Below, piece after piece: positions 1 through 64,000 of a DNA stretch of 64,000 nucleotides. Numbering within the stretch: the first letter of the stretch is position 1; the number at the start of each line of letters is the position of its first letter. Source of the DNA: Turritopsis dohrnii (lineage: Eukaryota > Cnidaria > Hydrozoa > Anthoathecata > Oceaniidae); contig BQMF02000286.1 of NCBI GenBank assembly GCA_027922465.2, positions 516,211-580,210 on the forward strand. The letters run 5' to 3'. The position numbers were made by a program, and so were the translations under genes. The notes under the pieces are model-generated. The model searched no databases and was not told the DNA's origin. It saw nothing but the letters and a program-made list of their open reading frames with translations.

Positions 1-209
1 ACCTAACGAAAGAATATGAAAACATAAGTGGCACCAGCAGGACGCGTTTTGGTGTTATTCAATGAAATTAAAAAGCATCTTAGTTTCCAGCTCCCTTGCA
101 TGAGTTAAAATAACAATTAAATTCTGTCGGCTGGTTGCACACATTACAACAAGACCATTCGTTAACACCACACATGAAATTCGACATGTGGTTGTTTCGA
201 AGTATTACT

Positions 210-215
210 TTTATT
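210..215 (-). terminator. candidate polyadenylation signal for BCKDHA
   Basis: AATAAA on the minus strand, about 275 bases past the BCKDHA stop codon. It is the only canonical signal I noticed in the 3' flank. The rest of 1-489 is AT-rich and shows no other gene. Confidence 0.4.
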
Positions 216-489
216 GATTTTCTTGTAACCTGAAATGAATTCGTGATCACAACATCAAACTTTTCGAAACGAAGCCCTGTAGTAATTGTAGGCTAGAAGA
301 GGGCTTAAAAATTCGGTTTAAACGAAGATTGCAAACTTTTAGTTTAATTATTTTAATTACAGACTGTAAAGAACAGCAGAAATGTTCCTCAGATCCCTTT
401 TCTAAACAATTAAAATGTACAATTATTTTTTGGGCACCGTAGTTTGGGCGCCCAAACCGGTATACCCTGGATACGACCATGGCATGTAA

Positions 490-3345
490 TCATCGATAAC
501 TGGACGTGGGATATTGTTGAGGATACTTTTTGACATGTTCCATACACTCCTCATATTGCTGTCTGATACGCGGCGTCCATTCTTTGTAGACATCGCTAAA
601 AAGAACTTCTACTGTTGGTTTTAGAGATTTCTTTGTGTCTTCAAATGAGAGCATGACGTTTTTTAAGGCCTGACTGTGACACTCCTCATTTTCCTGGTCG
701 GACCACCAGCCCTGATTTTTCAAATAATTTCTAAAGATAAATGTTACCATCATGTTTGTAAACACATTAAACCATCTAAACCAGAAAATCACGAAGACAA
801 ACCTTAATCTATTGATGGGCGAATCTACATCTTTCCAGTACTTGACTTCGTTTACTGATCTATACGTAGACGCGTCATCACTCGTGCTGTGATCACCAAC
901 TCTTGAACCAAAAACAAATATACACTACACTGCCTTCAATTATTTCTTCAACTAATAAATGATGGAATTTGAACAAGCTAACCTGTACGTCATGGCTTCG
1001 ATAATCACAGGCCGATGTTCGTTTATACAAATGTCACGTGCTTTTCGTGTGACATTGTGAACAGCCAACAGGTCATTTCCGTCCACACGAAAGGTGGATA
1101 TCCCATACGCTGGACCATGCGCAGCTACACAAAATTAAAGCAGTGTAAGGTAACAGATAAGGTTTGCATAAGATACAAACTAACGTATACTAACCTATTC
1201 CATCACCACGATACTGCTCTGAGGTGGGCGTGGAAATAGCATAGCCATTATTTCTGCTAAATAAAAATAAAAATCATAACAGAGAAAATAATCAATCAAG
1301 AGGCCAGTGGCATAAAAGACATTTCAAAATGTCGACCTCACCAGAAAAATATTACTGGACATTCGAGTGTGGCAGCAAAATTAAATGCAGCGTGTGCATC
1401 GCCTTCACTAGCAGCTCCCTCGCCGAAATAACAGATGACACAATTTGATGACTTCTGCATTTTCAACGCGTAAGCTGCACCTGACGCTACGATCAAAAGT
1501 AAACAGACCTTCAATTAGTGGTCTTTCATTTACCAATTTCTTAGTAAAACTTTTTACAATCGCCCTAAAGAGCGAAGCATAATCTGAAGCTCTCCCTCTC
1601 ACTGACTTGGCACATAAAACAAGGTTTACATCACAAACCAAACAGGTAACAAAACCATTAATCAGTATGAAAAAATTTGTGTGTATCGAATATGAAGCCA
1701 GGTAAACATACAAAGTGAAAACCCTTTTAACGATTTCATTTCATACATAGTACCAGCGTCAGGATATGTTTTCCACAGTGACATTTTTTGTGAAATAGGC
1801 GAAAGACTTTTGTCAACTGGGCAGGTCGAAAGCATTGAAAAAATATGAGTTAAAGATGTTGATTGTTGTTTGTTCGCAGATTTAAAGGATTCGGAATGAT
1901 ATTAAAAGAAGCTCCTTGACGCAGAACACCACAGCGTGTTCTTGGTACGCTTGAAAAACTGTAATTGTAGCTAGTAATAAAAACTGGAATTAGTACCTAT
2001 GTACGAACTATTTAAACAGACACAAATTCCTTCGGTTCTATGCCTTCATAAAAATTTCCATTCACAGTCAACTGCACGAAATAATTCATTTCCAAGGAAA
2101 CCATTTTCAGACTAATTACAAATTACAGTCAATATAAAAGGCTGTTAAATCAAATTATTTTATGAAATGATCAAGTTTTAATTTCAAAAAATAAATGTTT
2201 CCCTGTTTTACTGAAAGATAATTTCATTAGCCAAAACAAACATATAATATTAATTAAATGTCTTCTTTATATCAAAAGAATTTGAACTTAAACATTTGTG
2301 CCCCACACAATTGTGCTCTAATTTTATCTTCTTGAAAAAGGCGAGAAATCTTTGATGGCAACATCTGGTTTGTGGGCAATTACCCATTCATAAACTCTAC
2401 AGGCGTTATCATAAAAGTTTAATGTTTTGTTACAAAAATTCTCATGGTTGATATTCCATTGCACTAAATATTTTAAAAGAATATATTAGGTGTTCCACAT
2501 AAAAAATTACCTTGAGGCATTTGAGTAGCTATTGGGGATGAGATTGTTACAAAATTATGCTCTTTTGAACCATAATGTACAGGCATCTGTCTACCAAGTC
2601 CGAAATCATGCTCATTACCACAGCACTGATGCATGAACTGTATTAATGGAAAGCCTCTCCACATTAGCACACCTAAACAAAAAAACATTATCCTACAACT
2701 ACTAAAACCACATCATAATTATCATGACGTGGTCACAAAGGGTTTTGTACCTGCCTCCCGATACTGTGCAAAAACTAAATCTTCATCTTCAAGTGCTGTA
2801 GCAGAGCCAAAATGTGTAGCTTCCTCACCATAACAGGTCAAGTAGAATGTAATATGACCCTACATGAGAGAAACTTAACATTACAAACTGGATTTGGGAT
2901 ATGAAAATTGGACATTGTGAAAAGAACCTGTGTTTTATATATACCTGCCCTTGTGATTCATATAAAATTCTGTCCATGGTGTTTAGAAGGACCATTTGTC
3001 TGTAAACTTCCACTAGCAGTTCTTTTCCAAGCTATTAACAATCAAGAAATATACTATTGCACTTGCTATTTCACTTGCTATTTACAAAACAATCATTGTG
3101 AGGACATTTATGAAAGTATTATTTTATTATCAAATTATTTCTGTTTTTTTAGTCCATTTAAATTCACAGTAAATATATATAACCTGTGGATCTTGACTTT
3201 CATCAGCAACAAAACCTTGCATGTTGAGGACTTGATAAACTGGAATACCATGTTGCGAATCTGAATTGATAACACTCAACTTATTTGTGAAAGACAGGTT
3301 ATCATGGCCAGGATATGAGCATGAAGGCCCCTTGTTCTCGGATAG
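490..3345 (-). CDS. BCKDHA: 2-oxoisovalerate dehydrogenase alpha subunit (branched-chain keto acid dehydrogenase E1 alpha), nine exons
   Basis: Mitochondrial thiamine-diphosphate enzyme subunit that oxidatively decarboxylates branched-chain 2-oxo acids from Leu, Ile and Val. Exons read in order on the minus strand: 3184-3345, 3031-2945, 2859-2751, 2672-2511, 1486-1342, 1256-1195, 1124-983, 901-803, 730-490 (stop TGA at 492-490). All inferred introns have GT-AG ends and compatible phases; the exons total 1209 nt, 402 codons plus stop, matching the mature mammalian protein. Recognisable stretches are [47 protein letters not shown], the ThDP-binding segment [20 protein letters not shown], the [19 protein letters not shown] block, the phosphorylation-loop-like HSTSDDAS and LFSDVYKEW near the end. 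The first exon, with the start codon and mitochondrial presequence, was not found upstream of 3345. The gene looks functional: no stop or frameshift was seen. Confidence 0.95.
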
Positions 3346-6300
3346 CTAAAACAAGACACAGTATGAGTTAATGATAATTAATGATGTATTTTCTAAAAAT
3401 TTAATGAAAATAATCAAGTTGGGTGCAGCAAAAGTCAAGATTCACATTTATAGTGGAAATTCTGTGAAAAATACCATACAAGTTGTTTAAAAATCCCTAG
3501 TCCAAAAGGTCTATCTGTATACAATCTGTTACTATACTATATATATACCTCCTATAAGAATAAAGTATAAAAACAGCTATACACAACCAAATTTGTTGCA
3601 AAAATCATTTAATAGAATTAATTGTATTATCTCAACTAGAATGTTTGGCATCTTCAGTGGCGTAACTGAGTTAAACTTAGGGGGGGACTTAGGGTAGGTG
3701 CGTTTGATCTTTGAATTATTTCATTATATTATTTTTTCTGTTAATTACAGTTTTCAACTGATGTGGACCTACATAAAAAAATAAATATAATATACAATAA
3801 GTTTATATAATATAAGTTAATTGACAAAAATATATTATATATAGTATAGAATTAGGTTGAGTCTTAAAGGACTTGTTGTATGGGAAGTTTAAGCATTAGC
3901 AAGTTTAAAAAAGCCTATTTCCAAAAGTAAAACTCACTAGTCTAGGACTAAATGTGGAAAATGAAAACAAAAATCTTAAAAGGTGGATAATAAGATGCTA
4001 AAAATTCTATAATGCATACCCAAACAACTAGAATTTGAATTCACAAGTCAAAATCTCAAATAAACTATAAAAGTAAGAATTTCAGGAGAAGAATGAAGAG
4101 ACGATTGTGAATTGTATATACCAGATTAGAGTGTTGGAGATTTAAACAATAGTGAAGCGAAAACCTAAAAATCAAAATCAAGTGTGAATATAAACCTCAA
4201 TTTCTAGTATATATATAATAAACAAAATTTATTCTTGTAAACAGCAAGATGAATATGTTTTGATATGTATGTGCAGACATCAAATAATTGATTTGTATTG
4301 TTTAACAGTACATAAATTGTTATCTAACTTATCAAGACCAGTTGCTAAGTGCAAAAGTCTATACACACAAAACTCTTTTTCAAGGCTAGCTGTTCTTCCT
4401 TTTCAATTCTTATTCATATTGAATTATAATATTCTTTCTTCTTTTTCTCACTTGTAAGAACATAGTCTCAGATTTTAGTTTTACTTTCGATGACTTCAAA
4501 AAATTTATTTTTTTCTATTGTTATACTTTGACATCATTTATCATGTTAAGAGGATATTATAAGTATATCTTTACAGATAAGACCTCCAAAGACATAGTGA
4601 TTCATCTGCCTTTAAAGTAAAAATAAAAACAATCATTTATCTTATTATTGCACTTCTCCTTTGTAATTTCTCATATTTTTTTTTTTTTTTTTTTTTGGGG
4701 GGGGGAGTTTCTCATTCCTTTTTTATCTGGGAATTAAAAGTTTATTTACTCAACAATGAGTTCACTTGAAAGAATAAAAATTATCTGCATAGAACTGCTC
4801 AGGTTACATTCAGCATCATTTTTAGTATTTTGTTTTAGCATGATATTGTTATATTTATTTTCTTGATTGCCTTTTGAAACATTATTGTTTTTCTTCTGAA
4901 AAAGTTTTATGAAATATTTTGTTTATCGAAGCGTTGCAAAAACATTACAAAACGTACGTACTTTCTTTACACTAGTCGTTATGAAATTTCTTCTAATGTG
5001 ATACAGAGGCAACCTAAAGGCCCTCGATATATTATTCCCCATATCACATGGGCTGTGTTCCAATATTTTATTAAGCAAGGAGAGCGAATACTGTATTAAA
5101 ACACTCTTGGACTCTCCCTACTGTTCCACTTCCGCCTCGAGTTGAAATGACAATTTTACACTTCAGAGTCTTGAGACTCAACGCTACAGCAGCGCAGCCT
5201 TTGACATTTGATCTCAAGAAAAAGAATAGCCTAGAAGACACGGCCCTAAACGACCGATTTGCAGCGAGATGTTTTTCTTGTGACTATGGCTCGAGCGAGT
5301 ATCCATTCCTACATACGAATGCTCGCGTAGGAATATATGGTAGGAATATGGATTCAAGTGGAGCTTTTATCTACATTTACGAATTGAAACTCTTTTTAGT
5401 TATGTCAACCCACACGCTTTTTGTAAACGTTAGCACAAGCTAACTGTTTCACTACTGCTCTGGATAAGCACTGGAAAGAATTTTGGAACATTCATTGATG
5501 TTCCAGATCGATTGATACATTTTAGTCAGAGAAAAATTCTGTTTAAAGTTTGAAGTGTTACAAATCTTCACAGAATGCTCTGTTTATTGCGGTTAGAGTT
5601 TCCAAGTTATAAGGTTTTTTTGTAGCTAATGCATCATTAATATTTTAATGACTGAATGACACAAGTTTTTAATGACTCTTCGAGTCTTTGTTGCTGAGCA
5701 GAAATCTATTCAATTTGTAATTAAACTTTAATTTTTCACATTTTGTATTGAAAATAAGGTATTTTATTGTTATCTGTGCACAAACAGGAAGCAGATTATA
5801 TTGGTTAAACCAAACTCATTTCTCCAAATTGATTGAGTGCTAATGACTTACAGATTGAATATTAGCTGCAAAAAGAAGGTAACGATAGGAATTCTTTTAC
5901 TTTCATGGTTTCTATGGGGCCAAAATTAAATATGTGTTATTTGCAATCGATGCCTTTTTAAAAGGTCTGTTAAAATATCTCATTTAGAGGAAGTAAGGGT
6001 TTCAAATGCTTGACTTGCAAATTCGTTTACGTTTGTTATCTTCAGGGAGTTATGGTTGCCAATTGCTTGGATTTTAAGAAAGTTGTTATAACGCCAAAAG
6101 ATAAATGTGAAACAAAGTCAAATAGCAATAATACCATTTATAATAAAAGTTATACAGCGACAGTGAAGGGATAAAAGTACCTGGCTTGTTGAATATTCTT
6201 GGAAGGAAAGACATACGACATAGAAAGACTGAAACAACTGAAAGAACTAGCCTTTCTTTCCAATTATGCAACCAGCAGTCAGATGCTTTAAACTCAAACT

Positions 6301-6489
6301 CTCCTAGCACTTTTGCGAATTTCAGTACTTTTTCTTTCAGTATGACGCCATCGATAGGAACTTATTGACTTCTTTTCGCGATGAGCCATGTAAATATGTC
6401 CTTGTCTACGTTTTCGAAATTACCTGTAGGTAGTTTTTTTTTCGTTGAGATTTTGTGCCATTTTTTCCAGCGAGGACAATAATTTGTCT
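3346..6489. other. AT-rich stretch without a recognisable gene
   Basis: It should hold the missing first exon and promoter of BCKDHA, but no convincing mitochondrial presequence was found. It contains a poly(T)-poly(G) tract near 4677-4706. A segment around 5075-5180 resembles, in the same orientation, one around 47520-47630 inside a transposon, so part is dispersed repeat. A motif near 3745-3765 (ACTGATGTGGACCTAC) recurs at 6560, also pointing to repeat debris. Confidence 0.5.
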
Positions 6490-8160
6490 CTACTATTTAT
6501 TATTTTATTATTACTATTGCTATTTGGTTAGAAGGTCGTACAAAAATTGCAGTATAAAAACTGATGTGGACCTACTATAAACAACACAATATACAAAATA
6601 TTAAAATTACTAATATACAGATTAAAATATGGCTAAAACGTTAGATATTTTAATTTAAACAAAATTGTTTAAATGTAAGGTTACATAGGATTACATAGAC
6701 TTAAACTGAAGCTGTAGATAAAATGTCAATTGCGTATAAGGAAATAGAAAATTTGAAGGAAATTAGGAAGTGCAAGCAAAAATAAAAGAAAGATTAAAAT
6801 ATTGAAATACAGTACTGGAATCAGGACATATAACATCGTGGATCGTGATAGACCATGATCACGATAGACCACGATAGAAAGATTTCAATTAGCATTGCGA
6901 TCATGATCCATTATGATCTATCGTTAAACAAACATCGTTGATTTCCACGATCAGTATCTCGTATTTTCATGAAAGCACATTTTAAGTATGTTTTTAATTG
7001 AATTTCCATATAAAATAGAAACTACTATATATGTATTTTTAAAATAAATGTTAATGATAGTGAAATAGTTTATAAATTAAACAGTTTATAAAACATGATT
7101 TTAGAAATACGCTTAAAAGCAAAAGGGACTAGATCAAAAGTGTAACAAGTGAGCCTACATATACGCAATACCAGGCAAAATAGTGCATAGACATAATTTA
7201 TGCTGGAACTAAACAGACGTAATAAGCTTAGAGATCTGGTAAACATTAATATTATCAAGCAAATGAATTTTCCTGGTAATATGAGCTTTAAATTGATTCA
7301 GTTCTATTCTCTTTAACGTTATCAGGAAGTGTGTTCCAAATTGTTGCACATCTGTAGGTAAACGAGTTCTTGAATTTGGCTAATCTGAACTGGCTTTCCT
7401 CCATTTGGTGATGGTTTTGAAGATTTTTGTTAATCAGCCTTTTTCTAATTAAGTCTTTGTTTGGATCATTTTCATGAAAAAATTTTTGTGTTATACAAGC
7501 ATTTCGGCATTTGCAGTACCATAGAATCGAATGTCATTTTGTTTTTCCAGGACGTCCGTATCGGATATCAATTTTTTAATACGTTCGACAGATCTTGCCG
7601 CTTTTATATTGATATTACTGATTTTTTCCATATCAGCCACCCCATATGGCTATGCAATATATTGCGGTTGGTAAGATTCCCTTGCAGTAGATGTCTCTCA
7701 ATTTTGATTGTCCAAAAACCTCATTCGGTAAAGGCTTTTTAGCTTTGTTTTGAAGTCCTTACATATTTTGCTGCTGTGAGGCTGCCATAAAAGCCTACTG
7801 GCAATATTCAAACCGAAGTACATTATGGTTGAACAACATGAATGGTTTTCGATTTAAGTGTGAAGTTTGGAAGTTTACCAACAAGTGCTTATCTGGTGAT
7901 AAACATGATTTCTGTCTTACCACGATCACTGTGTATTTGAAAGCTTCAGTGCTCAGTGCTTTAGTGTGACCAACGCAGGTTGCAGATGCCATGATATTGT
8001 CTGCAAACATATCAGTTTTACCTTCATCCAGGTTGTCAGATAAGTCATTTATGTTGACAGAAAAGAGCCACTTGCTTGGAATTTTTGAGTAGAACTTCAT
8101 GTGAGACAACATCAAATGCTTTCTTAAAATCGACGAAAACGGTATTACTAAATGCTCATC
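6490..8160 (-). mobile_element. truncated non-LTR retrotransposon (CR1/Jockey-like LINE), 3' part
   Basis: Minus-strand translation shows reverse transcriptase pieces in more than one frame. At about 8150-8080 is the motif A segment FVDFKKAFDVVSHEVLL. At about 8060-7980 is a segment with NINDLSDNLDEGK and MFADN, the latter at the place of the catalytic F-A-D-D box, so the second aspartate appears lost. Near 7700-7650 is a C-terminal piece reading GILPTAIYCIAIWG. The copy ends towards lower coordinates in an AT-rich tail with TAATAA-type repeats (about 6490-6520), as expected for a LINE 3' end. The 5' part, endonuclease included, is missing. The copy is dead. Clade assignment is an inference from motif style. 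Confidence 0.6.
6830..6960. repeat. cluster of short inverted GATC/ATCG motifs
   Basis: Repeated interleaved copies of words such as GATCGTGATAGACCATGATC and their reverse complements lie in the 3' region of the LINE remnant. They may form secondary structure; no function is evident. Confidence 0.35.
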
Positions 8161-8471
8161 ATGTGAGAACGATGTCTGCGTTGCTGCTCCACAAGAAGTT
8201 CAAGCCACAAATACAGCTTATTTATTCAAAATATTATTATCTTGCTTTGAAACAAAATTATAACTCAAAGCAACTTGAACTGTTTCTTGTGATTTTGATG
8301 TTGTTTTGTTTTATAACGAAGAAAATTATCATGATGACACGCTATTATTTTCAACCCAAATGTTCACGTGCTTATGTGGCATACGAAAATGTTTTTCGGC
8401 ATTTCCAAAGCTCCGCTGAGAGAGAAAGAAGGGTATCAACACTGAATTTTATTTAATAGGAAAATATTTAC

Positions 8472-9365
8472 CGTAAATCCTTCAAAATCCAGATTCCTAA
8501 CTTCTTCAACAAAGCGTTCAGTATTTTTCGCAGCTTCTTCATGTGAACCTCCAGGTAAGCCTATGAAAGCACAACTCAAGTTTAGCAATCGTTCATATTC
8601 TATTTTTTATTAATATTCTTGTCTGGAAATCATATATGAAGTTCTGTTACCTTTTTCTCCATATTTTTTTAGAATTTGATCAAAGGCAAATGCATACGCA
8701 TAAACCGCGTCAAAAGCAAACATAGCATCCTCTCTATATTGACTAGCTGGTACAGGCTTCTCTGCCAGTGTAAGATTTGGATGTTTGGGGTGCTGACGCC
8801 AATACTTCAACCATAACCTGTTTTTAACTAATTTTACTTTCTACCAAATCTTTTCTGATGTCTAAAATGCAGAAACGTCTTGTCTTGTCAATCTCTCAAG
8901 TTTACCTCTGATATTTTACCTCTTGATCGCTTTTATCTCTTATGGCACTCTTACAAACCGGCTTATGCATTCTCTTAATAGAAGCACACTATTTCAAAGC
9001 CTTACTTTGGGAAGTTAATAAACTCCATAATACATAAGCATCACATTGACCGATAGTGGAATATTAAAGCCAGCTTCCTATTGGATATCCATAAAGAATT
9101 TGCTTCACTACAGAAAGAACAGAAAAAACGCTGTGATAAACCATACCATATTAGCCACAGTCAAACACCATCTTTTCTGCGTCTCAATTGTAATACAATT
9201 GAGACGCAGAAAAGATGGTTGTATATAGCCATTTCCTACGTCCTTTGGTTGAGTAGCTGTACAGTTTTCATGTCCAAGACCAGCTACACCATTAAACCAT
9301 TCATCTCCTGGATATGACGGTAGTATCCATTGATATTCTGGATGGTACATTTTTCTGTGATGAGC
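8472..9365 (-). CDS. GABA-B-like receptor, part of the extracellular ligand-binding domain (three exons)
   Basis: Three minus-strand exons fit the second half of the ANF/periplasmic-binding-protein type I fold of class C G-protein-coupled receptors. Exon a, starting at 9365 after an AG acceptor, reads HPEYQWILPSYPGDEWF and a Cys-containing NCTATQPKDVGNGYI stretch. Exon b (8817-8651, GT-AG) contains EDAMFAFDAVYAYAFAFDQI. Exon c (8560-8472, GT-AG) reads EEVRNLDFEGFT, like the place where these domains continue with a G-x-V-x-F strand. The phase between exons b and c agrees. Exon a has no clear donor, because a perfect palindrome (9167-9219) sits exactly there. No seven-transmembrane exons were found between 8472 and the BCKDHA gene. 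This may therefore be a truncated copy or the middle of a disrupted gene; exons for the first half of such a domain lie at 32-33 kb on the same strand. Confidence 0.7.
9167..9219. repeat. 53-bp perfect palindrome
   Basis: Two 26-base arms that are exact reverse complements are separated by a single A (left arm starts ACCATCTTTTCTGCG). It abuts the 3' end of a receptor exon, where a splice donor would be expected. A perfect stem of this length with almost no loop is unusual in ordinary intron sequence. Confidence 0.9.
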
Positions 9366-9394
9366 CTAAATTTAAGACTAAATTTTTACTTGTA

Positions 9395-10138
9395 CAGGGC
9401 CGACAAAACCGGGGGCGGGGGGGCCATGCCCCCCCCCCCCCCCCCCCCCCCCACTTTTTTTCAGAGCAAAGAATAAAAAAAACCCAAAGAATAGAAATTA
9501 TCAAAAAAGAGACAGGAAAATGAAACACCGGGTTTTGAAAAAAGTAATGTTCTTCATGCAACAATCGAATCAAAACCTGTGTGTTTTAGAGATATTTTCA
9601 AGGAGATTAACAATTTTTCTAAGACTGATCGTGACCTAATCCCAAATTTGATGCATGTTATCAAACTCCTCTTGGTAAATCCATCAACGTCATACACACC
9701 AGAACGATCTTTTTCCACCGCAAGGCGGCTCAAAACATGGCTCGGTCTACAATGAAAAGTCAACGATTCAACGCTTTGGCTATCTTGATTATTCACAAAG
9801 AATTGACTGACCAAATCAATGTTATTGAAGTTTGCAAAGAATTTGTGATGGCTCGGGAAGACTCAGTTACTTTGGAAAATTTTAACTTGTTTTGTTGTTG
9901 TTTTTTGTTAAGTTTAAGTTTCCTACATTGTATTTATCTTAACGTTATGCTTTTAAAAGAAGTTTCTTATAATAATATAAACACGCATATAATAACTTTT
10001 TCTCGTCTTTAATACTATAAATTTCAGATATTTGGATAGCGTTTTAGCCAATCTTAAGGTCCTAAATTTCAAAAAAAATTTTGGCCCGTCCGCCCCAACC
10101 ATGGTGGGCCCCCCTTAGTCACTATTGTCACCTTAGTC

Positions 10139-10171
<33 letters not shown>

Positions 10172-10198
10172 ACTTCAAAAGTCAATTTGTCGGCCCTG
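9395..10198 (+). mobile_element. decayed hAT-family DNA transposon remnant
   Basis: The ends are perfect 13-bp inverted repeats, CAGGGCCGACAAA at 9395 and its complement ending at 10198; CAGGG ends are typical of hAT elements. A clear 8-bp target duplication is not visible. Inside, about 9590-9890 encodes a hAT C-terminal dimerisation domain, first in one frame (SYTPERSFSTARRLKTWL) and then, after a stop and frame change near 9745, in another (RFNALAILIIHKELTDQINV). The element therefore carries only the transposase tail and is inactive. Very long C runs lie just inside both ends (about 9427-9452 and 10141-10171). Confidence 0.75.
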
Positions 10199-11898
10199 CT
10201 GTAACATCATTTTTCGAAATGATATCAGAAAATTAATCCATGTATTCTTAAAGAATCATACATTTACGTTCATGTTATTTGTAGAAGAAGTCTCCCATAA
10301 ATGCCATGTTTCGATGTTTCTTAGGTGATATTTTATCAAGGTGTATTTTGTTATATTCGCGTACAAGTCATTCCCTTGCTTACCGAGGTGATTTGTATTT
10401 ATGAACACCTAGAACGTCCTACAGATTATTTCTGTAAACCTTAGGGATTGTTTCGAAATGACCTAAACGTGCGTGAACTTTGATTTTCCCCTCCCCTTTA
10501 GTTAACGTTATCTTTTGGAAAGAGACCCCAACACCGCCAAATCCCCTCCCTAACTCGAGATATTCATATACATTAAAACTGAAGAGAAATTTGATAAAAA
10601 AACAACAGCAGCAACAACAACAACAACAAAAATAACAACTACAACAACACGTCAAATAAACAACTTCACAATAGCTATTATCATCATCAAGGATTTTCAC
10701 ACGCAACTGAATACAGTGTAAACATTTTCCAATGAAACTTTTGCTTAATTAAAAAAGTCAACAGTTCGAAAATTGCGAAAGTTGACGCTAGGGACAATGT
10801 TGACAACGTTGCTAAAAAAAGAATAACGTTACATAACTATAGAACGTATAAAACGTTGAAGTCAGCGGTAATTTGTGTAAGTAAAACTATAAGTAAAAGT
10901 AAAACAAAAGAAAAACTATAAGTAAAACTATAAGTAAAATTATAAACTATAAACTATAACGTTAACTGTATAACGTTATATAACTCAGTAACGTTTTACA
11001 GTTTATTATCAAAATCTCGTGGAGCGTCACAAATAACCCGTTAATATCCAACAGATTACCGATGTTGACGTTTCTTGATCTTTATTTTTTTTCAAAAATA
11101 GTCTGGACACTTATGTTTTGTTGGCCAATCATGTCATGGTGTACATTTATGATGGACACTTATGACATGGTGGGCACTTAAGTTAGAATGGTTGAAGATT
11201 GCATTTGAAGTAATATCAATGTTGATACTTTCAATCGACGTTCCCTATAGTCAATTAGCTCTCCGTCACAAATCGGAGGTATTTACGAAAGATGATTATC
11301 AAATTTGTTCAGAAATTAAGTGGATGCCCATTCGCTAATCGCAGTTGCATTTATGGTTTCGATTATCTTTAAAATAACCTTATCGTTAGAGAAATGTTTA
11401 GGGAAAAGTCACGACAATGATCTTGAATATGGTAGCAAAGGCAGACGAGCTACTTAAAGTAGGTTAGAAATTTCTAGAAAAATATTTACATTACAGAAAA
11501 CATGGTCTGCGTTGCTACCAAATATTTCCGCAATTTTAAACAAGTAACGTTTTCGCAACATACGCTTTCGAACAAAACATTTTAACCCAATTTTCCCTTT
11601 CTTGCCCAAATGATTAAATACAAGAGCCAGATGGCGCAAAACGGTAGCAGCAAGCAGCATACTTTCGAAAGCACGACCAAAAATTGCCATAAAAAAATAG
11701 TTAGTGTAAAGAGGTCTTATCGAATGTAAATGGGGTCTTATTAAGAAACGCCACCAGCAAATAATTTTCAAGACAAAGAAATGTACATACATGTGTCGAA
11801 TTTTTTCAAGAAAAAAATTATAAGAACTTATGTGTAAAAAAAACGCGTCTGCTTCGAAAAAAATTAAAAACAATAACAAAGATTCCATGCACTCAATA
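10199..11898. other. gene-free AT-rich stretch with simple repeats
   Basis: It contains a CAA/CAG-type microsatellite at about 10600-10640 and a run of degenerate ACTATAAGTAAA repeats at about 10880-10965. A 31-base segment at about 11621-11652 recurs, inverted, at about 48258-48290. A 166-codon open frame at 11954-11454 (minus) shows no family resemblance and is not called. Confidence 0.5.
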
Positions 11899-13849
11899 GG
11901 CCGGCGTCTGTGCCACAAAATCTTGTCATGCCCGCTGTACAACTTGCAGACCACAGTTTCTATGCAGAAATCGTCGAGTTAAATGTTACTGATAACAGAA
12001 CCAAAAAGTTCCCACTCATAACCTGGTCCCTTTGTTTGTAAATTGGGTCTAAAGTTCCAGTTTATCGGGTCTATCGTTTTGTTTCGTATGTGAACGATTC
12101 TAAGTGTTATGTTCTAGTGCATATTTTACAGACTTATGTTTCGGTGGAGCTTGCTATTAGAATGTGCTTATATTTCAGGTCTGTAAAATAATATCGGTAA
12201 AAAAACTAAAGATGCTAACTTTAGTTATGATAAATAATTGCTCACCACGTTGTTGGGGATAGCTTTTAAGGTGGAATGCTTTCTTCATTTTCCTGGGAAC
12301 AATAATGAAGAAACAGTAAACAAAATATTGCAGAAGACCTTTAATACTTTTTAAAATTCACATGAACAGTGGTAAGCATCACCAGAGGAACTGGTTCAGC
12401 GTGTCGTCAGGTTTGTTGTTTATCATATCCCCTCTCATTTCTCCTCTCCTGGAGGATGGCTGCTGTTTGAATATTGTTTAAATATAACTATCGAAAAATA
12501 TGAAAGCCTAAACAGTAGCACTGCTTAACAAGGGTTTAGGCACACAAAAACCATTGTAATTGAAAACTAAAAACCAAAAACCAAAAAAAAGGAAAAAACA
12601 ATCCTCAGTAGCCAGTATTACTAAGCTGCTGTCCTATTATATAACAATATAACTAGAAAAATGGTAAATAAGTAATTAAACGACGTTGTAATTAAAGGCT
12701 AAGGCTAAATTTTACTGAATGTAAATGTGTTTTTTGTATCGAAATCCTATAAAATATTATAATCAGCCTAGGTAGCATTGTTTACCTTTTTAGTCAATAC
12801 CCAGAATAGTCAGTTAGATTTCAGTTTACACTATCATAGAAGTTGCTACAGAAAATTCACAGATAGTGTCTAAAATGGAAAGAGCAAGGAAGGGTTGCAA
12901 GTAGTAAGAAGTTATCAAGTACATTAGTCAAACCTAGCTGTTCTAAGCAAAAGCTTTACCCAAATTTCCTGGTGCATTAAGATCACATAGAATAAAACTA
13001 GATCTGGCATTTTGGAAGAGGTCTCCATCATTTGCGAAAAGGGAAGTCCTTTGTTAGGTCAGAATTGCTTACAATTTATTAGATGTCGGTTATATTATAA
13101 CATTTTCTCCAAAGGTTTTAAAGAATATATTTTCTCATAAATTGAGTTTTCATGTGTGTGAACAATTGAAATGGGTATATACATCTTTGGGATTCGAAAA
13201 AAATATTCCACTTAGTAAAGGCTATGACATCAGATGCTGACGAGCTAAGACTTAAAAAAAACCTAGATGTTGAATTATAGAAAGGAAGTTCATCATAGAA
13301 GTGTTATAACATAAGTGTATTCAGTTCACAAAAGTAAAAACAATACATTATACCACTAGTCATTGGAGTTATCATTCAATTACATTGATGAAGGAGTAAT
13401 CAAACTGATTGAGACTGTCATGCCGAAAGAACTGTATGATGAGTTTGTCAGAATAGTTAGAGAAAATAAGGGTTTAAATGCCTGGACATTCAAGCCAAAG
13501 ATGATGTCAAAGTTTAAAGAGAAACTATGTTTTCATGATCCACCTGAAAAAAGCATTCAAAAAATGTTAGAATGAAAGGTAGTAGTGAAAGTGACACAGA
13601 AAGTGAATGTGAATTTCAACAAGAAGAATGTTTCTACAAATCTATCAACCAGCTTCTAATTCATGTAGTCCATCTTTAGAAATCAAAAAGAAATTCTAGA
13701 GGAGTTGTTTGTGGCCACCCAAATCATCATAGCTGACATTAAAGGAGTGTTTGAATCCTCTTAATCTTTTAAACCTTTTCGTCTTGATGTCTTGGTCTTT
13801 CTGATGACCCCACATTAAATAATATATGTGTAGGAGTTTAAACCAAAAG

Positions 13850-14290
13850 TTTTGATTGTCACCCAAGATATGATATTTTCATCATCAAAGGGCACAAAAG
13901 CATTATCTTTAAGCATGGAAACAAGGCAGATAGCAGGCTCTAAAAAACGTTAATTCAAAAGTTGAATGGTTTTGGGCATGGTGTTTCCCATTCTGTTGTT
14001 AGATCCCATGAAACATCACTTGCTTAAATAAATATGATCTCTGTAGCTCTACCATCAGCATTTCACAGTAGTATGTCCACAACTTTTGTTTGAAATAACA
14101 TTGATTTCAGAGAAGAAACAAGACCAACACATAGATATGGCCAATGGTGCCATAATTCAAAGAAGCAGTGAAGAATCTGCATCAAATGAAGGATTCCAAC
14201 CAGTAAAGAAAAGTGAGCGATCTTTGAAAGAACCATTAATAACATTTTACGCTTTGTATTGGCGAAAAAGGAATATGTGTGTAACTCAAT
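13850..14290 (+). pseudogene. fragment of the transposon-associated protein family also present at 41.8-46.6 kb
   Basis: The plus-strand frames read VTQDMIFSSSKGTKALSLSM, then METRQIAGS, then LIQKLNGFGHGVSHSVVRSH, with stops and frame changes between them. The order and wording parallel the minus-strand protein at 46428-46048 (GRNPTPKSMALAMAVRQITG, LIRILNGQGHCVSHSSVLRH). The function of the family is not known to me. The copy sits inside the TA-flanked transposon, which ties the family to a mobile element. An upstream 70-codon frame (13363-13575, with KLIETVMPKELYDEFVRIV) may belong to the same element but is not recognisable. Confidence 0.55.
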
Positions 14291-14377
14291 GACATTACAG
14301 ATTAAGCCTTGGTTGTCTGAATGAACAGGAATTTCTCCTGGAACAACTTATTCTAAAATCGAAAGAATTTGTAAAAT

Positions 14378-14421
14378 ACATCTTACATCTTACCTAGTTG
14401 GACAGGTAAGATGTAAGATGT
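14378..14421. repeat. perfect hairpin, 18-bp arms and 8-base loop
   Basis: ACATCTTACATCTTACCT at 14378-14395 is followed after AGTTGGAC by its exact complement at 14404-14421. Each arm also holds a direct CATCTTA repeat. It lies inside the TA-flanked transposon. Confidence 0.85.
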
Positions 14422-15514
14422 TAATACCACAATGTCACAGGCACCTCTACATTTTACAAAATACTCATGTTGCGGATGATGTTACGGATAATATAAGAAA
14501 CGAAGAAATAGGCGTTGATGATTACGATGATGATTATGACGAAGACTATTTGATACGTGCTTATTTGTCGACTATTATTAATCTTCTACTTTCTGCGTTT
14601 CACTTAGTAGTTTACAGTGATGCCTTAAACGTTTCCTTTCATGTGTTTGCAAATACCCGCGTACGAATTGCCATGAAAATTAGGCAACCTACGTCAGAAA
14701 TTGCTTAATTACATGAATTAAATGGATTTATCTTTATTGTCCTCTCCTGTTCACTTTGATTTTCATAGTTTCTGGTTCATATGAAAGCAAAAATTAGGTG
14801 AACAACAAAGAACCACACACCTCCTCCTGAAAGCATGGGTAAAATCCAATAGTCGTCTGTGTTCCATAAATAGTCCACAATACATTTTCAGATATATGTT
14901 TGGTAGGAAACTTTGTTCTGCATTAAATTTGCTATACAATGATATATAAAAAAGTTTTTTTCCGCCATTTTGAATTTTTTCTTCTTCTTATGACGTCACA
15001 AAATGTGTTTTTGGGTTATTACGTCATAACGGACCAGCGAATTTGTGGGAACTTTTTTGTTTCAGAACCACTACACACCCCTTAACATTATTCCAGCATA
15101 AAAGTGTGGTCTGCAAGTTGTACAGCGGAATATTTTTTCTGAGCATCTTTTTGTTACACAGACGCCGGCCTACAAGAAACCTTCCCAAAAACTGTGATCT
15201 TTGAAATATTTAATGCAAAATGACGGTTTAGATAGCTGACAAATTTTAGATGTAATTAAAAAGTTCGTTAAGGTTGAACTACCGACGATAAAATCGTACC
15301 TTACATCCAAATGTTAAGCATTTTTAGTAAAAGTAACTACTTACTACTTTTAACTTAAACAGGGTTGCCACAGACCTTTGGCAACAAAATTTCCTGACAC
15401 AACCATACAATTGATACTTTTTTTCCAGAATCTTAGTTTAAAAATGATATATTTTTTCACTATTGTCACTGTAGATTCAGCTAACCATCACGTAAACCAC
15501 TATGACTCTGAATA

Positions 15515-16819
15515 ATGGATGTCTCAAAGATAGCTACCCTTAATTGTAACGGCCTCAAAAGCAATTTTGTTTATGTTAAAGAACTTTCAAGAAACTTCGA
15601 CTGCATTTTCCTTACAGAGACATGGATCTTAAATTCAGAGCAGCACATTCTCTCAATCTTTGAACAAAAATTTCACGTTATACCTGTCTACGCAAAAAAA
15701 CACAGTTTTGGTCGTCCCTTTGGTGGAACTGTTTTTCTTGTTAATCGTCATTTATTCAAATCACTAGATACAATTGTTCAAAACGACCATATTACCATCA
15801 TCAAAACAAAGCTCAAAAACGTTCCTCTCTTCATCACGTGTGTGTATTTACCACCATCTGGGTCAGTAAATTACATAGACAATTACAAACTCCAGCTGGC
15901 CGCCATTCAAGGTATGCATACTCAATTTTCCTCAACATGCGAATCATCAATATGCGGACAACAAAACTCGTTATCACCTATTCTGACAGAATTTATGATC
16001 GAGAATGAATATACATCAATTGAAATTACTATGGGCTCTGGGTCTACCTACAAATTCATCTTACATAGACCACATTCTTGTGTCACCTGATCTCTTACAC
16101 AGCATCAACTCTTCTACAGTTATTTTTCCTGAATCAGACCACACAAGTGACCACCTTCCAGTAACAGCATCAATTATCATACCTGACGGTGAACTTCTTG
16201 AAGATCTCAATCCACCACCAACCCTTACTAAGAGAATATCAAACTTCATGTGGAACAATGTACTGTTTCAAAGTAAATACAAAGAAAAAAACTCAGAACC
16301 ACTTCCGCAGTTTACATAACCATGATCTGCCAATTAACATGGAAATCAACAAATTCCAAGAATCACTGAAAGAGCTAGCCTATGAAGCCTATTACGAAAT
16401 CGAACAGAAACACCACAAAATCGAACCTAAAAAGTGGTGGAGCATCAACCTTACTGAGAGCAGAAAACTACTACAAGCAATGTTTAACACCTGGAGATCA
16501 GAAAATTTTCTAAAGGATGAGGATAATGTGTCGTACAATCGTTATAAGCTGGCTCGAAAAAAGTTTCATCAGCTCGTTTGTAATGCTGAAAACTAATCTT
16601 CAGTAGACTATTACATCAAAATTGATAAACTAAATAAAGTCAAACCAAAAACCTATTGGAAAAATAGTCCACCGATCATCATCCCAAAAACCTTCTACAA
16701 TAAACGGGAAAACCTCCAAAACCGAAATCACTTCAGAATTATCAAAACATTTCAGTTCGATTCTAAACACACCTGGTATTGACACTATCGACAACACAGC
16801 AAGCAACTTTCTTCTGAAG
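15515..16819 (+). pseudogene. 5' part of a LINE: AP-type endonuclease region, frameshifted
   Basis: The first open frame (15515-16090) starts with KIATLNCNGLKSN and has FLTETWILN and CVYLPPSG, the N-terminal motifs of APE-type endonucleases that nick target DNA in non-LTR retrotransposition. After a frame change near 16050 the C-terminal endonuclease signature SDHTSDHLPVTASI appears in the frame 16005-16319, and a third frame (16189-16596) continues the protein. The element is cut at 16820 by the BEL/Pao insertion and resumes at 25947. Several frameshifts make it non-functional. Confidence 0.75.
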
Positions 16820-16824
16820 AATAT

Positions 16825-17151
16825 TATAGAATTCCCTCCTGAACGATGAACAGTTATCGCCGAGATAATACGGACTATTTACGCTCTCCCTTTATTTCGC
16901 TCTCCCTTTATTTTTCGAGAAGTTTCTTTCCCTCTGGGATTAGTTGTTCCCTTTATTTCTAGTTGCATTTGTATACCTAAGTAATTATATGGTAATTATT
17001 TGTAGTTTTGAATTTTGTAGCAATATTTAAAGGCGTTTTTCTCTCACTTGTAAGTAGCATGAGTGAGAGAGCGCTCACAGTTTTGTGATGATAAAGACAA
17101 CGATACGATTATTACAAACGTGAATTTTCTCTTCTCTCACTGAACCTAACA
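16825..17151 (+). repeat. 5' LTR of the BEL/Pao element
   Basis: It starts TATAGAATTCCCTCC and ends CTGAACCTAACA. It contains a duplicated CGCTCTCCCTTTATTT block near its start and a GTAGCATGAGTGAGAGAGCG region downstream. I found no mismatch to the 3' LTR. Confidence 0.93.
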
Positions 17152-17214
17152 TAAGATCACAAAACTATGCAAGAAGATTCATTCACTGAACAACGATGAG
17201 CAACAACTGCTTTG

Positions 17215-19900
17215 TTTGATTTGGTCAACCTTCGTTGCTGACTCTAGAGCTGTGGACCTGTTCGTTACAGTTAAGGCTCTAGACACATCTTGGATTTTGC
17301 TGCTACAATCACTGGAATTGCTATTTGCTGCATACATTTGGATTGGTGAACCTAAGTATCAGAACTTCTTAAATTTACGTCTTTATTTATTTATCAATTT
17401 ATTCATCTCTGAATAGTCGGGTCGATTGACCCAAACGGAGTGACCCCTTCGCCGAACCAGAGTAACAATAAATAAACTTCTAAATTGAAAGTTTTGCCTC
17501 CGTTGTTGTTTGCTGTTTGCTGATCTACGTTGATTTTGGTCAACCTTCGTTGCTGATTAGAGCTGTGGACCTGTTCGTTACAGTTAAGGCTCTGTATACA
17601 TCGTGCATCTTTCCTGACAACACCAACGTTTGCTGTCAACACTGACGTTTCAAGACTCGCGTCTGCTGTCACCACTGACGTTTTCTGTTTTACTGATTGT
17701 GAGAACTTTTACGTTGATTTTGGTCAACCTTCGTTGCTGATTAGAGCTGTGGACCTGTTTGTTACAGTTAAGGCTCTAAACACATCTCACATCTTTCCTG
17801 ACAACACTGACGTTTGCTGTCAACACTGACGTTTGCTGTTTTACTGATTGTAAGAACTTTTACGTTGATTTTGGTCAACCTTCGTTGCTGATTAGAGCTG
17901 TGGACCTGTTCGTTACAGTTAAGGCTCTAGACACATCTCACATCTTTCCTGACAACACCAACGTTTGCTGTCAACACTGACGTTTGCTGTTTTACTGATT
18001 CACTGACGTTTGCGGTCAACACTGACCTTTTCCTGTCAACACTGACGTTTCCTGTCAACACTGACGTTTGCAGTCAACACTGACGTCTGCATCCGACACT
18101 GACGTTTCAAGACTGACGTTTGCTGTCAACACTGACGTTTGCTGTTTTACTGATTCACTGACGTTTGCTGTCAATACTGACGTTTGCTGTTTTACTGATT
18201 GTAAGAACTTTTACGTTGATTTTGGTTAACCTCCGTTGCTGATTAGAGCTGTGGACCTGTTCGTTACAGTTAAGGCTCTGTATACATCGTGCATCTTTCC
18301 TGAAAACACCAACGTTTGCTGTCAACACTGACGTTTCAAGACTGACGTTTGCTGTCAACACTGACGTTTGCTGTTTTACTGATTCACTGACGTTTGCCGT
18401 CAACACTGACGTTTGCCGTCAACACTGACGTTTCCTGTCAACACTGACGTTTCCTGTCAATACTGACGTTCGCAGTCAACACTGACGTTTGCTGTTTTAC
18501 AGATTGTAAGAACTTTTACGTTGATTTTGGTCAACCTTCGTTGCTGACTAGAGCTGTGGACCTGTTCGTTACAGTTAAGGTTCTAGACAGATCTCAAACC
18601 TTTCCTGACAACACTGACGTTTGCTGTCAACACTACGTTTGCTGTTTTACTGATTGTAAGATCTTTTACGTTGATTTTGGTCAACCTTCGTTGCTGATTA
18701 GAGCTGTGGACCTGTTCGTTACAGTTAAGGCTCTAGACACATCTCACACCTTTCCTGACAACACTGACGTTTGCTGTCAACACGACGTTTGCTGTTTTAC
18801 TGATTGTAAGAACTTTTACGTTGATTTTGGTCAACCTTCGTTGCTGACTAGAGCTGTGGACCTGTTCGTTACAGTTAAGGCTCTAGACACATCTCACACC
18901 TTTCCTGACAACACTGACGTTTGCTGTCAACACTACGTTTGCTGTTTTACTGATTGTAAGAACTTTTACGTTGATTTTGGTCAACCTTCGTTGCTGATTA
19001 GAGCTGTGGACCTGTTCGTTACAGTTAAGGCTCTAGACACATCTCACACCTTCCTGACAACACTGTCGTTTGCTGTCAACACTACGTTTGCTATTTTACT
19101 GATTGTAAGAACTTTTACGTTGATTTTGGTCAACCTTCGTTGCTGATTAGAGCTGTGGACCTGTTCGTTACAGTTAAGGCTCTGTATACATCGCGCATCC
19201 TTCCTGTCAACACTGACGTTTGCTGTCAACACTGACGTTTGCTGTCAACACTGACGTTTGCTGTTTTACTGATTGTAAGAACTTTACGTTGATTTTGGTC
19301 AACCTTCGTTGCTGATTAGAGCTGTGGACCTGTTCGTTACAGTTAAGGCTCTGTATACATCGCGCATCCTTCCTGTCAACACTGACGTTTGCTGTCAACA
19401 CTGACGTTTGCTGTTTTACTGATTGTAAGAACTTTTACGTTGATTTTGGTCAACCTTCGTTGCTGATTAGAGCTGTGGACCTGTTCGTTACAGTTAAGGC
19501 TCTGTATACATCGCGCATCCTTCCTGTCAACACTGACGTTTGCTGTCAACACTGGCGTTTGCTGTTTTACTGATTGAAAGAACTTTTACGTTGATCTTGG
19601 TCAACCTTTGTTGCTGATTAGAGCTGTGGACCTGTTCGCTACAGTTAAGGCTCTGTATACATCGCGCATCCTTCCTGTCAACACTGACGTTTGCTGTCAA
19701 CACTGACGTTTGCTGTTTTTCTGATTGTAAGAACTTTTACGCTGATATTGGTCAACCTTCGTTGCTGATTAGAGCTGTGGACCTGTTCGTTAAGTTAAGG
19801 CTCTATATACATCTCAAATCTTTACTGACAACACTGACGTTTCTTGTGAACACTGACGTTCGCAGTCAACACTGACGTTTGCTGTCAACACTGCTGTTTG
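17215..19900 (+). repeat. leader minisatellite, about 14 units, with an inner short repeat
   Basis: Units of roughly 150-190 bases contain GATTTTGGTCAACCTTCG, GAGCTGTGGACCTGTTCG and ACAGTTAAGGCTCT, followed by variable numbers of an 18-19 base repeat built on CAACACTGACGTTTGCTGT. I count about 14 copies of the GCTGTGGACCTG core between 17250 and 19780. Unit length varies with the number of inner repeats. The array fills the space between 5' LTR and gag-pol and makes several spurious open frames on both strands. Confidence 0.9.
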
Positions 19901-19950
19901 TTGTCACTTACGGCTGCTGCCGCAACAGACGTTACCTTGTCCGCTGAAGT

Positions 19951-22900
19951 GTGGAAGGAAGTTTATCGTACACAAATTCCTCTCTTACGATGGAAAAGCC
20001 AACATTCCAAGATCGCTCAGAACAGAGGCTGGCCAACCTGAGAAGGCAAAGAGGGGGAAAAAGGGCTTCAATAACGAAAAGAATCCAACAACTAGACGAA
20101 CTCATTAAAGAAAATGGAAGTCGCACACGAATCAATTCCCTTTTTCAAAGTCTCATCCAAGTTCAAAGAGAAGCAAAAAACATCAATCAAGAGCTAGAAG
20201 ACCTCGGTGAGGACACAGAGGAATGGATGGAAGAAGTCAATCTCTCTGTCGACAATTGTAAATCCAAGATCAAAGAGTATTTCGAACTGAGGAAAGAAGA
20301 CGCACCTTCAGACGATGGTAAAGCATGGCTGATGGAGCAATTCAGACAAAGGTCAACTCCACAATATCAACAAGCTGATTTAGAGTTGGCGAGTGAATTC
20401 GCAAAGATGACTGCAAGTGACGCGATTCCGATGATCCCACCAGCAACATCTTTTGGTCCATCCACCTCCTTCGATACATTCGCGACGACTGGATTGGTGT
20501 ACACAACAATGCCATTCCCAGAGACGAGCATGAATTTGGGAGCAACAGCCTCAACCGCGTATGGCAGAACATTTGCACCGCCACTCAGCAAACCAACAAT
20601 GACAACGCAAAGCAGAGGAGCTATACCTAAAAATCGTAGAGTGGACCCTACACCATTTCAGCTGAATTATTCACAGTCACCCCAAGCAGACAACAATCAA
20701 GTGGATGCGTGGATTGACCGTCTTGACCCAAAAAGACCACCACCTGCAACACCTGACAACAAAATAGAAGATTCACTAGCGACGTGGTTTGTTCAGCAAG
20801 GATTACCAAGGATACGGCTACCTTGGTTCGACGGCTCTCCAACGCACTATGTGGACTTCATCACAAGTTTCAGAGATCTCGTCCACAACCAAGATTATTT
20901 ATCTACCACTCAACGATGCGTCTATCTTCATCAACATGTCAAAGGCGAAGTCAAAAGATCCATACAAGGATACAGAAACGATTACGAGGGCTATGTGCAA
21001 GCTCTCAGAAGAATCAAATATATGTTTGGGCAACGATCAAGAATAGCACACGCCGTCATTAAAAGGGTGACTCTTGGGAAGCCAATAACCAACCGAGATC
21101 CGGCTGGACTAACAGAATTCTACTACACAATCAGTGACTGTCTGGTGACGCTTCAAAAACTCGATTACGTCTCGGACCTCTATAGCACCGACGTCCTGCG
21201 TCAGGCATGCAGACGATTGCCACCTTATCTCTACTCGAAGTGGGCTGATTACTGCTTGCTGATCCGCAGACAACAAGAACCGAATCTAACTCACCTTGAG
21301 TCCTGGCTCCAAGAAAGAGTTTTGGCGTCTAAAGAATCCTATCTGCCTGATCGATTCTCAAATCAAGACTCGAATAAAGACTCCAGCCAAAGCCAAAGAA
21401 ACGATCGAAACCAGAGAGACAACTGGTACACCCGTTCAGGTGATTCAGATCCTGGGAATAGCAAATGGACTGGTGCTCTTCAAGACAAAACCAAGAAGAA
21501 AACTACTACTTGCTACCTTTGTCGAGAAACCCATCGGCTACATAAATGTACAAAGTACGTCGACTTGGACTCAGATGCTCGCTTCAAAACCGCAAGAAAA
21601 TTGAAAGTCTGTTACAATTGTTTGACGAAGGATCACTACACTGATAAATGTCCATCGAAGAATAGCTGTTTCGAATCTGGATGCACCGAAAGGCACCACA
21701 CCTCACTACACAAGTACTTCACTGGAAGCAACAACAAGAAGGAAGACGCACTGGAGACTGACTCGACATTTAACGGTGAGACGAAAATTACAAGTTCACC
21801 TAAAGGAGCAGTATACCTTTCAGTCGTCCCTGTCACGTTGATTGGACAGGACTCATCTTCGGTCACCACATATGCCCTGTTGGACTCCGGAAGTGAAAGC
21901 ACCCTTCTAAGACAGGACGTGGCTAAGAAGCTAAAGTTACGGAAGACTGAAACAACAATCTCGATCAGCACCATCAAAGATGTTGGTGAGAAGCTGAAAG
22001 TACAAGAAGCGAAGCTAAATGCCCGATCAACCGTAAACAACAAAAGTGTTAGGATCGACAAATGCTACATTGTACCAAAAACTCACTTCAACATGCCAGC
22101 TCAAATGTATCCCGAAGATGTTACTACTCGATTCAAGCACCTAGAAGGGATTGATCTACACAGTGTGAGAAGTGATCAGATTGGTATCCTAATTGGGGCC
22201 AACATCCCCTCGGTGCACAAGCAATTAGAAGCGAAACTGGGAGAAGGATCCCAACCAACCGCTATAAAGACGCTTTTCGGTTGGACACTATTCGGACCGT
22301 ATGGTAATTCAAACCAGACTTCAATCAACAACCTGCACATCCAAGACGAAACTGACCTTCACGATGCAGTGCGAAGAATCTGGGAACAAGATTCCATCGG
22401 CAACGTAAATGACAGAGAACCAGCACCTTCCATACAAGACAAAAGGTGCCTCCAGAAACTGGAATCAGAAACAGAATTTGTCGCTGGGAAGTACGTAGTT
22501 CCGATGTTGTGGAAAGAGGACGTAACACTTCCTGACAACCGTGAAGTAGCCGAAAAGAGGTTCAATTACTTGCTCCAGAGGCTAAAGAAAGACCCCTCAC
22601 TGCACAAAATGTACCAAGATACGATGGACAAGTATCTCAGAAAGGGCTACGCAAGGAAAATGACTCCTGATGAAGTCAACAGAACCACAGAAAAGACATG
22701 GTACCTGCCACACCATCCAGTATTCAACTCAAATAAACCAGGGAAGATAAGAGTCGTATTTGATGCAGCATCAAAACACCAAGGTTGCAGTCTCAACAAC
22801 TCCTTGCTGAGTGGTCCAGACCTTCTTAACAATCTGACTGGTGTTTTAATGAGGTTCCGTTTGCATCCGATCGCATTCTCCGCAGATATTGAAGAAATGT

Positions 22901-25644
22901 TCCATCAAGTTCAAGTTACAGAACAAGACATGGATTCATTGAGATTCTTGTGGAAAGAAGACATAAATTCAAATGATCCCCCAGAAACATACCAAATGAA
23001 GGTACACATATTCGGTGCGACGGACTCACCGACATGTGCAAATTTCGCCTTAAGAGAAGCCGGAAGGAATGACTCAGATAGGTTTGATCCTCTGACGTTG
23101 GAAACCATATCGAAAGCCTTTTACGTCGACGACGACTTGAAGTCTTGCATCAACGTGGAGATTGCCAAACGACTTATTCAGCAGCTGGTGCAAAAGTTGA
23201 AAGAAGGTGGTTTCCGCTTGACGAAATTTGTTAGTAATGTCAAAGAAATGCTGAAAGACTTACCCGAAGAGTTAAAATCACCAGCAAAAAGCATCCAAGT
23301 TGAAACCAATGAAACGGTGAGGGCGCTTGGTGTGAAATGGGAGATGGCATCCGACACATTCACCTTTGTTCCGAGCAAACATGAAATAACCAACACCAAA
23401 AGAAGCATCCTAAGCGTTATCAGCTCCATTTTTGACCCACTAGGGTTAATATCTCCGTACATCTGCAAAGCAAAGATGATTATGCAGGAAGTTTGGCGTG
23501 AAAATACAAACTGGGATGACGAAGTTACAAGCGAAATCCTAGCAAAATGGAAAGAGTGGCAATCCGGGCTGGAAACTCTTCACACCTTCCACATCAAAAG
23601 ATGCTTGTTGCCAAGATTGACCTACAAATTACAATTACATATCTTTGGGGACGCATCAGAGAAAGCGTATGGTGCTGTGGCGTATCCAAAGCGCCAGACG
23701 TTACCGAGATTGGAATTAAATGCTGCAACGTTAGCAGTTAGGCTGTACCGCTTTGTAATCAAGGAAATCGATCTTCCAATAGAGGACAGCCACTTCTGGA
23801 GTGACTCAACACTAACTCTCCAGTACATCAAAAACGAAACATCGAGATTCAAAACCTTTGTGGCAAACAGAGTTTCTGAAATTAGAGAAGTAACCAGTCC
23901 ACAACAATGGCACCACGTACCAGGAGATGAAAATCCCGCTGATATGATCACAAGAGGAGTCTCGAAGGTACAGGAGCTCGAGTCGGAAGGCGTCAAACGG
24001 TCATGGAAGCATGGTCCAGCATTTCTAATGAAGGATGAAACTCATTGGCCATCACAGAAGTTAAGCAATCTTGATCCAACAGACAAGGAGATCAAGCCCA
24101 AGATGGTTCTCGTTTCCGCTGTCAGCAAACGAGAAGATGTGCTTGACTACGACCGTTACTCGTCATTCGATAGGATCGTCAGAATCGTTGCGTGGATCAA
24201 ACGTTTTCTTCGGAATTGCAGGGCAAAACCGAAACAGCAAACGCCACATTTACGACCTGAAGAGATAGAAGATGCCAGAAATATCATCATCCAAAATGCA
24301 CAGTATAACTTTGCAGAAGATGTAAAGCTGCTGAAAAATGGTCAATCGATCCCGAAAAAGAGCAAGCTGGCTCCATTCAAACCATTTCTGGATAATGCCG
24401 GCATTGTTAGAATAGGTGGAAGATTAAAGAACGCCGAAATACCGTTCGATGCAAAACATCAAATCATTTTACCAAATAGTCACATTTCAAACCTGCTTAT
24501 CAGAAAATTCCACAAAGGATGTGGACATGCCGGGACCAATCATGTGCTTTCACAAATTAGACAGACATATTGGATCCTTCAGGGACGAGCAGCAACAAAA
24601 CGAATCATCAGAAGCTGTGTTGAATGCTTGAAACTGAAGTCAAAGCCACAAGTTCCAATTATGGTGGACCTACCAAAACACAGGATCGACTTCAACAAAC
24701 CACCCTTCACAAATACTGGAGTTGACTTCTTTGGACCACTTTACATAAAACAAGGCAGAAAGAGGTTGAAACGATGGATCTCACTGTTTACTTGCATGAC
24801 CGTCAGATGCGTCCACTTAGAAGCAGTAGAGAGTTTGGAAACTGATGACTTCATTAACGCCCTACAAAGATTTATCAGCCGTAGACAAAAGCCAAAACTT
24901 CTGATCTCCGACTGCGGCACAAACTTCAAGGGAGCATCGAAGGAACTGAAGGAGGAATTCAAGCGACTAAATCAGAAGAAAATTGGCGAGTATTGTTCGG
25001 GCAAGGAAATTGAATGGAAATTTAACCCGCCCGCAGCACCCCACATGGGCGGAGCGTGGGAGCGCCTTGTAAGAACCGTCAAGACCACGATGAGGAGTTT
25101 GCTAAAAAACTTGGTGTTGACCGACTTCCAATTGCTTACCTTTATTAACGAGGTAGAAAACATCGTCAATGGCCGTCCCCTCACACAAGTCAGCGACGAC
25201 GCAACTGACCTCGAAGCACTGACTCCAAATCATTTTCTCAAAGGCTTTCACAACTCGGATTCATCAGTGTCACAGAACGATGAAGAATCCGTACCGTCAT
25301 CACGACAAAGACGATGGAAACACATACAAATGGTATTGAACCATTTCTGGACACGCTGGAGACGCGAATACCTGCCAACCCTGACCGTTCGACAAAAATG
25401 GCATGACGAAAATCGAAACGTACAAGTTGGCGAGCTGGTTGTTTTGCAGATCGATTCACCAAGGGGGCAATGGCCCCTCGGTATCATCGTTGAATGCATT
25501 CCTGGAAGGGATGGACGAGTACGAATGGCGAGAGTGAGAACCAGCAAAGGAATCTACCTGCGACCGGTAGCAAGAATTCATCAGTTAGAACTTTCACAAC
25601 TTCGTCAAGGGGAGGGGGATATAGAATTCCCTCCTGAACGATGA
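19951..25644 (+). CDS. BEL/Pao gag-pol polyprotein
   Basis: An intact 1897-residue polyprotein. The start at 19951 gives the longest frame; a second ATG at 19990 (residue 14) is an alternative. The order is: N-terminal gag part with a coiled-coil-like charged stretch (about 1-110); capsid-like region (about 280-480); two zinc-knuckle-like Cys/His clusters beginning CYLC at residue 521 and CYNC at 554; aspartic protease with LLDSGSES (active Asp about 645); reverse transcriptase with YVDDD (about 1058-1062); RNase H beginning HIFGDASEKAYGA (about 1229); HHCC-type integrase zinc domain (HKGCGHAG, then CVEC, about 1520-1560); and integrase core with Asp about 1592, Asp about 1654 and Glu about 1704 (VDFFGP, SDCGTNF, GGAWERLV). 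A DUF5641-like tail (GELVVLQIDSPRGQWPLG) closes it. The last eight codons lie in the 3' LTR. Confidence 0.95.
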   Translation: MEGSLSYTNSSLTMEKPTFQDRSEQRLANLRRQRGGKRASITKRIQQLDELIKENGSRTRINSLFQSLIQVQREAKNINQELEDLGEDTEEWMEEVNLSVDNCKSKIKEYFELRKEDAPSDDGKAWLMEQFRQRSTPQYQQADLELASEFAKMTASDAIPMIPPATSFGPSTSFDTFATTGLVYTTMPFPETSMNLGATASTAYGRTFAPPLSKPTMTTQSRGAIPKNRRVDPTPFQLNYSQSPQADNNQVDAWIDRLDPKRPPPATPDNKIEDSLATWFVQQGLPRIRLPWFDGSPTHYVDFITSFRDLVHNQDYLSTTQRCVYLHQHVKGEVKRSIQGYRNDYEGYVQALRRIKYMFGQRSRIAHAVIKRVTLGKPITNRDPAGLTEFYYTISDCLVTLQKLDYVSDLYSTDVLRQACRRLPPYLYSKWADYCLLIRRQQEPNLTHLESWLQERVLASKESYLPDRFSNQDSNKDSSQSQRNDRNQRDNWYTRSGDSDPGNSKWTGALQDKTKKKTTTCYLCRETHRLHKCTKYVDLDSDARFKTARKLKVCYNCLTKDHYTDKCPSKNSCFESGCTERHHTSLHKYFTGSNNKKEDALETDSTFNGETKITSSPKGAVYLSVVPVTLIGQDSSSVTTYALLDSGSESTLLRQDVAKKLKLRKTETTISISTIKDVGEKLKVQEAKLNARSTVNNKSVRIDKCYIVPKTHFNMPAQMYPEDVTTRFKHLEGIDLHSVRSDQIGILIGANIPSVHKQLEAKLGEGSQPTAIKTLFGWTLFGPYGNSNQTSINNLHIQDETDLHDAVRRIWEQDSIGNVNDREPAPSIQDKRCLQKLESETEFVAGKYVVPMLWKEDVTLPDNREVAEKRFNYLLQRLKKDPSLHKMYQDTMDKYLRKGYARKMTPDEVNRTTEKTWYLPHHPVFNSNKPGKIRVVFDAASKHQGCSLNNSLLSGPDLLNNLTGVLMRFRLHPIAFSADIEEMFHQVQVTEQDMDSLRFLWKEDINSNDPPETYQMKVHIFGATDSPTCANFALREAGRNDSDRFDPLTLETISKAFYVDDDLKSCINVEIAKRLIQQLVQKLKEGGFRLTKFVSNVKEMLKDLPEELKSPAKSIQVETNETVRALGVKWEMASDTFTFVPSKHEITNTKRSILSVISSIFDPLGLISPYICKAKMIMQEVWRENTNWDDEVTSEILAKWKEWQSGLETLHTFHIKRCLLPRLTYKLQLHIFGDASEKAYGAVAYPKRQTLPRLELNAATLAVRLYRFVIKEIDLPIEDSHFWSDSTLTLQYIKNETSRFKTFVANRVSEIREVTSPQQWHHVPGDENPADMITRGVSKVQELESEGVKRSWKHGPAFLMKDETHWPSQKLSNLDPTDKEIKPKMVLVSAVSKREDVLDYDRYSSFDRIVRIVAWIKRFLRNCRAKPKQQTPHLRPEEIEDARNIIIQNAQYNFAEDVKLLKNGQSIPKKSKLAPFKPFLDNAGIVRIGGRLKNAEIPFDAKHQIILPNSHISNLLIRKFHKGCGHAGTNHVLSQIRQTYWILQGRAATKRIIRSCVECLKLKSKPQVPIMVDLPKHRIDFNKPPFTNTGVDFFGPLYIKQGRKRLKRWISLFTCMTVRCVHLEAVESLETDDFINALQRFISRRQKPKLLISDCGTNFKGASKELKEEFKRLNQKKIGEYCSGKEIEWKFNPPAAPHMGGAWERLVRTVKTTMRSLLKNLVLTDFQLLTFINEVENIVNGRPLTQVSDDATDLEALTPNHFLKGFHNSDSSVSQNDEESVPSSRQRRWKHIQMVLNHFWTRWRREYLPTLTVRQKWHDENRNVQVGELVVLQIDSPRGQWPLGIIVECIPGRDGRVRMARVRTSKGIYLRPVARIHQLELSQLRQGEGDIEFPPER
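25607..25619 (+). promoter_or_regulatory. polypurine tract of the BEL/Pao element
   Basis: A purine run AAGGGGAGGGGGA directly precedes the 3' LTR, the expected plus-strand primer position. It lies within the gag-pol frame. Confidence 0.75.
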
Positions 25645-25946
25645 ACAGTTATCGCCGAGATAATACGGACTATTTACGCTCTCCCTTTATTTCGCTCTCC
25701 CTTTATTTTTCGAGAAGTTTCTTTCCCTCTGGGATTAGTTGTTCCCTTTATTTCTAGTTGCATTTGTATACCTAAGTAATTATATGGTAATTATTTGTAG
25801 TTTTGAATTTTGTAGCAATATTTAAAGGCGTTTTTCTCTCACTTGTAAGTAGCATGAGTGAGAGAGCGCTCACAGTTTTGTGATGATAAAGACAACGATA
25901 CGATTATTACAAACGTGAATTTTCTCTTCTCTCACTGAACCTAACA
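25620..25946 (+). repeat. 3' LTR of the BEL/Pao element
   Basis: It has the same length and, by eye, the same sequence as the 5' LTR. It begins inside gag-pol, whose TGA stop is at 25642-25644. Confidence 0.93.
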
Positions 25947-26956
25947 AATATGTTTGAAAAGCTACCAACAAATAGTGAGAACTTCTATATCACACAATTT
26001 GAGGCAGAAAAAGCGATCAATCGTCTCAACAAAGAAAAGTCACCTGACCCCTTCCACGTGCTTAACGAACATTATCTCTTTGCTATCGATGTTGATTTCC
26101 TTCAGTATCTTACAAACCTCATCAATCGCATATTTCTTGAAAAGAACACTCTGTCACTCAGTATATCATTTATCATTCCACTCGTAAAATCGTACAACAA
26201 AACACTCAAGGACCCCAACAATTACAGAGGGATCAGTATTATGCCTATACTCTCCAAAATCATCGAAATCATAATCCTCAACAAATGTCCTGTCCTTGAA
26301 ACATCGCATCCCACTCAATTCGGGTTTACCAGACAATCTTCTACCGTCCACGCAGAGCTTTTATTACAGGATACCATCAAATTTTACAACAAGAACAATT
26401 CCCCTTTATATATCTGCAGTATGGACGTTTCCAAAGCGTTTGATAGCTGTAACTGGAATCTCTTATTCGAAAAACTCTTGTCACGAGAATCTATACCCAA
26501 ACCAATTGTTCGCTACCTTATCGCTACATACCTAAGTAGTGAGTCTATGATTGCTTATGGAGGCTTCAAATCAGATTCTTTCACACTTTCACAAGGGGTG
26601 AAGCAAGGTTACATCATTTCATCATATTTAACATCTACACCCAAGACTTGTTAGCTGAACTTGTCAACCAAGAGTATGGAGCTTTCCTACCAGATGGAAC
26701 CAACATGTCTGTTGTCGCTTTCGCAGATGACTTAATCTTAGTAACTTCGACTCGTTCTGGTTTGCAGTCCTTGGTGGATAATTGCGTTAGATATGGTTAC
26801 AATCACAATCTCAAATTTAATCATGCTAAAACTCAGTATCTTATCTCTGGAAAAAGTCCGATATCTGATCACTCGATCCTGCTCGATTGGAAGACCATCC
26901 TTCCTCAAGACAAGCTGAAGCACCTTGGATTCCTATGGGGAAAATTTCTCGCGTAA
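25947..26956 (+). pseudogene. 3' part of the same LINE: reverse transcriptase, frameshifted
   Basis: The frame 25950-26654 contains EAEKAINRLNKEKSPDPF, PLVKSYNKTLKDPNNYRGIS (the N-terminal RT block), MDVSKAFDSCNWNLLFEKL (motif A with the catalytic Asp) and SQGVKQG. After a frame change near 26640 the next frame (to 26956) has VVAFADDLILV, the catalytic F-A-D-D box. It continues the endonuclease frames found left of the BEL insertion. It breaks off at about 26947, where Helitron-like repeat sequence begins, so thumb region and 3' UTR are lost. Confidence 0.8.
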
Positions 26957-27318
26957 AAGTTTTTTACGACTCTAATTTCGAAAAGAATGTGCAGAAATAC
27001 GACGGGTTTCCGTGTGTGTAATTTTAATTACGGAATTGGAATTGGAAAGTGTACCCATGCTGTAGAGCTTGAAAAACTCGCCACCCATGTTCAGTATGCG
27101 TTGTGTCGCAGAATTTAACTCATGAAAAAGTTTTTAATTTTTTAATTTATTTCTTACATTCAGAAGATTTAAAACAGAAACAAATAGCAATACCTAATCA
27201 TGCAATAACAATATTGAAATAAAAAACAAAACAAAAAGATGTGCAGCCTGCGTTGTGTCACTTCCCAAAGAGTTCATGAACAAACAAACAAACAGAGAGT
27301 CGGCTAATAATATATAGA
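26947..27318 (-). mobile_element. Helitron-like fragments (minus strand)
   Basis: From 26947 the sequence matches the repeat family of the 50.9-53.4 kb array (CGCGTAAAAGTTTTTTACG hairpin at its 3' end). It switches near 27075 to a block beginning CGCCACCCATGTTCAG that is shared with 30450 and, inverted, with 37090. Near 27241-27318 is a minus-strand Helitron 5' end (TCTATATATTATTAGCCG followed by TGTTTG repeats). These are mosaic pieces without coding capacity. Confidence 0.55.
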
Positions 27319-27859
27319 TAGATAGCAACCTGGGTAAAAATGTTTTAACAATTTTAATCAATGTGAGCATTATCTTATTATTACTTATTGTAATACAAAA
27401 ATACAACGAAATATGTTCATCAGAAAGGTGTATTAAATAACGTTTTGATGAAGCATTAACCATTTTCTACGACATTTAAACAGCCATTTCATACATCATC
27501 AAACTGCAAAATAAGTTGGTGAGGTAACGATAACGATATTATTTCGAACTTCACATAGACGAAAAGTTTGATAGAATTAATCACTAAATATCATGAGAAA
27601 TGGATACGGACGTTGCTGCCAATCTGTAAATGTAATCAAAAAATTAGTTGTGAGTGGCAACAAAATAAGCTTGAATGATTGGTTTGAATCTGACTCACCA
27701 TTGTTTCCCTTCACATCTAAACTAACTGTAAACATCTGAATATCTTGATAATGTCTAAATCTATAATCATCTACTCCATACAGAGAACAAATAATTCATG
27801 TTAAGGCAGCCTTAAAACTAATTAGAAACTAAGCTGACAAAACGAAGCAATTACAATCT

Positions 27860-28195
27860 TTATTAGGGGGTGCGCTTATTAGAGATGGGCGCTAATTGGA
27901 GAGGGGCGCTTATAAAAACATTTTGAAATAGTCATGCTAGCTGTGACCAAGGAATTGCTTTTTATCATAAAAGAGTAAAAACAACTGTATTTTTCATGGC
28001 AACGAAATAAGATTTTCTACTTATAACTTAAATTTAGACATTTAGTCTTCTGTTTCTATTACAGAATTTTGGCTTTTTGTTCAAAGTTCTAATTTCCGCC
28101 CGGGCGCTTAAAAATTTCTGAGTAATGTCTAGTCACTCTACAAGCGCCCGGGCGCTTATTGGAGAGGGGCGCTAGTTAGAGAGAATACGGTAGTA
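27860..28195. repeat. MITE-like repeat with GGGCGCTTATTGGAGA motifs
   Basis: GGGGCGCTTAT-type words recur at both ends (27865-27915 and 28145-28185), and GCCCGGGCGC palindromes lie inside. No coding potential. The element family was not identified. Confidence 0.45.
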
Positions 28196-29270
28196 ACCTG
28201 CATATTTTGTGATACTTGGTAATGGGTCATCTGAATTTGCAGCCCTTGTTTTTATTTCAAGACTTATGTTAGGAGTTACTAAAGCATCAGGACTTGAAAA
28301 AACCACAATCAATTGCTGCACAGTTTGCTTCTGCGCAAAAATGTGCTAGTGCTTCTTTTTCAAAATTATGAACTCTTTGAAAATTAATATAGTTAGTATG
28401 CATGACATTACATTCTTGCAAACCTTCCGAAACAATTTCCCAAAACATGTCAATTTTTTTGTGCCATGAATACCAAGAAGTGTTGGCAATCAACTCCCCG
28501 TCACTTTTTTATTTCGTAGTTGTTGCCAATTGTTAGTATTCTGTTGAACATCTACGTAATTATTAGTATTAGGTTTTGATGCTTGAAAATTGGTAAGATT
28601 GATATGTAGGATTTTTTTGTTGGTAGTTATTTGACATTCGATGTCATTGTATAAGAATTGAAGTTCAATATCATTAAAATTTCTGTATTATTATTTATTT
28701 TAGGAATAGGAATAGGAGTAGGAATATTTAGTTTAGTTTTAATGATGCGACTTATATTTTTGTTAATAAGCTCCAGTTTCTTTGAATCTGGTGTAATAAT
28801 ACTTATGTCGAAAGTAAGATTTTCTGAACAGTATATGGTCAGCTAAAGCATTGGTTGCATGAGTAGTATCTCTGAAATTAAGATGACCCATCAAAGAATT
28901 GTCCTTGTTCTTCAAAGGGTGTTTTAACTAATTTTATTTTTTCTTTTATTTTAGTTTTTATGTCCAAAACATCTCTTTTACTTTTTGATTTATCAGAATC
29001 AGCTGGTACAATATCAACATCAGCTTTACTTTCTTTTTTCTTGAGTAAAGCTGATTTTAGTTTAATATTTCTGAAAGGGATCATGAGAATGGAGCCTTTT
29101 GTTGTTCTTTGGTGCCATTTTTGTAGTTGTTGAATGCAGGTCAAGGATGAAATTTTTTCCTTTGTTGATTGATAGTGATAGTAGAATATGACAGCATAAA
29201 CTACTAGTTCCAACAGGACACTCACAATAAGCTTTGTTGGTGGTCTTGTTTGCTCACTATAAGACTTTTT
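28195..29270 (-). pseudogene. broken gene with SWIM-type zinc finger and YqaJ-like nuclease pieces
   Basis: Minus-strand frames near 29265-29200 read KAYCECPVGTSSLCCHIL, a C-x-C then C-x-H arrangement as in SWIM zinc fingers. After a frame change they continue as LTCIQQLQKWHQRTTKGS and a Lys-rich linker (to about 28878). Near 28310-28200 another frame reads SPDALVTPNISLEIKTRAA, which resembles the core of YqaJ/exonuclease-like domains. SWIM plus YqaJ proteins are common in transposon-rich animal genomes. Frame changes and stops show that this copy is dead. The domain calls rest on motifs only. Confidence 0.4.
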
Positions 29271-29882
29271 TTATCATTGCTTTGACATTGTTATGTATTG
29301 TTATTTTCGTGGAGCGTTTTAACTGAAACAATGTTTCTGCTGACAACCATAGCATATCATTTTTGTTGTTGCCCTATACTACCTTCTCGCTTAATTTATT
29401 ATATGTTTTGATAATTGAAGGTGTTACTGAAGAATAATGGTCTTCATTTGGTAACCATGGACCAGAAAAAGAGGGGATTTTTGAAGGATCAAGATAGGTA
29501 CCAAAAATATTCTTCTCCGTTTTTAATCTTTACTTTTCAGCTAACGACGATAGAGTTTGAAACGATTGACTCTCATTTGCAGTTCTTTCAAATTACCTGA
29601 CGTAGGAAATCCACGATTGAGCCATTCCACACAATCTTGTTTTGAATTTTCCATCTTGGAGTTTTTGCACATGTATTTTCGCTTCAAGCCGCCATTTATT
29701 TTTCATTTGTCCCTACAAGCGAAACGCTCGTGCCCAGACCTGCGCGGTATGAAACGACCTAATGGACTAACTACCGCTATATGACCACGATTAAGAAGAT
29801 TTTGACCGCAAATTTTGAAAAAAAACACCATTCTCTAAAATAAAAGTGGTATGCACACACGCGAATTAGTATAGCGCGACTA

Positions 29883-30835
29883 TTAACTCGCATAAAGTTT
29901 TTTACGGAGGGCTTTATTTTCGAAAAGGATGTGCAAGAATCCCGCGTTCCCGTGCGCGAACCCCTTAGCGAAAATTTCAATTACGGAATCGTAACTGGAA
30001 AGTGTACTCATGTTGTAGAGCTCGAAAATCTGATCAAAAATATGTATGGGATCGTTTTGCTATGACCAACCGTTGCAGAGATATCGTCGACCAAAGATTT
30101 TGATGACGTCATAGCCGCAGTAACATATAAAATTTAGGCCCAAATGTTGCGTCACCCCATCATCCGTGTCGCTGACCCTAGTAAAACGTCAGTTATTTCT
30201 ATTGCTTCTCGAGATATTTCCCTAAAAACGTCACATTCGATATTGGGGATGTAATGCAATATGATTCCCCGTGATCATAAAAAAAACTGAGGTCAAATGC
30301 CACATGGTTTTGGAATAATCGTGAAAAAAGTGTCTCTCGCCTATACGTGGTTTTACGCGCACTAAGAGGACGATGACCGTAAAATAAAACTTAATATATC
30401 ACTCTCTAAAATAAAAGTGGGATGCACGATTGCCAAGTCGGCGTCGCTCGCCACCCATGTTCAGCTTGCGTTGTTTCGCAGAATTTAACTCTTCTAGAAG
30501 TTTTTCACAGGCATTAAATTCATTTCTTACATTCAGAAGATTTAAAACAGAAACAAATAGCAATATGGCTCAACATTATACGCAAAAGAGAAGTAACTTT
30601 AGTGTAAAAAAATGGCAATACATAACACAGATCTGTTTACCCAGACATACAAAAGCAAACATTGAATTACATTACAAAATGTTAGATAAAAACAAATTGA
30701 TACTTTCCAACTGTTTCGCTTGGGGCTGTTACTGGACTGCAATCGTTAATGATTTTTTGAAATGATATATAGTCTGCTCTTCCCAAAACCATCAAGATCA
30801 TGATTAAAACCATGGGTTTCATTTCTTTAATGGTT
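29883..30835 (-). mobile_element. two joined Helitron-like segments (minus strand)
   Basis: 29883 to about 30436 matches the unit of the 50.9-53.4 kb array and ends with the CTCTCTAAAATAAAAGTGG block. It is joined to a segment (about 30437-30835) that is the reverse complement of about 36710-37105, the 3' part of the long Helitron-like element. The order fits head-to-tail joining on the minus strand. Open frames in it do not agree between copies and are not called. Confidence 0.55.
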
Positions 30836-30854
30836 TATGTTCTTTTTATTATTA

Positions 30855-31109
30855 CCGCGATTACATGATAAAATTTTCATCCCGCCTATCCGAGATCTCG
30901 GCTATCAAGAGCCGGTCAACCGGGACAAAAATTGAGGTTTGAGCATGCGTAGTTTCTCAAAAATTCAAAACACAAAGGGTTAGTTTTGTCCCGTCCAGCC
31001 TAAACGGGATAAAAATTTTGCATGTAACACCGAGTTGAAATTCATCTCGTCAAGGCGGGATGAAATTTCATCCCGGCTAAGCAGGATCATGTAATCAGCC
31101 CCTAAGAAG
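30855..31109. repeat. MITE with CATCCCG-rich ends
   Basis: The ends are inverted copies of a GATTACATGAT block (CGCGATTACATGATAAAATT on the left, complement of CTGATTACATGATCCTG on the right), and the inside repeats GGGATGAAATTTCATCCCG-like words. Flanking TTA/TAA trinucleotides could be a PIF/Harbinger-type duplication, but this is ambiguous. Confidence 0.5.
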
Positions 31110-32076
31110 ATTAAAAGTCGGATGCACACTACGCGATTAATATAATAAGATAGTTGTGAAAGCTTGAATTACTAAAAAAATATTGATTGTTAGAATCCAT
31201 ACAGTCCACAGGTTTCCAAACCAAATCAAGGAATTTCAAATTAAGACCAGAAGCCGGCTATGAAAATGTTTCCAATCTTATCAAACATTTCCTTAAAAAA
31301 TCACTGCAATCATGACTTCTACTTAACTGTTTACTCTAATAAGAAATAAAATTAGCACGTCAAATATTAGAGATCACGGTTTCAGCAATGTTATTGTTAG
31401 ATTGACCGATTTGCTAACAAAGCCCTGCACACTACAAAATCGCATTTTACAAAATATTGAATGACCATTTTCCTTTTGTTTTCAGTATGGACTTCTTTTA
31501 AATTGAAATTTTTTTCCGATGTACTGTGATGTCCTTAGGACACATTGAGTTTATTGTTCTCTTACTTATTGTTTAAGCCAGTGTCTTTGTTCTTTGTGTT
31601 AATTGAAGTGCTTAAGTCAGAAATGCGCAGAGAACTATAAAACCCATATCGTATGCAGATATGTTCGTTCTCAAATGTCGACACACGGAGGTTTTAAACA
31701 AAGTATCAACTTAAAGTTGCTACCGAGAACAATGAAAAAATAATAATAAACGCCTGGTAATAATACAGTTAACATCAAAATTCAGTGTGTCAAATTGACC
31801 ACAAATTGAAAGAAAAGAACTTGGAAACTTTTTCATATGACATTTTATTATGCGATAAAAATCTATCGCTTTCCCTTCTAACCAAAAAAAGTCGTCGCTA
31901 AACAAGGTATAAGAGAAATAGGAATTACAACGAATTCGCAAAACCCCAAATCGCGGCAATTAGAGAAAATCCAACCAATCAGGACATTTTAAGGCAGTTA
32001 TTACAAGATTTTGTTGTTGTTGCAACAATTTTATAAGGAAGTTCTACCTGTGTCAAAAGGCGATCTCAGAATGCAC

Positions 32077-32976
32077 ATAATATAGCCATGCGCTTCCATT
32101 GAAATTGGTTCAATACTTTACCCAGACTTTTGTACAATGTATGCGTTGATGGAGTGATTCTAAGTAAATATGGATGTTTCTCTCTCTCCTGCTGATAATC
32201 ATTTTAATGAAACCGTTTCTTTGAGGAGGCATTAGATATCTAAATGATTGAAGGAGGTCAAAACAGAGAGGTGTATGTTTGTGGTAAATATTTCTACTTG
32301 TATTGAATAAAAACAATAGATATGAAATAGATACTGAAATGGCCTTGTTACTCTCAACACTTTTCTTTGTTTTATCTAATGTAACTTCAAGGACACCAAA
32401 AGTAAATGAATAAAAAAACAAAGAAGATAAAAATTTGTCCAAGAAGATAAATACCTGGGGAAGATTTCTTTTTGTAGCAGAATATCCTAACGCGAGAGTT
32501 TCAGGACTGAAAGCATCCAAAAGTCTATGAAGCTTAACATTTGATCGCAATAGGCGATAAAAGCTGACAAACATGAATTCAATTATACTCTGTAAAAAAT
32601 AGTAACAATATTCTGTTTTGGATTTTGGTCAAAAATAAGACAATGAGTTTTCATTACATGAAGGAACTGAAAGGATTCAAATTTCTTTGCTACTGTTGTT
32701 AAAAATGAACATGCTTGCAAGATCATCTTGACAATGCAGAACTAATTCGTAATCTTTCAAGAGGTTATCGTCTTTATTGATCAACTCCGCAGCAAGAATC
32801 ATCGGTGACTCCAACATTAACACATCATAGTTGAAATGACCATGCATTATACAACCCAAGTTAAGTTTTTTCCTGGGTGCAATACCTTCACTTTCAGAGT
32901 ATGTCCACAGAATTGGAAACAGAAGTATTTGAAGTAACATTCTTGAAACTGAACGTTGCTGGTCTCGTATATACAT
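32077..32976 (-). CDS. GABA-B-like receptor, signal peptide and first half of the ligand-binding domain (three exons)
   Basis: Exon 1 (from ATG at 32976 to a likely donor near 32694) encodes a hydrophobic leader (MLLQILLFPILW) and then PRKKLNLGCIMHGHF and LAAELINKDDNLLKDYELVL, the start of the ANF-receptor fold of GABA-B-type receptors. Exon 2 (32563-32455, good acceptor and donor) includes LDAFSPETLALGYSATKRNL. Exon 3 (32188 to about 32077) includes KHPYLLRITPSTHTL and VLNQFQWKRMAIL. Together they align in order with the first lobe of this domain. The phase between exon 1 and exon 2 does not close with the donor chosen, so that boundary is uncertain, and exon 3's donor is weak. The next expected segment (about 80 residues) was not found. 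Exons for the second lobe lie at 8.5-9.4 kb on the same strand. Confidence 0.65.
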
Positions 32977-33402
32977 TTACTGCAAGTGTTCAATTGAAAT
33001 TACATTTAGTTTTATTGATAACATATTTTGAAACACCCTCGTTAAAAAATGTTCATGATTACTGTAATTTGTACCAACTAAATGAAGTCAAAATAATTTT
33101 GCTGTTTAAAGATACAAAATATGTCGATTTTTAATGAGCTTTTTCCTTAATGCAGATAATCAAAAACTGGTGGATACTATTATGTAAGATAAACAGCCCA
33201 ACTTAAGGATGGACAGTCAGTCCAACGTATGCCTTTTACCTTTTTTGCTTACGCAAATTACATTATAGGTGTCTGGAAACACTCCATAATATAGAAAGTT
33301 TTAATCAAAGATTCTATTGTTTTGTAACTACAGTCTGCAAATGTTTAAAATAACAAGAATGATAGAAGGAATTACAAACGCTTAGAAAAGTTACCTCTTC
33401 TT

Positions 33403-33835
33403 AGAGGCTGTTTATATGGAAGCCGAGCCAGGCCGCTTGCAGGGCTAGCCCTTTAGCCGGGCTGGAAATTTTATCTGTTTATTTGAAGCGGGCTGGCCCT
33501 GCAAACGGGCTGACCTCTTTTTCATGCAAATCATGCGAGAAAATTTAAGCGTCAGAAAGAAAGATTAGCGAATTTTAAGCCAATGAAAATCTGTGTATTT
33601 GTAACAAGGCTCGCCCGTTTGCCGGGCTGGCTCGCCTGTGACTGTTTACATGGGATTCTTTTCAGCCCGCTTGCTGGGATATCGATTAAAATAGCCGAGA
33701 TATCGGCAAGCGTGCCAGCCCTCCTGTCCATATAAACAAAATTCTTAATTCCTTTTGAATTACCATGAAGGCGAGATCTCGGCAAAAGGGCTAGCCCTGC
33801 AAACGGGCTGGCTCGGCTTCCATATAAACAGTCCC
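33403..33835. repeat. Harbinger-like MITE with GGCTGTTTATATGGAAGCCG ends
   Basis: The left end GAGGCTGTTTATATGGAAGC is matched by the complement of TTCCATATAAACAGTCCC on the right, each flanked by TTA, the usual PIF/Harbinger target duplication. The inside is packed with GGGCTGGCTCGC and GGGCTAGCCC words. No coding capacity. Confidence 0.6.
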
Positions 33836-34992
33836 TTAGAAACATACACATTAGACAGCGTCTTGAGTTTTATTACGGGTTCGAGCCAAGTTACTTGCAT
33901 AGTTCCCAAAACATAAATTGCGCTTTTTAATTATACTATGTTTAAATCGAAAAACAACACCAAAACACTAAATTATTATACTCAATAACAGACAATTACT
34001 AATGAAGGATTAGTTTTAGTAGGTCCTTCATTTTCTTTTGCGGCATTGTATTCGGACATTTCAGCGATCACTTTCGGCTTGGGCAGTAAAGAAAAAATTG
34101 AATAAAAAATTTATCACTGCAGGTTTATCTGTGTTTATTCATCGTTTGTCATAATGAACAGATAAAAAAATGTCCCTTGTCCAAAATATTTGACACGTTC
34201 GTTGTATTTTGGTGGCAGTTTGTATGCCTCCATTATTAAAACTTGCAGAAAGTTGCGTGTTCGTCTATTTTCGGAACTAATGCATCATTATGAATTATCA
34301 TGATTTAAAATATTAAAGCGATCATAGGTAGTTTCTGTTAAGGTTTTTAGCTAAATTCGTGTCAGTTAACTTCCAGACGTTACAGTGAATTAAGTTCGAA
34401 AGTAAATTCGCGTTGTCCTCTCAGTATGGATTCCAATGAAAATTGATTGGCTGAGAAAGGTTTCGTCAGTTGTTGCTACAACAATTGTTCTAAGTGTAAA
34501 TTTTGATCGGCTGTTTTTCGTGATTCTTGTTAAAGAAATTAAATCAATTTTATGACAGCGTAATTCATATTATTCAAGTGTCAACAACGCTCATGCTGGA
34601 AATATCTAACTGGAATGTTCGGGTTTGAAATGTTGCCTTATTACACGAAATTGACAGGCGGAGTATTTAACGCCCCATAACTTAACGCGGTCACAAATTA
34701 ACGCAACGAACGAAGAGAAAAGTCTGCTTTAATTAACACGGTTCAAGGACTATAATTTTTAAATGGTATTGAATTAACATGGATTTTGTTTTTTGTATTT
34801 TTGACTCTGGAATAGTTTAAGTGATTTGGAAGGTGTATTTCGAATACCGAAAGGAAATCAAAAGCTTCAATGTTTACAGAGTTACCAAAGTGGTAATATA
34901 TTACCTATAATAAAACACAAGAATGAAAACTAAATACAGTGTTCGTGCTAATGTCTGCTATACGATTGTGCTTATGGTTCAAAGCACTTCTA
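33836..34992. other. gene-free AT-rich stretch
   Basis: I see no coding exon, RNA gene or recognisable element here. Confidence 0.5.
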
Positions 34993-37115
34993 TCTTATTA
35001 TAATAATCCGCGTTGTGCATACCACTTTTATTTTAGAGAGTGATATATTTGTTTTTTTTTCACGGTCTAATCCTTCTTATTTTTTCCCTTTTCGTCGTAA
35101 AACCACGCCAAAGCGAGAGTGATTTTTTTGATTTTCCGCGATTAGTATATGCTCCTCCGTTTTGTTATTTTTGGCTTGCGCAGTGGAAATCAGCCGAAAA
35201 ACGTCTTTGGAGGAGTGCGAACAATGCAATGTTAATCGTTCGAAATTTGTCAACGATCATTTCGTGAGCAAGAAACTTCGCGAAGAAGACGTGTTTCTTT
35301 TTGTATACGAATATTTTAATTTAAATTTGATTGTTTTAGGCAGCAAATCGACGAAAGAACTGACGAAGAAACACAGGTTTGTATGCACGAAGGTATTGTT
35401 ATTATTATAAAAGGTTTTATTATCGGGTAGCACGTGTAAGTGAGTTAGTTGTTTGTTTACAATGTTTGTTTAGATATACAGAAGAAGTGCAGTGAAGTTT
35501 TTAAAAATTAGCTGTAGAAAGATCGAACGAACAAAAGGTATTATTATAAAGCTTTTATTTTATTTTCATAAAAGAACAAGTTAGGTATATGCATTTGTAT
35601 TTAAATGTATTTAAATGTTTGTTTACGTTTTAGTTATCAAATATCGCTATACAGAAGAAAGTGTAGTGAAGAAATGCAGAACAAAATGATGTTTCTTTAC
35701 ACAGTAAGGAATGGTTTTAATTTAGTTTTGAAAGATTAAATACTATAGCTTTGAATAGATATCTTATTATATGAGTTCTTTCGTTTAGTCGAATCGAAGA
35801 CGAGAGTAATTTGTTTTGGTAACGCGCGCTATTATTTTTTTTATAGTTAGCAAAGAAGATTTGATTTGATTTATTTATTTACAGATCAATTAAAAATGGT
35901 CCCACAGCTATGACTGTTTTCCTTTCTCATGGCTGTGGAAGTAGGGAATGTGTTATGCTGTAAAATTGTATCTATTGACGATGTTGGATGCTTTGTCTGC
36001 ATGCCTTTCTGCCAGCCATTTATGCCTTTTGTTTTGGTTTGCTTAAATATGGTTGCAGTAGTAGTAAGTATTGTAGCTGTTCTTTACTGAAATCTTTTTC
36101 TTTTAGGTCAGAAAAGAAAAAGTGTGGCTATTTATAAACGAAATTTATAAATGTATAAATGAAACACATGGTATGTTGAGAAGGTTATTTAAGAAAAGAA
36201 TGGATTATGTATTTCATTGCGATTGTACTACAAAAAAGAAGCATTGCTGGGGTATATTTTTCTTCAGTTTATATTTGTTTACGGCATTCATTATTTTGTG
36301 TTATGTTAACTGCTACATACATACTTGCTAGGTATATAAGTTTAGCATTATGTTTTTATTTGTTGCTTTTGGGTATTCAATTATGGTTTTGGTCAAAGCA
36401 GGGCATTTTGTTGTTTCAATTATTTTTATTAATTTGATGTTTGGTTGTGTATGCCAGGTAAAAGTCTTTATTCTGTTCAGCTCCAGTGTTGAGTGAACCC
36501 GTATTGACTCACAGTATCGGTTGACTTTATAGACCAAATTTTGTTTTTAATTGTTATCTTTAGGATAAATGCGTACTTGAATTTTCTTTTTGTTTTTTCT
36601 TTCTTTTTGTTTTATTTTTTATTTCAATATTGTTATAGCATGATAAGGTTTTCGGTATTACAATTCAAGTATTAATTTTTTAGGTAATAATAAAAAAAGC
36701 ATAAAGAAATGAAACTCATGGTTTTAATCATGACGTTGATGGTTTTGGGAAGAACAGACTACATATCATTTCAAAAATTCATTAATGGTTGCAGTCGAGT
36801 AGTAACTTTGGAACAAAAGAAAAAGTTGGAAGGTATCAATTTGTTTTGAATAAACATTTTGTAATGTTTGGTTTCGTATGTCTGGCTAAACAGTTCTGTG
36901 TTATATATTGCCATTTTTTTTACATTAAAGTTACTTCTCTTCTGCGTATAGATATATTATTCTGAGCCATGTTGCTATTTGTTTCTGTTTTTAATCTTCT
37001 GAATGTAAGAAATGAATTAAAAAATTAATGCCTGTAGAAACTTTTACACGAGTTAAATTTCACAACACAACGCATACTGAACATGGGTGGCGAGCGACGC
37101 CGCCTGGGCGGCTAG
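34993..37115 (+). mobile_element. 2.1-kb Helitron-like element
   Basis: It starts TCTTATTATAATAATCCGCG and ends with the hairpin GCCGCCTGGGCGGC directly followed by TAG, that is a 5'-TC...CTAG-3' layout with a 3' hairpin as in Helitrons. Its 5' end is the same as that of the minus-strand array units at 50.9-53.4 kb, but its 3' end is of the second type, so it is a chimera of two families. No Rep/helicase protein is encoded, so it is non-autonomous. Its last 400 bases recur inverted at 30437-30835. Confidence 0.6.
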
Positions 37116-38935
37116 TATATATATATTCTCTGTCTGTTTGTTTGTTTGTTTGTTTGTTTGTTTGTTTGTAAGTCACGCAAAATGGTAGATTGAGTTGTGA
37201 GCGAAATTATTTCTTTTTTTGTGTGCGACGTGAGTTCGAAGCAAATACATTGCAACCCCAATCGAACGTGACTTTTTTTGGCTGATGAACTAATAGGAAT
37301 AACGTTTTGTTTTTATCATTATTGTTAGTTTTATATTCCACGTTGACTTGGCTTTGAAAACAGTACATCAACTAAATATAAAGAAACTAACTGATTAAAC
37401 ATTTTGGACAAAAAGCAGCAGTGGCAGAACGTGACAGCATGTTCGGTTTGCCACTAACTCTTGCCTGACTGTCTGAGACGGGTGAACTTTTTTTTTGAGC
37501 AATCAAAATGTTTAAAAACCGATAGGTAAAAAAAGAGTATCATAAAACAAAATGGTTCTTTTTTGCTTTTCTTTTAATAATTTAATTTCTTCTTTTAATT
37601 GTTAAGCGTTCTGATCGAACGTTTTTTTATTCTATTTATTCATTTAGCACGTGCCTTTTTTCTCTCCTCCCGTGTGAACTTTTTAAGAACAGAAACCATT
37701 TTCGCCCTGTTTGATAGCACCAATGTTAGAACGCGTAACTTTTTTAAAACAAAAGCTAATAAAAAGTTGAAGTTTTTTTTTCCTACATTTTAAGTGTATT
37801 GTTGTACTGATCAAGGATTGGCTTTAAAAAAATAAGTAAGTAACACATAATGAAATCCTGAAAAATAGTTAATGTAACACTGATGTAACACTAACTGCAC
37901 ACCAGAGGTTGTGACTTCGAATCTTTTCCAAGTTGTATGAGCTGTTTATAAGGAAATTTGACGTTTAATGATACAGTGATACAGAGCAGGTAGACACGGC
38001 CGGCGAGCGACGCCGCCTTGGCGTCTAGTCTATATATTAATAGCCGATTCTCCGTTTGTCTGTTTGTTTGTTTGTAATTCACGCAAAATGGTAGATGTGA
38101 ACTGCGAAAGGAATCGGGGAGTCAGCAATGTAAGATCACACATAAATTATTTCTCTTCTTGTGCGCGACGTCAGTGTGAAACCATTGCATTGAGACCCTA
38201 ATCGAATTCGACGTTTCGGGAAAGTTATCTCGATAACCAATAGGGATAACTGACGTTTTTTGGGGTCCGCGTTACAGGCAATGGGGTGACGAAAAATTTG
38301 GGTCTAATTTTTTTGAGGGACGGGTCTGTGGCGTCACGAAAATTTTTGAACGATGATATCTCTGTAACGGTTGATCGTAGCGGAACGGTGCCATACATTT
38401 TTTTGATCAGTTTTTCGAGCTCTACAACATGGGAACACTTTCGGTTGCCAATTTCTTAATTTTATTTTTCGTGAAGTCAACCCAGGCTGAACATGGGCGG
38501 CGAGCGACGCCGCCTTGGCGGCTAGTCTATATATTAATAGCCGATTCTCTGTCTGTTTGTCTGTCTGTCACGCAAAATGGTAGATTGAGTTGTGAGAGCA
38601 ATTACTTTATTTTATTCTGTGTGACGTCAGTGTGAAACCATTGTGTTGCACCCCCAATCGAACGTGACGTTTAGGGAAAATTATCTCGGTAACCAATAGG
38701 GATATCTGACGTTTTTGGGGATCCGAGATATTGGCCATGGGGTGACAAAAAAATTTGGGCAAAATTTTTGGGGGCAGGGCTCTATGACGTCATCAAAACT
38801 TTTGATCGACGATATCTCCGAAACGGTGCGTTTTAGACATTTGATCCTATACATTTTCTTGCTCAGAATTTCGAGCTCTACAAGATGGTAACACTCTCCA
38901 TTGTCAATTCCTTAATTCCATTTACCTTTTTCAAA
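37116..38935 (+). mobile_element. three further head-to-tail Helitron-like units
   Basis: Unit 2 (37116-38028) and unit 3 (38029-38525) each end in GACGCCGCCTTGGCG(G/T)CTAG. Unit 4 starts at 38526 and is truncated near 38935. Units 3 and 4 start TCTATATATTAATAGCCG followed by TCTG/TTTG microsatellite, and unit 2 has a similar start. Junctions are exact CTAG-TC joins with no host bases between. The central parts share with the minus-strand array the blocks GAGCTCTACAACATGG and GTTTTTTGGGGTCCG. No coding capacity. Confidence 0.65.
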
Positions 38936-40090
38936 GGAAGACATAACGTAGGTGGTTTTTGTAAAATGAAAGAATAACTCCAAAGATATTAAAGTGTTCC
39001 TGCATCCAAAATGATATTTCAAGGGATGATAGAATGCACAAAGTTGTTTCAGAAGTCTTATAGTTTTTGGAAATTCTGTTTCCTTGGGCAGATATTTTGA
39101 TTTAAAAATCATAAAATTATACAATACATAATTTAATATTTTTATTCTTTGTTTATGTGAATAAACTCTCGATATATTATAACTTCATTTTCTTATCACT
39201 TACTCAGAGTGAAAGCCCTTTCTCTCTATAGTAAATTAAAAAGATATAGTATTAATCATAACTTGCGATGAGAAGTTTAACCTATATACTATTTTTTATT
39301 ATATATATCATAAAATATGCATTGCATAAAGTGAATGTAAGATTTCAAAAATTACATACATATCTCAGAAACTGGAAATAAGTTATACTAACAAGAGGCT
39401 TTTTGAGCTCTATCGTATTGGTTCATACCATTTTGGACACAGGATCCTTTTAAAGTTCTTAAATTCAAAACCAGACAGTCATCTCGAACCAAGAACAATT
39501 ATGCTGAACTGTACAAATAAGCTACCAGGTAGAGATACTTGTGCTAAAAAATCATGCAGCTGCCTACGCAAAACAACTCAGAAAAATAACGATGACTTCG
39601 TGTATTATAAACTCAGTCATTCAAACGTAATTTCATAACATTTACAGATGCATTTTTGGTTAACAGAAACAGATATCAAAAATATTAATATACATCATTA
39701 ATCAATAAAAAATAGGCTTCGGTTCAGTTGACACAAACAAACTTATATATACATAGCTGAGCTAATAATTAACTGTCGTCATACTTATGGTCAACAAATT
39801 ATGGTGCTAATAATCCATGCTAATCATAATCATTTATATTACATAAAATAATAAAACACTTGCTTTAAAGCAGCCACAATGTTTTCATTTCGCAAAGCAA
39901 AAGAAGAGACACAAATCGAAAAAAAATGCTTTTCCTAGATTCAGTCAGTTTGCAACAGATGTATTAAGTGAATTCAAAATTTCCTAATTAATACTTCATT
40001 ATTGCTATCAAAAGCTGCAACGATGTTTTCTAGCGAATCCATGTTGAACTGGATCTAATTAGAAGGTCCCACGGTCGTTTTGTGCAGATT
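38936..40090. other. gene-free AT-rich stretch
   Basis: No exon, RNA gene or bounded element was recognised here. Confidence 0.5.
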
Positions 40091-40094
40091 TGGT

Positions 40095-40262
40095 GACCAT
40101 TCATTCAATAAAAAGTGTGTAAACCCATGGTTGTACCTTAGGCAAATTTTCTTCTGGTTCATTCATTTAAAGTGTGTAAACCTATGGCTCCTTAGGCAAA
40201 TTTTCTTCCAGTTCATTCATTAAAGTGTGTAAACCCGGGGCTCCTTAGGCAAATTTTCTTCG
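40095..40262. repeat. tandem repeat, three units of about 54-62 bases
   Basis: Units contain CATTCATT, AAAGTGTGTAAACC and CTTAGGCAAATTTTCTTC. They start near 40095, 40157 and 40211. GCCTAAG/CTTAGGC words continue to about 40580. Confidence 0.8.
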
Positions 40263-40588
40263 CCTAAGGTGAGCGTTAGGCACTAGTCTGTGTTGTCAAT
40301 GTGACTATGAGAAGTCATTTTCCCGGCAGAAATCAATACCTATAAACTCAAGCTGTAAAAAACATTAACTTGTAACATTATGGCGCGCGCCGCGCCTCAC
40401 CTCGCCGGAGAATATACCTATTTGCGAAAGAAAGGATCGGGCAGATATTGATGCGGGAATCTCTTGATATTTTCGATTATTTTCTGATTATTGTAATACA
40501 ATACCTTTTTCATACAATTTTATGAAAAACATTATTTAACTGATTTTGGGTTAGGCATTTGCCTAAGTTGCCTAACCCTGGATCCGCC

Positions 40589-41131
40589 CCTGAAGGAATC
40601 AAACGTGTGTTTCGTTACATAAAAGGGACGTTGAGTTATTGTTTAGAGTTTGTTGCATTAAAAACAGATAAAGTCAATTTATCTGGTTACACTGACGCTG
40701 ATTGGACAGGTGATAACATATCCAGAAAGTCGACATCTGAGTACGTTTTTCAGATTGGAGGATCTCCAATCACATGGCGATCACAGCGTCAATCTGTCTT
40801 TGCATTGTCTTCCACAGAAGCTGACTACATTTCTCTCAGTCACGCTGCACAAGAAGCAACTTGGCTTCGACAATCATTGAACGACATTGGGTTTATACAA
40901 ACAACGCCAACGACATTGTATGAAGACAATCAAGGTGCTATTGGACTTGGCAAAAATCTAAAATTGAATTCAAGAACAAACACATCGATATTAAGTTTCA
41001 TTATGTTCGACAAGCTGTTAATTCGAATATGGTCCTACAGATGAGATGGTTGCAGATATCTTAATGAAAAGCTTACCCAAAGTGAAATTTGAGAAACTTC
41101 GAACCATGTTAGGTGTAAAATGACTGTCAGA
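40589..41131 (+). pseudogene. Ty1/Copia pol fragment: RNase H and C-terminus
   Basis: The frame includes GYTDADWTGD, RKSTSEYVFQIGG, WRSQRQSVFALSSTEADY and LYEDNQGAI, the classic Copia RNase H stretch. After a frameshift near 40980 the sequence resumes as HIDIKFHYVRQAV and then MVADILMKSLPKVKFEKL, ending in a stop at about 41131. Reverse transcriptase, integrase and gag are missing. It is a 5'-truncated, frameshifted relic. Confidence 0.85.
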
Positions 41132-41146
41132 TTAGCCATACTCGTC

Positions 41147-41275
41147 AAGTGGGAGTGTTGATAATAGGACAAAAGATTGTCTAATACTGCATATGTGACT
41201 CGTATGACGTATGTCTCTTTTGATTTCGACAGTGCGTTGGTTTCTTTATTATGGAATATAGCGTGTTGCATTTAG
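41147..41275 (+). repeat. Copia polypurine tract and start of its 3' LTR
   Basis: Shortly after the pol stop comes AAGTGGGAG followed by TGTTGATAAT, the usual polypurine-tract and LTR-start arrangement of Copia elements. The LTR end could not be fixed and is probably truncated. Confidence 0.55.
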
Positions 41276-41821
41276 GCCATGGGCCAATGCGCCTTAAAAG
41301 CTCTCAAAAAAAGTTCCGTACCCTAACTCTCGGGACAAATGTATCTATATATAAATTAGCGATTTTAAACATGCTAAATTCAAAAATAAATGTTACCAAG
41401 CCGGTAACCCCGCAATTTTCGAGAAATTGAACATCAAAAATAGAGCAATCGTGTGTTTTCGTGTTTTATCGTGTTACGTGTTTTCTCAAGTATTTCTCTG
41501 TAATGACATAGTTTAAAAATTTCAGTCATGCATATAAACAAAATATAAACACTAACTCGCACTTTAAAATTTTTATAACGTTAAAAAACAAGGAAAAACT
41601 ATGTAAATACTTGATTATCGAGTCGTATCGAGAACCTTTCGATAAGTTGAAATCCCCAGCGTTCTATATCCTCATCTTTTTGTTTTTCCTTGCAGTTAAT
41701 GATATTTTCATGAAAATCGACTAGTAAACACAAACAATTCGACGAGTTGCTTAATTACAAATAAAATGAGCTATCGAAAAAAGCGTATCGTGTGTTATCG
41801 ATTTTCTGTTTAAAAATATAA

Positions 41822-44800
41822 CTATCCAGCTGTTTCATCGTCTGAGGCGTCAACATCCGATTCATCAATAAAAAAGTCGACATCACTAAAATTGGTATCA
41901 GCTTTATCATCCCAATCGTCCTCGCTTGATTCTATTTCGTCAACTTTTCCGTTCTCGCATTCAACACATTTGCATATCTTTGTGCACGAGAGTTCGTTCT
42001 TCAAACATTTGCAACTTCTTTTTTTACATCTACTTTTGCATCCGCAGGTTATTAGTTCTTTCAGCAAATCTACAACACAATCAGTATCCATCCAATCTAT
42101 ACTTATTTCGTCCCTTACTATCTTCCAACCATGATTTGTTACATCAGGGGCATCAATAACAACAGATAGACACCTTTTCCAAATATATGCCTGATAGTTT
42201 GCGCGCTTTGTATGCTTTTGTAGCGCATCGAGTGTTGGTGGTAGTAATTCTTCTGCGAACTTGTCCTGTTGAAAGAGTTCCACTCGAGCTTTGTTACACC
42301 ATTTTTTGTTGCTTCCGTACAGCAAGCATACAAAGTCTTCAACTGTTGAAGCATCAAAGTACTCGCTATCGCCAATGCAACTGATTGTGTGCTGAAATGA
42401 TGTGTTGTTGTTCATGCATTGCCAGCACTTCCGTTTCCCCTTGCCGTAAAAGCAGTTGATTGTATCGCTACCTTAAAGATATATTAAACATTATAAGTAC
42501 ATGTTTATTTCCATTCCAAATTCTCATGTTTACATTCAGGATTGTTTCTTAAAACAATAAGTGCAATGTATACTCTCTTACCTGTAAACGCATGAAATCC
42601 AATAATTAAATTAACATTTATGTCCGAAAGGGAAGATAAAATAGTTTTGATGTCCAAAATGCGTTTTCTGTCACCAACTCCAGTTTCGACAGACAAGTTT
42701 GAAGATATTGTACTGTGAGTGACAACTAGGATGACAACAACATCCGTATTTGGTGTCTTTACCAGAACGCTTCCAAAGCTTTGTGCTGCGTGACTGCTGT
42801 GGAGTACAAGTCGCACATCTGCTTCTTCGTGGTCGCAGGACAATTCCGGTGTAACAGTTGATAGTTGAAGGGTGGCAAAGTGGGAGTTAAGAAGCACGAC
42901 AATCTACGTGACAAACAAAGATCTTTGTTACAAGCTATCCGCTGCAACATGGTCAAAAGATACCTTAAGGGAAGAAACTGTTTTTGGAAGAAATTTTTGC
43001 GGAATATATTTTTGTGGATAAATGGCTCAAAATGCCGTATTTTGCGGAAGAAATTTTTGCGGATGACGACTTCAAAAGAGATTTTTCGGAATAAATTTTT
43101 GCGAGAAACTTTATAAAATCGAAAATAGGGAAACACCTAATTCAGTGCTTGAAAGAGCAGATTTATGGAATAACAACTATTTTCCATCAGTTAGAAAATC
43201 AGTTAGAAAATCAGCTTTTATTGTTATTGATGAAGGTTAATAATAAGTCCTTAGATGTTCAATAACCTCGACTTTTTTCCTTGCGGATGAAAAATTTAGA
43301 AAATATTGCGGAATCAATTTTTGCGGATGATCAATATTTATTCAATTTTGGGGAATTTATTTTTGCGGATTTGAGCGAAATCTGCAAAAATACATTCTGC
43401 AAAAAAAAGTTCCGTACAAATTTCTTCCGCAAACAATTTCTTACCTTAAGGTATCTTTTGACGACGTTTCAGCGGATAGCTTGTAACAAAGATCTTTGTT
43501 TGTCACGTAGATCGTCGTGCTTCTTAACTCCCACTTTGCCACCCTTCTGAAGAACGCTTAGCTCTTTCGGCATTTTTGATACTTATGGGGAAATAACAGT
43601 CACCAACAAAGTCTAGTTTCTTTGCTTGATATCGACAAGCCACATGGACGACAGAGTTGAAGATTTGTTGTGCCAATTCTCCAAACGTGAAAGACGGGAT
43701 TTTCAACATTTGGATAAGAGCCATAACGTCAACAATGACCACTTCTGCCTTCGTGTCCTCGCGTACCATAGACGTGTCAACTGCTTCAAAAACTTGTAAT
43801 AGCTTTGACTTAACTGCAAATATCCCTCTGGTGTTGCCAAGCTCCCAGGATACTGGGACAAACTGTGACAAAGTAATTTCTGTAGATCGATATCACGATT
43901 TTCCGATAGAAGCAAGACACGAGCATACAGATCACGAGTAGATTTGGAATCTTTTAAAGAAGTCGTTACTGTATCCTTTCTTTTCTCCTTGGTTGCGAAC
44001 GATTTCAGATTTAACTTTTTTATGGCTTTGAAAAGATCTGGAAACTGACTCATCAAATTTTTTTTCAACAAAGTCAATAAAGTGATCAGTTCCAAGCTCT
44101 TCGGCCCTGGTAATGTCGTTTAATGTTTCCGAATTAACAACGCGACCTGTAGAAATATCGACTAAATTTGCTTCGAAGTACTCGAATGGGTTCACCATTG
44201 ACTCTAGAGAGCAGATGTCATTTTGGACACTTTGTTCATGTCGTTTTCGAAAACTGGCATCCAAGTTTTTTCGTTTTCTTAAAGAGTAAATATGAAATTG
44301 GGAATAATTAAATGCGCGAAGAAAACAAAGTATGCTTTTACAAAAGCTAATTCTTACATTCCAGTGGAAAGTGATGCAACTGTCTTACCGGCTCTGGTTT
44401 ATCGTTCCAGCAAGTTCTTCGCATTTCCTCGAGATGGCCGAGCGTTCAGGGTGGAATAGAAGCCAACGATAGATGTAACCTCGATTTAAAGTAAAACCAA
44501 CTGAACCGCCTTTTACTTTAGCGTCCCTATTCGCCGTTTGTTCGATAGTCGTGTCACAGGGAACAGACGAGAAACCGTATCGACCTTGCCTCTGTACAGT
44601 CCAACTACTTTTTAATTCTTCAAGCACTCCTGGAAAGGTATATAACATGACAAATAAAAAATAGCATTACAATATACCGCCTTCTGTAACTGTCATATTT
44701 CAAGATACGTCGATAGACTTAACAGTACCTGGATGCGTTTCTTCCAGTGACTTCATTTCAAGCCAATAGCTTGTGAGATATCGAGAGTAATTTGGCCTAT

Positions 44801-46640
44801 CGTAGGCAAAGTACCAAGGAAGCATGTTTCTTATCGTGGTTATATGAAGATTCCAGTTGTTTGTCCTTGTGGCCCATACAAACATCAAAAGACACCCTAA
44901 ACATATGCAAACGTGTTATCGGCACAATATTATTAATTGATATACGTTGTCTTCTCCACGTATTTGTGCGCACTTTTAGTTGCCCTCAAGTGCCAAGGCT
45001 TCTTAATTTATTTACCAACCATGTCAATATAAGAGCTCCAAAAGTCAAATGTTGGATTGATTTCACGGCACTGCTTCACAAAATTTGCGTATCTTTTAAA
45101 ATGGTCTCGCGAAAACTTTTAATGAACGAACGCATATGTTCTTCTTCTACGTCGTCCAAAGATCTGAGAAACGCAGAGAATCTCATACGTTCCAAAGCTT
45201 CATACAACACTGTCATACTGCGATTGCAATGCTTCCCACTTATTATCCCATTTATGGAACTTGGGCCAATAATATCTGACTCGACAAGAATATTCTACAT
45301 TGGAGAAAGTGCGTGGAATTTCATTTTTGCACGTAGTTAACTACATCTACATCATTAAATTCAGTTGAAACATTGAGTATACAAATGATCACGTAATATA
45401 TACGCTAGTTCTGTCGCTAATGTTTTTTTGATTAGTTATTGACAAAACCAGAGGCAGTAAGTTAATCAAAACAATTTTTAACAAAAATATATTTATTAAC
45501 CCAAACTTTCAGTTGGTTCAGACATCATCAGGCAAAAAGATGATGCTTACTGTTCAATAGCAACCCTACCTGGAATCCAGAATTACTAAATCTTTTACCA
45601 ATCGTACCACAAAACGACATAATTGCGTGAAACGCCCCAAGACGAATGATCAGCTTCTCTTTCATTTCATTGTCTTTCCATCGGATATGCTGAACCTTTG
45701 CATATATGGCTTGGTCACATACAACAGCCATGAAGCGATTTTGAAGTTTGTCAAGCACTTTCAAACATTTCTTCATGAAGGTGTACAGTGTTGCATACTC
45801 GGTGGGAGAAGCACCAATAACAGGCAGATACGTGATTTGTGACGGTTTTCTTGCTGGATAAATAAGTGTATTATATCCCGTCCAATCAGGTAACAAGTCA
45901 CTTTCAGCAAATCCTTTAAGAAGAACGTACAGAAGGTCTTGAAGTTTAGCTGGATTGATTTCATCAGTTTCAATATTGCCAATATCTACTTGGTATTGAT
46001 GAAAGGAAGGTGATTGTTTTTTCATGATAGCATATTCATCAAGAATTTCAGTTGGTGCAGTTAAAGCTTTTCGCTGTGTCTTTTTTTGTGAATGTTTTTT
46101 GAATAGCAGGTGATTCTGAAGGGTTTTGTACGATTATCATGTTGGTAACATGTGTTTGATACTTTGTTTCTTCTCCAAAGTCTGCATTCTCCACAACCAC
46201 TGTTGCAAACGTTCCCGGCAATACAGTTTCAGGCAATTCTTTCAATGAGTTTATCGACTTTTCAGCTGATGCAGTGTCATGTCTGAGAACAGAAGAGTGT
46301 GAAACACAATGTCCTTGTCCATTCAGAATCCTGATAAGATGCTCACTACCGGTAATTTGTCGAACAGCCATAGCAAGAGCCATTGATTTTGGTGTTGGAT
46401 TTCGCCCATTATTTCCGTGATATATCAAACCTGTGCAATAACCATTACAATATTCTCATCTTTGGTCATTTTTAGAATTGCGTAATCATCATCAGATCAG
46501 ACACTTTTACCAATTGCCCATGCAGCAAAATTATAAACTAACGGAGGTATTGAATCTTTTACAACATTCACACTGAATTCATCTGATGTAGGCGACGATG
46601 CTTCACTGAAATTTGGAGCATTTTTCAATAATTCACGCTA
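41822..46640 (-). pseudogene. decayed multi-exon transposon-associated gene with a C-terminal CXC domain
   Basis: Reading down the minus strand: VNVVKDSIPPLVYNFAAWAI with a stop soon after (46590-46500); GRNPTPKSMALAMAVRQITG (46428-46048); YLPVIGASPTEYATLYTF and CDQAIYAKVQHIRWK (46025-45528); SMTVLYEALERMRFSAFLRS (about 45220); NWNLHITTIRNMLPWYFAYD (44888-44700); GFSSVPCDTTIEQTANRD (44648-44385); VVIVDVMALIQML (43871-43524); CDHEEADVRLVLHSSHAA (42897-42505) with a clean donor after HAFT; and after the intron SDTINCFYGKGKRKCW. The end carries CGCKSRCKKRSCKC and CTKICKCVEC, a tesmin/TSO1-type CXC zinc-binding motif, then an acidic tail. I recall this uncharacterised family as abundant in cnidarians. 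Stops, frameshifts and an insertion at 42867-43547 show decay. Confidence 0.6.
42867..43547. mobile_element. long inverted repeat (98-bp arms) with a TTAA-flanked MITE at its centre
   Basis: GAAGGGTGGCAAAGTGGGAG and the following bases to 42964 recur as a near-perfect reverse complement at 43450-43547. Between the arms is a core (42969-43445) flanked on both sides by TTAA. The core has its own inverted ends (GGGAAGAAACTGTTT on the left, GGTAAGAAATTGTTT read inward on the right) and is rich in AATTTTTGCGGA words. It interrupts the CXC-family gene. Confidence 0.75.
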
Positions 46641-46929
46641 ATTAAGATCAGCCAAGTACAACTCACGTTAACATTTGGTCGAGCCCTTTGATCATCGATG
46701 ACCTCTGCTAAAGCATAAGAAGGCATTTTTTATACAATTCAGGAGCTATGTTACATTTCATTTCTAGCAAGCTGGAGAGGTCTGGTAACAAACGCTTGTT
46801 AGGCTTTTAATGTATTACAATTGTTTTTTGCAACTGTTTACAACTACTATATTTTGCAATATACTGTTACATTTGCTGACATTTTGACAGGTATTGTTAA
46901 AATAAACAATCATTAATTATAAACATACT

Positions 46930-47173
46930 ATTATCCCGGGTAAAAACTTTTTACCGAACTTAACTTCGAAAACATTAGGTCAAATCCACCATTCCCGTGT
47001 ACGTACCCCGTGACGAAAAAATAAATCATAGAATTGCAACTCAAAAGTGTACCTATGTTGTAGAGCTCGAAAAACTGATCAAAAAAGTGTATGGGATCGT
47101 TTCGCTACGACCAACCTTTGCAGGGATATCGTCTATTAAAGATTTTGATGACGTCATATCTCCAGTACCAAAT
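46930..47173 (-). mobile_element. Helitron-like unit, left piece (split by a TIR transposon)
   Basis: It begins with the hairpin GGGTAAAAACTTTTTACC, as at 53351, and carries the conserved ATTTTGATGACGTCAT and GAGCTCGAAAAACTGATC blocks. It stops at GTACCAAAT, where the next element is inserted, and continues at 50557. Confidence 0.6.
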
Positions 47174-48956
47174 CAACCTCGTATCCAGGGTTTCTTGCTT
47201 TTTCGATATACGGACGGCGAAGAAGACCCTGGTCCCGGCTGTTGCGTTCTCTGATTTCATTGGTTCAGCAGGATTCTCGAATAATTTAAGCCAGCGCGTT
47301 GTTTATCAAAATGGTAAACACAGAAGTGAGAATGAAAGTCCGAGCACGTGGTTTGGAAGAGAAAATTTTATAAATTCATTGTTTTTGGAAAAACCATTAT
47401 CTTTTTGTTTTTCCGTAATTTGCATACATTCCAACTTATCAAACCCTTCATCTACATGTGTTTTTGGCCAAACTTGATAGCACAATAATGATTTTATTAA
47501 AATATATATTTTTACGGTAGCAGCGAAAGCGAATACCGTATTAAAACACCCGTGGACTCCTACTACTCCTACTCCTCCGGCCGAAATGGCAATTAGTCTG
47601 CGATTTAGAGTCCGCGAGACTCCGCTAATAACGTAACCCAAATTCTAATGAAGGAACGCAGCCTTCGAAAGGTTTTACATATCAAACATTTAAAAAGACG
47701 TTTTCTTTGATATTATATGAAATAATTCATGAAAGAATGAATATAAATCAAATAGGTCTGCATAAAAATGGAAGTTTTAATTACTTATGCTTGCTGAAAA
47801 TACATCGATACTTCAAATTTGGTTATATATTGTTTTTCTTGTTAGTAAAGCCTATCAGTTCGAAACTACTTGTTAGCTCGTTTGTTGTTAGCTACTACAC
47901 TGTTTAGTGTATTAAGACTTTCAGAGATCTAATTTAAAAAGGCAGTTATTTGTTTGAATTCATTTTTGGTTTCATGAAATTATAATTTTAAAAACATAAT
48001 ATTTTTTTCAAAACGCGTGGCTTTTTTCTACATATGGTCTTAAAATTTTTCTTATAAAAAAATGTGTGGCTCACGCATGTATAATTCTTTTGTCTTTTTA
48101 ATAAATTAATTTCTGGTGGTTTATGATTAGACCCTATTTACACTAACTAATCATTTTAATATATTTATGGTTTATGCCTGTTTTCCATCAGTGAGATATA
48201 AAAAAACACAAGCCTCAAAGAACTTTGTAGTAACTTTTCATAATTTTAAGTACAATTGCTGCTACCGTTTTGCGCCATCTGGCTCTTGTTTAGTTAAAAA
48301 AGGCTGCTAGTGTGACTTTTAGTTCTCTGACTAATTTGTGCTGTTCCTTCCCAATAAGTTTCAAGTAGCATATCAGTTGCTGATGAATATAAATTTTTAG
48401 TTACATAATGAATGAAGAGTTATTGAAAATTACACCTAAAAAAAGTCTATTCTCGAAAACCTAGAGTTGAAGGAACATGCAGATTGTGCAGTAAACTTAC
48501 TGACAATAGCTTTTTGTGACGGCCTTCCAGAAACTATTTGTTGAAAATGCAATGCCTTCTTGGAGTCAAATTGAATAAAGACAAAAATTTTCCATTAAAC
48601 GAATGTCTACTGGTTCACCTGAAACCAGCACGTAACCACCTGTAAAATCAATGGTTACTACAATAGAATCAAAAAAGCAGCTTGATTTTGACACAACGCA
48701 ATCATATATACATCTCACATCATGAGCACTATGATGAAATCATAACTACATCAATAACACTGATGCAAGAAAAAAAAACCCTGTCAGCTTTAAATACAAA
48801 ACAACCATTGGCCATTGCTGGGGTCATTAACGATCATTGCCCACACATACTTTTGGGAATAAAACGAAATATTTTTAAAGATATGGAAACATCAATTTAA
48901 AAAGTTTGTGTCAGAAAAGGTTCACCATCAGTCTTGAAAAACACTGGATACCTTAA

Positions 48957-49431
48957 AGGTATTAAATTTCGTGGGTACTTAATTTCGCGTTTGCAAAATT
49001 TTTACTTTTCGCAGGTATTTAATTTCGCGATTTTCGGCTTTGGAAATTTTTCGCGGGTATTTAATTTCGCGATTTTCGGTTTTACGAAAATTTTCAGGGT
49101 ATTCTAATTCGTGTTTTTTTTCGATAAAGGGAAACTAAAACAATAACAAACAGCAGAAATAGACTGAAACAGTAAAAAACTTGAATAAACTTGTTTATTT
49201 TACTCTCCCCTTCACAAGAATGCATTAGTTCTGCTAAGAATGCATGGGAAAAGCTAAGAAAAATTTTCGAATGCAAAATTTGTCGAATTTAAAATTTCGG
49301 GTAGAAAATTTCGCGGGTATTTAATTTCGCGATTTTTGGTTTCGGACATTTTTTCGCGGGTACTTAATTTCGCGATTTTTACCCAAAATCGCGAAAATCA
49401 CGAAATTTTGTACCCGCGAAATTTAATACCT
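48957..49431. mobile_element. MITE with TTAA target duplication (piggyBac/Kolobok-like)
   Basis: TTAA at 48953-48956 and 49432-49435 flanks inverted ends AGGTATTAAATTTCG(T/C)GGGTA. The subterminal regions repeat GGTATTTAATTTCGCGATTTT several times in both orientations. No coding capacity. TTAA duplications are used by piggyBac and Kolobok elements; which applies is undecided. Confidence 0.8.
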
Positions 49432-49805
49432 TTAAGGTGTGAAAGGTTAACACAATTCGTTTTTAGTACGTCTGATACAGTTTTATTGATTGAAGGTTGC
49501 AGCAAAAATTTAAGGTTTGTTGAATGACCTTCCCAAATGTAACAAAGTAGAATTTTTTGTTTTAGTTTGATCCAGAGTGATGTGCAGTGTTTTTAATTTG
49601 AAAATGTTTGGAATTTGCTTTGACTTACATTCCATATTGTTTGTTGTTCTGAATTAGGAACATTGACAATACTTTAATATTATATAAAGGAGCTATATAT
49701 CTTTATATGAATTGTTATGTTTAATGTTTGATGATATCCACAAAGCAAAGACCATGTTTTTTATGATAAAAAACCAATGCAGTAGAAATTTTCAAATAGC
49801 AATAT

Positions 49806-50293
49806 ATTTCTTACCACGAACTCCATGCAATGTGCTTCATCAATAACCACAGCCACAACATTATCTTGATATACTTGGCTCCGAAATAGCTTTAAAGTTT
49901 TTTCATTAAGAGCCCCCTCTGGATGACAGAAAATCAACGGGGGGAAATGTTATATCATTTTCTTCCTCATAATTACTACAGTTACCTTCTGAAAAAAATA
50001 TTACTCTTAGGAATACCAATCTTGTTTAAAAAATTCATCTGTTTTTCAATGATCGAATTTAGGGGACTAATAACGATAACTAAGTTGGAAATTTTTCTAC
50101 TTGGTAAAAAGCTAGGAAGCAACTGATAAATCAAAGATTTCCCATAACCAGTTGGTAAAACAGCAATAACATCTCTTTCAAATAACAAATGTTCAAAACA
50201 AACAATTTGTTTAGGTTTGAAGCAAATATTATCAAGGTTGCACGATAACAATACAAGTTGCAGCCTTTCAAAAAGCTTCACAACATTTTCCAT
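49806..50293 (-). pseudogene. RecQ-like DNA helicase N-terminal fragment inside the TIR transposon
   Basis: Starting at 50293 the frame reads FKPKQIVCFEHLLFERDVIA followed by LPTGYGKSLIYQLLP, the RecQ/SF2 motif I (Walker A), and LVIVISPLNSIIEKQ (motif Ia). After a frame change at a run of G residues near 49938 it continues with LKLFRSQVYQDNVVAVVIDE and AHCMEFV, the motif II D-E-A-H box, ending at a good splice donor near 49815. Later helicase motifs are absent. The frameshift suggests inactivity. Its position next to the terminal repeat implies that the transposon family carries the helicase. Confidence 0.7.
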
Positions 50294-50556
50294 GTTTATT
50301 AACTCGTGAACCCTTCTCTTCTGATCTTTCTGTTTGAAACTAATAAAAGGTTCGCCGTCTACTTAGTATTTTTCACATAATTTATGTAGAACTTGCTTAC
50401 TCGAAAAAGCAGCTATGAAAATGTGGGGCTTACTGAGGCAAATATTGCATAAATTAAAATCCACACTTATACTGTTGATTTTGAGCAGCCGGGACCAGGG
50501 TCTTCTTCGCCGCCATCCGTATATCGAAAAGGCAAAAAACCCTGGGTTCGAGGTTG

Positions 50557-53480
50557 GTACCAAATTAAATTTAGGCCCAAATGATGCGTCACCCTGTCAC
50601 CCGTATCGATGACCCTAAAAAACGTCAGTTATCCCTATTGGTTCTCGAGAAATTTCCCCAAAAACGTCGCGTTCGATTGGGGATGCAATGCAATGATTCC
50701 CCGTGATCATAAAAAAACTGACGTCAAATGCCACGTGCTTTTGGAATAATCGTGAAAAAACTGTCTCTCGCATCTACGTGGTTTTACGCGCACATAAGAG
50801 AACGATCACCGTAAATTTAAAGTAAATATATCACTCTCTAAAATAAAAGTGGTATGCACAATCGCGGATTATTATAATAAGACTAGTATCTCGCGTAAAA
50901 GTTTTTTACGACTTTAATTTCCAAAATGTTGTCACAAAAATAGGTGACGAAATATTAAAGTACCAAATCTCGAAAAGAGACCGTACCCATGTTGTAGAGC
51001 CCGAAAATCTGATCAAAAAAATGTATGGGATCGTTTCGCTACGACCAACCGTTGGAGAGATATCATCAATCAAAGATTTTGATGACGTCATAGCCGCAAT
51101 ACGAAATGAAATTTAGGCCCAAATGTTGCGTTACCCCCATCACCCGTGTTGCCGACCCTAAAAAACGTCAGTTATCGCTATTGGTTCTCGAGATATTTCC
51201 CCAAAAACGTCGCGTTCGATTAGGGATGCAATGCATTGGCTCCCCTGTGATACGACAAAAATAATTAACGTCACGCCGCGTGCTATTATACTAATCGTCA
51301 ATTATCAATGTTCTAACGAAAAAATGACCACGATTAAGAAGATTTTGACCATTAAAAGAACAAAAACAAAACACTCTCTAAGTTAAATGTGTTACACACG
51401 CACACGGATTAGTATAAGTAGACTAGTAACTCGCGTAAAAGTTTTTTTACGGCTTTAATTTCGAAGAGGATGTGCAGAAATCCCGCGTTATCGTGTATGT
51501 ACCCCGCGATTAAAATTAATTCACGCAATTATGAATGGAAAATGTACCCATGTTGTTGTAGAGCTTGAAAAACTGATCAAAAAAGTATGTGGGATCGTTT
51601 GGCTACGACCAACCGTTGCAGAGATATCCTCGATCAAAGATTTTGATGACGTCATAGCCGCAGTACCAAATAAAATTTAGGCCCAAATGCTGTGTCACCC
51701 CATCACCCGTATTGCAGACCCTAAAAAAACGTCAGTTATCCCTATTGGTTCTCGAGATATTTCCCCAAAAAACGCCGCGTTCGATTGGGGATGCAATGCA
51801 ATGATTCCCCGTGATCATAAAACATCTGACGTCAAATGCCACGTGCTATTTTACTAATCGTGAATGTGTCTTGCGTGGCCGGACTGCCGCTATATGACCA
51901 CGATTAAGAAGATTTTGACCATTAAAAAAACAAAAACAAAACACTCTCTAAATTAAAAGTGGGATGCACACACGCGGATTAGTATAAGTAGATAGTATCT
52001 CGCGTAAAAGTTTTTTACGACTTTAATTTCGAAAAGAATCTTCAGAAATACGACGCGTTCCCGTGTGTGTACCTCGTGACGAAAATTTTAATTACGGAAT
52101 TGGAAATGGAAAGTGTACCCATGCTGTAGAGCTTTAAAAACTGGTCAAAAAAATGTATGGGATCATTTCACTACGACTAACGGTTACAGAGATATCGTCG
52201 ATCAAAGATTTTAATGACGTCATATCCGCAGTACCAGATAAAATTTAGGTCTAAATGTTGCGTCACCCCGTCACCCGTATCGCGGACCCCAAAAAACGTC
52301 AGTTATCCCTATTGGTTCTCGAGATATTTCCCCAAAAACGTCGCGTTCGATTGGGGATGCAATGCAATGATTCCCCCGTGATGCGATAAAAATAACTGAC
52401 GTCACGCCGCGTGCTATTATACTAATCGTCAATTATGAATGGTCTAACGAAAAAATGACCACGATTAAGAAGATTTTGACCGTAAATTTAAAAAAAACAC
52501 AACACTCTCTAAAATAAAAGTGGGATGCACACACGCGGATTAGTACAATAAGATAGTAACTGGCGTAAAAGTTTTTTACGGCTATAATTTCGAAAAGGAT
52601 GTGTCGAAAATAGGTGACAAAAAATTAAATCACAAAATCGTGACTGGAAAGTGTTCTCATGTTGTAGAGCTGGAAATGCTGATCAAAAAAGTGTATGGGA
52701 TCGTTTCGTTACGACCAACCGTTGCAGAGATATCGTTGATCAAAGATTTTGATGACGTCATAGCCGCAGTACCAAATAAAATATCTCGCGTAAAAGTTTT
52801 TTACGACCTTAATTTCGAAAAGAATCTGCAGAAATGCGACGCGTTCCGGTGTGTGTACCCCGTGACGAAAATTTTAATTACGGAATTGGAAATGGAAAGT
52901 GTACCCATGTTGTAGAGCTCGAAAAACTGATCAAAAAAGGGTATGGGATCGTTTCGCTACGATCAACCGTTATAGAGATATCGTTGATCAAAGATTTTAA
53001 TGACGTCATATCCACAGTACCAAATAAAATTTAGGTCTAAATGTTGAATCACCCCATCACCCGTATCGCTGACCCTAAAAAACGTCAGTTATCCCTATTG
53101 GTTCTCGAGATATTTCCCCAAAAACGTCGCGTTCGATTGGGGATGCAATGCAATGGTTCCCCGTGATCATAAAAACATCTGACGTCAAATGCCACGTGCT
53201 ATTATACTAATCGTGAATGTGTCTTGCGTGTTCGAACTGCCGCTATATGACCACGATTAAGAAGATTTTGACCATTAAAAGAACAAAAACAAAACACTCT
53301 CTAAGTTAAATGTGTTACACACTACGCGGATTAGTATAAGTAGATAGTATCCCGGGTAAAAACTTTTTACCGAACTTAACTTCGAAAACATTAGGTCAAA
53401 TCCACCATTCCCGTGTACGTACCCCGTGACGAAAAAATAAATCATAGAATCGCAACTCAAAAGTGTACCTATGTTGTAGA
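50557..53480 (-). mobile_element. tandem array of Helitron-like units (minus strand)
   Basis: On the minus strand units start TCTTATTATAAT or TCTACTTATACTAAT and end with the hairpin CGTAAAAAACTTTTACG, a CGAGATA spacer and CTA(G), a Helitron-type 3' end. Unit borders on the plus strand are about 50883, 51423, 51987, 52557, 52788 (the preceding unit is truncated) and 53347. Full units are about 540-570 bp. Shared inner blocks include GATGACGTCAT (CRE-like palindrome), CCAATAGGGATAACTGACG (read on the minus strand) and ACCACGATTAAGAAGATTTT. No coding capacity. Confidence 0.65.
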
Positions 53481-53800
53481 GCTCGAGAGATAGGAAAGTG
53501 CCGATTATAGCGCAAAACTGTGACGTCATCATCCGATTCTAGGGCAAAACTATGACGTCATCATAAATCATATGATTTCGGGAATTTCCCTACTATAGCT
53601 AATATTATCATCATATAAGATCTTTGTTTTCATAACGCGATATGAGTTACGAAACGTGTTATTTTGATTACGTAAGTAGTTTCTATTATTATAACCACAA
53701 ATTACTCATAATTGTAAACAATTAAATATCTCATAAAAAGCAGTTTGTAGAAGTTTCATTTTTATAACATAAATAAGCTAACAATACATATGACATACAG

Positions 53801-54165
53801 GTCAGCGTAGTCTAGTGGATAAGAACGATAACTTGTAACAACAAGGTCGTGTGTTCGAACCCCACTCGGTCTCTCATGTCCTGGTTGAAAAACTTGCATG
53901 AGTGCGCACTTCCCCGCAGTTGCGTTGGATATATCGCGGTTTGGGTAGACTTCGGTCTGGGTGATTAATCACTGTCAGGTTTCACTGGTCCACAGAGACA
54001 TTCAGGTTACCGTCAAATCGATCGAAATTCAACATAAACGTCAGGGCTTGAAGGTGTTAGCATGAACCTAAACTACTATGACATGTGGCTGTCGGGATAT
54101 AAACGCCAGGGCTTGAAGGTGTTAGGATGAAGCTAAACTACTATCACATGTGGCTGTCGGTACAA
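53801..54165 (+). mobile_element. tRNA-derived SINE with a duplicated 65-bp tail unit
   Basis: The first 72 bases look like a worn tRNA: an A-box-like TAGTCTAGTGG at about 53808 and a B-box-like GTTCGAACCCC at about 53853, correctly spaced for RNA polymerase III. The acceptor and anticodon stems pair poorly, so it is not a working tRNA gene. A tRNA-unrelated body follows, ending in two copies of a 65-bp unit (54036-54100 and 54101-54165; AGGGCTTGAAGGTGTTAG core). Confidence 0.65.
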
Positions 54166-54199
54166 AAACCTAAGGGTTCTCTAAAATAGAGTTTTGTTT

Positions 54200-55336
54200 T
54201 CAATAATAATAATAATACCATATACTAAACATCGTGGTAATCGCTAAAACCAAAGCTATTTTCTCTTCTTCATGAGATGGGAGTGAATCTGTTTGACTCA
54301 CTACTCTTTTGTGAACTTCTTTTTGAGAGCTAGTCACTTTGGGTAAAATATGATGCTCTTGCATAACATTAATCATTTTGTTTCTACCAAGGCTCAAGTT
54401 GTCATTAGATATGAGAATTTTATTATTATAACCAGACACTCCCGACTTGATGTTTAGATTCATGTCACTAGGTAACATGTAAATACCTTGTCCAACTGAA
54501 TAATCAACTTTACTTGAAGCGTAATTTAAAGTATCTTGATAACGTTTAATGTCATCTTGAATATCAACTCTGCGGTTAACAATGTCTTCAAAATTGTTCA
54601 TAAAAACTCTTTGAGCTGTCAAAGCACTTGAATTATTACCTAAAATAGAAGAACGAGCTGAGGCTTGCGAACTAAGAACAAGATAAGCATATGCTCTAAC
54701 ACTCTCTGAAATTTTTACAAGACCTGTTTTTGTAAAGCCTTTAGATTTTTCTATAATCCATCGTGTCATGGAGTCGTCCGTGAAATAACTCAGACCTGGC
54801 GTTGGATAGTCTCTACGTCTTTTTTGATATGAACTGTAAAAATATTGCCCTTTGTATTTTTTAGGATCAGAATCAACACCATATTCACTACAGATTTTTA
54901 AAAACTCTTCTTTATTATAAGGATTATCGTATTGGTTGAAACTATCTTCAAAAGGTAGAGGTGTCTGCAGACGCTTAATGATTCGTCTAATATGATAATA
55001 GACGTGAAAACGATATACTGCTCTAATCATAGGAGTAGAGCGACTTTCTTTCAGATGTTCAGAACTGACTCCACAAGCGCTTGAAGCACACCAAGTGACA
55101 AAATTGAGTTGGGTTTGCCATAATTTAAACGGTTGTTCCTGCCAAATTTTCATACGTTGATCATTTTCATCCATTTCGTAATTAGTAAATATATTTGGAA
55201 AAGTTGCGGGGAAAGAACCGCTCTCAGAGACGATAATTGTTTGTTTGTATAAATCTTTAGCATTCAATATCTGAAGGTATTGCCCTCCATTTGGTTTATA
55301 AAGCGCGTTGGGAACATATTTAAAAATATTCTCCAT
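54200..55336 (-). CDS. conserved Polinton protein of unknown function, C-terminal membrane anchor
   Basis: A 378-residue protein divergently transcribed from the penton gene, with only 39 bases between the two starts. Residues about 70-120 are rich in Trp and Cys (FKLWQTQLNFVTWCASSACG), followed by MIRAVYRFHVYYHIRRIIKR and PLPFEDSFNQYDNPYNKEEF. The C-terminus has one hydrophobic segment (IALVLAITTMFSIW, about 360-374) followed by a run of tyrosines. I recall similar proteins encoded next to capsid genes in cnidarian Polintons, but no function is known to me. Its place beside the penton and its tail anchor suggest a structural, perhaps membrane-linked, role (inference). Confidence 0.8.
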   Translation of the reverse strand: MENIFKYVPNALYKPNGGQYLQILNAKDLYKQTIIVSESGSFPATFPNIFTNYEMDENDQRMKIWQEQPFKLWQTQLNFVTWCASSACGVSSEHLKESRSTPMIRAVYRFHVYYHIRRIIKRLQTPLPFEDSFNQYDNPYNKEEFLKICSEYGVDSDPKKYKGQYFYSSYQKRRRDYPTPGLSYFTDDSMTRWIIEKSKGFTKTGLVKISESVRAYAYLVLSSQASARSSILGNNSSALTAQRVFMNNFEDIVNRRVDIQDDIKRYQDTLNYASSKVDYSVGQGIYMLPSDMNLNIKSGVSGYNNKILISNDNLSLGRNKMINVMQEHHILPKVTSSQKEVHKRVVSQTDSLPSHEEEKIALVLAITTMFSIWYYYYY

Positions 55337-55375
55337 TATTATTTAATAATATTATCTTCTATTTAATACAAGAAA

Positions 55376-55936
55376 ATGTATATCACAGCAAATCTCGTAA
55401 GGGGTGAGAAGACCATAAATCTACCTTACCCCATTCGAAATATGGACGGTTCGAAAGAGATCGCATTATTTGAGATATTTGCAGACACCGTCACCTATCA
55501 AATCACAACACCGATAACATTGAAAACGTCTGACGATGGGAAAGTTGAAAAGTTGATACCAAAACGAAAATTCACTGGTAGAGAATTGAACGCGTTTTTA
55601 GCAGGCACCTTTTTAGAAGGCGATATAGAACTTAAACCATTAGGTAAATACCCTCAAATAATCAGAACAAATACGCTAGCTAAAATAACCAAAATGAATT
55701 TACATCTCTCTGAACTCGACAACACTCAAAATCTTGAGGATGGAAAGCTAAGTGATATTCTACTAACTGTTCCCATCCCTAATTATAGTGGCTTTACACA
55801 TACTGAGCCTAAAAATCCCCATTACAAAAAACTAAAAAACGGTGTATTCCAGTCTCTCACATTGAGACTGACAGATCAGCATGGTGGTATACTAAAAGAA
55901 GATCTGGGTACAACCGTTGTTTTGTACATCCGCTAA
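55376..55936 (+). CDS. minor capsid (penton) protein, single jelly-roll
   Basis: A 186-residue protein just upstream of the major capsid gene, the usual Polinton order. It is mostly beta-strand-like alternation (ITANLVRGEKTINLPYP, YQITTPITLKT) and ends with SLTLRLTDQHGGIL and LGTTVVLYI, the closing strands typical of Polinton penton proteins. Such proteins form the pentameric vertices of the icosahedral particle. It has no signal peptide or membrane segment. The call rests on position, length and C-terminal motif. Confidence 0.8.
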   Translation: MYITANLVRGEKTINLPYPIRNMDGSKEIALFEIFADTVTYQITTPITLKTSDDGKVEKLIPKRKFTGRELNAFLAGTFLEGDIELKPLGKYPQIIRTNTLAKITKMNLHLSELDNTQNLEDGKLSDILLTVPIPNYSGFTHTEPKNPHYKKLKNGVFQSLTLRLTDQHGGILKEDLGTTVVLYIR

Positions 55937-55955
55937 ACCGAGATAAAAAGTAAAA

Positions 55956-55980
55956 ATTAATTATATATATCATAATTAAT
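55956..55980 (+). terminator. perfect hairpin between penton and major capsid genes
   Basis: ATTAATTAT (55956-55964), a 7-base loop and the exact complement (55972-55980) end one base before the capsid ATG. The loop region also holds TATATATA, so it may serve as the capsid TATA region as well as a 3'-end signal. Confidence 0.55.
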
Positions 55981-55981
55981 A

Positions 55982-57298
55982 ATGGAGTATGGAAAGAGGT
56001 TAAATCCAGAACGTTCACTTAGAACTGCCCGCGGTGTAAAAGGTTCTCGTCAAAAAGTAATTGTCACACACAATCCGAGTGAGATCGATCAAAATCAGCT
56101 ATTATTGGTTAGGTTTCCAAATTTAGGAAGTGATGATGTCATTATCCCAGGAACAACGAATCTAAGTTTTGATATTGAACTCGAGTCGAAAGCTGACTCA
56201 AAAAGAACATTGGTCAGTAACATTGGGAGAGCTATCGTTAAGAAGTTGGCTGTCAAGTTCGAAGGTAACGAGATATTGAGTATCGACGACTTTGATCTTT
56301 TTGGGTGTTACAGAGATTTATGGTTAACCAAGTTTGAAAAGAGAAACGCGATAAGACAGGGTATCATCATCGATGATGGGTGTACAGAGAATTGTATGAA
56401 ATTGAGGATTGGTGCTTCAGATAAAAAGGACGATGATGCGGAAGACAAAGCCATTGCTGACACCTATAAAAACAAGTTTGTCATTCCACTCGACTTTGAG
56501 ATGCTAGATAGTACTATTCCATATTATCAAGCAGGTTTAGGTAATAGGCTTTGCTACGAGATCACATTTAACGACTATAACCGAGTTATTTATTCTGACC
56601 CTCCAGATACTGCCGCAGGTCAAAAACGTAACCCAGATGGTAAATACAAAATATCTAACATCTCACTTGAATATGAGCTTGTGACACAACCCACGTTGGC
56701 TAGACAAATCGCTTCTGAATACGAAAACATGGCTTTGCTCTATGATAGGGTTTTGCGGCACAGACAAATTAGAGTAAACAAGTCAGACACAACATGGAAT
56801 TGGTCATTCAACACACCTGCTAAATCTTTGAAGGGTATTTTAGTTCTATTTGAAGAAGAAAAATCCTACAAACGAGAAACCTGCAAATTCTACAATCCAA
56901 AGATCGAAAAGGTATCTGTCATCGTCGAGGGTAAGCCTAACCAACTTTTTGCTCAAGGGATGCAGCCGTTTGAACAATACAATGAGATTTGCAAATATTT
57001 TGCTGAAGGAAAACCAAAAGATAATAGCGTCGGCGAAAACCGAAAGCGCTTGGGATTACATGATGTAAAAGTCTCTGATTACTTAACAAACAAGTATGCT
57101 CTATGGTTAGATTTCAGAACAATTGATGAGAATGCTTTGCATGGCACCGGTCGAAAGATTGAAAATGCAAGTGAAGGCATCACTTTACAGATTGAAAAGA
57201 CCGCTGAAACTGCAGGAAACTTAAACGCATATATATATCTAATAATGGATGCTCAATTAAACATACAAAACGGTCAATTTATGTCTACATTATATTAG
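55982..57298 (+). CDS. major capsid protein, double jelly-roll
   Basis: A 438-residue protein with features I associate with Polinton major capsid proteins: an N-terminal basic stretch (RTARGVKGSRQKVIV), then GTTNLSFDIELESKADSKRT, VSNIGRAIVKKLAVKFEGNE and DFDLFGCYRDLW, and a second half with FNTPAKSLKGILVLFEEE and NAYIYLIMDAQLNIQNGQF at the end. Double-jelly-roll proteins trimerise into the pseudo-hexagonal capsomers of the particle. The length is near the lower end for the family. It is followed after four bases by the packaging ATPase. The frame is intact. Confidence 0.88.
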   Translation: MEYGKRLNPERSLRTARGVKGSRQKVIVTHNPSEIDQNQLLLVRFPNLGSDDVIIPGTTNLSFDIELESKADSKRTLVSNIGRAIVKKLAVKFEGNEILSIDDFDLFGCYRDLWLTKFEKRNAIRQGIIIDDGCTENCMKLRIGASDKKDDDAEDKAIADTYKNKFVIPLDFEMLDSTIPYYQAGLGNRLCYEITFNDYNRVIYSDPPDTAAGQKRNPDGKYKISNISLEYELVTQPTLARQIASEYENMALLYDRVLRHRQIRVNKSDTTWNWSFNTPAKSLKGILVLFEEEKSYKRETCKFYNPKIEKVSVIVEGKPNQLFAQGMQPFEQYNEICKYFAEGKPKDNSVGENRKRLGLHDVKVSDYLTNKYALWLDFRTIDENALHGTGRKIENASEGITLQIEKTAETAGNLNAYIYLIMDAQLNIQNGQFMSTLY

Positions 57299-57302
57299 TA
57301 AA

Positions 57303-57908
57303 ATGAACACACTTTACATGAAAGAACCTCACACAGCATTATTCGTCGGACCAACATCGTGCGGCAAAACGGATCGTGTCATAAAATTATTAGAAAATGA
57401 ATACTTTGATCACTTTGATTTCATCGTGATTATATGTCCCACCTTAAGGTGGAATCAGACTTACAGAGATCGGAAGTGGTTCTGGAATGACAGCTATGTG
57501 ATTTTAATTGAGCCGGAAGGTCAATTATATGAATGGATTAAGAGTATGGGCTTTTTCTGTGCTGAATTCAAAACCTTATTCCTCATTGACGACATCATAG
57601 CTGATGAAAAATTGGACAAAAAGAGAAATTCTTTGCTCGAGTTGGCAATTAGCGGTCGCCATCGAAATCATTCGCTATGGTTACTTACACAATCATACAC
57701 GGCTATACCTAAAGATTTACGACGGCAAGCTAAAATGTTATATGTGTGGTATCCAAAAGATAGAAACGATCTAGCCACCATTCATGAAGAGAACGATGTC
57801 ATTGAATCGCAAGAAGAATTGAAAAATGTCAAGGAAAAACTGAAAGAAGGGAAACACACGTGCCTAGTCATGAGAATGGAACATCCAAGAACGCACATGA
57901 TTTGTTAA
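57303..57908 (+). CDS. A32-type genome-packaging ATPase
   Basis: A 201-residue P-loop NTPase of the FtsK/HerA-A32 class that pumps DNA into preformed capsids. Walker A is GPTSCGKT at residues 16-23; Walker B is LFLIDD at about 92-97; a sensor-like LWLLTQSY follows the RHRNHS segment (about 120-132). The length matches the short ATPases of Polintons and virophages. It starts four bases after the capsid stop, so both are probably co-transcribed. It converges on the PPP1R15-like gene, with a hairpin in between. All catalytic motifs are present. Confidence 0.92.
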   Translation: MNTLYMKEPHTALFVGPTSCGKTDRVIKLLENEYFDHFDFIVIICPTLRWNQTYRDRKWFWNDSYVILIEPEGQLYEWIKSMGFFCAEFKTLFLIDDIIADEKLDKKRNSLLELAISGRHRNHSLWLLTQSYTAIPKDLRRQAKMLYVWYPKDRNDLATIHEENDVIESQEELKNVKEKLKEGKHTCLVMRMEHPRTHMIC

Positions 57909-57921
57909 ACAGGTTGATATA

Positions 57922-57946
57922 TTTGTTACATGACTCTTGTAACAAA
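57922..57946. terminator. perfect hairpin between convergent ATPase and PPP1R15-like genes
   Basis: TTTGTTACA, loop TGACTCT and the exact complement TGTAACAAA form a 9-bp stem with a 7-base loop. It lies in the 51-base gap between two gene ends and is a candidate bidirectional 3'-end signal. Confidence 0.6.
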
Positions 57947-57959
57947 AACTGTAAGACTG

Positions 57960-58205
57960 TTATAAGACTGTTATAAGACTACTATAAGAGAATAATTTAC
58001 GTCTCAATACAGGATCTAGAATTTTACCAATATGTTTAATCCTCGATTCAAAGCGTACTCTGTCAACAGCAGCCTCTATCCAGTTACTTCTACGAGATTC
58101 ACAAGCAGAGATATAATGGACCATTACTTTATCATTAAAAGTAACCCTTTTTGTATCTTGATGGGAAAATATAATATCATCATCTGAGGATTCATCATCG
58201 GGCAT
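57960..58205 (-). CDS. PPP1R15/GADD34-domain protein (candidate PP1 regulatory subunit)
   Basis: A small 81-residue protein. An acidic N-terminus (DDESSDDD) leads to KRVTFNDKVMVHYI at residues 19-32. RVTF at 20-23 fits the RVxF docking motif for protein phosphatase 1, and V-x-H-Y fits the adjoining hydrophobic (phi-phi) contact. Then come basic residues, Trp42 and DRVRFESRI (48-56), which reproduce the W...D-R-x-R-F-x-x-R-I pattern of the PPP1R15 C-terminal domain, the part that recruits actin and directs PP1 to phosphorylated eIF2-alpha. That domain is known from GADD34/CReP and from shutoff-suppressing proteins of herpes simplex and African swine fever viruses. No intron is needed. It is divergent from the 58514 gene and convergent with the ATPase. 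Function is inferred from the motif pattern alone. Confidence 0.72.
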   Translation of the reverse strand: MPDDESSDDDIIFSHQDTKRVTFNDKVMVHYISACESRRSNWIEAAVDRVRFESRIKHIGKILDPVLRRKLFSYSSLITVL

Positions 58206-58289
58206 AATTGTTTAAGTAAACAATGTTTATTTATTTAACAATGTTAGAATATATTATTAAACATCGTCATCCTCTTATAATTATTTTGT

Positions 58290-58490
58290 CAACAAAATTA
58301 TAAGAAGATAGCAAACTCTTATACAACAAATTTCAACAAAATTATAAGAAGACAGCAAACTCTTATACAACAAATTTCAACAAACTTATAAGAAGATAGC
58401 AAACTCTTATACAGCAAATTTCAACATAATTATAAGAGGATAGCAAACTCTTATACAGCAAATTTCAACAAAATTATAAGAGAGTATAAG
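58290..58490. repeat. 44-bp tandem repeat, about 4.5 copies, in a divergent promoter region
   Basis: Unit starts at 58290, 58334, 58378, 58422 and 58466 are spaced exactly 44 bases apart. Each unit contains ATTATAAG or CTTATAAG, then AGCAAACTCTTATACA. Related TGTTATAAGACT repeats lie at 57958-57990. It sits between the starts of the PPP1R15-like gene and the 58514 gene, so it may control both or act in replication. Confidence 0.85.
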
Positions 58491-58513
58491 AAAATTATAA
58501 CAAACACAACAAA

Positions 58514-59158
58514 ATGATAGAATATGTCAACTTTATATTATTAAGCATACTGCTGATCTCGCTATTTTACTTTTATTTTGTGTTAAAAAAATACCTCTCT
58601 CTAATAAAAATGGCGGAAACAGCGATCGATAATTTAATCAACCAGAGTTATGATGTTCCGAGTGAATTTCCGCCTTCAGATGGTAAAAGACAAAAATTAC
58701 TCGAGTGTGTCTTAACCGGGAAAAGCAAGCTATACTTAGGGAAAATGTACACGGAAGAGCAAATTAACAAACTCAAAGATGAAGAGGTAGAAAAACTTTT
58801 TATTATTTACGAGGCTAAACTATCAGGTCAAATGGTAAAATCCTTAGGGAAATCACTGATACGTATTTATTCGATGGGGGCTTGTGCAACGTTAGGAATA
58901 AACAATCAAGATGCGTTGAGCAATGACCTGGAAACTGACCCCTTCTTAAACTCTGCCCTTCAAAGATTTACGTGTGACTTATATTATAAATTCGGCTCAT
59001 TATTAGCACCACTCAGTGTTGGACTTATTACCGGGAGGCATTATATCAATGAAAGGAATTTAAATAAATCCGATGATAATATAAATACAGTAGATAATAA
59101 AAATGTCAGAAGAACAGAATCCCATTCAAGTGACAACGAAGAACCCAAAAAAGGTTGA
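58514..59158 (+). CDS. Polinton membrane protein of unknown function (214 aa)
   Basis: First gene of a four-gene plus-strand block. It has a strong N-terminal membrane segment (FILLSILLISLFYFYFVL, about 7-25). Then comes a soluble part with QKLLECVLTGKSKLYLGKMY and a Gly/Ala-containing hydrophobic patch (FGSLLAPLSVGLITGRHYI, about 170-188), and a charged Ser/Asp-rich tail. An internal ATG at 58610 would skip the membrane segment. The last 56 bases overlap the next gene in another frame. I recall homologues in cnidarian Polinton blocks; the role is unknown. Confidence 0.75.
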   Translation: MIEYVNFILLSILLISLFYFYFVLKKYLSLIKMAETAIDNLINQSYDVPSEFPPSDGKRQKLLECVLTGKSKLYLGKMYTEEQINKLKDEEVEKLFIIYEAKLSGQMVKSLGKSLIRIYSMGACATLGINNQDALSNDLETDPFLNSALQRFTCDLYYKFGSLLAPLSVGLITGRHYINERNLNKSDDNINTVDNKNVRRTESHSSDNEEPKKG

Positions 59159-59450
59159 AGCGGGTAAGAAGTTGGCGGAATACAACCGTAAAAAACGAGA
59201 ACAATTAAAACAAGTGTCACCTCAAAAAGAAGTGAATAAGCTCGATGACTCTCTCACCAAACCAAATGAACAACAACCTATGAACTACACCTATGGTGTA
59301 GGTGGAATAATAGCTCTCGGTTTAGTTGGTGGATTTGCTTATTTTGTGTATAAAAAGAAAGAGCAAATATTACCCCGTGGGTCACCATCCACCCCACTTC
59401 CACAAAAATCTAAAATACCAGTGAAAATCAATAAACATGAAATGGAATAA
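59103..59450 (+). CDS. small basic membrane protein (115 aa)
   Basis: It overlaps the end of the 214-aa gene. The N-terminal half is very basic (KNPKKVEAGKKLAEYNRKKR), the centre is one membrane segment (VGGIIALGLVGGFAYFVY, about 69-87), and a Lys/Pro tail follows. The layout resembles a virion protein anchored in or under a membrane, with a nucleic-acid-facing basic arm (inference). The family is recognisable to me only as Polinton-linked. Confidence 0.72.
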   Translation: MSEEQNPIQVTTKNPKKVEAGKKLAEYNRKKREQLKQVSPQKEVNKLDDSLTKPNEQQPMNYTYGVGGIIALGLVGGFAYFVYKKKEQILPRGSPSTPLPQKSKIPVKINKHEME

Positions 59451-59478
59451 AAAGAAAAAAAATGTATATATAACAAAC

Positions 59479-59706
59479 ATGGACAAGAAAAGTATCGTCA
59501 ACGATTTATATCATGCATCAGTCGTCTGCGTTTTCGCTATCGGCTACTCTATGCTAGGAAAAAAGGTGTTAAAAATGACACCACCCTCTATTCAAAAGTT
59601 CGACTTGGAAGATACGGGAAAACTAGTTGCCATTATCGCCGCTAGTGAAGTGACAAAGGACTACTTAATGAAACAAAAGATTTTGCCTGAAAATATCAAT
59701 ATCTAA
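59479..59706 (+). CDS. small membrane protein (75 aa)
   Basis: The start at 59479 (MDKKSIVNDLYHASV) is preferred over 59437, because the extra residues are low-complexity Lys/Asn and a TATATATA box precedes the inner ATG. A hydrophobic stretch (VVCVFAIGYSMLG) follows, then a region with KLVAIIAASEVTKDYL. It ends two bases before the next ATG. The function is unknown. Confidence 0.65.
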   Translation: MDKKSIVNDLYHASVVCVFAIGYSMLGKKVLKMTPPSIQKFDLEDTGKLVAIIAASEVTKDYLMKQKILPENINI

Positions 59707-59708
59707 AT

Positions 59709-60131
59709 ATGGCTTCTATCGCAATGATGTTGGGTGGAGCTTTGGCTAACGCTTTGGCTTTCACAGGATCAAGCTATCTGTTTTCAAGTTTATCCAAAGA
59801 CAGAATCGATAAGGAAAGAAAACGTCATGATTTGGCCATAGAAAAATTACAAAAAGCACAGATTGAATGGCAGCAAAAACGACAGGAAAGAATCGATTTC
59901 ATCAATAAACAACTATTGCTCGAAAAGAAGGCTGATTCAAAATTCGTAGAACTAAATGATGCAATGAGAGAGTACAATAGGGTGTTTAGTAATCATCTTG
60001 AACCGCTACCACGAGAGCCTGTATTGAGCGACTTTTATACACCGAGTCATGATCAACATGAAAGGGAATTGGCTTTTATAGCTCTGAGTATGCTCGGTAT
60101 TGGTGGAATTGTGTGGTATTTTGAAAGATAA
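59709..60131 (+). CDS. protein with two hydrophobic ends and a central coiled coil (140 aa)
   Basis: The N-terminus is small-residue hydrophobic (MASIAMMLGGALANALAFTG), the middle is a charged helix (KERKRHDLAIEKLQKAQIEW to about residue 75), and the C-terminus is again hydrophobic (LAFIALSMLGIGGIVWYF). A membrane-bound structural role is likely but unproven. It is the last gene of the plus-strand block and converges on the 430-aa gene. Confidence 0.7.
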   Translation: MASIAMMLGGALANALAFTGSSYLFSSLSKDRIDKERKRHDLAIEKLQKAQIEWQQKRQERIDFINKQLLLEKKADSKFVELNDAMREYNRVFSNHLEPLPREPVLSDFYTPSHDQHERELAFIALSMLGIGGIVWYFER

Positions 60132-60159
60132 AATGTATATTCAATTTGAGTACAAAAAT

Positions 60160-60184
60160 TATGTTACACGTATCGTGTAACATA
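60160..60184. terminator. perfect hairpin between convergent 140-aa and 430-aa genes
   Basis: TATGTTACACG, loop TAT and the exact complement CGTGTAACATA give an 11-bp stem. It lies in the 70-base gap between two gene ends. Confidence 0.6.
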
Positions 60185-60201
60185 TATACACACTCAGATG
60201 G

Positions 60202-61494
60202 TTACCGTCTAGTCACGAGGTACGTATAGATCATCCATCCAACCCCTACAATCAGAGCCCATAAATTTTGACTCAACCAACCTACAACTTCTTTTGCTCT
60301 AGTGAGTATCCACGATACGATAGACCCAATTATTCCCGGTAAAGCCTCTGCCGCTTTAGACGCCAATCTACCTAGAAGTGATGCTAACGCTTTTAGTTTA
60401 TTTTTTATCCATTCCTTTCCACCGTCCTTTTTATCACCACCTTTGTCAGGATTTTGTGAAGAGCTTCCAGCTGCTGACCCTCCAGATGGTAACAAAGCTT
60501 CCACAAGGACACCGATAGCCATACCAAACGCTGTCAGAATGCTAACGATTGTGATACCTTGTTCGCGGAATAGTGTTCGTATCCTTTCACCTAATGAGGT
60601 ATCTTTGTCGAGGACTTTAGCAATGGTTTCTTTGATGTTCGTAACTTGACTGTTTAATTTGCCTTTGAGAATATTAATGTTCTCTTTCCTAGCTTTCAAC
60701 TCTTCACGTAATCCCTCCATTCTCTTTTCAACCTCTTTTCGTTGTTCGTCCGTGTATGTCACATCATTTTCCATTTCTTCCAACTTGTTTTTCTCCTTAT
60801 CGATATGCTGTTCTATTCGAACCTTTTTCGCAACCTCTTCCTGAAGACCTCCTCGTATGTTTCTCAGCGCCTTATCCAATCCTAACAACTCACGTACAGG
60901 ATATTCAAATAGATCGCCGGTCTGAGTCATTTCATGATCGACAGATTGTTGTCTTATTAATGAAATTAGATCTTCCGTACTATTTGCAATGTTCCCCGTA
61001 ATCTCCTCAAGCTCTACATCACTCGATTTTGTGATTTTAGATGATGAAGGGAGTTCTTCTTGTATTTTGTTTAGCATAACTGCTTGTCGTGCTGTTATTT
61101 TGCCAATAGGTATATCAAACCCTAAACTACGTAACCTGTTCTTACCCAATATGTCAGCTATAGCACCGGTAGCCCTTAGTCTTCCATTGTTTGTCAATGG
61201 TTTGCTACTGTCTTTGTAGTATAATTCACCATCTCTAATTTCAAACTGATCGGTATATAACGTCTCAGGTTTTGGCTGGAATTTTTCGGATAATCTATCA
61301 TACAGCCCTTCAACTAGTTCTTTCAAAACTCTAGTATTCAGACTGTGACCTCCAAATGATGTTTCTCGTTCACCTGATGTATGTATCTGTGCACCCGTAC
61401 GGTCACCGGTCGGTATGAGAGGAAACGTCTCATCGGTTGTTTCATCTGTCGTCATACCATGTTCTCCAAAAGGATCTAAGTCAATGTCTGCCAT
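60202..61494 (-). CDS. large coiled-coil membrane protein of the Polinton block (430 aa)
   Basis: An acidic, Thr-rich N-terminus is followed by a predicted globular part (GRLRATGAIADILGKNRLRS). Next is a long coiled coil at about 205-290 (KKVRIEQHIDKEKNKLEEME), then EQGITIVSILTAFGMAIGVL (first hydrophobic segment, about 312-335), a Gly/Ser/Lys linker, amphipathic SLLGRLASKAAEALPGIIGS, and a C-terminal membrane segment (LWALIVGVGWMIYTYLV). I recall this C-terminal arrangement from many cnidarian sequences linked to Polintons, always uncharacterised. It could be a vertex, spike or internal-membrane protein (inference). Confidence 0.8.
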   Translation of the reverse strand: MADIDLDPFGEHGMTTDETTDETFPLIPTGDRTGAQIHTSGERETSFGGHSLNTRVLKELVEGLYDRLSEKFQPKPETLYTDQFEIRDGELYYKDSSKPLTNNGRLRATGAIADILGKNRLRSLGFDIPIGKITARQAVMLNKIQEELPSSSKITKSSDVELEEITGNIANSTEDLISLIRQQSVDHEMTQTGDLFEYPVRELLGLDKALRNIRGGLQEEVAKKVRIEQHIDKEKNKLEEMENDVTYTDEQRKEVEKRMEGLREELKARKENINILKGKLNSQVTNIKETIAKVLDKDTSLGERIRTLFREQGITIVSILTAFGMAIGVLVEALLPSGGSAAGSSSQNPDKGGDKKDGGKEWIKNKLKALASLLGRLASKAAEALPGIIGSIVSWILTRAKEVVGWLSQNLWALIVGVGWMIYTYLVTRR

Positions 61495-61505
61495 TTTATT
61501 TATTT

Positions 61506-61553
61506 ATTTAGAGGATAATTTATTATTAATTATGTTATAACAAACCTCTAAAT
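61506..61553. promoter_or_regulatory. divergent promoter with 9-bp inverted repeat
   Basis: ATTTAGAGG (61506-61514) and its complement CCTCTAAAT (61545-61553) bracket an AT-rich core between the starts of the 430-aa and 198-aa genes. The right arm touches the 198-aa ATG. Confidence 0.45.
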
Positions 61554-62150
61554 ATGAATTTTAAAATTTATCCAAAACTACCCACTGCTCCTGAGGATTT
61601 GAATGAGCAGGAAAAGTTTAACGCAAGCGTAATAAATTCTGAGTTTGAAGAGTTGATAAAACTTAAGAACAAGTTTAGCATCAAGCTCAAGAGATACAAC
61701 AAGGCGATAGAACGATCGATGCTACTAAATGCTAGCTCAAGCGCTATAACCATTGGCTCTGGCATCGGTTCAATTGCAACAGGGGCTACGATTATCGGAA
61801 TACCTATTTCTGCAGGATTAGGTGGTGTAGCCCTAGCCGGCTCTATCTGTACCGGACTTACCACAGCTGTCATCAAAAGATATCAAAAGAAAGTAGAAAA
61901 AGTGATAAAATTATATGATATTGTTACATCCTCAATCGCTGTGTTCGAAACTAACATAAGTCAGGCGCTGACTGATGGAAGGATCAATTACAAAGAATTC
62001 CAGGTTTTGCAGGGAACATATTACAAAGCTTTAGAAGGACTCAGTTCTACAGATAGAAAGATGGGTACCGAAGCACAAAATCAATTTCAAAAAAGTTTGA
62101 TGGTAGAACTCCAAAACTTGAAAAAATCCATAAACGAAAATGGTTACTAG
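61554..62150 (+). CDS. Polinton protein with central glycine-rich hydrophobic region (198 aa)
   Basis: The N-terminal half is helical and charged (NEQEKFNASVINSEFEELIK, KLKRYNKAIERSM). Residues about 60-105 form a long Gly/Ala/Ile-rich hydrophobic stretch (ITIGSGIGSIATGATIIG, then GGVALAGSICTGLTTAVI), and the rest is helical again. Such a layout suits a hairpin membrane protein. I recall similar proteins in cnidarian Polintons but no function. Confidence 0.75.
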   Translation: MNFKIYPKLPTAPEDLNEQEKFNASVINSEFEELIKLKNKFSIKLKRYNKAIERSMLLNASSSAITIGSGIGSIATGATIIGIPISAGLGGVALAGSICTGLTTAVIKRYQKKVEKVIKLYDIVTSSIAVFETNISQALTDGRINYKEFQVLQGTYYKALEGLSSTDRKMGTEAQNQFQKSLMVELQNLKKSINENGY

Positions 62151-62245
62151 GATGTGTGGTTATGTGTTCCTCAATTTGAAAAGTGATAAAGTGATAAATG
62201 AAACTGATATAAAGAGATATGATCACAAGTATATATATATAGACA

Positions 62246-62566
62246 ATGGAATTTCCAACAGTTGATACATTCGAACAGACAATCAACAAGCAAAACAAGG
62301 AACAAATGGCAGAGATCATAAAGTGGCGAGAGCTACCTGAAAACGTGATTTATCATGTTAAATTTTTTTCTACAAAAGCTATGTATGCAGAGTTGAAAGA
62401 TGGAGCAGGAAATATATATAAGGTGTGGTTGCCTGAAAGACTTTTCATTGAATTAAATGATTATGGTTGGAGCTCTAGAGAGGCCTTTGTCAGACCGAAA
62501 GGTCTCAAACAATCTCAAAAGAATTCAGAAAGACAATTCTTTGATTATGACGTTATATGGCGCTAG
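62246..62566 (+). CDS. small conserved Polinton protein (106 aa)
   Basis: A soluble-looking protein with IIKWRELPENVIYHVKFF and YKVWLPERLFIELN, words I have seen repeatedly in cnidarian mobile-element proteins. A TATATATATA run precedes the ATG by about 10-15 bases. The function is unknown; the size and mixed alpha/beta look would allow a small nucleic-acid-binding domain, but no motif proves it. It converges on the integrase gene. Confidence 0.7.
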   Translation: MEFPTVDTFEQTINKQNKEQMAEIIKWRELPENVIYHVKFFSTKAMYAELKDGAGNIYKVWLPERLFIELNDYGWSSREAFVRPKGLKQSQKNSERQFFDYDVIWR

Positions 62567-62584
62567 ATAAAATCTCGTCGACTC

Positions 62585-62609
62585 ATCTTTACTTGTTTCT
62601 AGTAAAGAT
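62585..62609. terminator. perfect hairpin between convergent 106-aa and integrase genes
   Basis: ATCTTTACT, loop TGTTTCT and the exact complement AGTAAAGAT form a 9-bp stem with a 7-base loop in the 56-base gap between the two gene ends. Confidence 0.6.
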
Positions 62610-62622
62610 ACTTTTGTACGAT

Positions 62623-63606
62623 TCACCAACCTTGCACATAATCAGGAGGTAGCTCTGTATCTTCAGGTATTAATATCAGCTCTTCTTTCACAAAAGCTCG
62701 TTCAGGTCCATCTTGAAGGTAATACATTACGCGGTTACCAGGTTGCTCTATTACCTCACTCAATCTATATGTCTTCTTTGACCATATGATATCTGTTGCT
62801 CTTTTTCGATGGTCATCGTGCTCTTCACCCGGTTGCAATAGATATCTATACAAACCATCTTGAGGTAGCTCTACTTCAGGTGGATAGCTCTCTCGTTTAG
62901 CGAGAGGCACCTCTTTCATTTTAATAGCATCTTTCGGTTTCATACCGATCATCTGCGTCTTCGTATCGTTTAATCTATCCACAAGTTTATACAAATATTT
63001 GACCCATGTAGATGATACCTTTTCCGAATCGTTCAGTTCTTGAGCATCTTGTATTTTGAATAAATTTTCAGCAAGTATCTTGTTCAACGCCTCGACAAAC
63101 GCTGTATGGGTATGCTTATATTTAGTAGTTACTCTTTTAATTTCAACGTTATTCTTCTCCAACAGCTTTGTCACATCGGCTTTGAATTCTGAACCGTTAT
63201 CACATTGAAATACTTTTGGATAGTTTAAGGGTCCAACTCTATAGATATCTCTTATCATATCGGCAACCTCTTTGGCTTTCTTAGTCTTCAAAGGTCGGGC
63301 TACTTTGTAACGTGAAGCAACATCGATACCGGATAAGATGTACTTGTATTTATTACCATATAGAATATCACTAGGCATATATAATATATCAAATTGATGA
63401 ATCTCATTCGGTTTAGTTACCTCATAATGTGAACGTTCAACATGTTTCGGTGCTGGTAAATGTACTTGCCACAAAGCTTGTTTTGATAGCCACTTCTTAA
63501 TTACCTTCGGTTTGAAACCAAATCCTCTTAGATTGCGAACAGCCTTTTGTCCTTTCCACAAGTTTTGAGGTTGATAATAAATCTCTTGAAGTTTAGTGTC
63601 TGACAT
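62623..63606 (-). CDS. Polinton integrase, retroviral-type DD35E
   Basis: A 327-residue integrase that would insert the element DNA into the host chromosome. The catalytic core has Asp73 in HQFDILYMPSD, Asp136 in FQCDNGSEFK and Glu172 in HTAFVEALNK, giving exact DD35E spacing. The N-terminal region (LWKGQKAVRNLRGF) precedes the core without a clear HHCC zinc finger. The C-terminal part (DIIWSKKTYRLSEVIEQPGN, then YYLQDGPERAFVKEELILIP) looks like the chromo-like barrel found in this family. All key residues are present, so it may be active. It is divergent from the SAP-like gene. Confidence 0.93.
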   Translation of the reverse strand: MSDTKLQEIYYQPQNLWKGQKAVRNLRGFGFKPKVIKKWLSKQALWQVHLPAPKHVERSHYEVTKPNEIHQFDILYMPSDILYGNKYKYILSGIDVASRYKVARPLKTKKAKEVADMIRDIYRVGPLNYPKVFQCDNGSEFKADVTKLLEKNNVEIKRVTTKYKHTHTAFVEALNKILAENLFKIQDAQELNDSEKVSSTWVKYLYKLVDRLNDTKTQMIGMKPKDAIKMKEVPLAKRESYPPEVELPQDGLYRYLLQPGEEHDDHRKRATDIIWSKKTYRLSEVIEQPGNRVMYYLQDGPERAFVKEELILIPEDTELPPDYVQGW

Positions 63607-63702
63607 TTTTTATTTATAAACAACGTTTTATTTTAGCTCATTTTGTTAAAATGACATCAAAGTGGCTTAAAAGTTTTTATTATCTTTATATAAAGAATAA
63701 AC
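63607..63702. promoter_or_regulatory. divergent promoter region of integrase and SAP-like genes
   Basis: A 96-base AT-rich spacer holds a 7-bp-stem hairpin (TCATTTT, GTT, AAAATGA at about 63638-63654) and the palindrome CTTTATATAAAG about 10 bases before the right-hand ATG, a good TATA box. Confidence 0.45.
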
Positions 63703-64000
63703 ATGACTGACAAAACAGAATCAGATTACCGATCAATGGGTTTTAATGCGTTACGAGTATTATGTGCGTCACGAAAAATAAAATATGTTAACCAAATGAA
63801 CAAAGCTAAAATACTTGAGGTACTTGAAAAAAATGATAAGGATCCATCTTATACTCTCGATCCTGAAATGAAACAATTATTTTATACACGCTATTCAAAC
63901 TGGATAAAAAACAACGAAGAAAAATATCTCAGATATCGAGAGAATAATAAAGAGCAGAAAAAGATGGTTCGCAAACAAAAAAGATTGGCTCGTTCAACCT
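63703..64000 (+). CDS. SAP-like DNA-binding protein, N-terminal part (runs off the window)
   Basis: The open frame from ATG 63703 reaches the end of the window (99 codons). Residues about 12-46 (MGFNALRVLCASRKIKYVNQ, then MNKAKILEVLEKND) fit the SAP motif pattern, a helix with L-R-x-L-C-x-x-R, a turn, then K-x-x-I-L-x-x-L, found in chromatin- and DNA-binding proteins. A very basic region follows (NNKEQKKMVRKQKRLARS). It is preceded by a TATA-like palindrome. The domain call is by pattern only, and the rest of the protein is unseen. Confidence 0.55.
   Translation, partial: MTDKTESDYRSMGFNALRVLCASRKIKYVNQMNKAKILEVLEKNDKDPSYTLDPEMKQLFYTRYSNWIKNNEEKYLRYRENNKEQKKMVRKQKRLARST

What the first reader, a model, noticed from the sequence alone, without database searches (positions are those of the whole stretch)
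57960..58205. Polinton-encoded PPP1R15/GADD34-like protein, a candidate anti-shutoff factor
Seen: an 81-residue open frame with RVTF, V-x-H-Y, Trp42 and D-R-x-R-F-x-x-R-I in the order and spacing of the PPP1R15 C-terminal domain, inside a capsid/ATPase/integrase gene block. Known: that domain docks PP1 through RVxF and targets it to phospho-eIF2-alpha; herpes simplex ICP34.5 and African swine fever virus DP71L use it to restore translation. Inferred: this Polinton makes, or made, infectious particles and has to counter an eIF2-alpha-kinase response in its host. I know of no such report for Polintons.
Basis: partly seen in the sequence, partly recalled or inferred. Interest (0 to 1): 0.88.

Follow-up and report, generated by a model that had tools for sequence, protein, structure and literature searches.

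The report
Polinton carries a captured GADD34-like gene
A virus-like mobile element in an animal genome carries a small gene that looks like the switch-off part of the cell's own stress brake on protein making, probably taken from its host, which suggests that these elements have had to overcome a host defence as real viruses do.

Summary
On the minus strand, window 58205-57960 encodes 81 aa matching Pfam PP1c_bdg above its cutoff (E 3.1e-7), human PPP1R15B (8e-6) and ASFV DP71L (1.6e-4). RVxF, phi-phi, the Trp and the actin-contact Phe/Arg are present, with R15B spacing, between a Polinton ATPase and another conserved Polinton gene.

The same unnamed 436-Mb genome has at least 150 matches. 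Of 34 Polinton copies picked by their ATPase, 32 carry the gene open in that slot. Eleven residues identical in window, human R15A and R15B are invariant in 61 of 61 copies.

A second Polinton group has a longer PPP1R15 gene elsewhere (12 loci; 2 matched in one whole frame). The one ATPase slot read there is empty. That longer protein resembles a 345-aa-frame gene, probably the host's PPP1R15, from upstream of the core on. Host capture, then relocation, is inferred.

Best reading: a PP1 adaptor that dephosphorylates eIF2alpha during Polinton replication. Against: an eIF2alpha-contact Arg is missing, purifying selection is not shown (pN/pS 1.30, 0.48-4.82), and there are no expression or biochemical data.

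The parts
57960..58205 (-). Class-1 PPP1R15-like gene, 81 aa, convergent with the ATPase and divergent from the next gene
   Evidence: open in the same slot in 32 of 34 ATPase-selected copies
58137..58148 (-). RVTF (residues 20-23), RVxF PP1-docking motif; phi-phi pair V29-H30 follows
   Evidence: alignment to R15A/R15B; V21 and F23 invariant in 61 of 61; phi-phi of R15A is V564/H565 (PMC10743859 passage)
58080..58082 (-). W42, aligned with the Trp conserved in R15A, R15B and DP71L
   Evidence: invariant in 61 of 61
58038..58064 (-). DRVRFESRI (48-56): R51, F52 and R55 align with R15A R591 (eIF2alpha contact), F592 and R595 (actin contacts); S54 stands where R15A has R594
   Evidence: alignment; contacts from PMC8500838 passages
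58005..58019 (-). LDPVL (63-67), aligned with DP71L LSAVL (57-61), whose two Leu are most important for that motif's function
   Evidence: alignment; PMC5346070 abstract and passages
58206..58285 (.). 5' flank of the gene, highly conserved between copies (pi 0.007 against 0.036 in the gene; the 5' flank of O222 has 0.008); promoter candidate
58289..58481 (.). 44-bp tandem array (4.4 copies) between the two divergent genes, unevenly covered between copies
57264..57908 (+). A32-like packaging ATPase of the Polinton
   Evidence: PF04665 E 1.6e-7
55982..57298 (+). Major capsid protein, probably double jelly-roll
   Evidence: no Pfam match over cutoff; 3474 relatives; a low-confidence model still matches viral capsid proteins by Foldseek
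55376..55936 (+). Conserved Polinton protein, minor capsid by position only
   Evidence: copies; no Pfam match; name by position (recalled)
54200..55336 (-). Conserved Polinton protein of 378 aa; in two sister elements read, the class-2 PPP1R15 gene lies beyond its 3' end
58514..59158 (+). Conserved Polinton protein O222, right-hand border of the slot
62249..62566 (+). Conserved Polinton protein O107; a 62-70% identical homologue neighbours the class-2 PPP1R15 gene at three loci
62623..63606 (-). rve-type integrase; the contig ends at the window end
   Evidence: PF00665 E 7.1e-11; contig length

Best explanation
It is a PPP1R15/GADD34-type PP1 adaptor carried by a Polinton, derived from an animal PPP1R15 gene and trimmed to its functional core. 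The RVxF and phi-phi segments dock PP1. The segment from Trp42 through the DRVRFESRI helix recruits G-actin and presents PP1 to phosphorylated eIF2alpha. Made while the element replicates, it keeps translation going when the host phosphorylates eIF2alpha. Shown here: homology, conserved residues, Polinton context, fixed gene slot, copy number, a longer sister gene whose similarity to a likely host gene begins upstream of the core. Inferred: PP1 and actin binding, substrate, timing, the capture direction, and benefit to the element.
For: Pfam PF10488 over cutoff; PDB matches to PPP1R15B and DP71L. The eleven residues identical in window, human R15A and R15B are invariant in 61 of 61 copies, and in 33 of 33 not picked by this gene's score (0 variable of 11 when 26 of 81 columns vary, P about 0.01). 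R51, F52 and R55 match R15A R591 (eIF2alpha) and F592, R595 (actin); L63 and L67 match the DP71L LSAVL leucines. Open in 32 of 34 ATPase-selected Polintons. Class-2 Polintons carry a longer PPP1R15 at another place. Neighbouring genes of the same copies are under strong purifying selection (pN/pS 0.14-0.18), so the elements spread as working units.
Against: No expression or binding data. R15A R594 (eIF2alpha contact) is Ser here; R587 is Val, though DP71L has Val there too. The gene's pN/pS is 1.30 (95% bootstrap 0.48-4.82) in ATPase-selected copies and 0.92 over 57 distinct copies, so purifying selection on it is not shown. Looser residue sets give weaker tests: eight positions named in papers, P 0.14 (61 copies) and 0.04 (33); 27 positions shared with either human protein, P 0.03 and 0.05. 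R15A R612 has no clear counterpart. The long-linker copy L052 scores under the Pfam cutoff (14.6 bits). Ten of 12 class-2 genes matched only in two frames. 28 of the 61 copies were picked by PF10488 score. AlphaFold of the lone protein is low-confidence (mean pLDDT 63), so it tests nothing.
Confidence: 0.65

Rival explanations
1. A PP1 adaptor with another target: it still docks PP1 through RVxF/phi-phi but has drifted from eIF2alpha, and steers PP1 to a viral or other host protein.
For: R15A R594 and R587 positions are Ser and Val. Multi-allelic amino-acid sites 26, 28 and 33 lie in and around the docking segment.
Against: W42, R51, F52 and R55 outside the docking segment are invariant in 61 of 61; the LSAVL-like LDPVL is kept in most copies: L63 59 of 61, L67 58 of 61.
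Confidence: 0.15
2. A passenger: a captured host exon that hitchhikes in a successful Polinton family and has no function now.
For: pN/pS 1.30 in the gene against 0.14-0.18 in its neighbours; second-position diversity exceeds third (0.045 against 0.031); 10 of 12 class-2 genes matched only in two frames.
Against: 32 of 34 ATPase-selected copies keep the frame; the 11 family residues do not vary while 26 of 81 columns do; the gene's total diversity (0.036) lies below third-position diversity of the ATPase (0.097) and of O222 (0.053); its 5' flank is nearly invariant (0.007).
Confidence: 0.12
3. A decoy that binds PP1 or actin without acting on eIF2alpha and so raises eIF2alpha phosphorylation, damping host translation.
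For: A DP71L form lacking residues 52-66 co-precipitated PP1 and went with more phosphorylated eIF2alpha (PMC5346070 abstract and passages). L011, L012 and L014 end differently around residues 64-67.
Against: 58 of 61 copies keep L67.
Confidence: 0.05

Closest known systems
African swine fever virus DP71L (short form)
   Same: A 70-72 aa stand-alone viral protein (PMC5346070 passage) with the PPP1R15 core; RVxF-type site, Trp, DRxRF-x-x-RI, LSAVL/LDPVL; Val at the R15A R587 position.
   Different: Carried by a Polinton integrated in an animal genome; Ser at the R594 position where DP71L has Arg; an acidic DESSDDDIIFS N-tail, repeated in some copies; activity untested.
Herpes simplex virus ICP34.5 and the granulovirus PPP1R15-like protein (coGV-gp036)
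   Same: Viral versions whose conservation is confined to the same roughly 70-residue core (PMC4394352 passages).
   Different: Free viruses; not compared by sequence here.
Human PPP1R15A/B
   Same: Eleven identical residues across window, R15A and R15B; same RVxF-to-Trp spacing as R15B.
   Different: 81 aa against more than 600 (PMC8500838 passage); five linker residues fewer than R15A.
Probable host PPP1R15, G000:C11:727454-727687 (L067)
   Same: The class-2 Polinton protein aligns with it over 81 residues including SKYHxxCC upstream of the core (41% identity, E 1.5e-20); shared E-P-V-L tail.
   Different: 345-aa open frame, the only such match in two capped lists, no Polinton gene found in the 1.1 kb read; class 1 is 36% identical to it over 55 residues.

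Membership tests
PPP1R15 core (PF10488) | Profile match over the curated cutoff | tested here: met
   window 30.7 bits against 26.1; class 2 (L071) 28.1 bits; long-linker copy L052 only 14.6 bits
PPP1R15 core (PF10488) | RVxF and phi-phi PP1-docking motifs in register | tested here: met
   RVTF 20-23, V29-H30
PPP1R15 core (PF10488) | Trp and actin-contact Phe/Arg (R15A F592, R595) at family spacing | tested here: met
   W42, F52, R55 invariant in 61 of 61
PPP1R15 core (PF10488) | eIF2alpha contacts R591, R594, R587 of R15A (variable between members, so not taken as defining) | tested here: inconclusive
   R591 kept as R51; R594 is S54; R587 is V47 (Val in DP71L too; R15B has Lys for R594)
PPP1R15 core (PF10488) | Binds PP1 and G-actin, dephosphorylates eIF2alpha-P | not testable with these tools
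   needs biochemistry
Polinton/Maverick | rve integrase and A32-like ATPase | tested here: met
Polinton/Maverick | Double jelly-roll capsid protein | tested here: inconclusive
   model pLDDT 47; Foldseek rank 1 is an uncharacterized MELD virus protein (E 1.3e-11), and many of the next named hits are major capsid proteins of NCLDV-type and other viruses, but TM-scores are 0.37 or less in the E<=0.001 rows; no convincing PDB sequence match (best E 0.5)
Polinton/Maverick | Type B DNA polymerase | tested here: met
   none seen in the window, which ends at the contig end; PF03175 has 3 matches in the genome (91 of 696 candidates scored), two of them, at C555 (a class-1 copy) and C840, starting about 3.4 kb beyond O107, frames of 1072 and 1115 aa
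Polinton/Maverick | Terminal inverted repeats and 6-bp target duplication | tested here: inconclusive
   no element-length inverted repeat in 40000-64000, but the right end lies beyond the contig; target duplication not looked for

The most novel reading that the evidence does not exclude
Polintons of this animal took the host's PPP1R15 gene, first as a longer protein near one end. A relocated, trimmed core between ATPase and O222 then swept through diverged Polinton backbones as a counter-defence cassette. Animal Polintons would thus be viruses in an ongoing contest with the integrated stress response, with diversifying sites around the PP1-docking segment.
Probability: 0.4. Interest if true: 0.88.

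Novelty: new member of a known kind. Interest (0 to 1): 0.74.

Why it matters
Whether animal Polintons act as viruses or only as transposons is open: they encode capsid genes, but particles have not been observed (PMC8097293, abstract in the listing, 2021). A gene whose known relatives undo a translation shut-off used against viruses is indirect evidence of an infection-like phase. The system is testable: one small protein, many natural variants, a sister group with the gene elsewhere, and the probable donor gene in the same genome.

Tried and rejected
Viral-contig scans with the gene, ATPase, capsid protein, P0153 and P0154 gave no relative; an alignment was too divergent to scan. The phage collection gave none. 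A single-sequence protein search gave none; a profile with human fragments gave 37. Of these I read 20: 16 look by eye like PPP1R15A/B-type exons, P0156 is intermediate, and three short ones, P0152-P0154, resemble the Polinton form but score under the Pfam cutoff (17.4-21.1 bits); their contigs could not be read. Stretches beside the ATPase of four other Polinton lineages held no such gene (L063-L066); only 1.6-1.7 kb each, so weak. The lone-protein fold was uninformative. A tree of 17 sequences over 70 columns has supports from 41 to 99; the node joining class 2 with the C11 gene has 41, so it does not settle whether class 1 and class 2 are one capture or two. I first thought of two independent captures. 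N-terminal class-2 remnants at 6 places, four of them about 5.0-5.1 kb from a class-1 gene on its 3' (ATPase) side, now favour relocation.

Full report
CHECK. The frame is real, on the minus strand, 58205 to 57960. It matches Pfam PF10488 PP1c_bdg over the cutoff, human PPP1R15B over 45 ungapped residues and DP71L over 55. The match runs through RVxF (20-23), V29-H30, W42 and D48-I56, in register with R15B. R15A has five more linker residues. Eleven positions are identical in the window protein, human R15A and R15B: V21, F23, V27, R38, W42, A46, D48, R51, F52, R55, I56.

CONTEXT. Left of the gene are an A32-like ATPase, the capsid protein and two further conserved proteins. Right of it are O222 and several conserved proteins, then O107 and an rve integrase. 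The window ends at the contig end. I saw no polymerase gene in the window; PF03175 has three matches in the genome, and those at C555 (a class-1 copy) and C840 start about 3.4 kb beyond O107. The capsid model is poor (pLDDT 47); its best Foldseek hit is an uncharacterized MELD virus protein and many of the next named ones are viral major capsid proteins, with low TM-scores. The capsid protein has 3474 relatives at E up to 0.001, 120 of them listed.

COPIES. The window's genome has 436 Mb in 891 contigs and no name. PF10488 has 150 matches there (150 scored of 413 candidates), all over the cutoff and none with a stop inside. All 28 that I read (8 best, 20 picked mostly for odd scores or lengths) lie between the ATPase and O222. 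Since those were picked by the gene itself, I also read 34 of the 150 listed ATPase matches (958 candidates), 20 from the top of that list and 14 from lower down. For 33 of the 34 no PF10488 match was listed beside them; L049 had one. 32 of 34 have the gene open in the slot, L042 lacks it, and in L045 an insertion replaced its first half. The ATPase list is ranked by likeness to the window, so this speaks for one Polinton family only. PF04665 finds other Polinton lineages in the genome (146 matches); short stretches beside the ATPase of four of them held no PPP1R15-like frame.

SELECTION. In the ATPase-selected copies pN/pS is 0.14 (ATPase), 0.18 (O222) and 0.17 (capsid), 32 distinct sequences each. 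For this gene it is 1.30 with a bootstrap range of 0.48-4.82, 31 distinct sequences; over 57 distinct copies of both selections it is 0.92. Purifying selection on the protein as a whole is therefore not shown; this is the strongest result against the main reading. Variation is not random in place: the eleven family residues are unchanged in 61 of 61 copies while 40 of 81 columns vary, and in the 33 copies not picked by score (32 loci and the window) while 26 of 81 vary (P about 0.01). Looser sets are weaker: eight positions named in papers give P 0.14 (61 copies) and 0.04 (33); the 27 positions shared with either human protein give 0.03 and 0.05. These tests treat columns as independent and ignore relatedness. 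Positions 26, 28, 33 and 79 carry three to five amino acids each. The gene's silent diversity (0.026) is three to six times below that of its neighbours (0.083-0.151); at third positions it is 0.031 against 0.053 (O222) and 0.097 (ATPase). This fits a recent spread of the cassette over older backbones (inference). Its 80-base 5' flank is nearly invariant (0.007), as is that of O222 (0.008).

SECOND GROUP. Searching the genome with P0153 found 12 places with a longer linker, besides L052 and the class-1 copies. With the class-2 protein as query, 2 of 12 matched over the whole 150 residues in one open frame; the other 10 matched in two overlapping pieces, the break lying at about residues 74-94, where the protein has a Lys run. 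I read the gene at four loci (C773, C125, C819, C108) and only the flank at a fifth (C76). An O107 homologue (62-70% identical) is beside it at three loci; the 378-aa protein of the window's element lies on the other side at two (94% identical at C125, a part at 80% at C76). At C125 the ATPase-O222 slot is empty: the ATPase is 91% identical, and the window's 57948-58285 has no counterpart. So closely related Polintons carry a PPP1R15 gene at one of two places; the empty slot was seen in one element. One class-1 copy, L052, has the long linker. N-terminal class-2 remnants occur at six places; four lie about 5.0-5.1 kb from a class-1 gene on its 3' (ATPase) side. I read this as a longer gene first, then relocation of its core (inference).

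ORIGIN. C11 holds one further match with a 345-aa open frame (both capped at 150 rows). In the 1.1 kb read no Polinton protein was found by tblastn apart from this likeness. Class 2 aligns with it over 81 residues, E 1.5e-20, beginning upstream of the core at SKYHxxCC. I take it for the host PPP1R15 and for the kind of gene captured. Against: Pfam did not report PF10488 in the 222 residues read (E limit 0.1), and the direction of transfer is inferred.

MECHANISM. From published structures (PMC8500838, passages; PMC10743859, passages) RVxF and phi-phi bind PP1; F592 and R595 of R15A bind actin; R591, R594 and R587 touch eIF2alpha. Here the PP1 and actin residues are kept, R591 is kept, R594 is Ser and R587 is Val. 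DP71L also has Val there, and its LSAVL motif, whose leucines matter most (PMC5346070, abstract and passages), aligns with L63-L67. The likeliest job is PP1 recruitment to phosphorylated eIF2alpha. All functional steps are inference.

LITERATURE. Full-text searches: Polinton with PPP1R15, 0 papers; with eIF2, 3, none on this by title; with protein phosphatase 1, 2, none on this by title. Term look-ups in two papers (PMC11071308 and PMC8097293) gave no mention of phosphatase or eIF2. Viral PPP1R15 cores are known from herpesvirus and an insect granulovirus (PMC4394352 passages) and ASFV. The library lacks most subscription papers, so novelty is likely, not certain.

VERDICT. A real, apparently new Polinton-borne member of a known family, with function unproven.

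Noticed in passing
whole genome: PF04665 finds 146 Polinton-type ATPase matches (150 of 653 candidates scored) of several length classes; the genome hosts many Polinton lineages.
   Followed up: partly
58289-58481: 44-bp tandem array between the two divergent genes, unevenly covered between Polinton copies; the gene-side flanks are nearly invariant.
   Followed up: partly
L068, L069, L071, L072 (class-2 genes): The class-2 protein matches in two frames at 10 of 12 loci, breaking near a Lys run that differs in length between L071 and L072; decay, assembly error or slippage not separated.
   Followed up: no
L010 and L052, N-terminus of the gene: The acidic DESSDDDIIFS.QD motif is tandemly repeated in these copies.
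   Followed up: no
L045: An inserted frame with a 2A-like GDIETNPGP motif and a Cys-rich stretch (likely a non-LTR retroelement ORF1, recalled) replaces the first half of the gene.
   Followed up: no
19948-25644: 1898-aa stop-to-stop frame of a BEL/Pao-type retrotransposon (PF05380, E 6.8e-38).
   Followed up: partly
493-924 minus: Host dehydrogenase E1-like exon (PF00676, E 6.6e-12).
   Followed up: no
P0152-P0154: Three short stand-alone PPP1R15-like proteins (65-72 aa) from unnamed contigs of 767-2063 bases, closer in linker and tail to the Polinton form than to vertebrate-type PPP1R15.
   Followed up: partly
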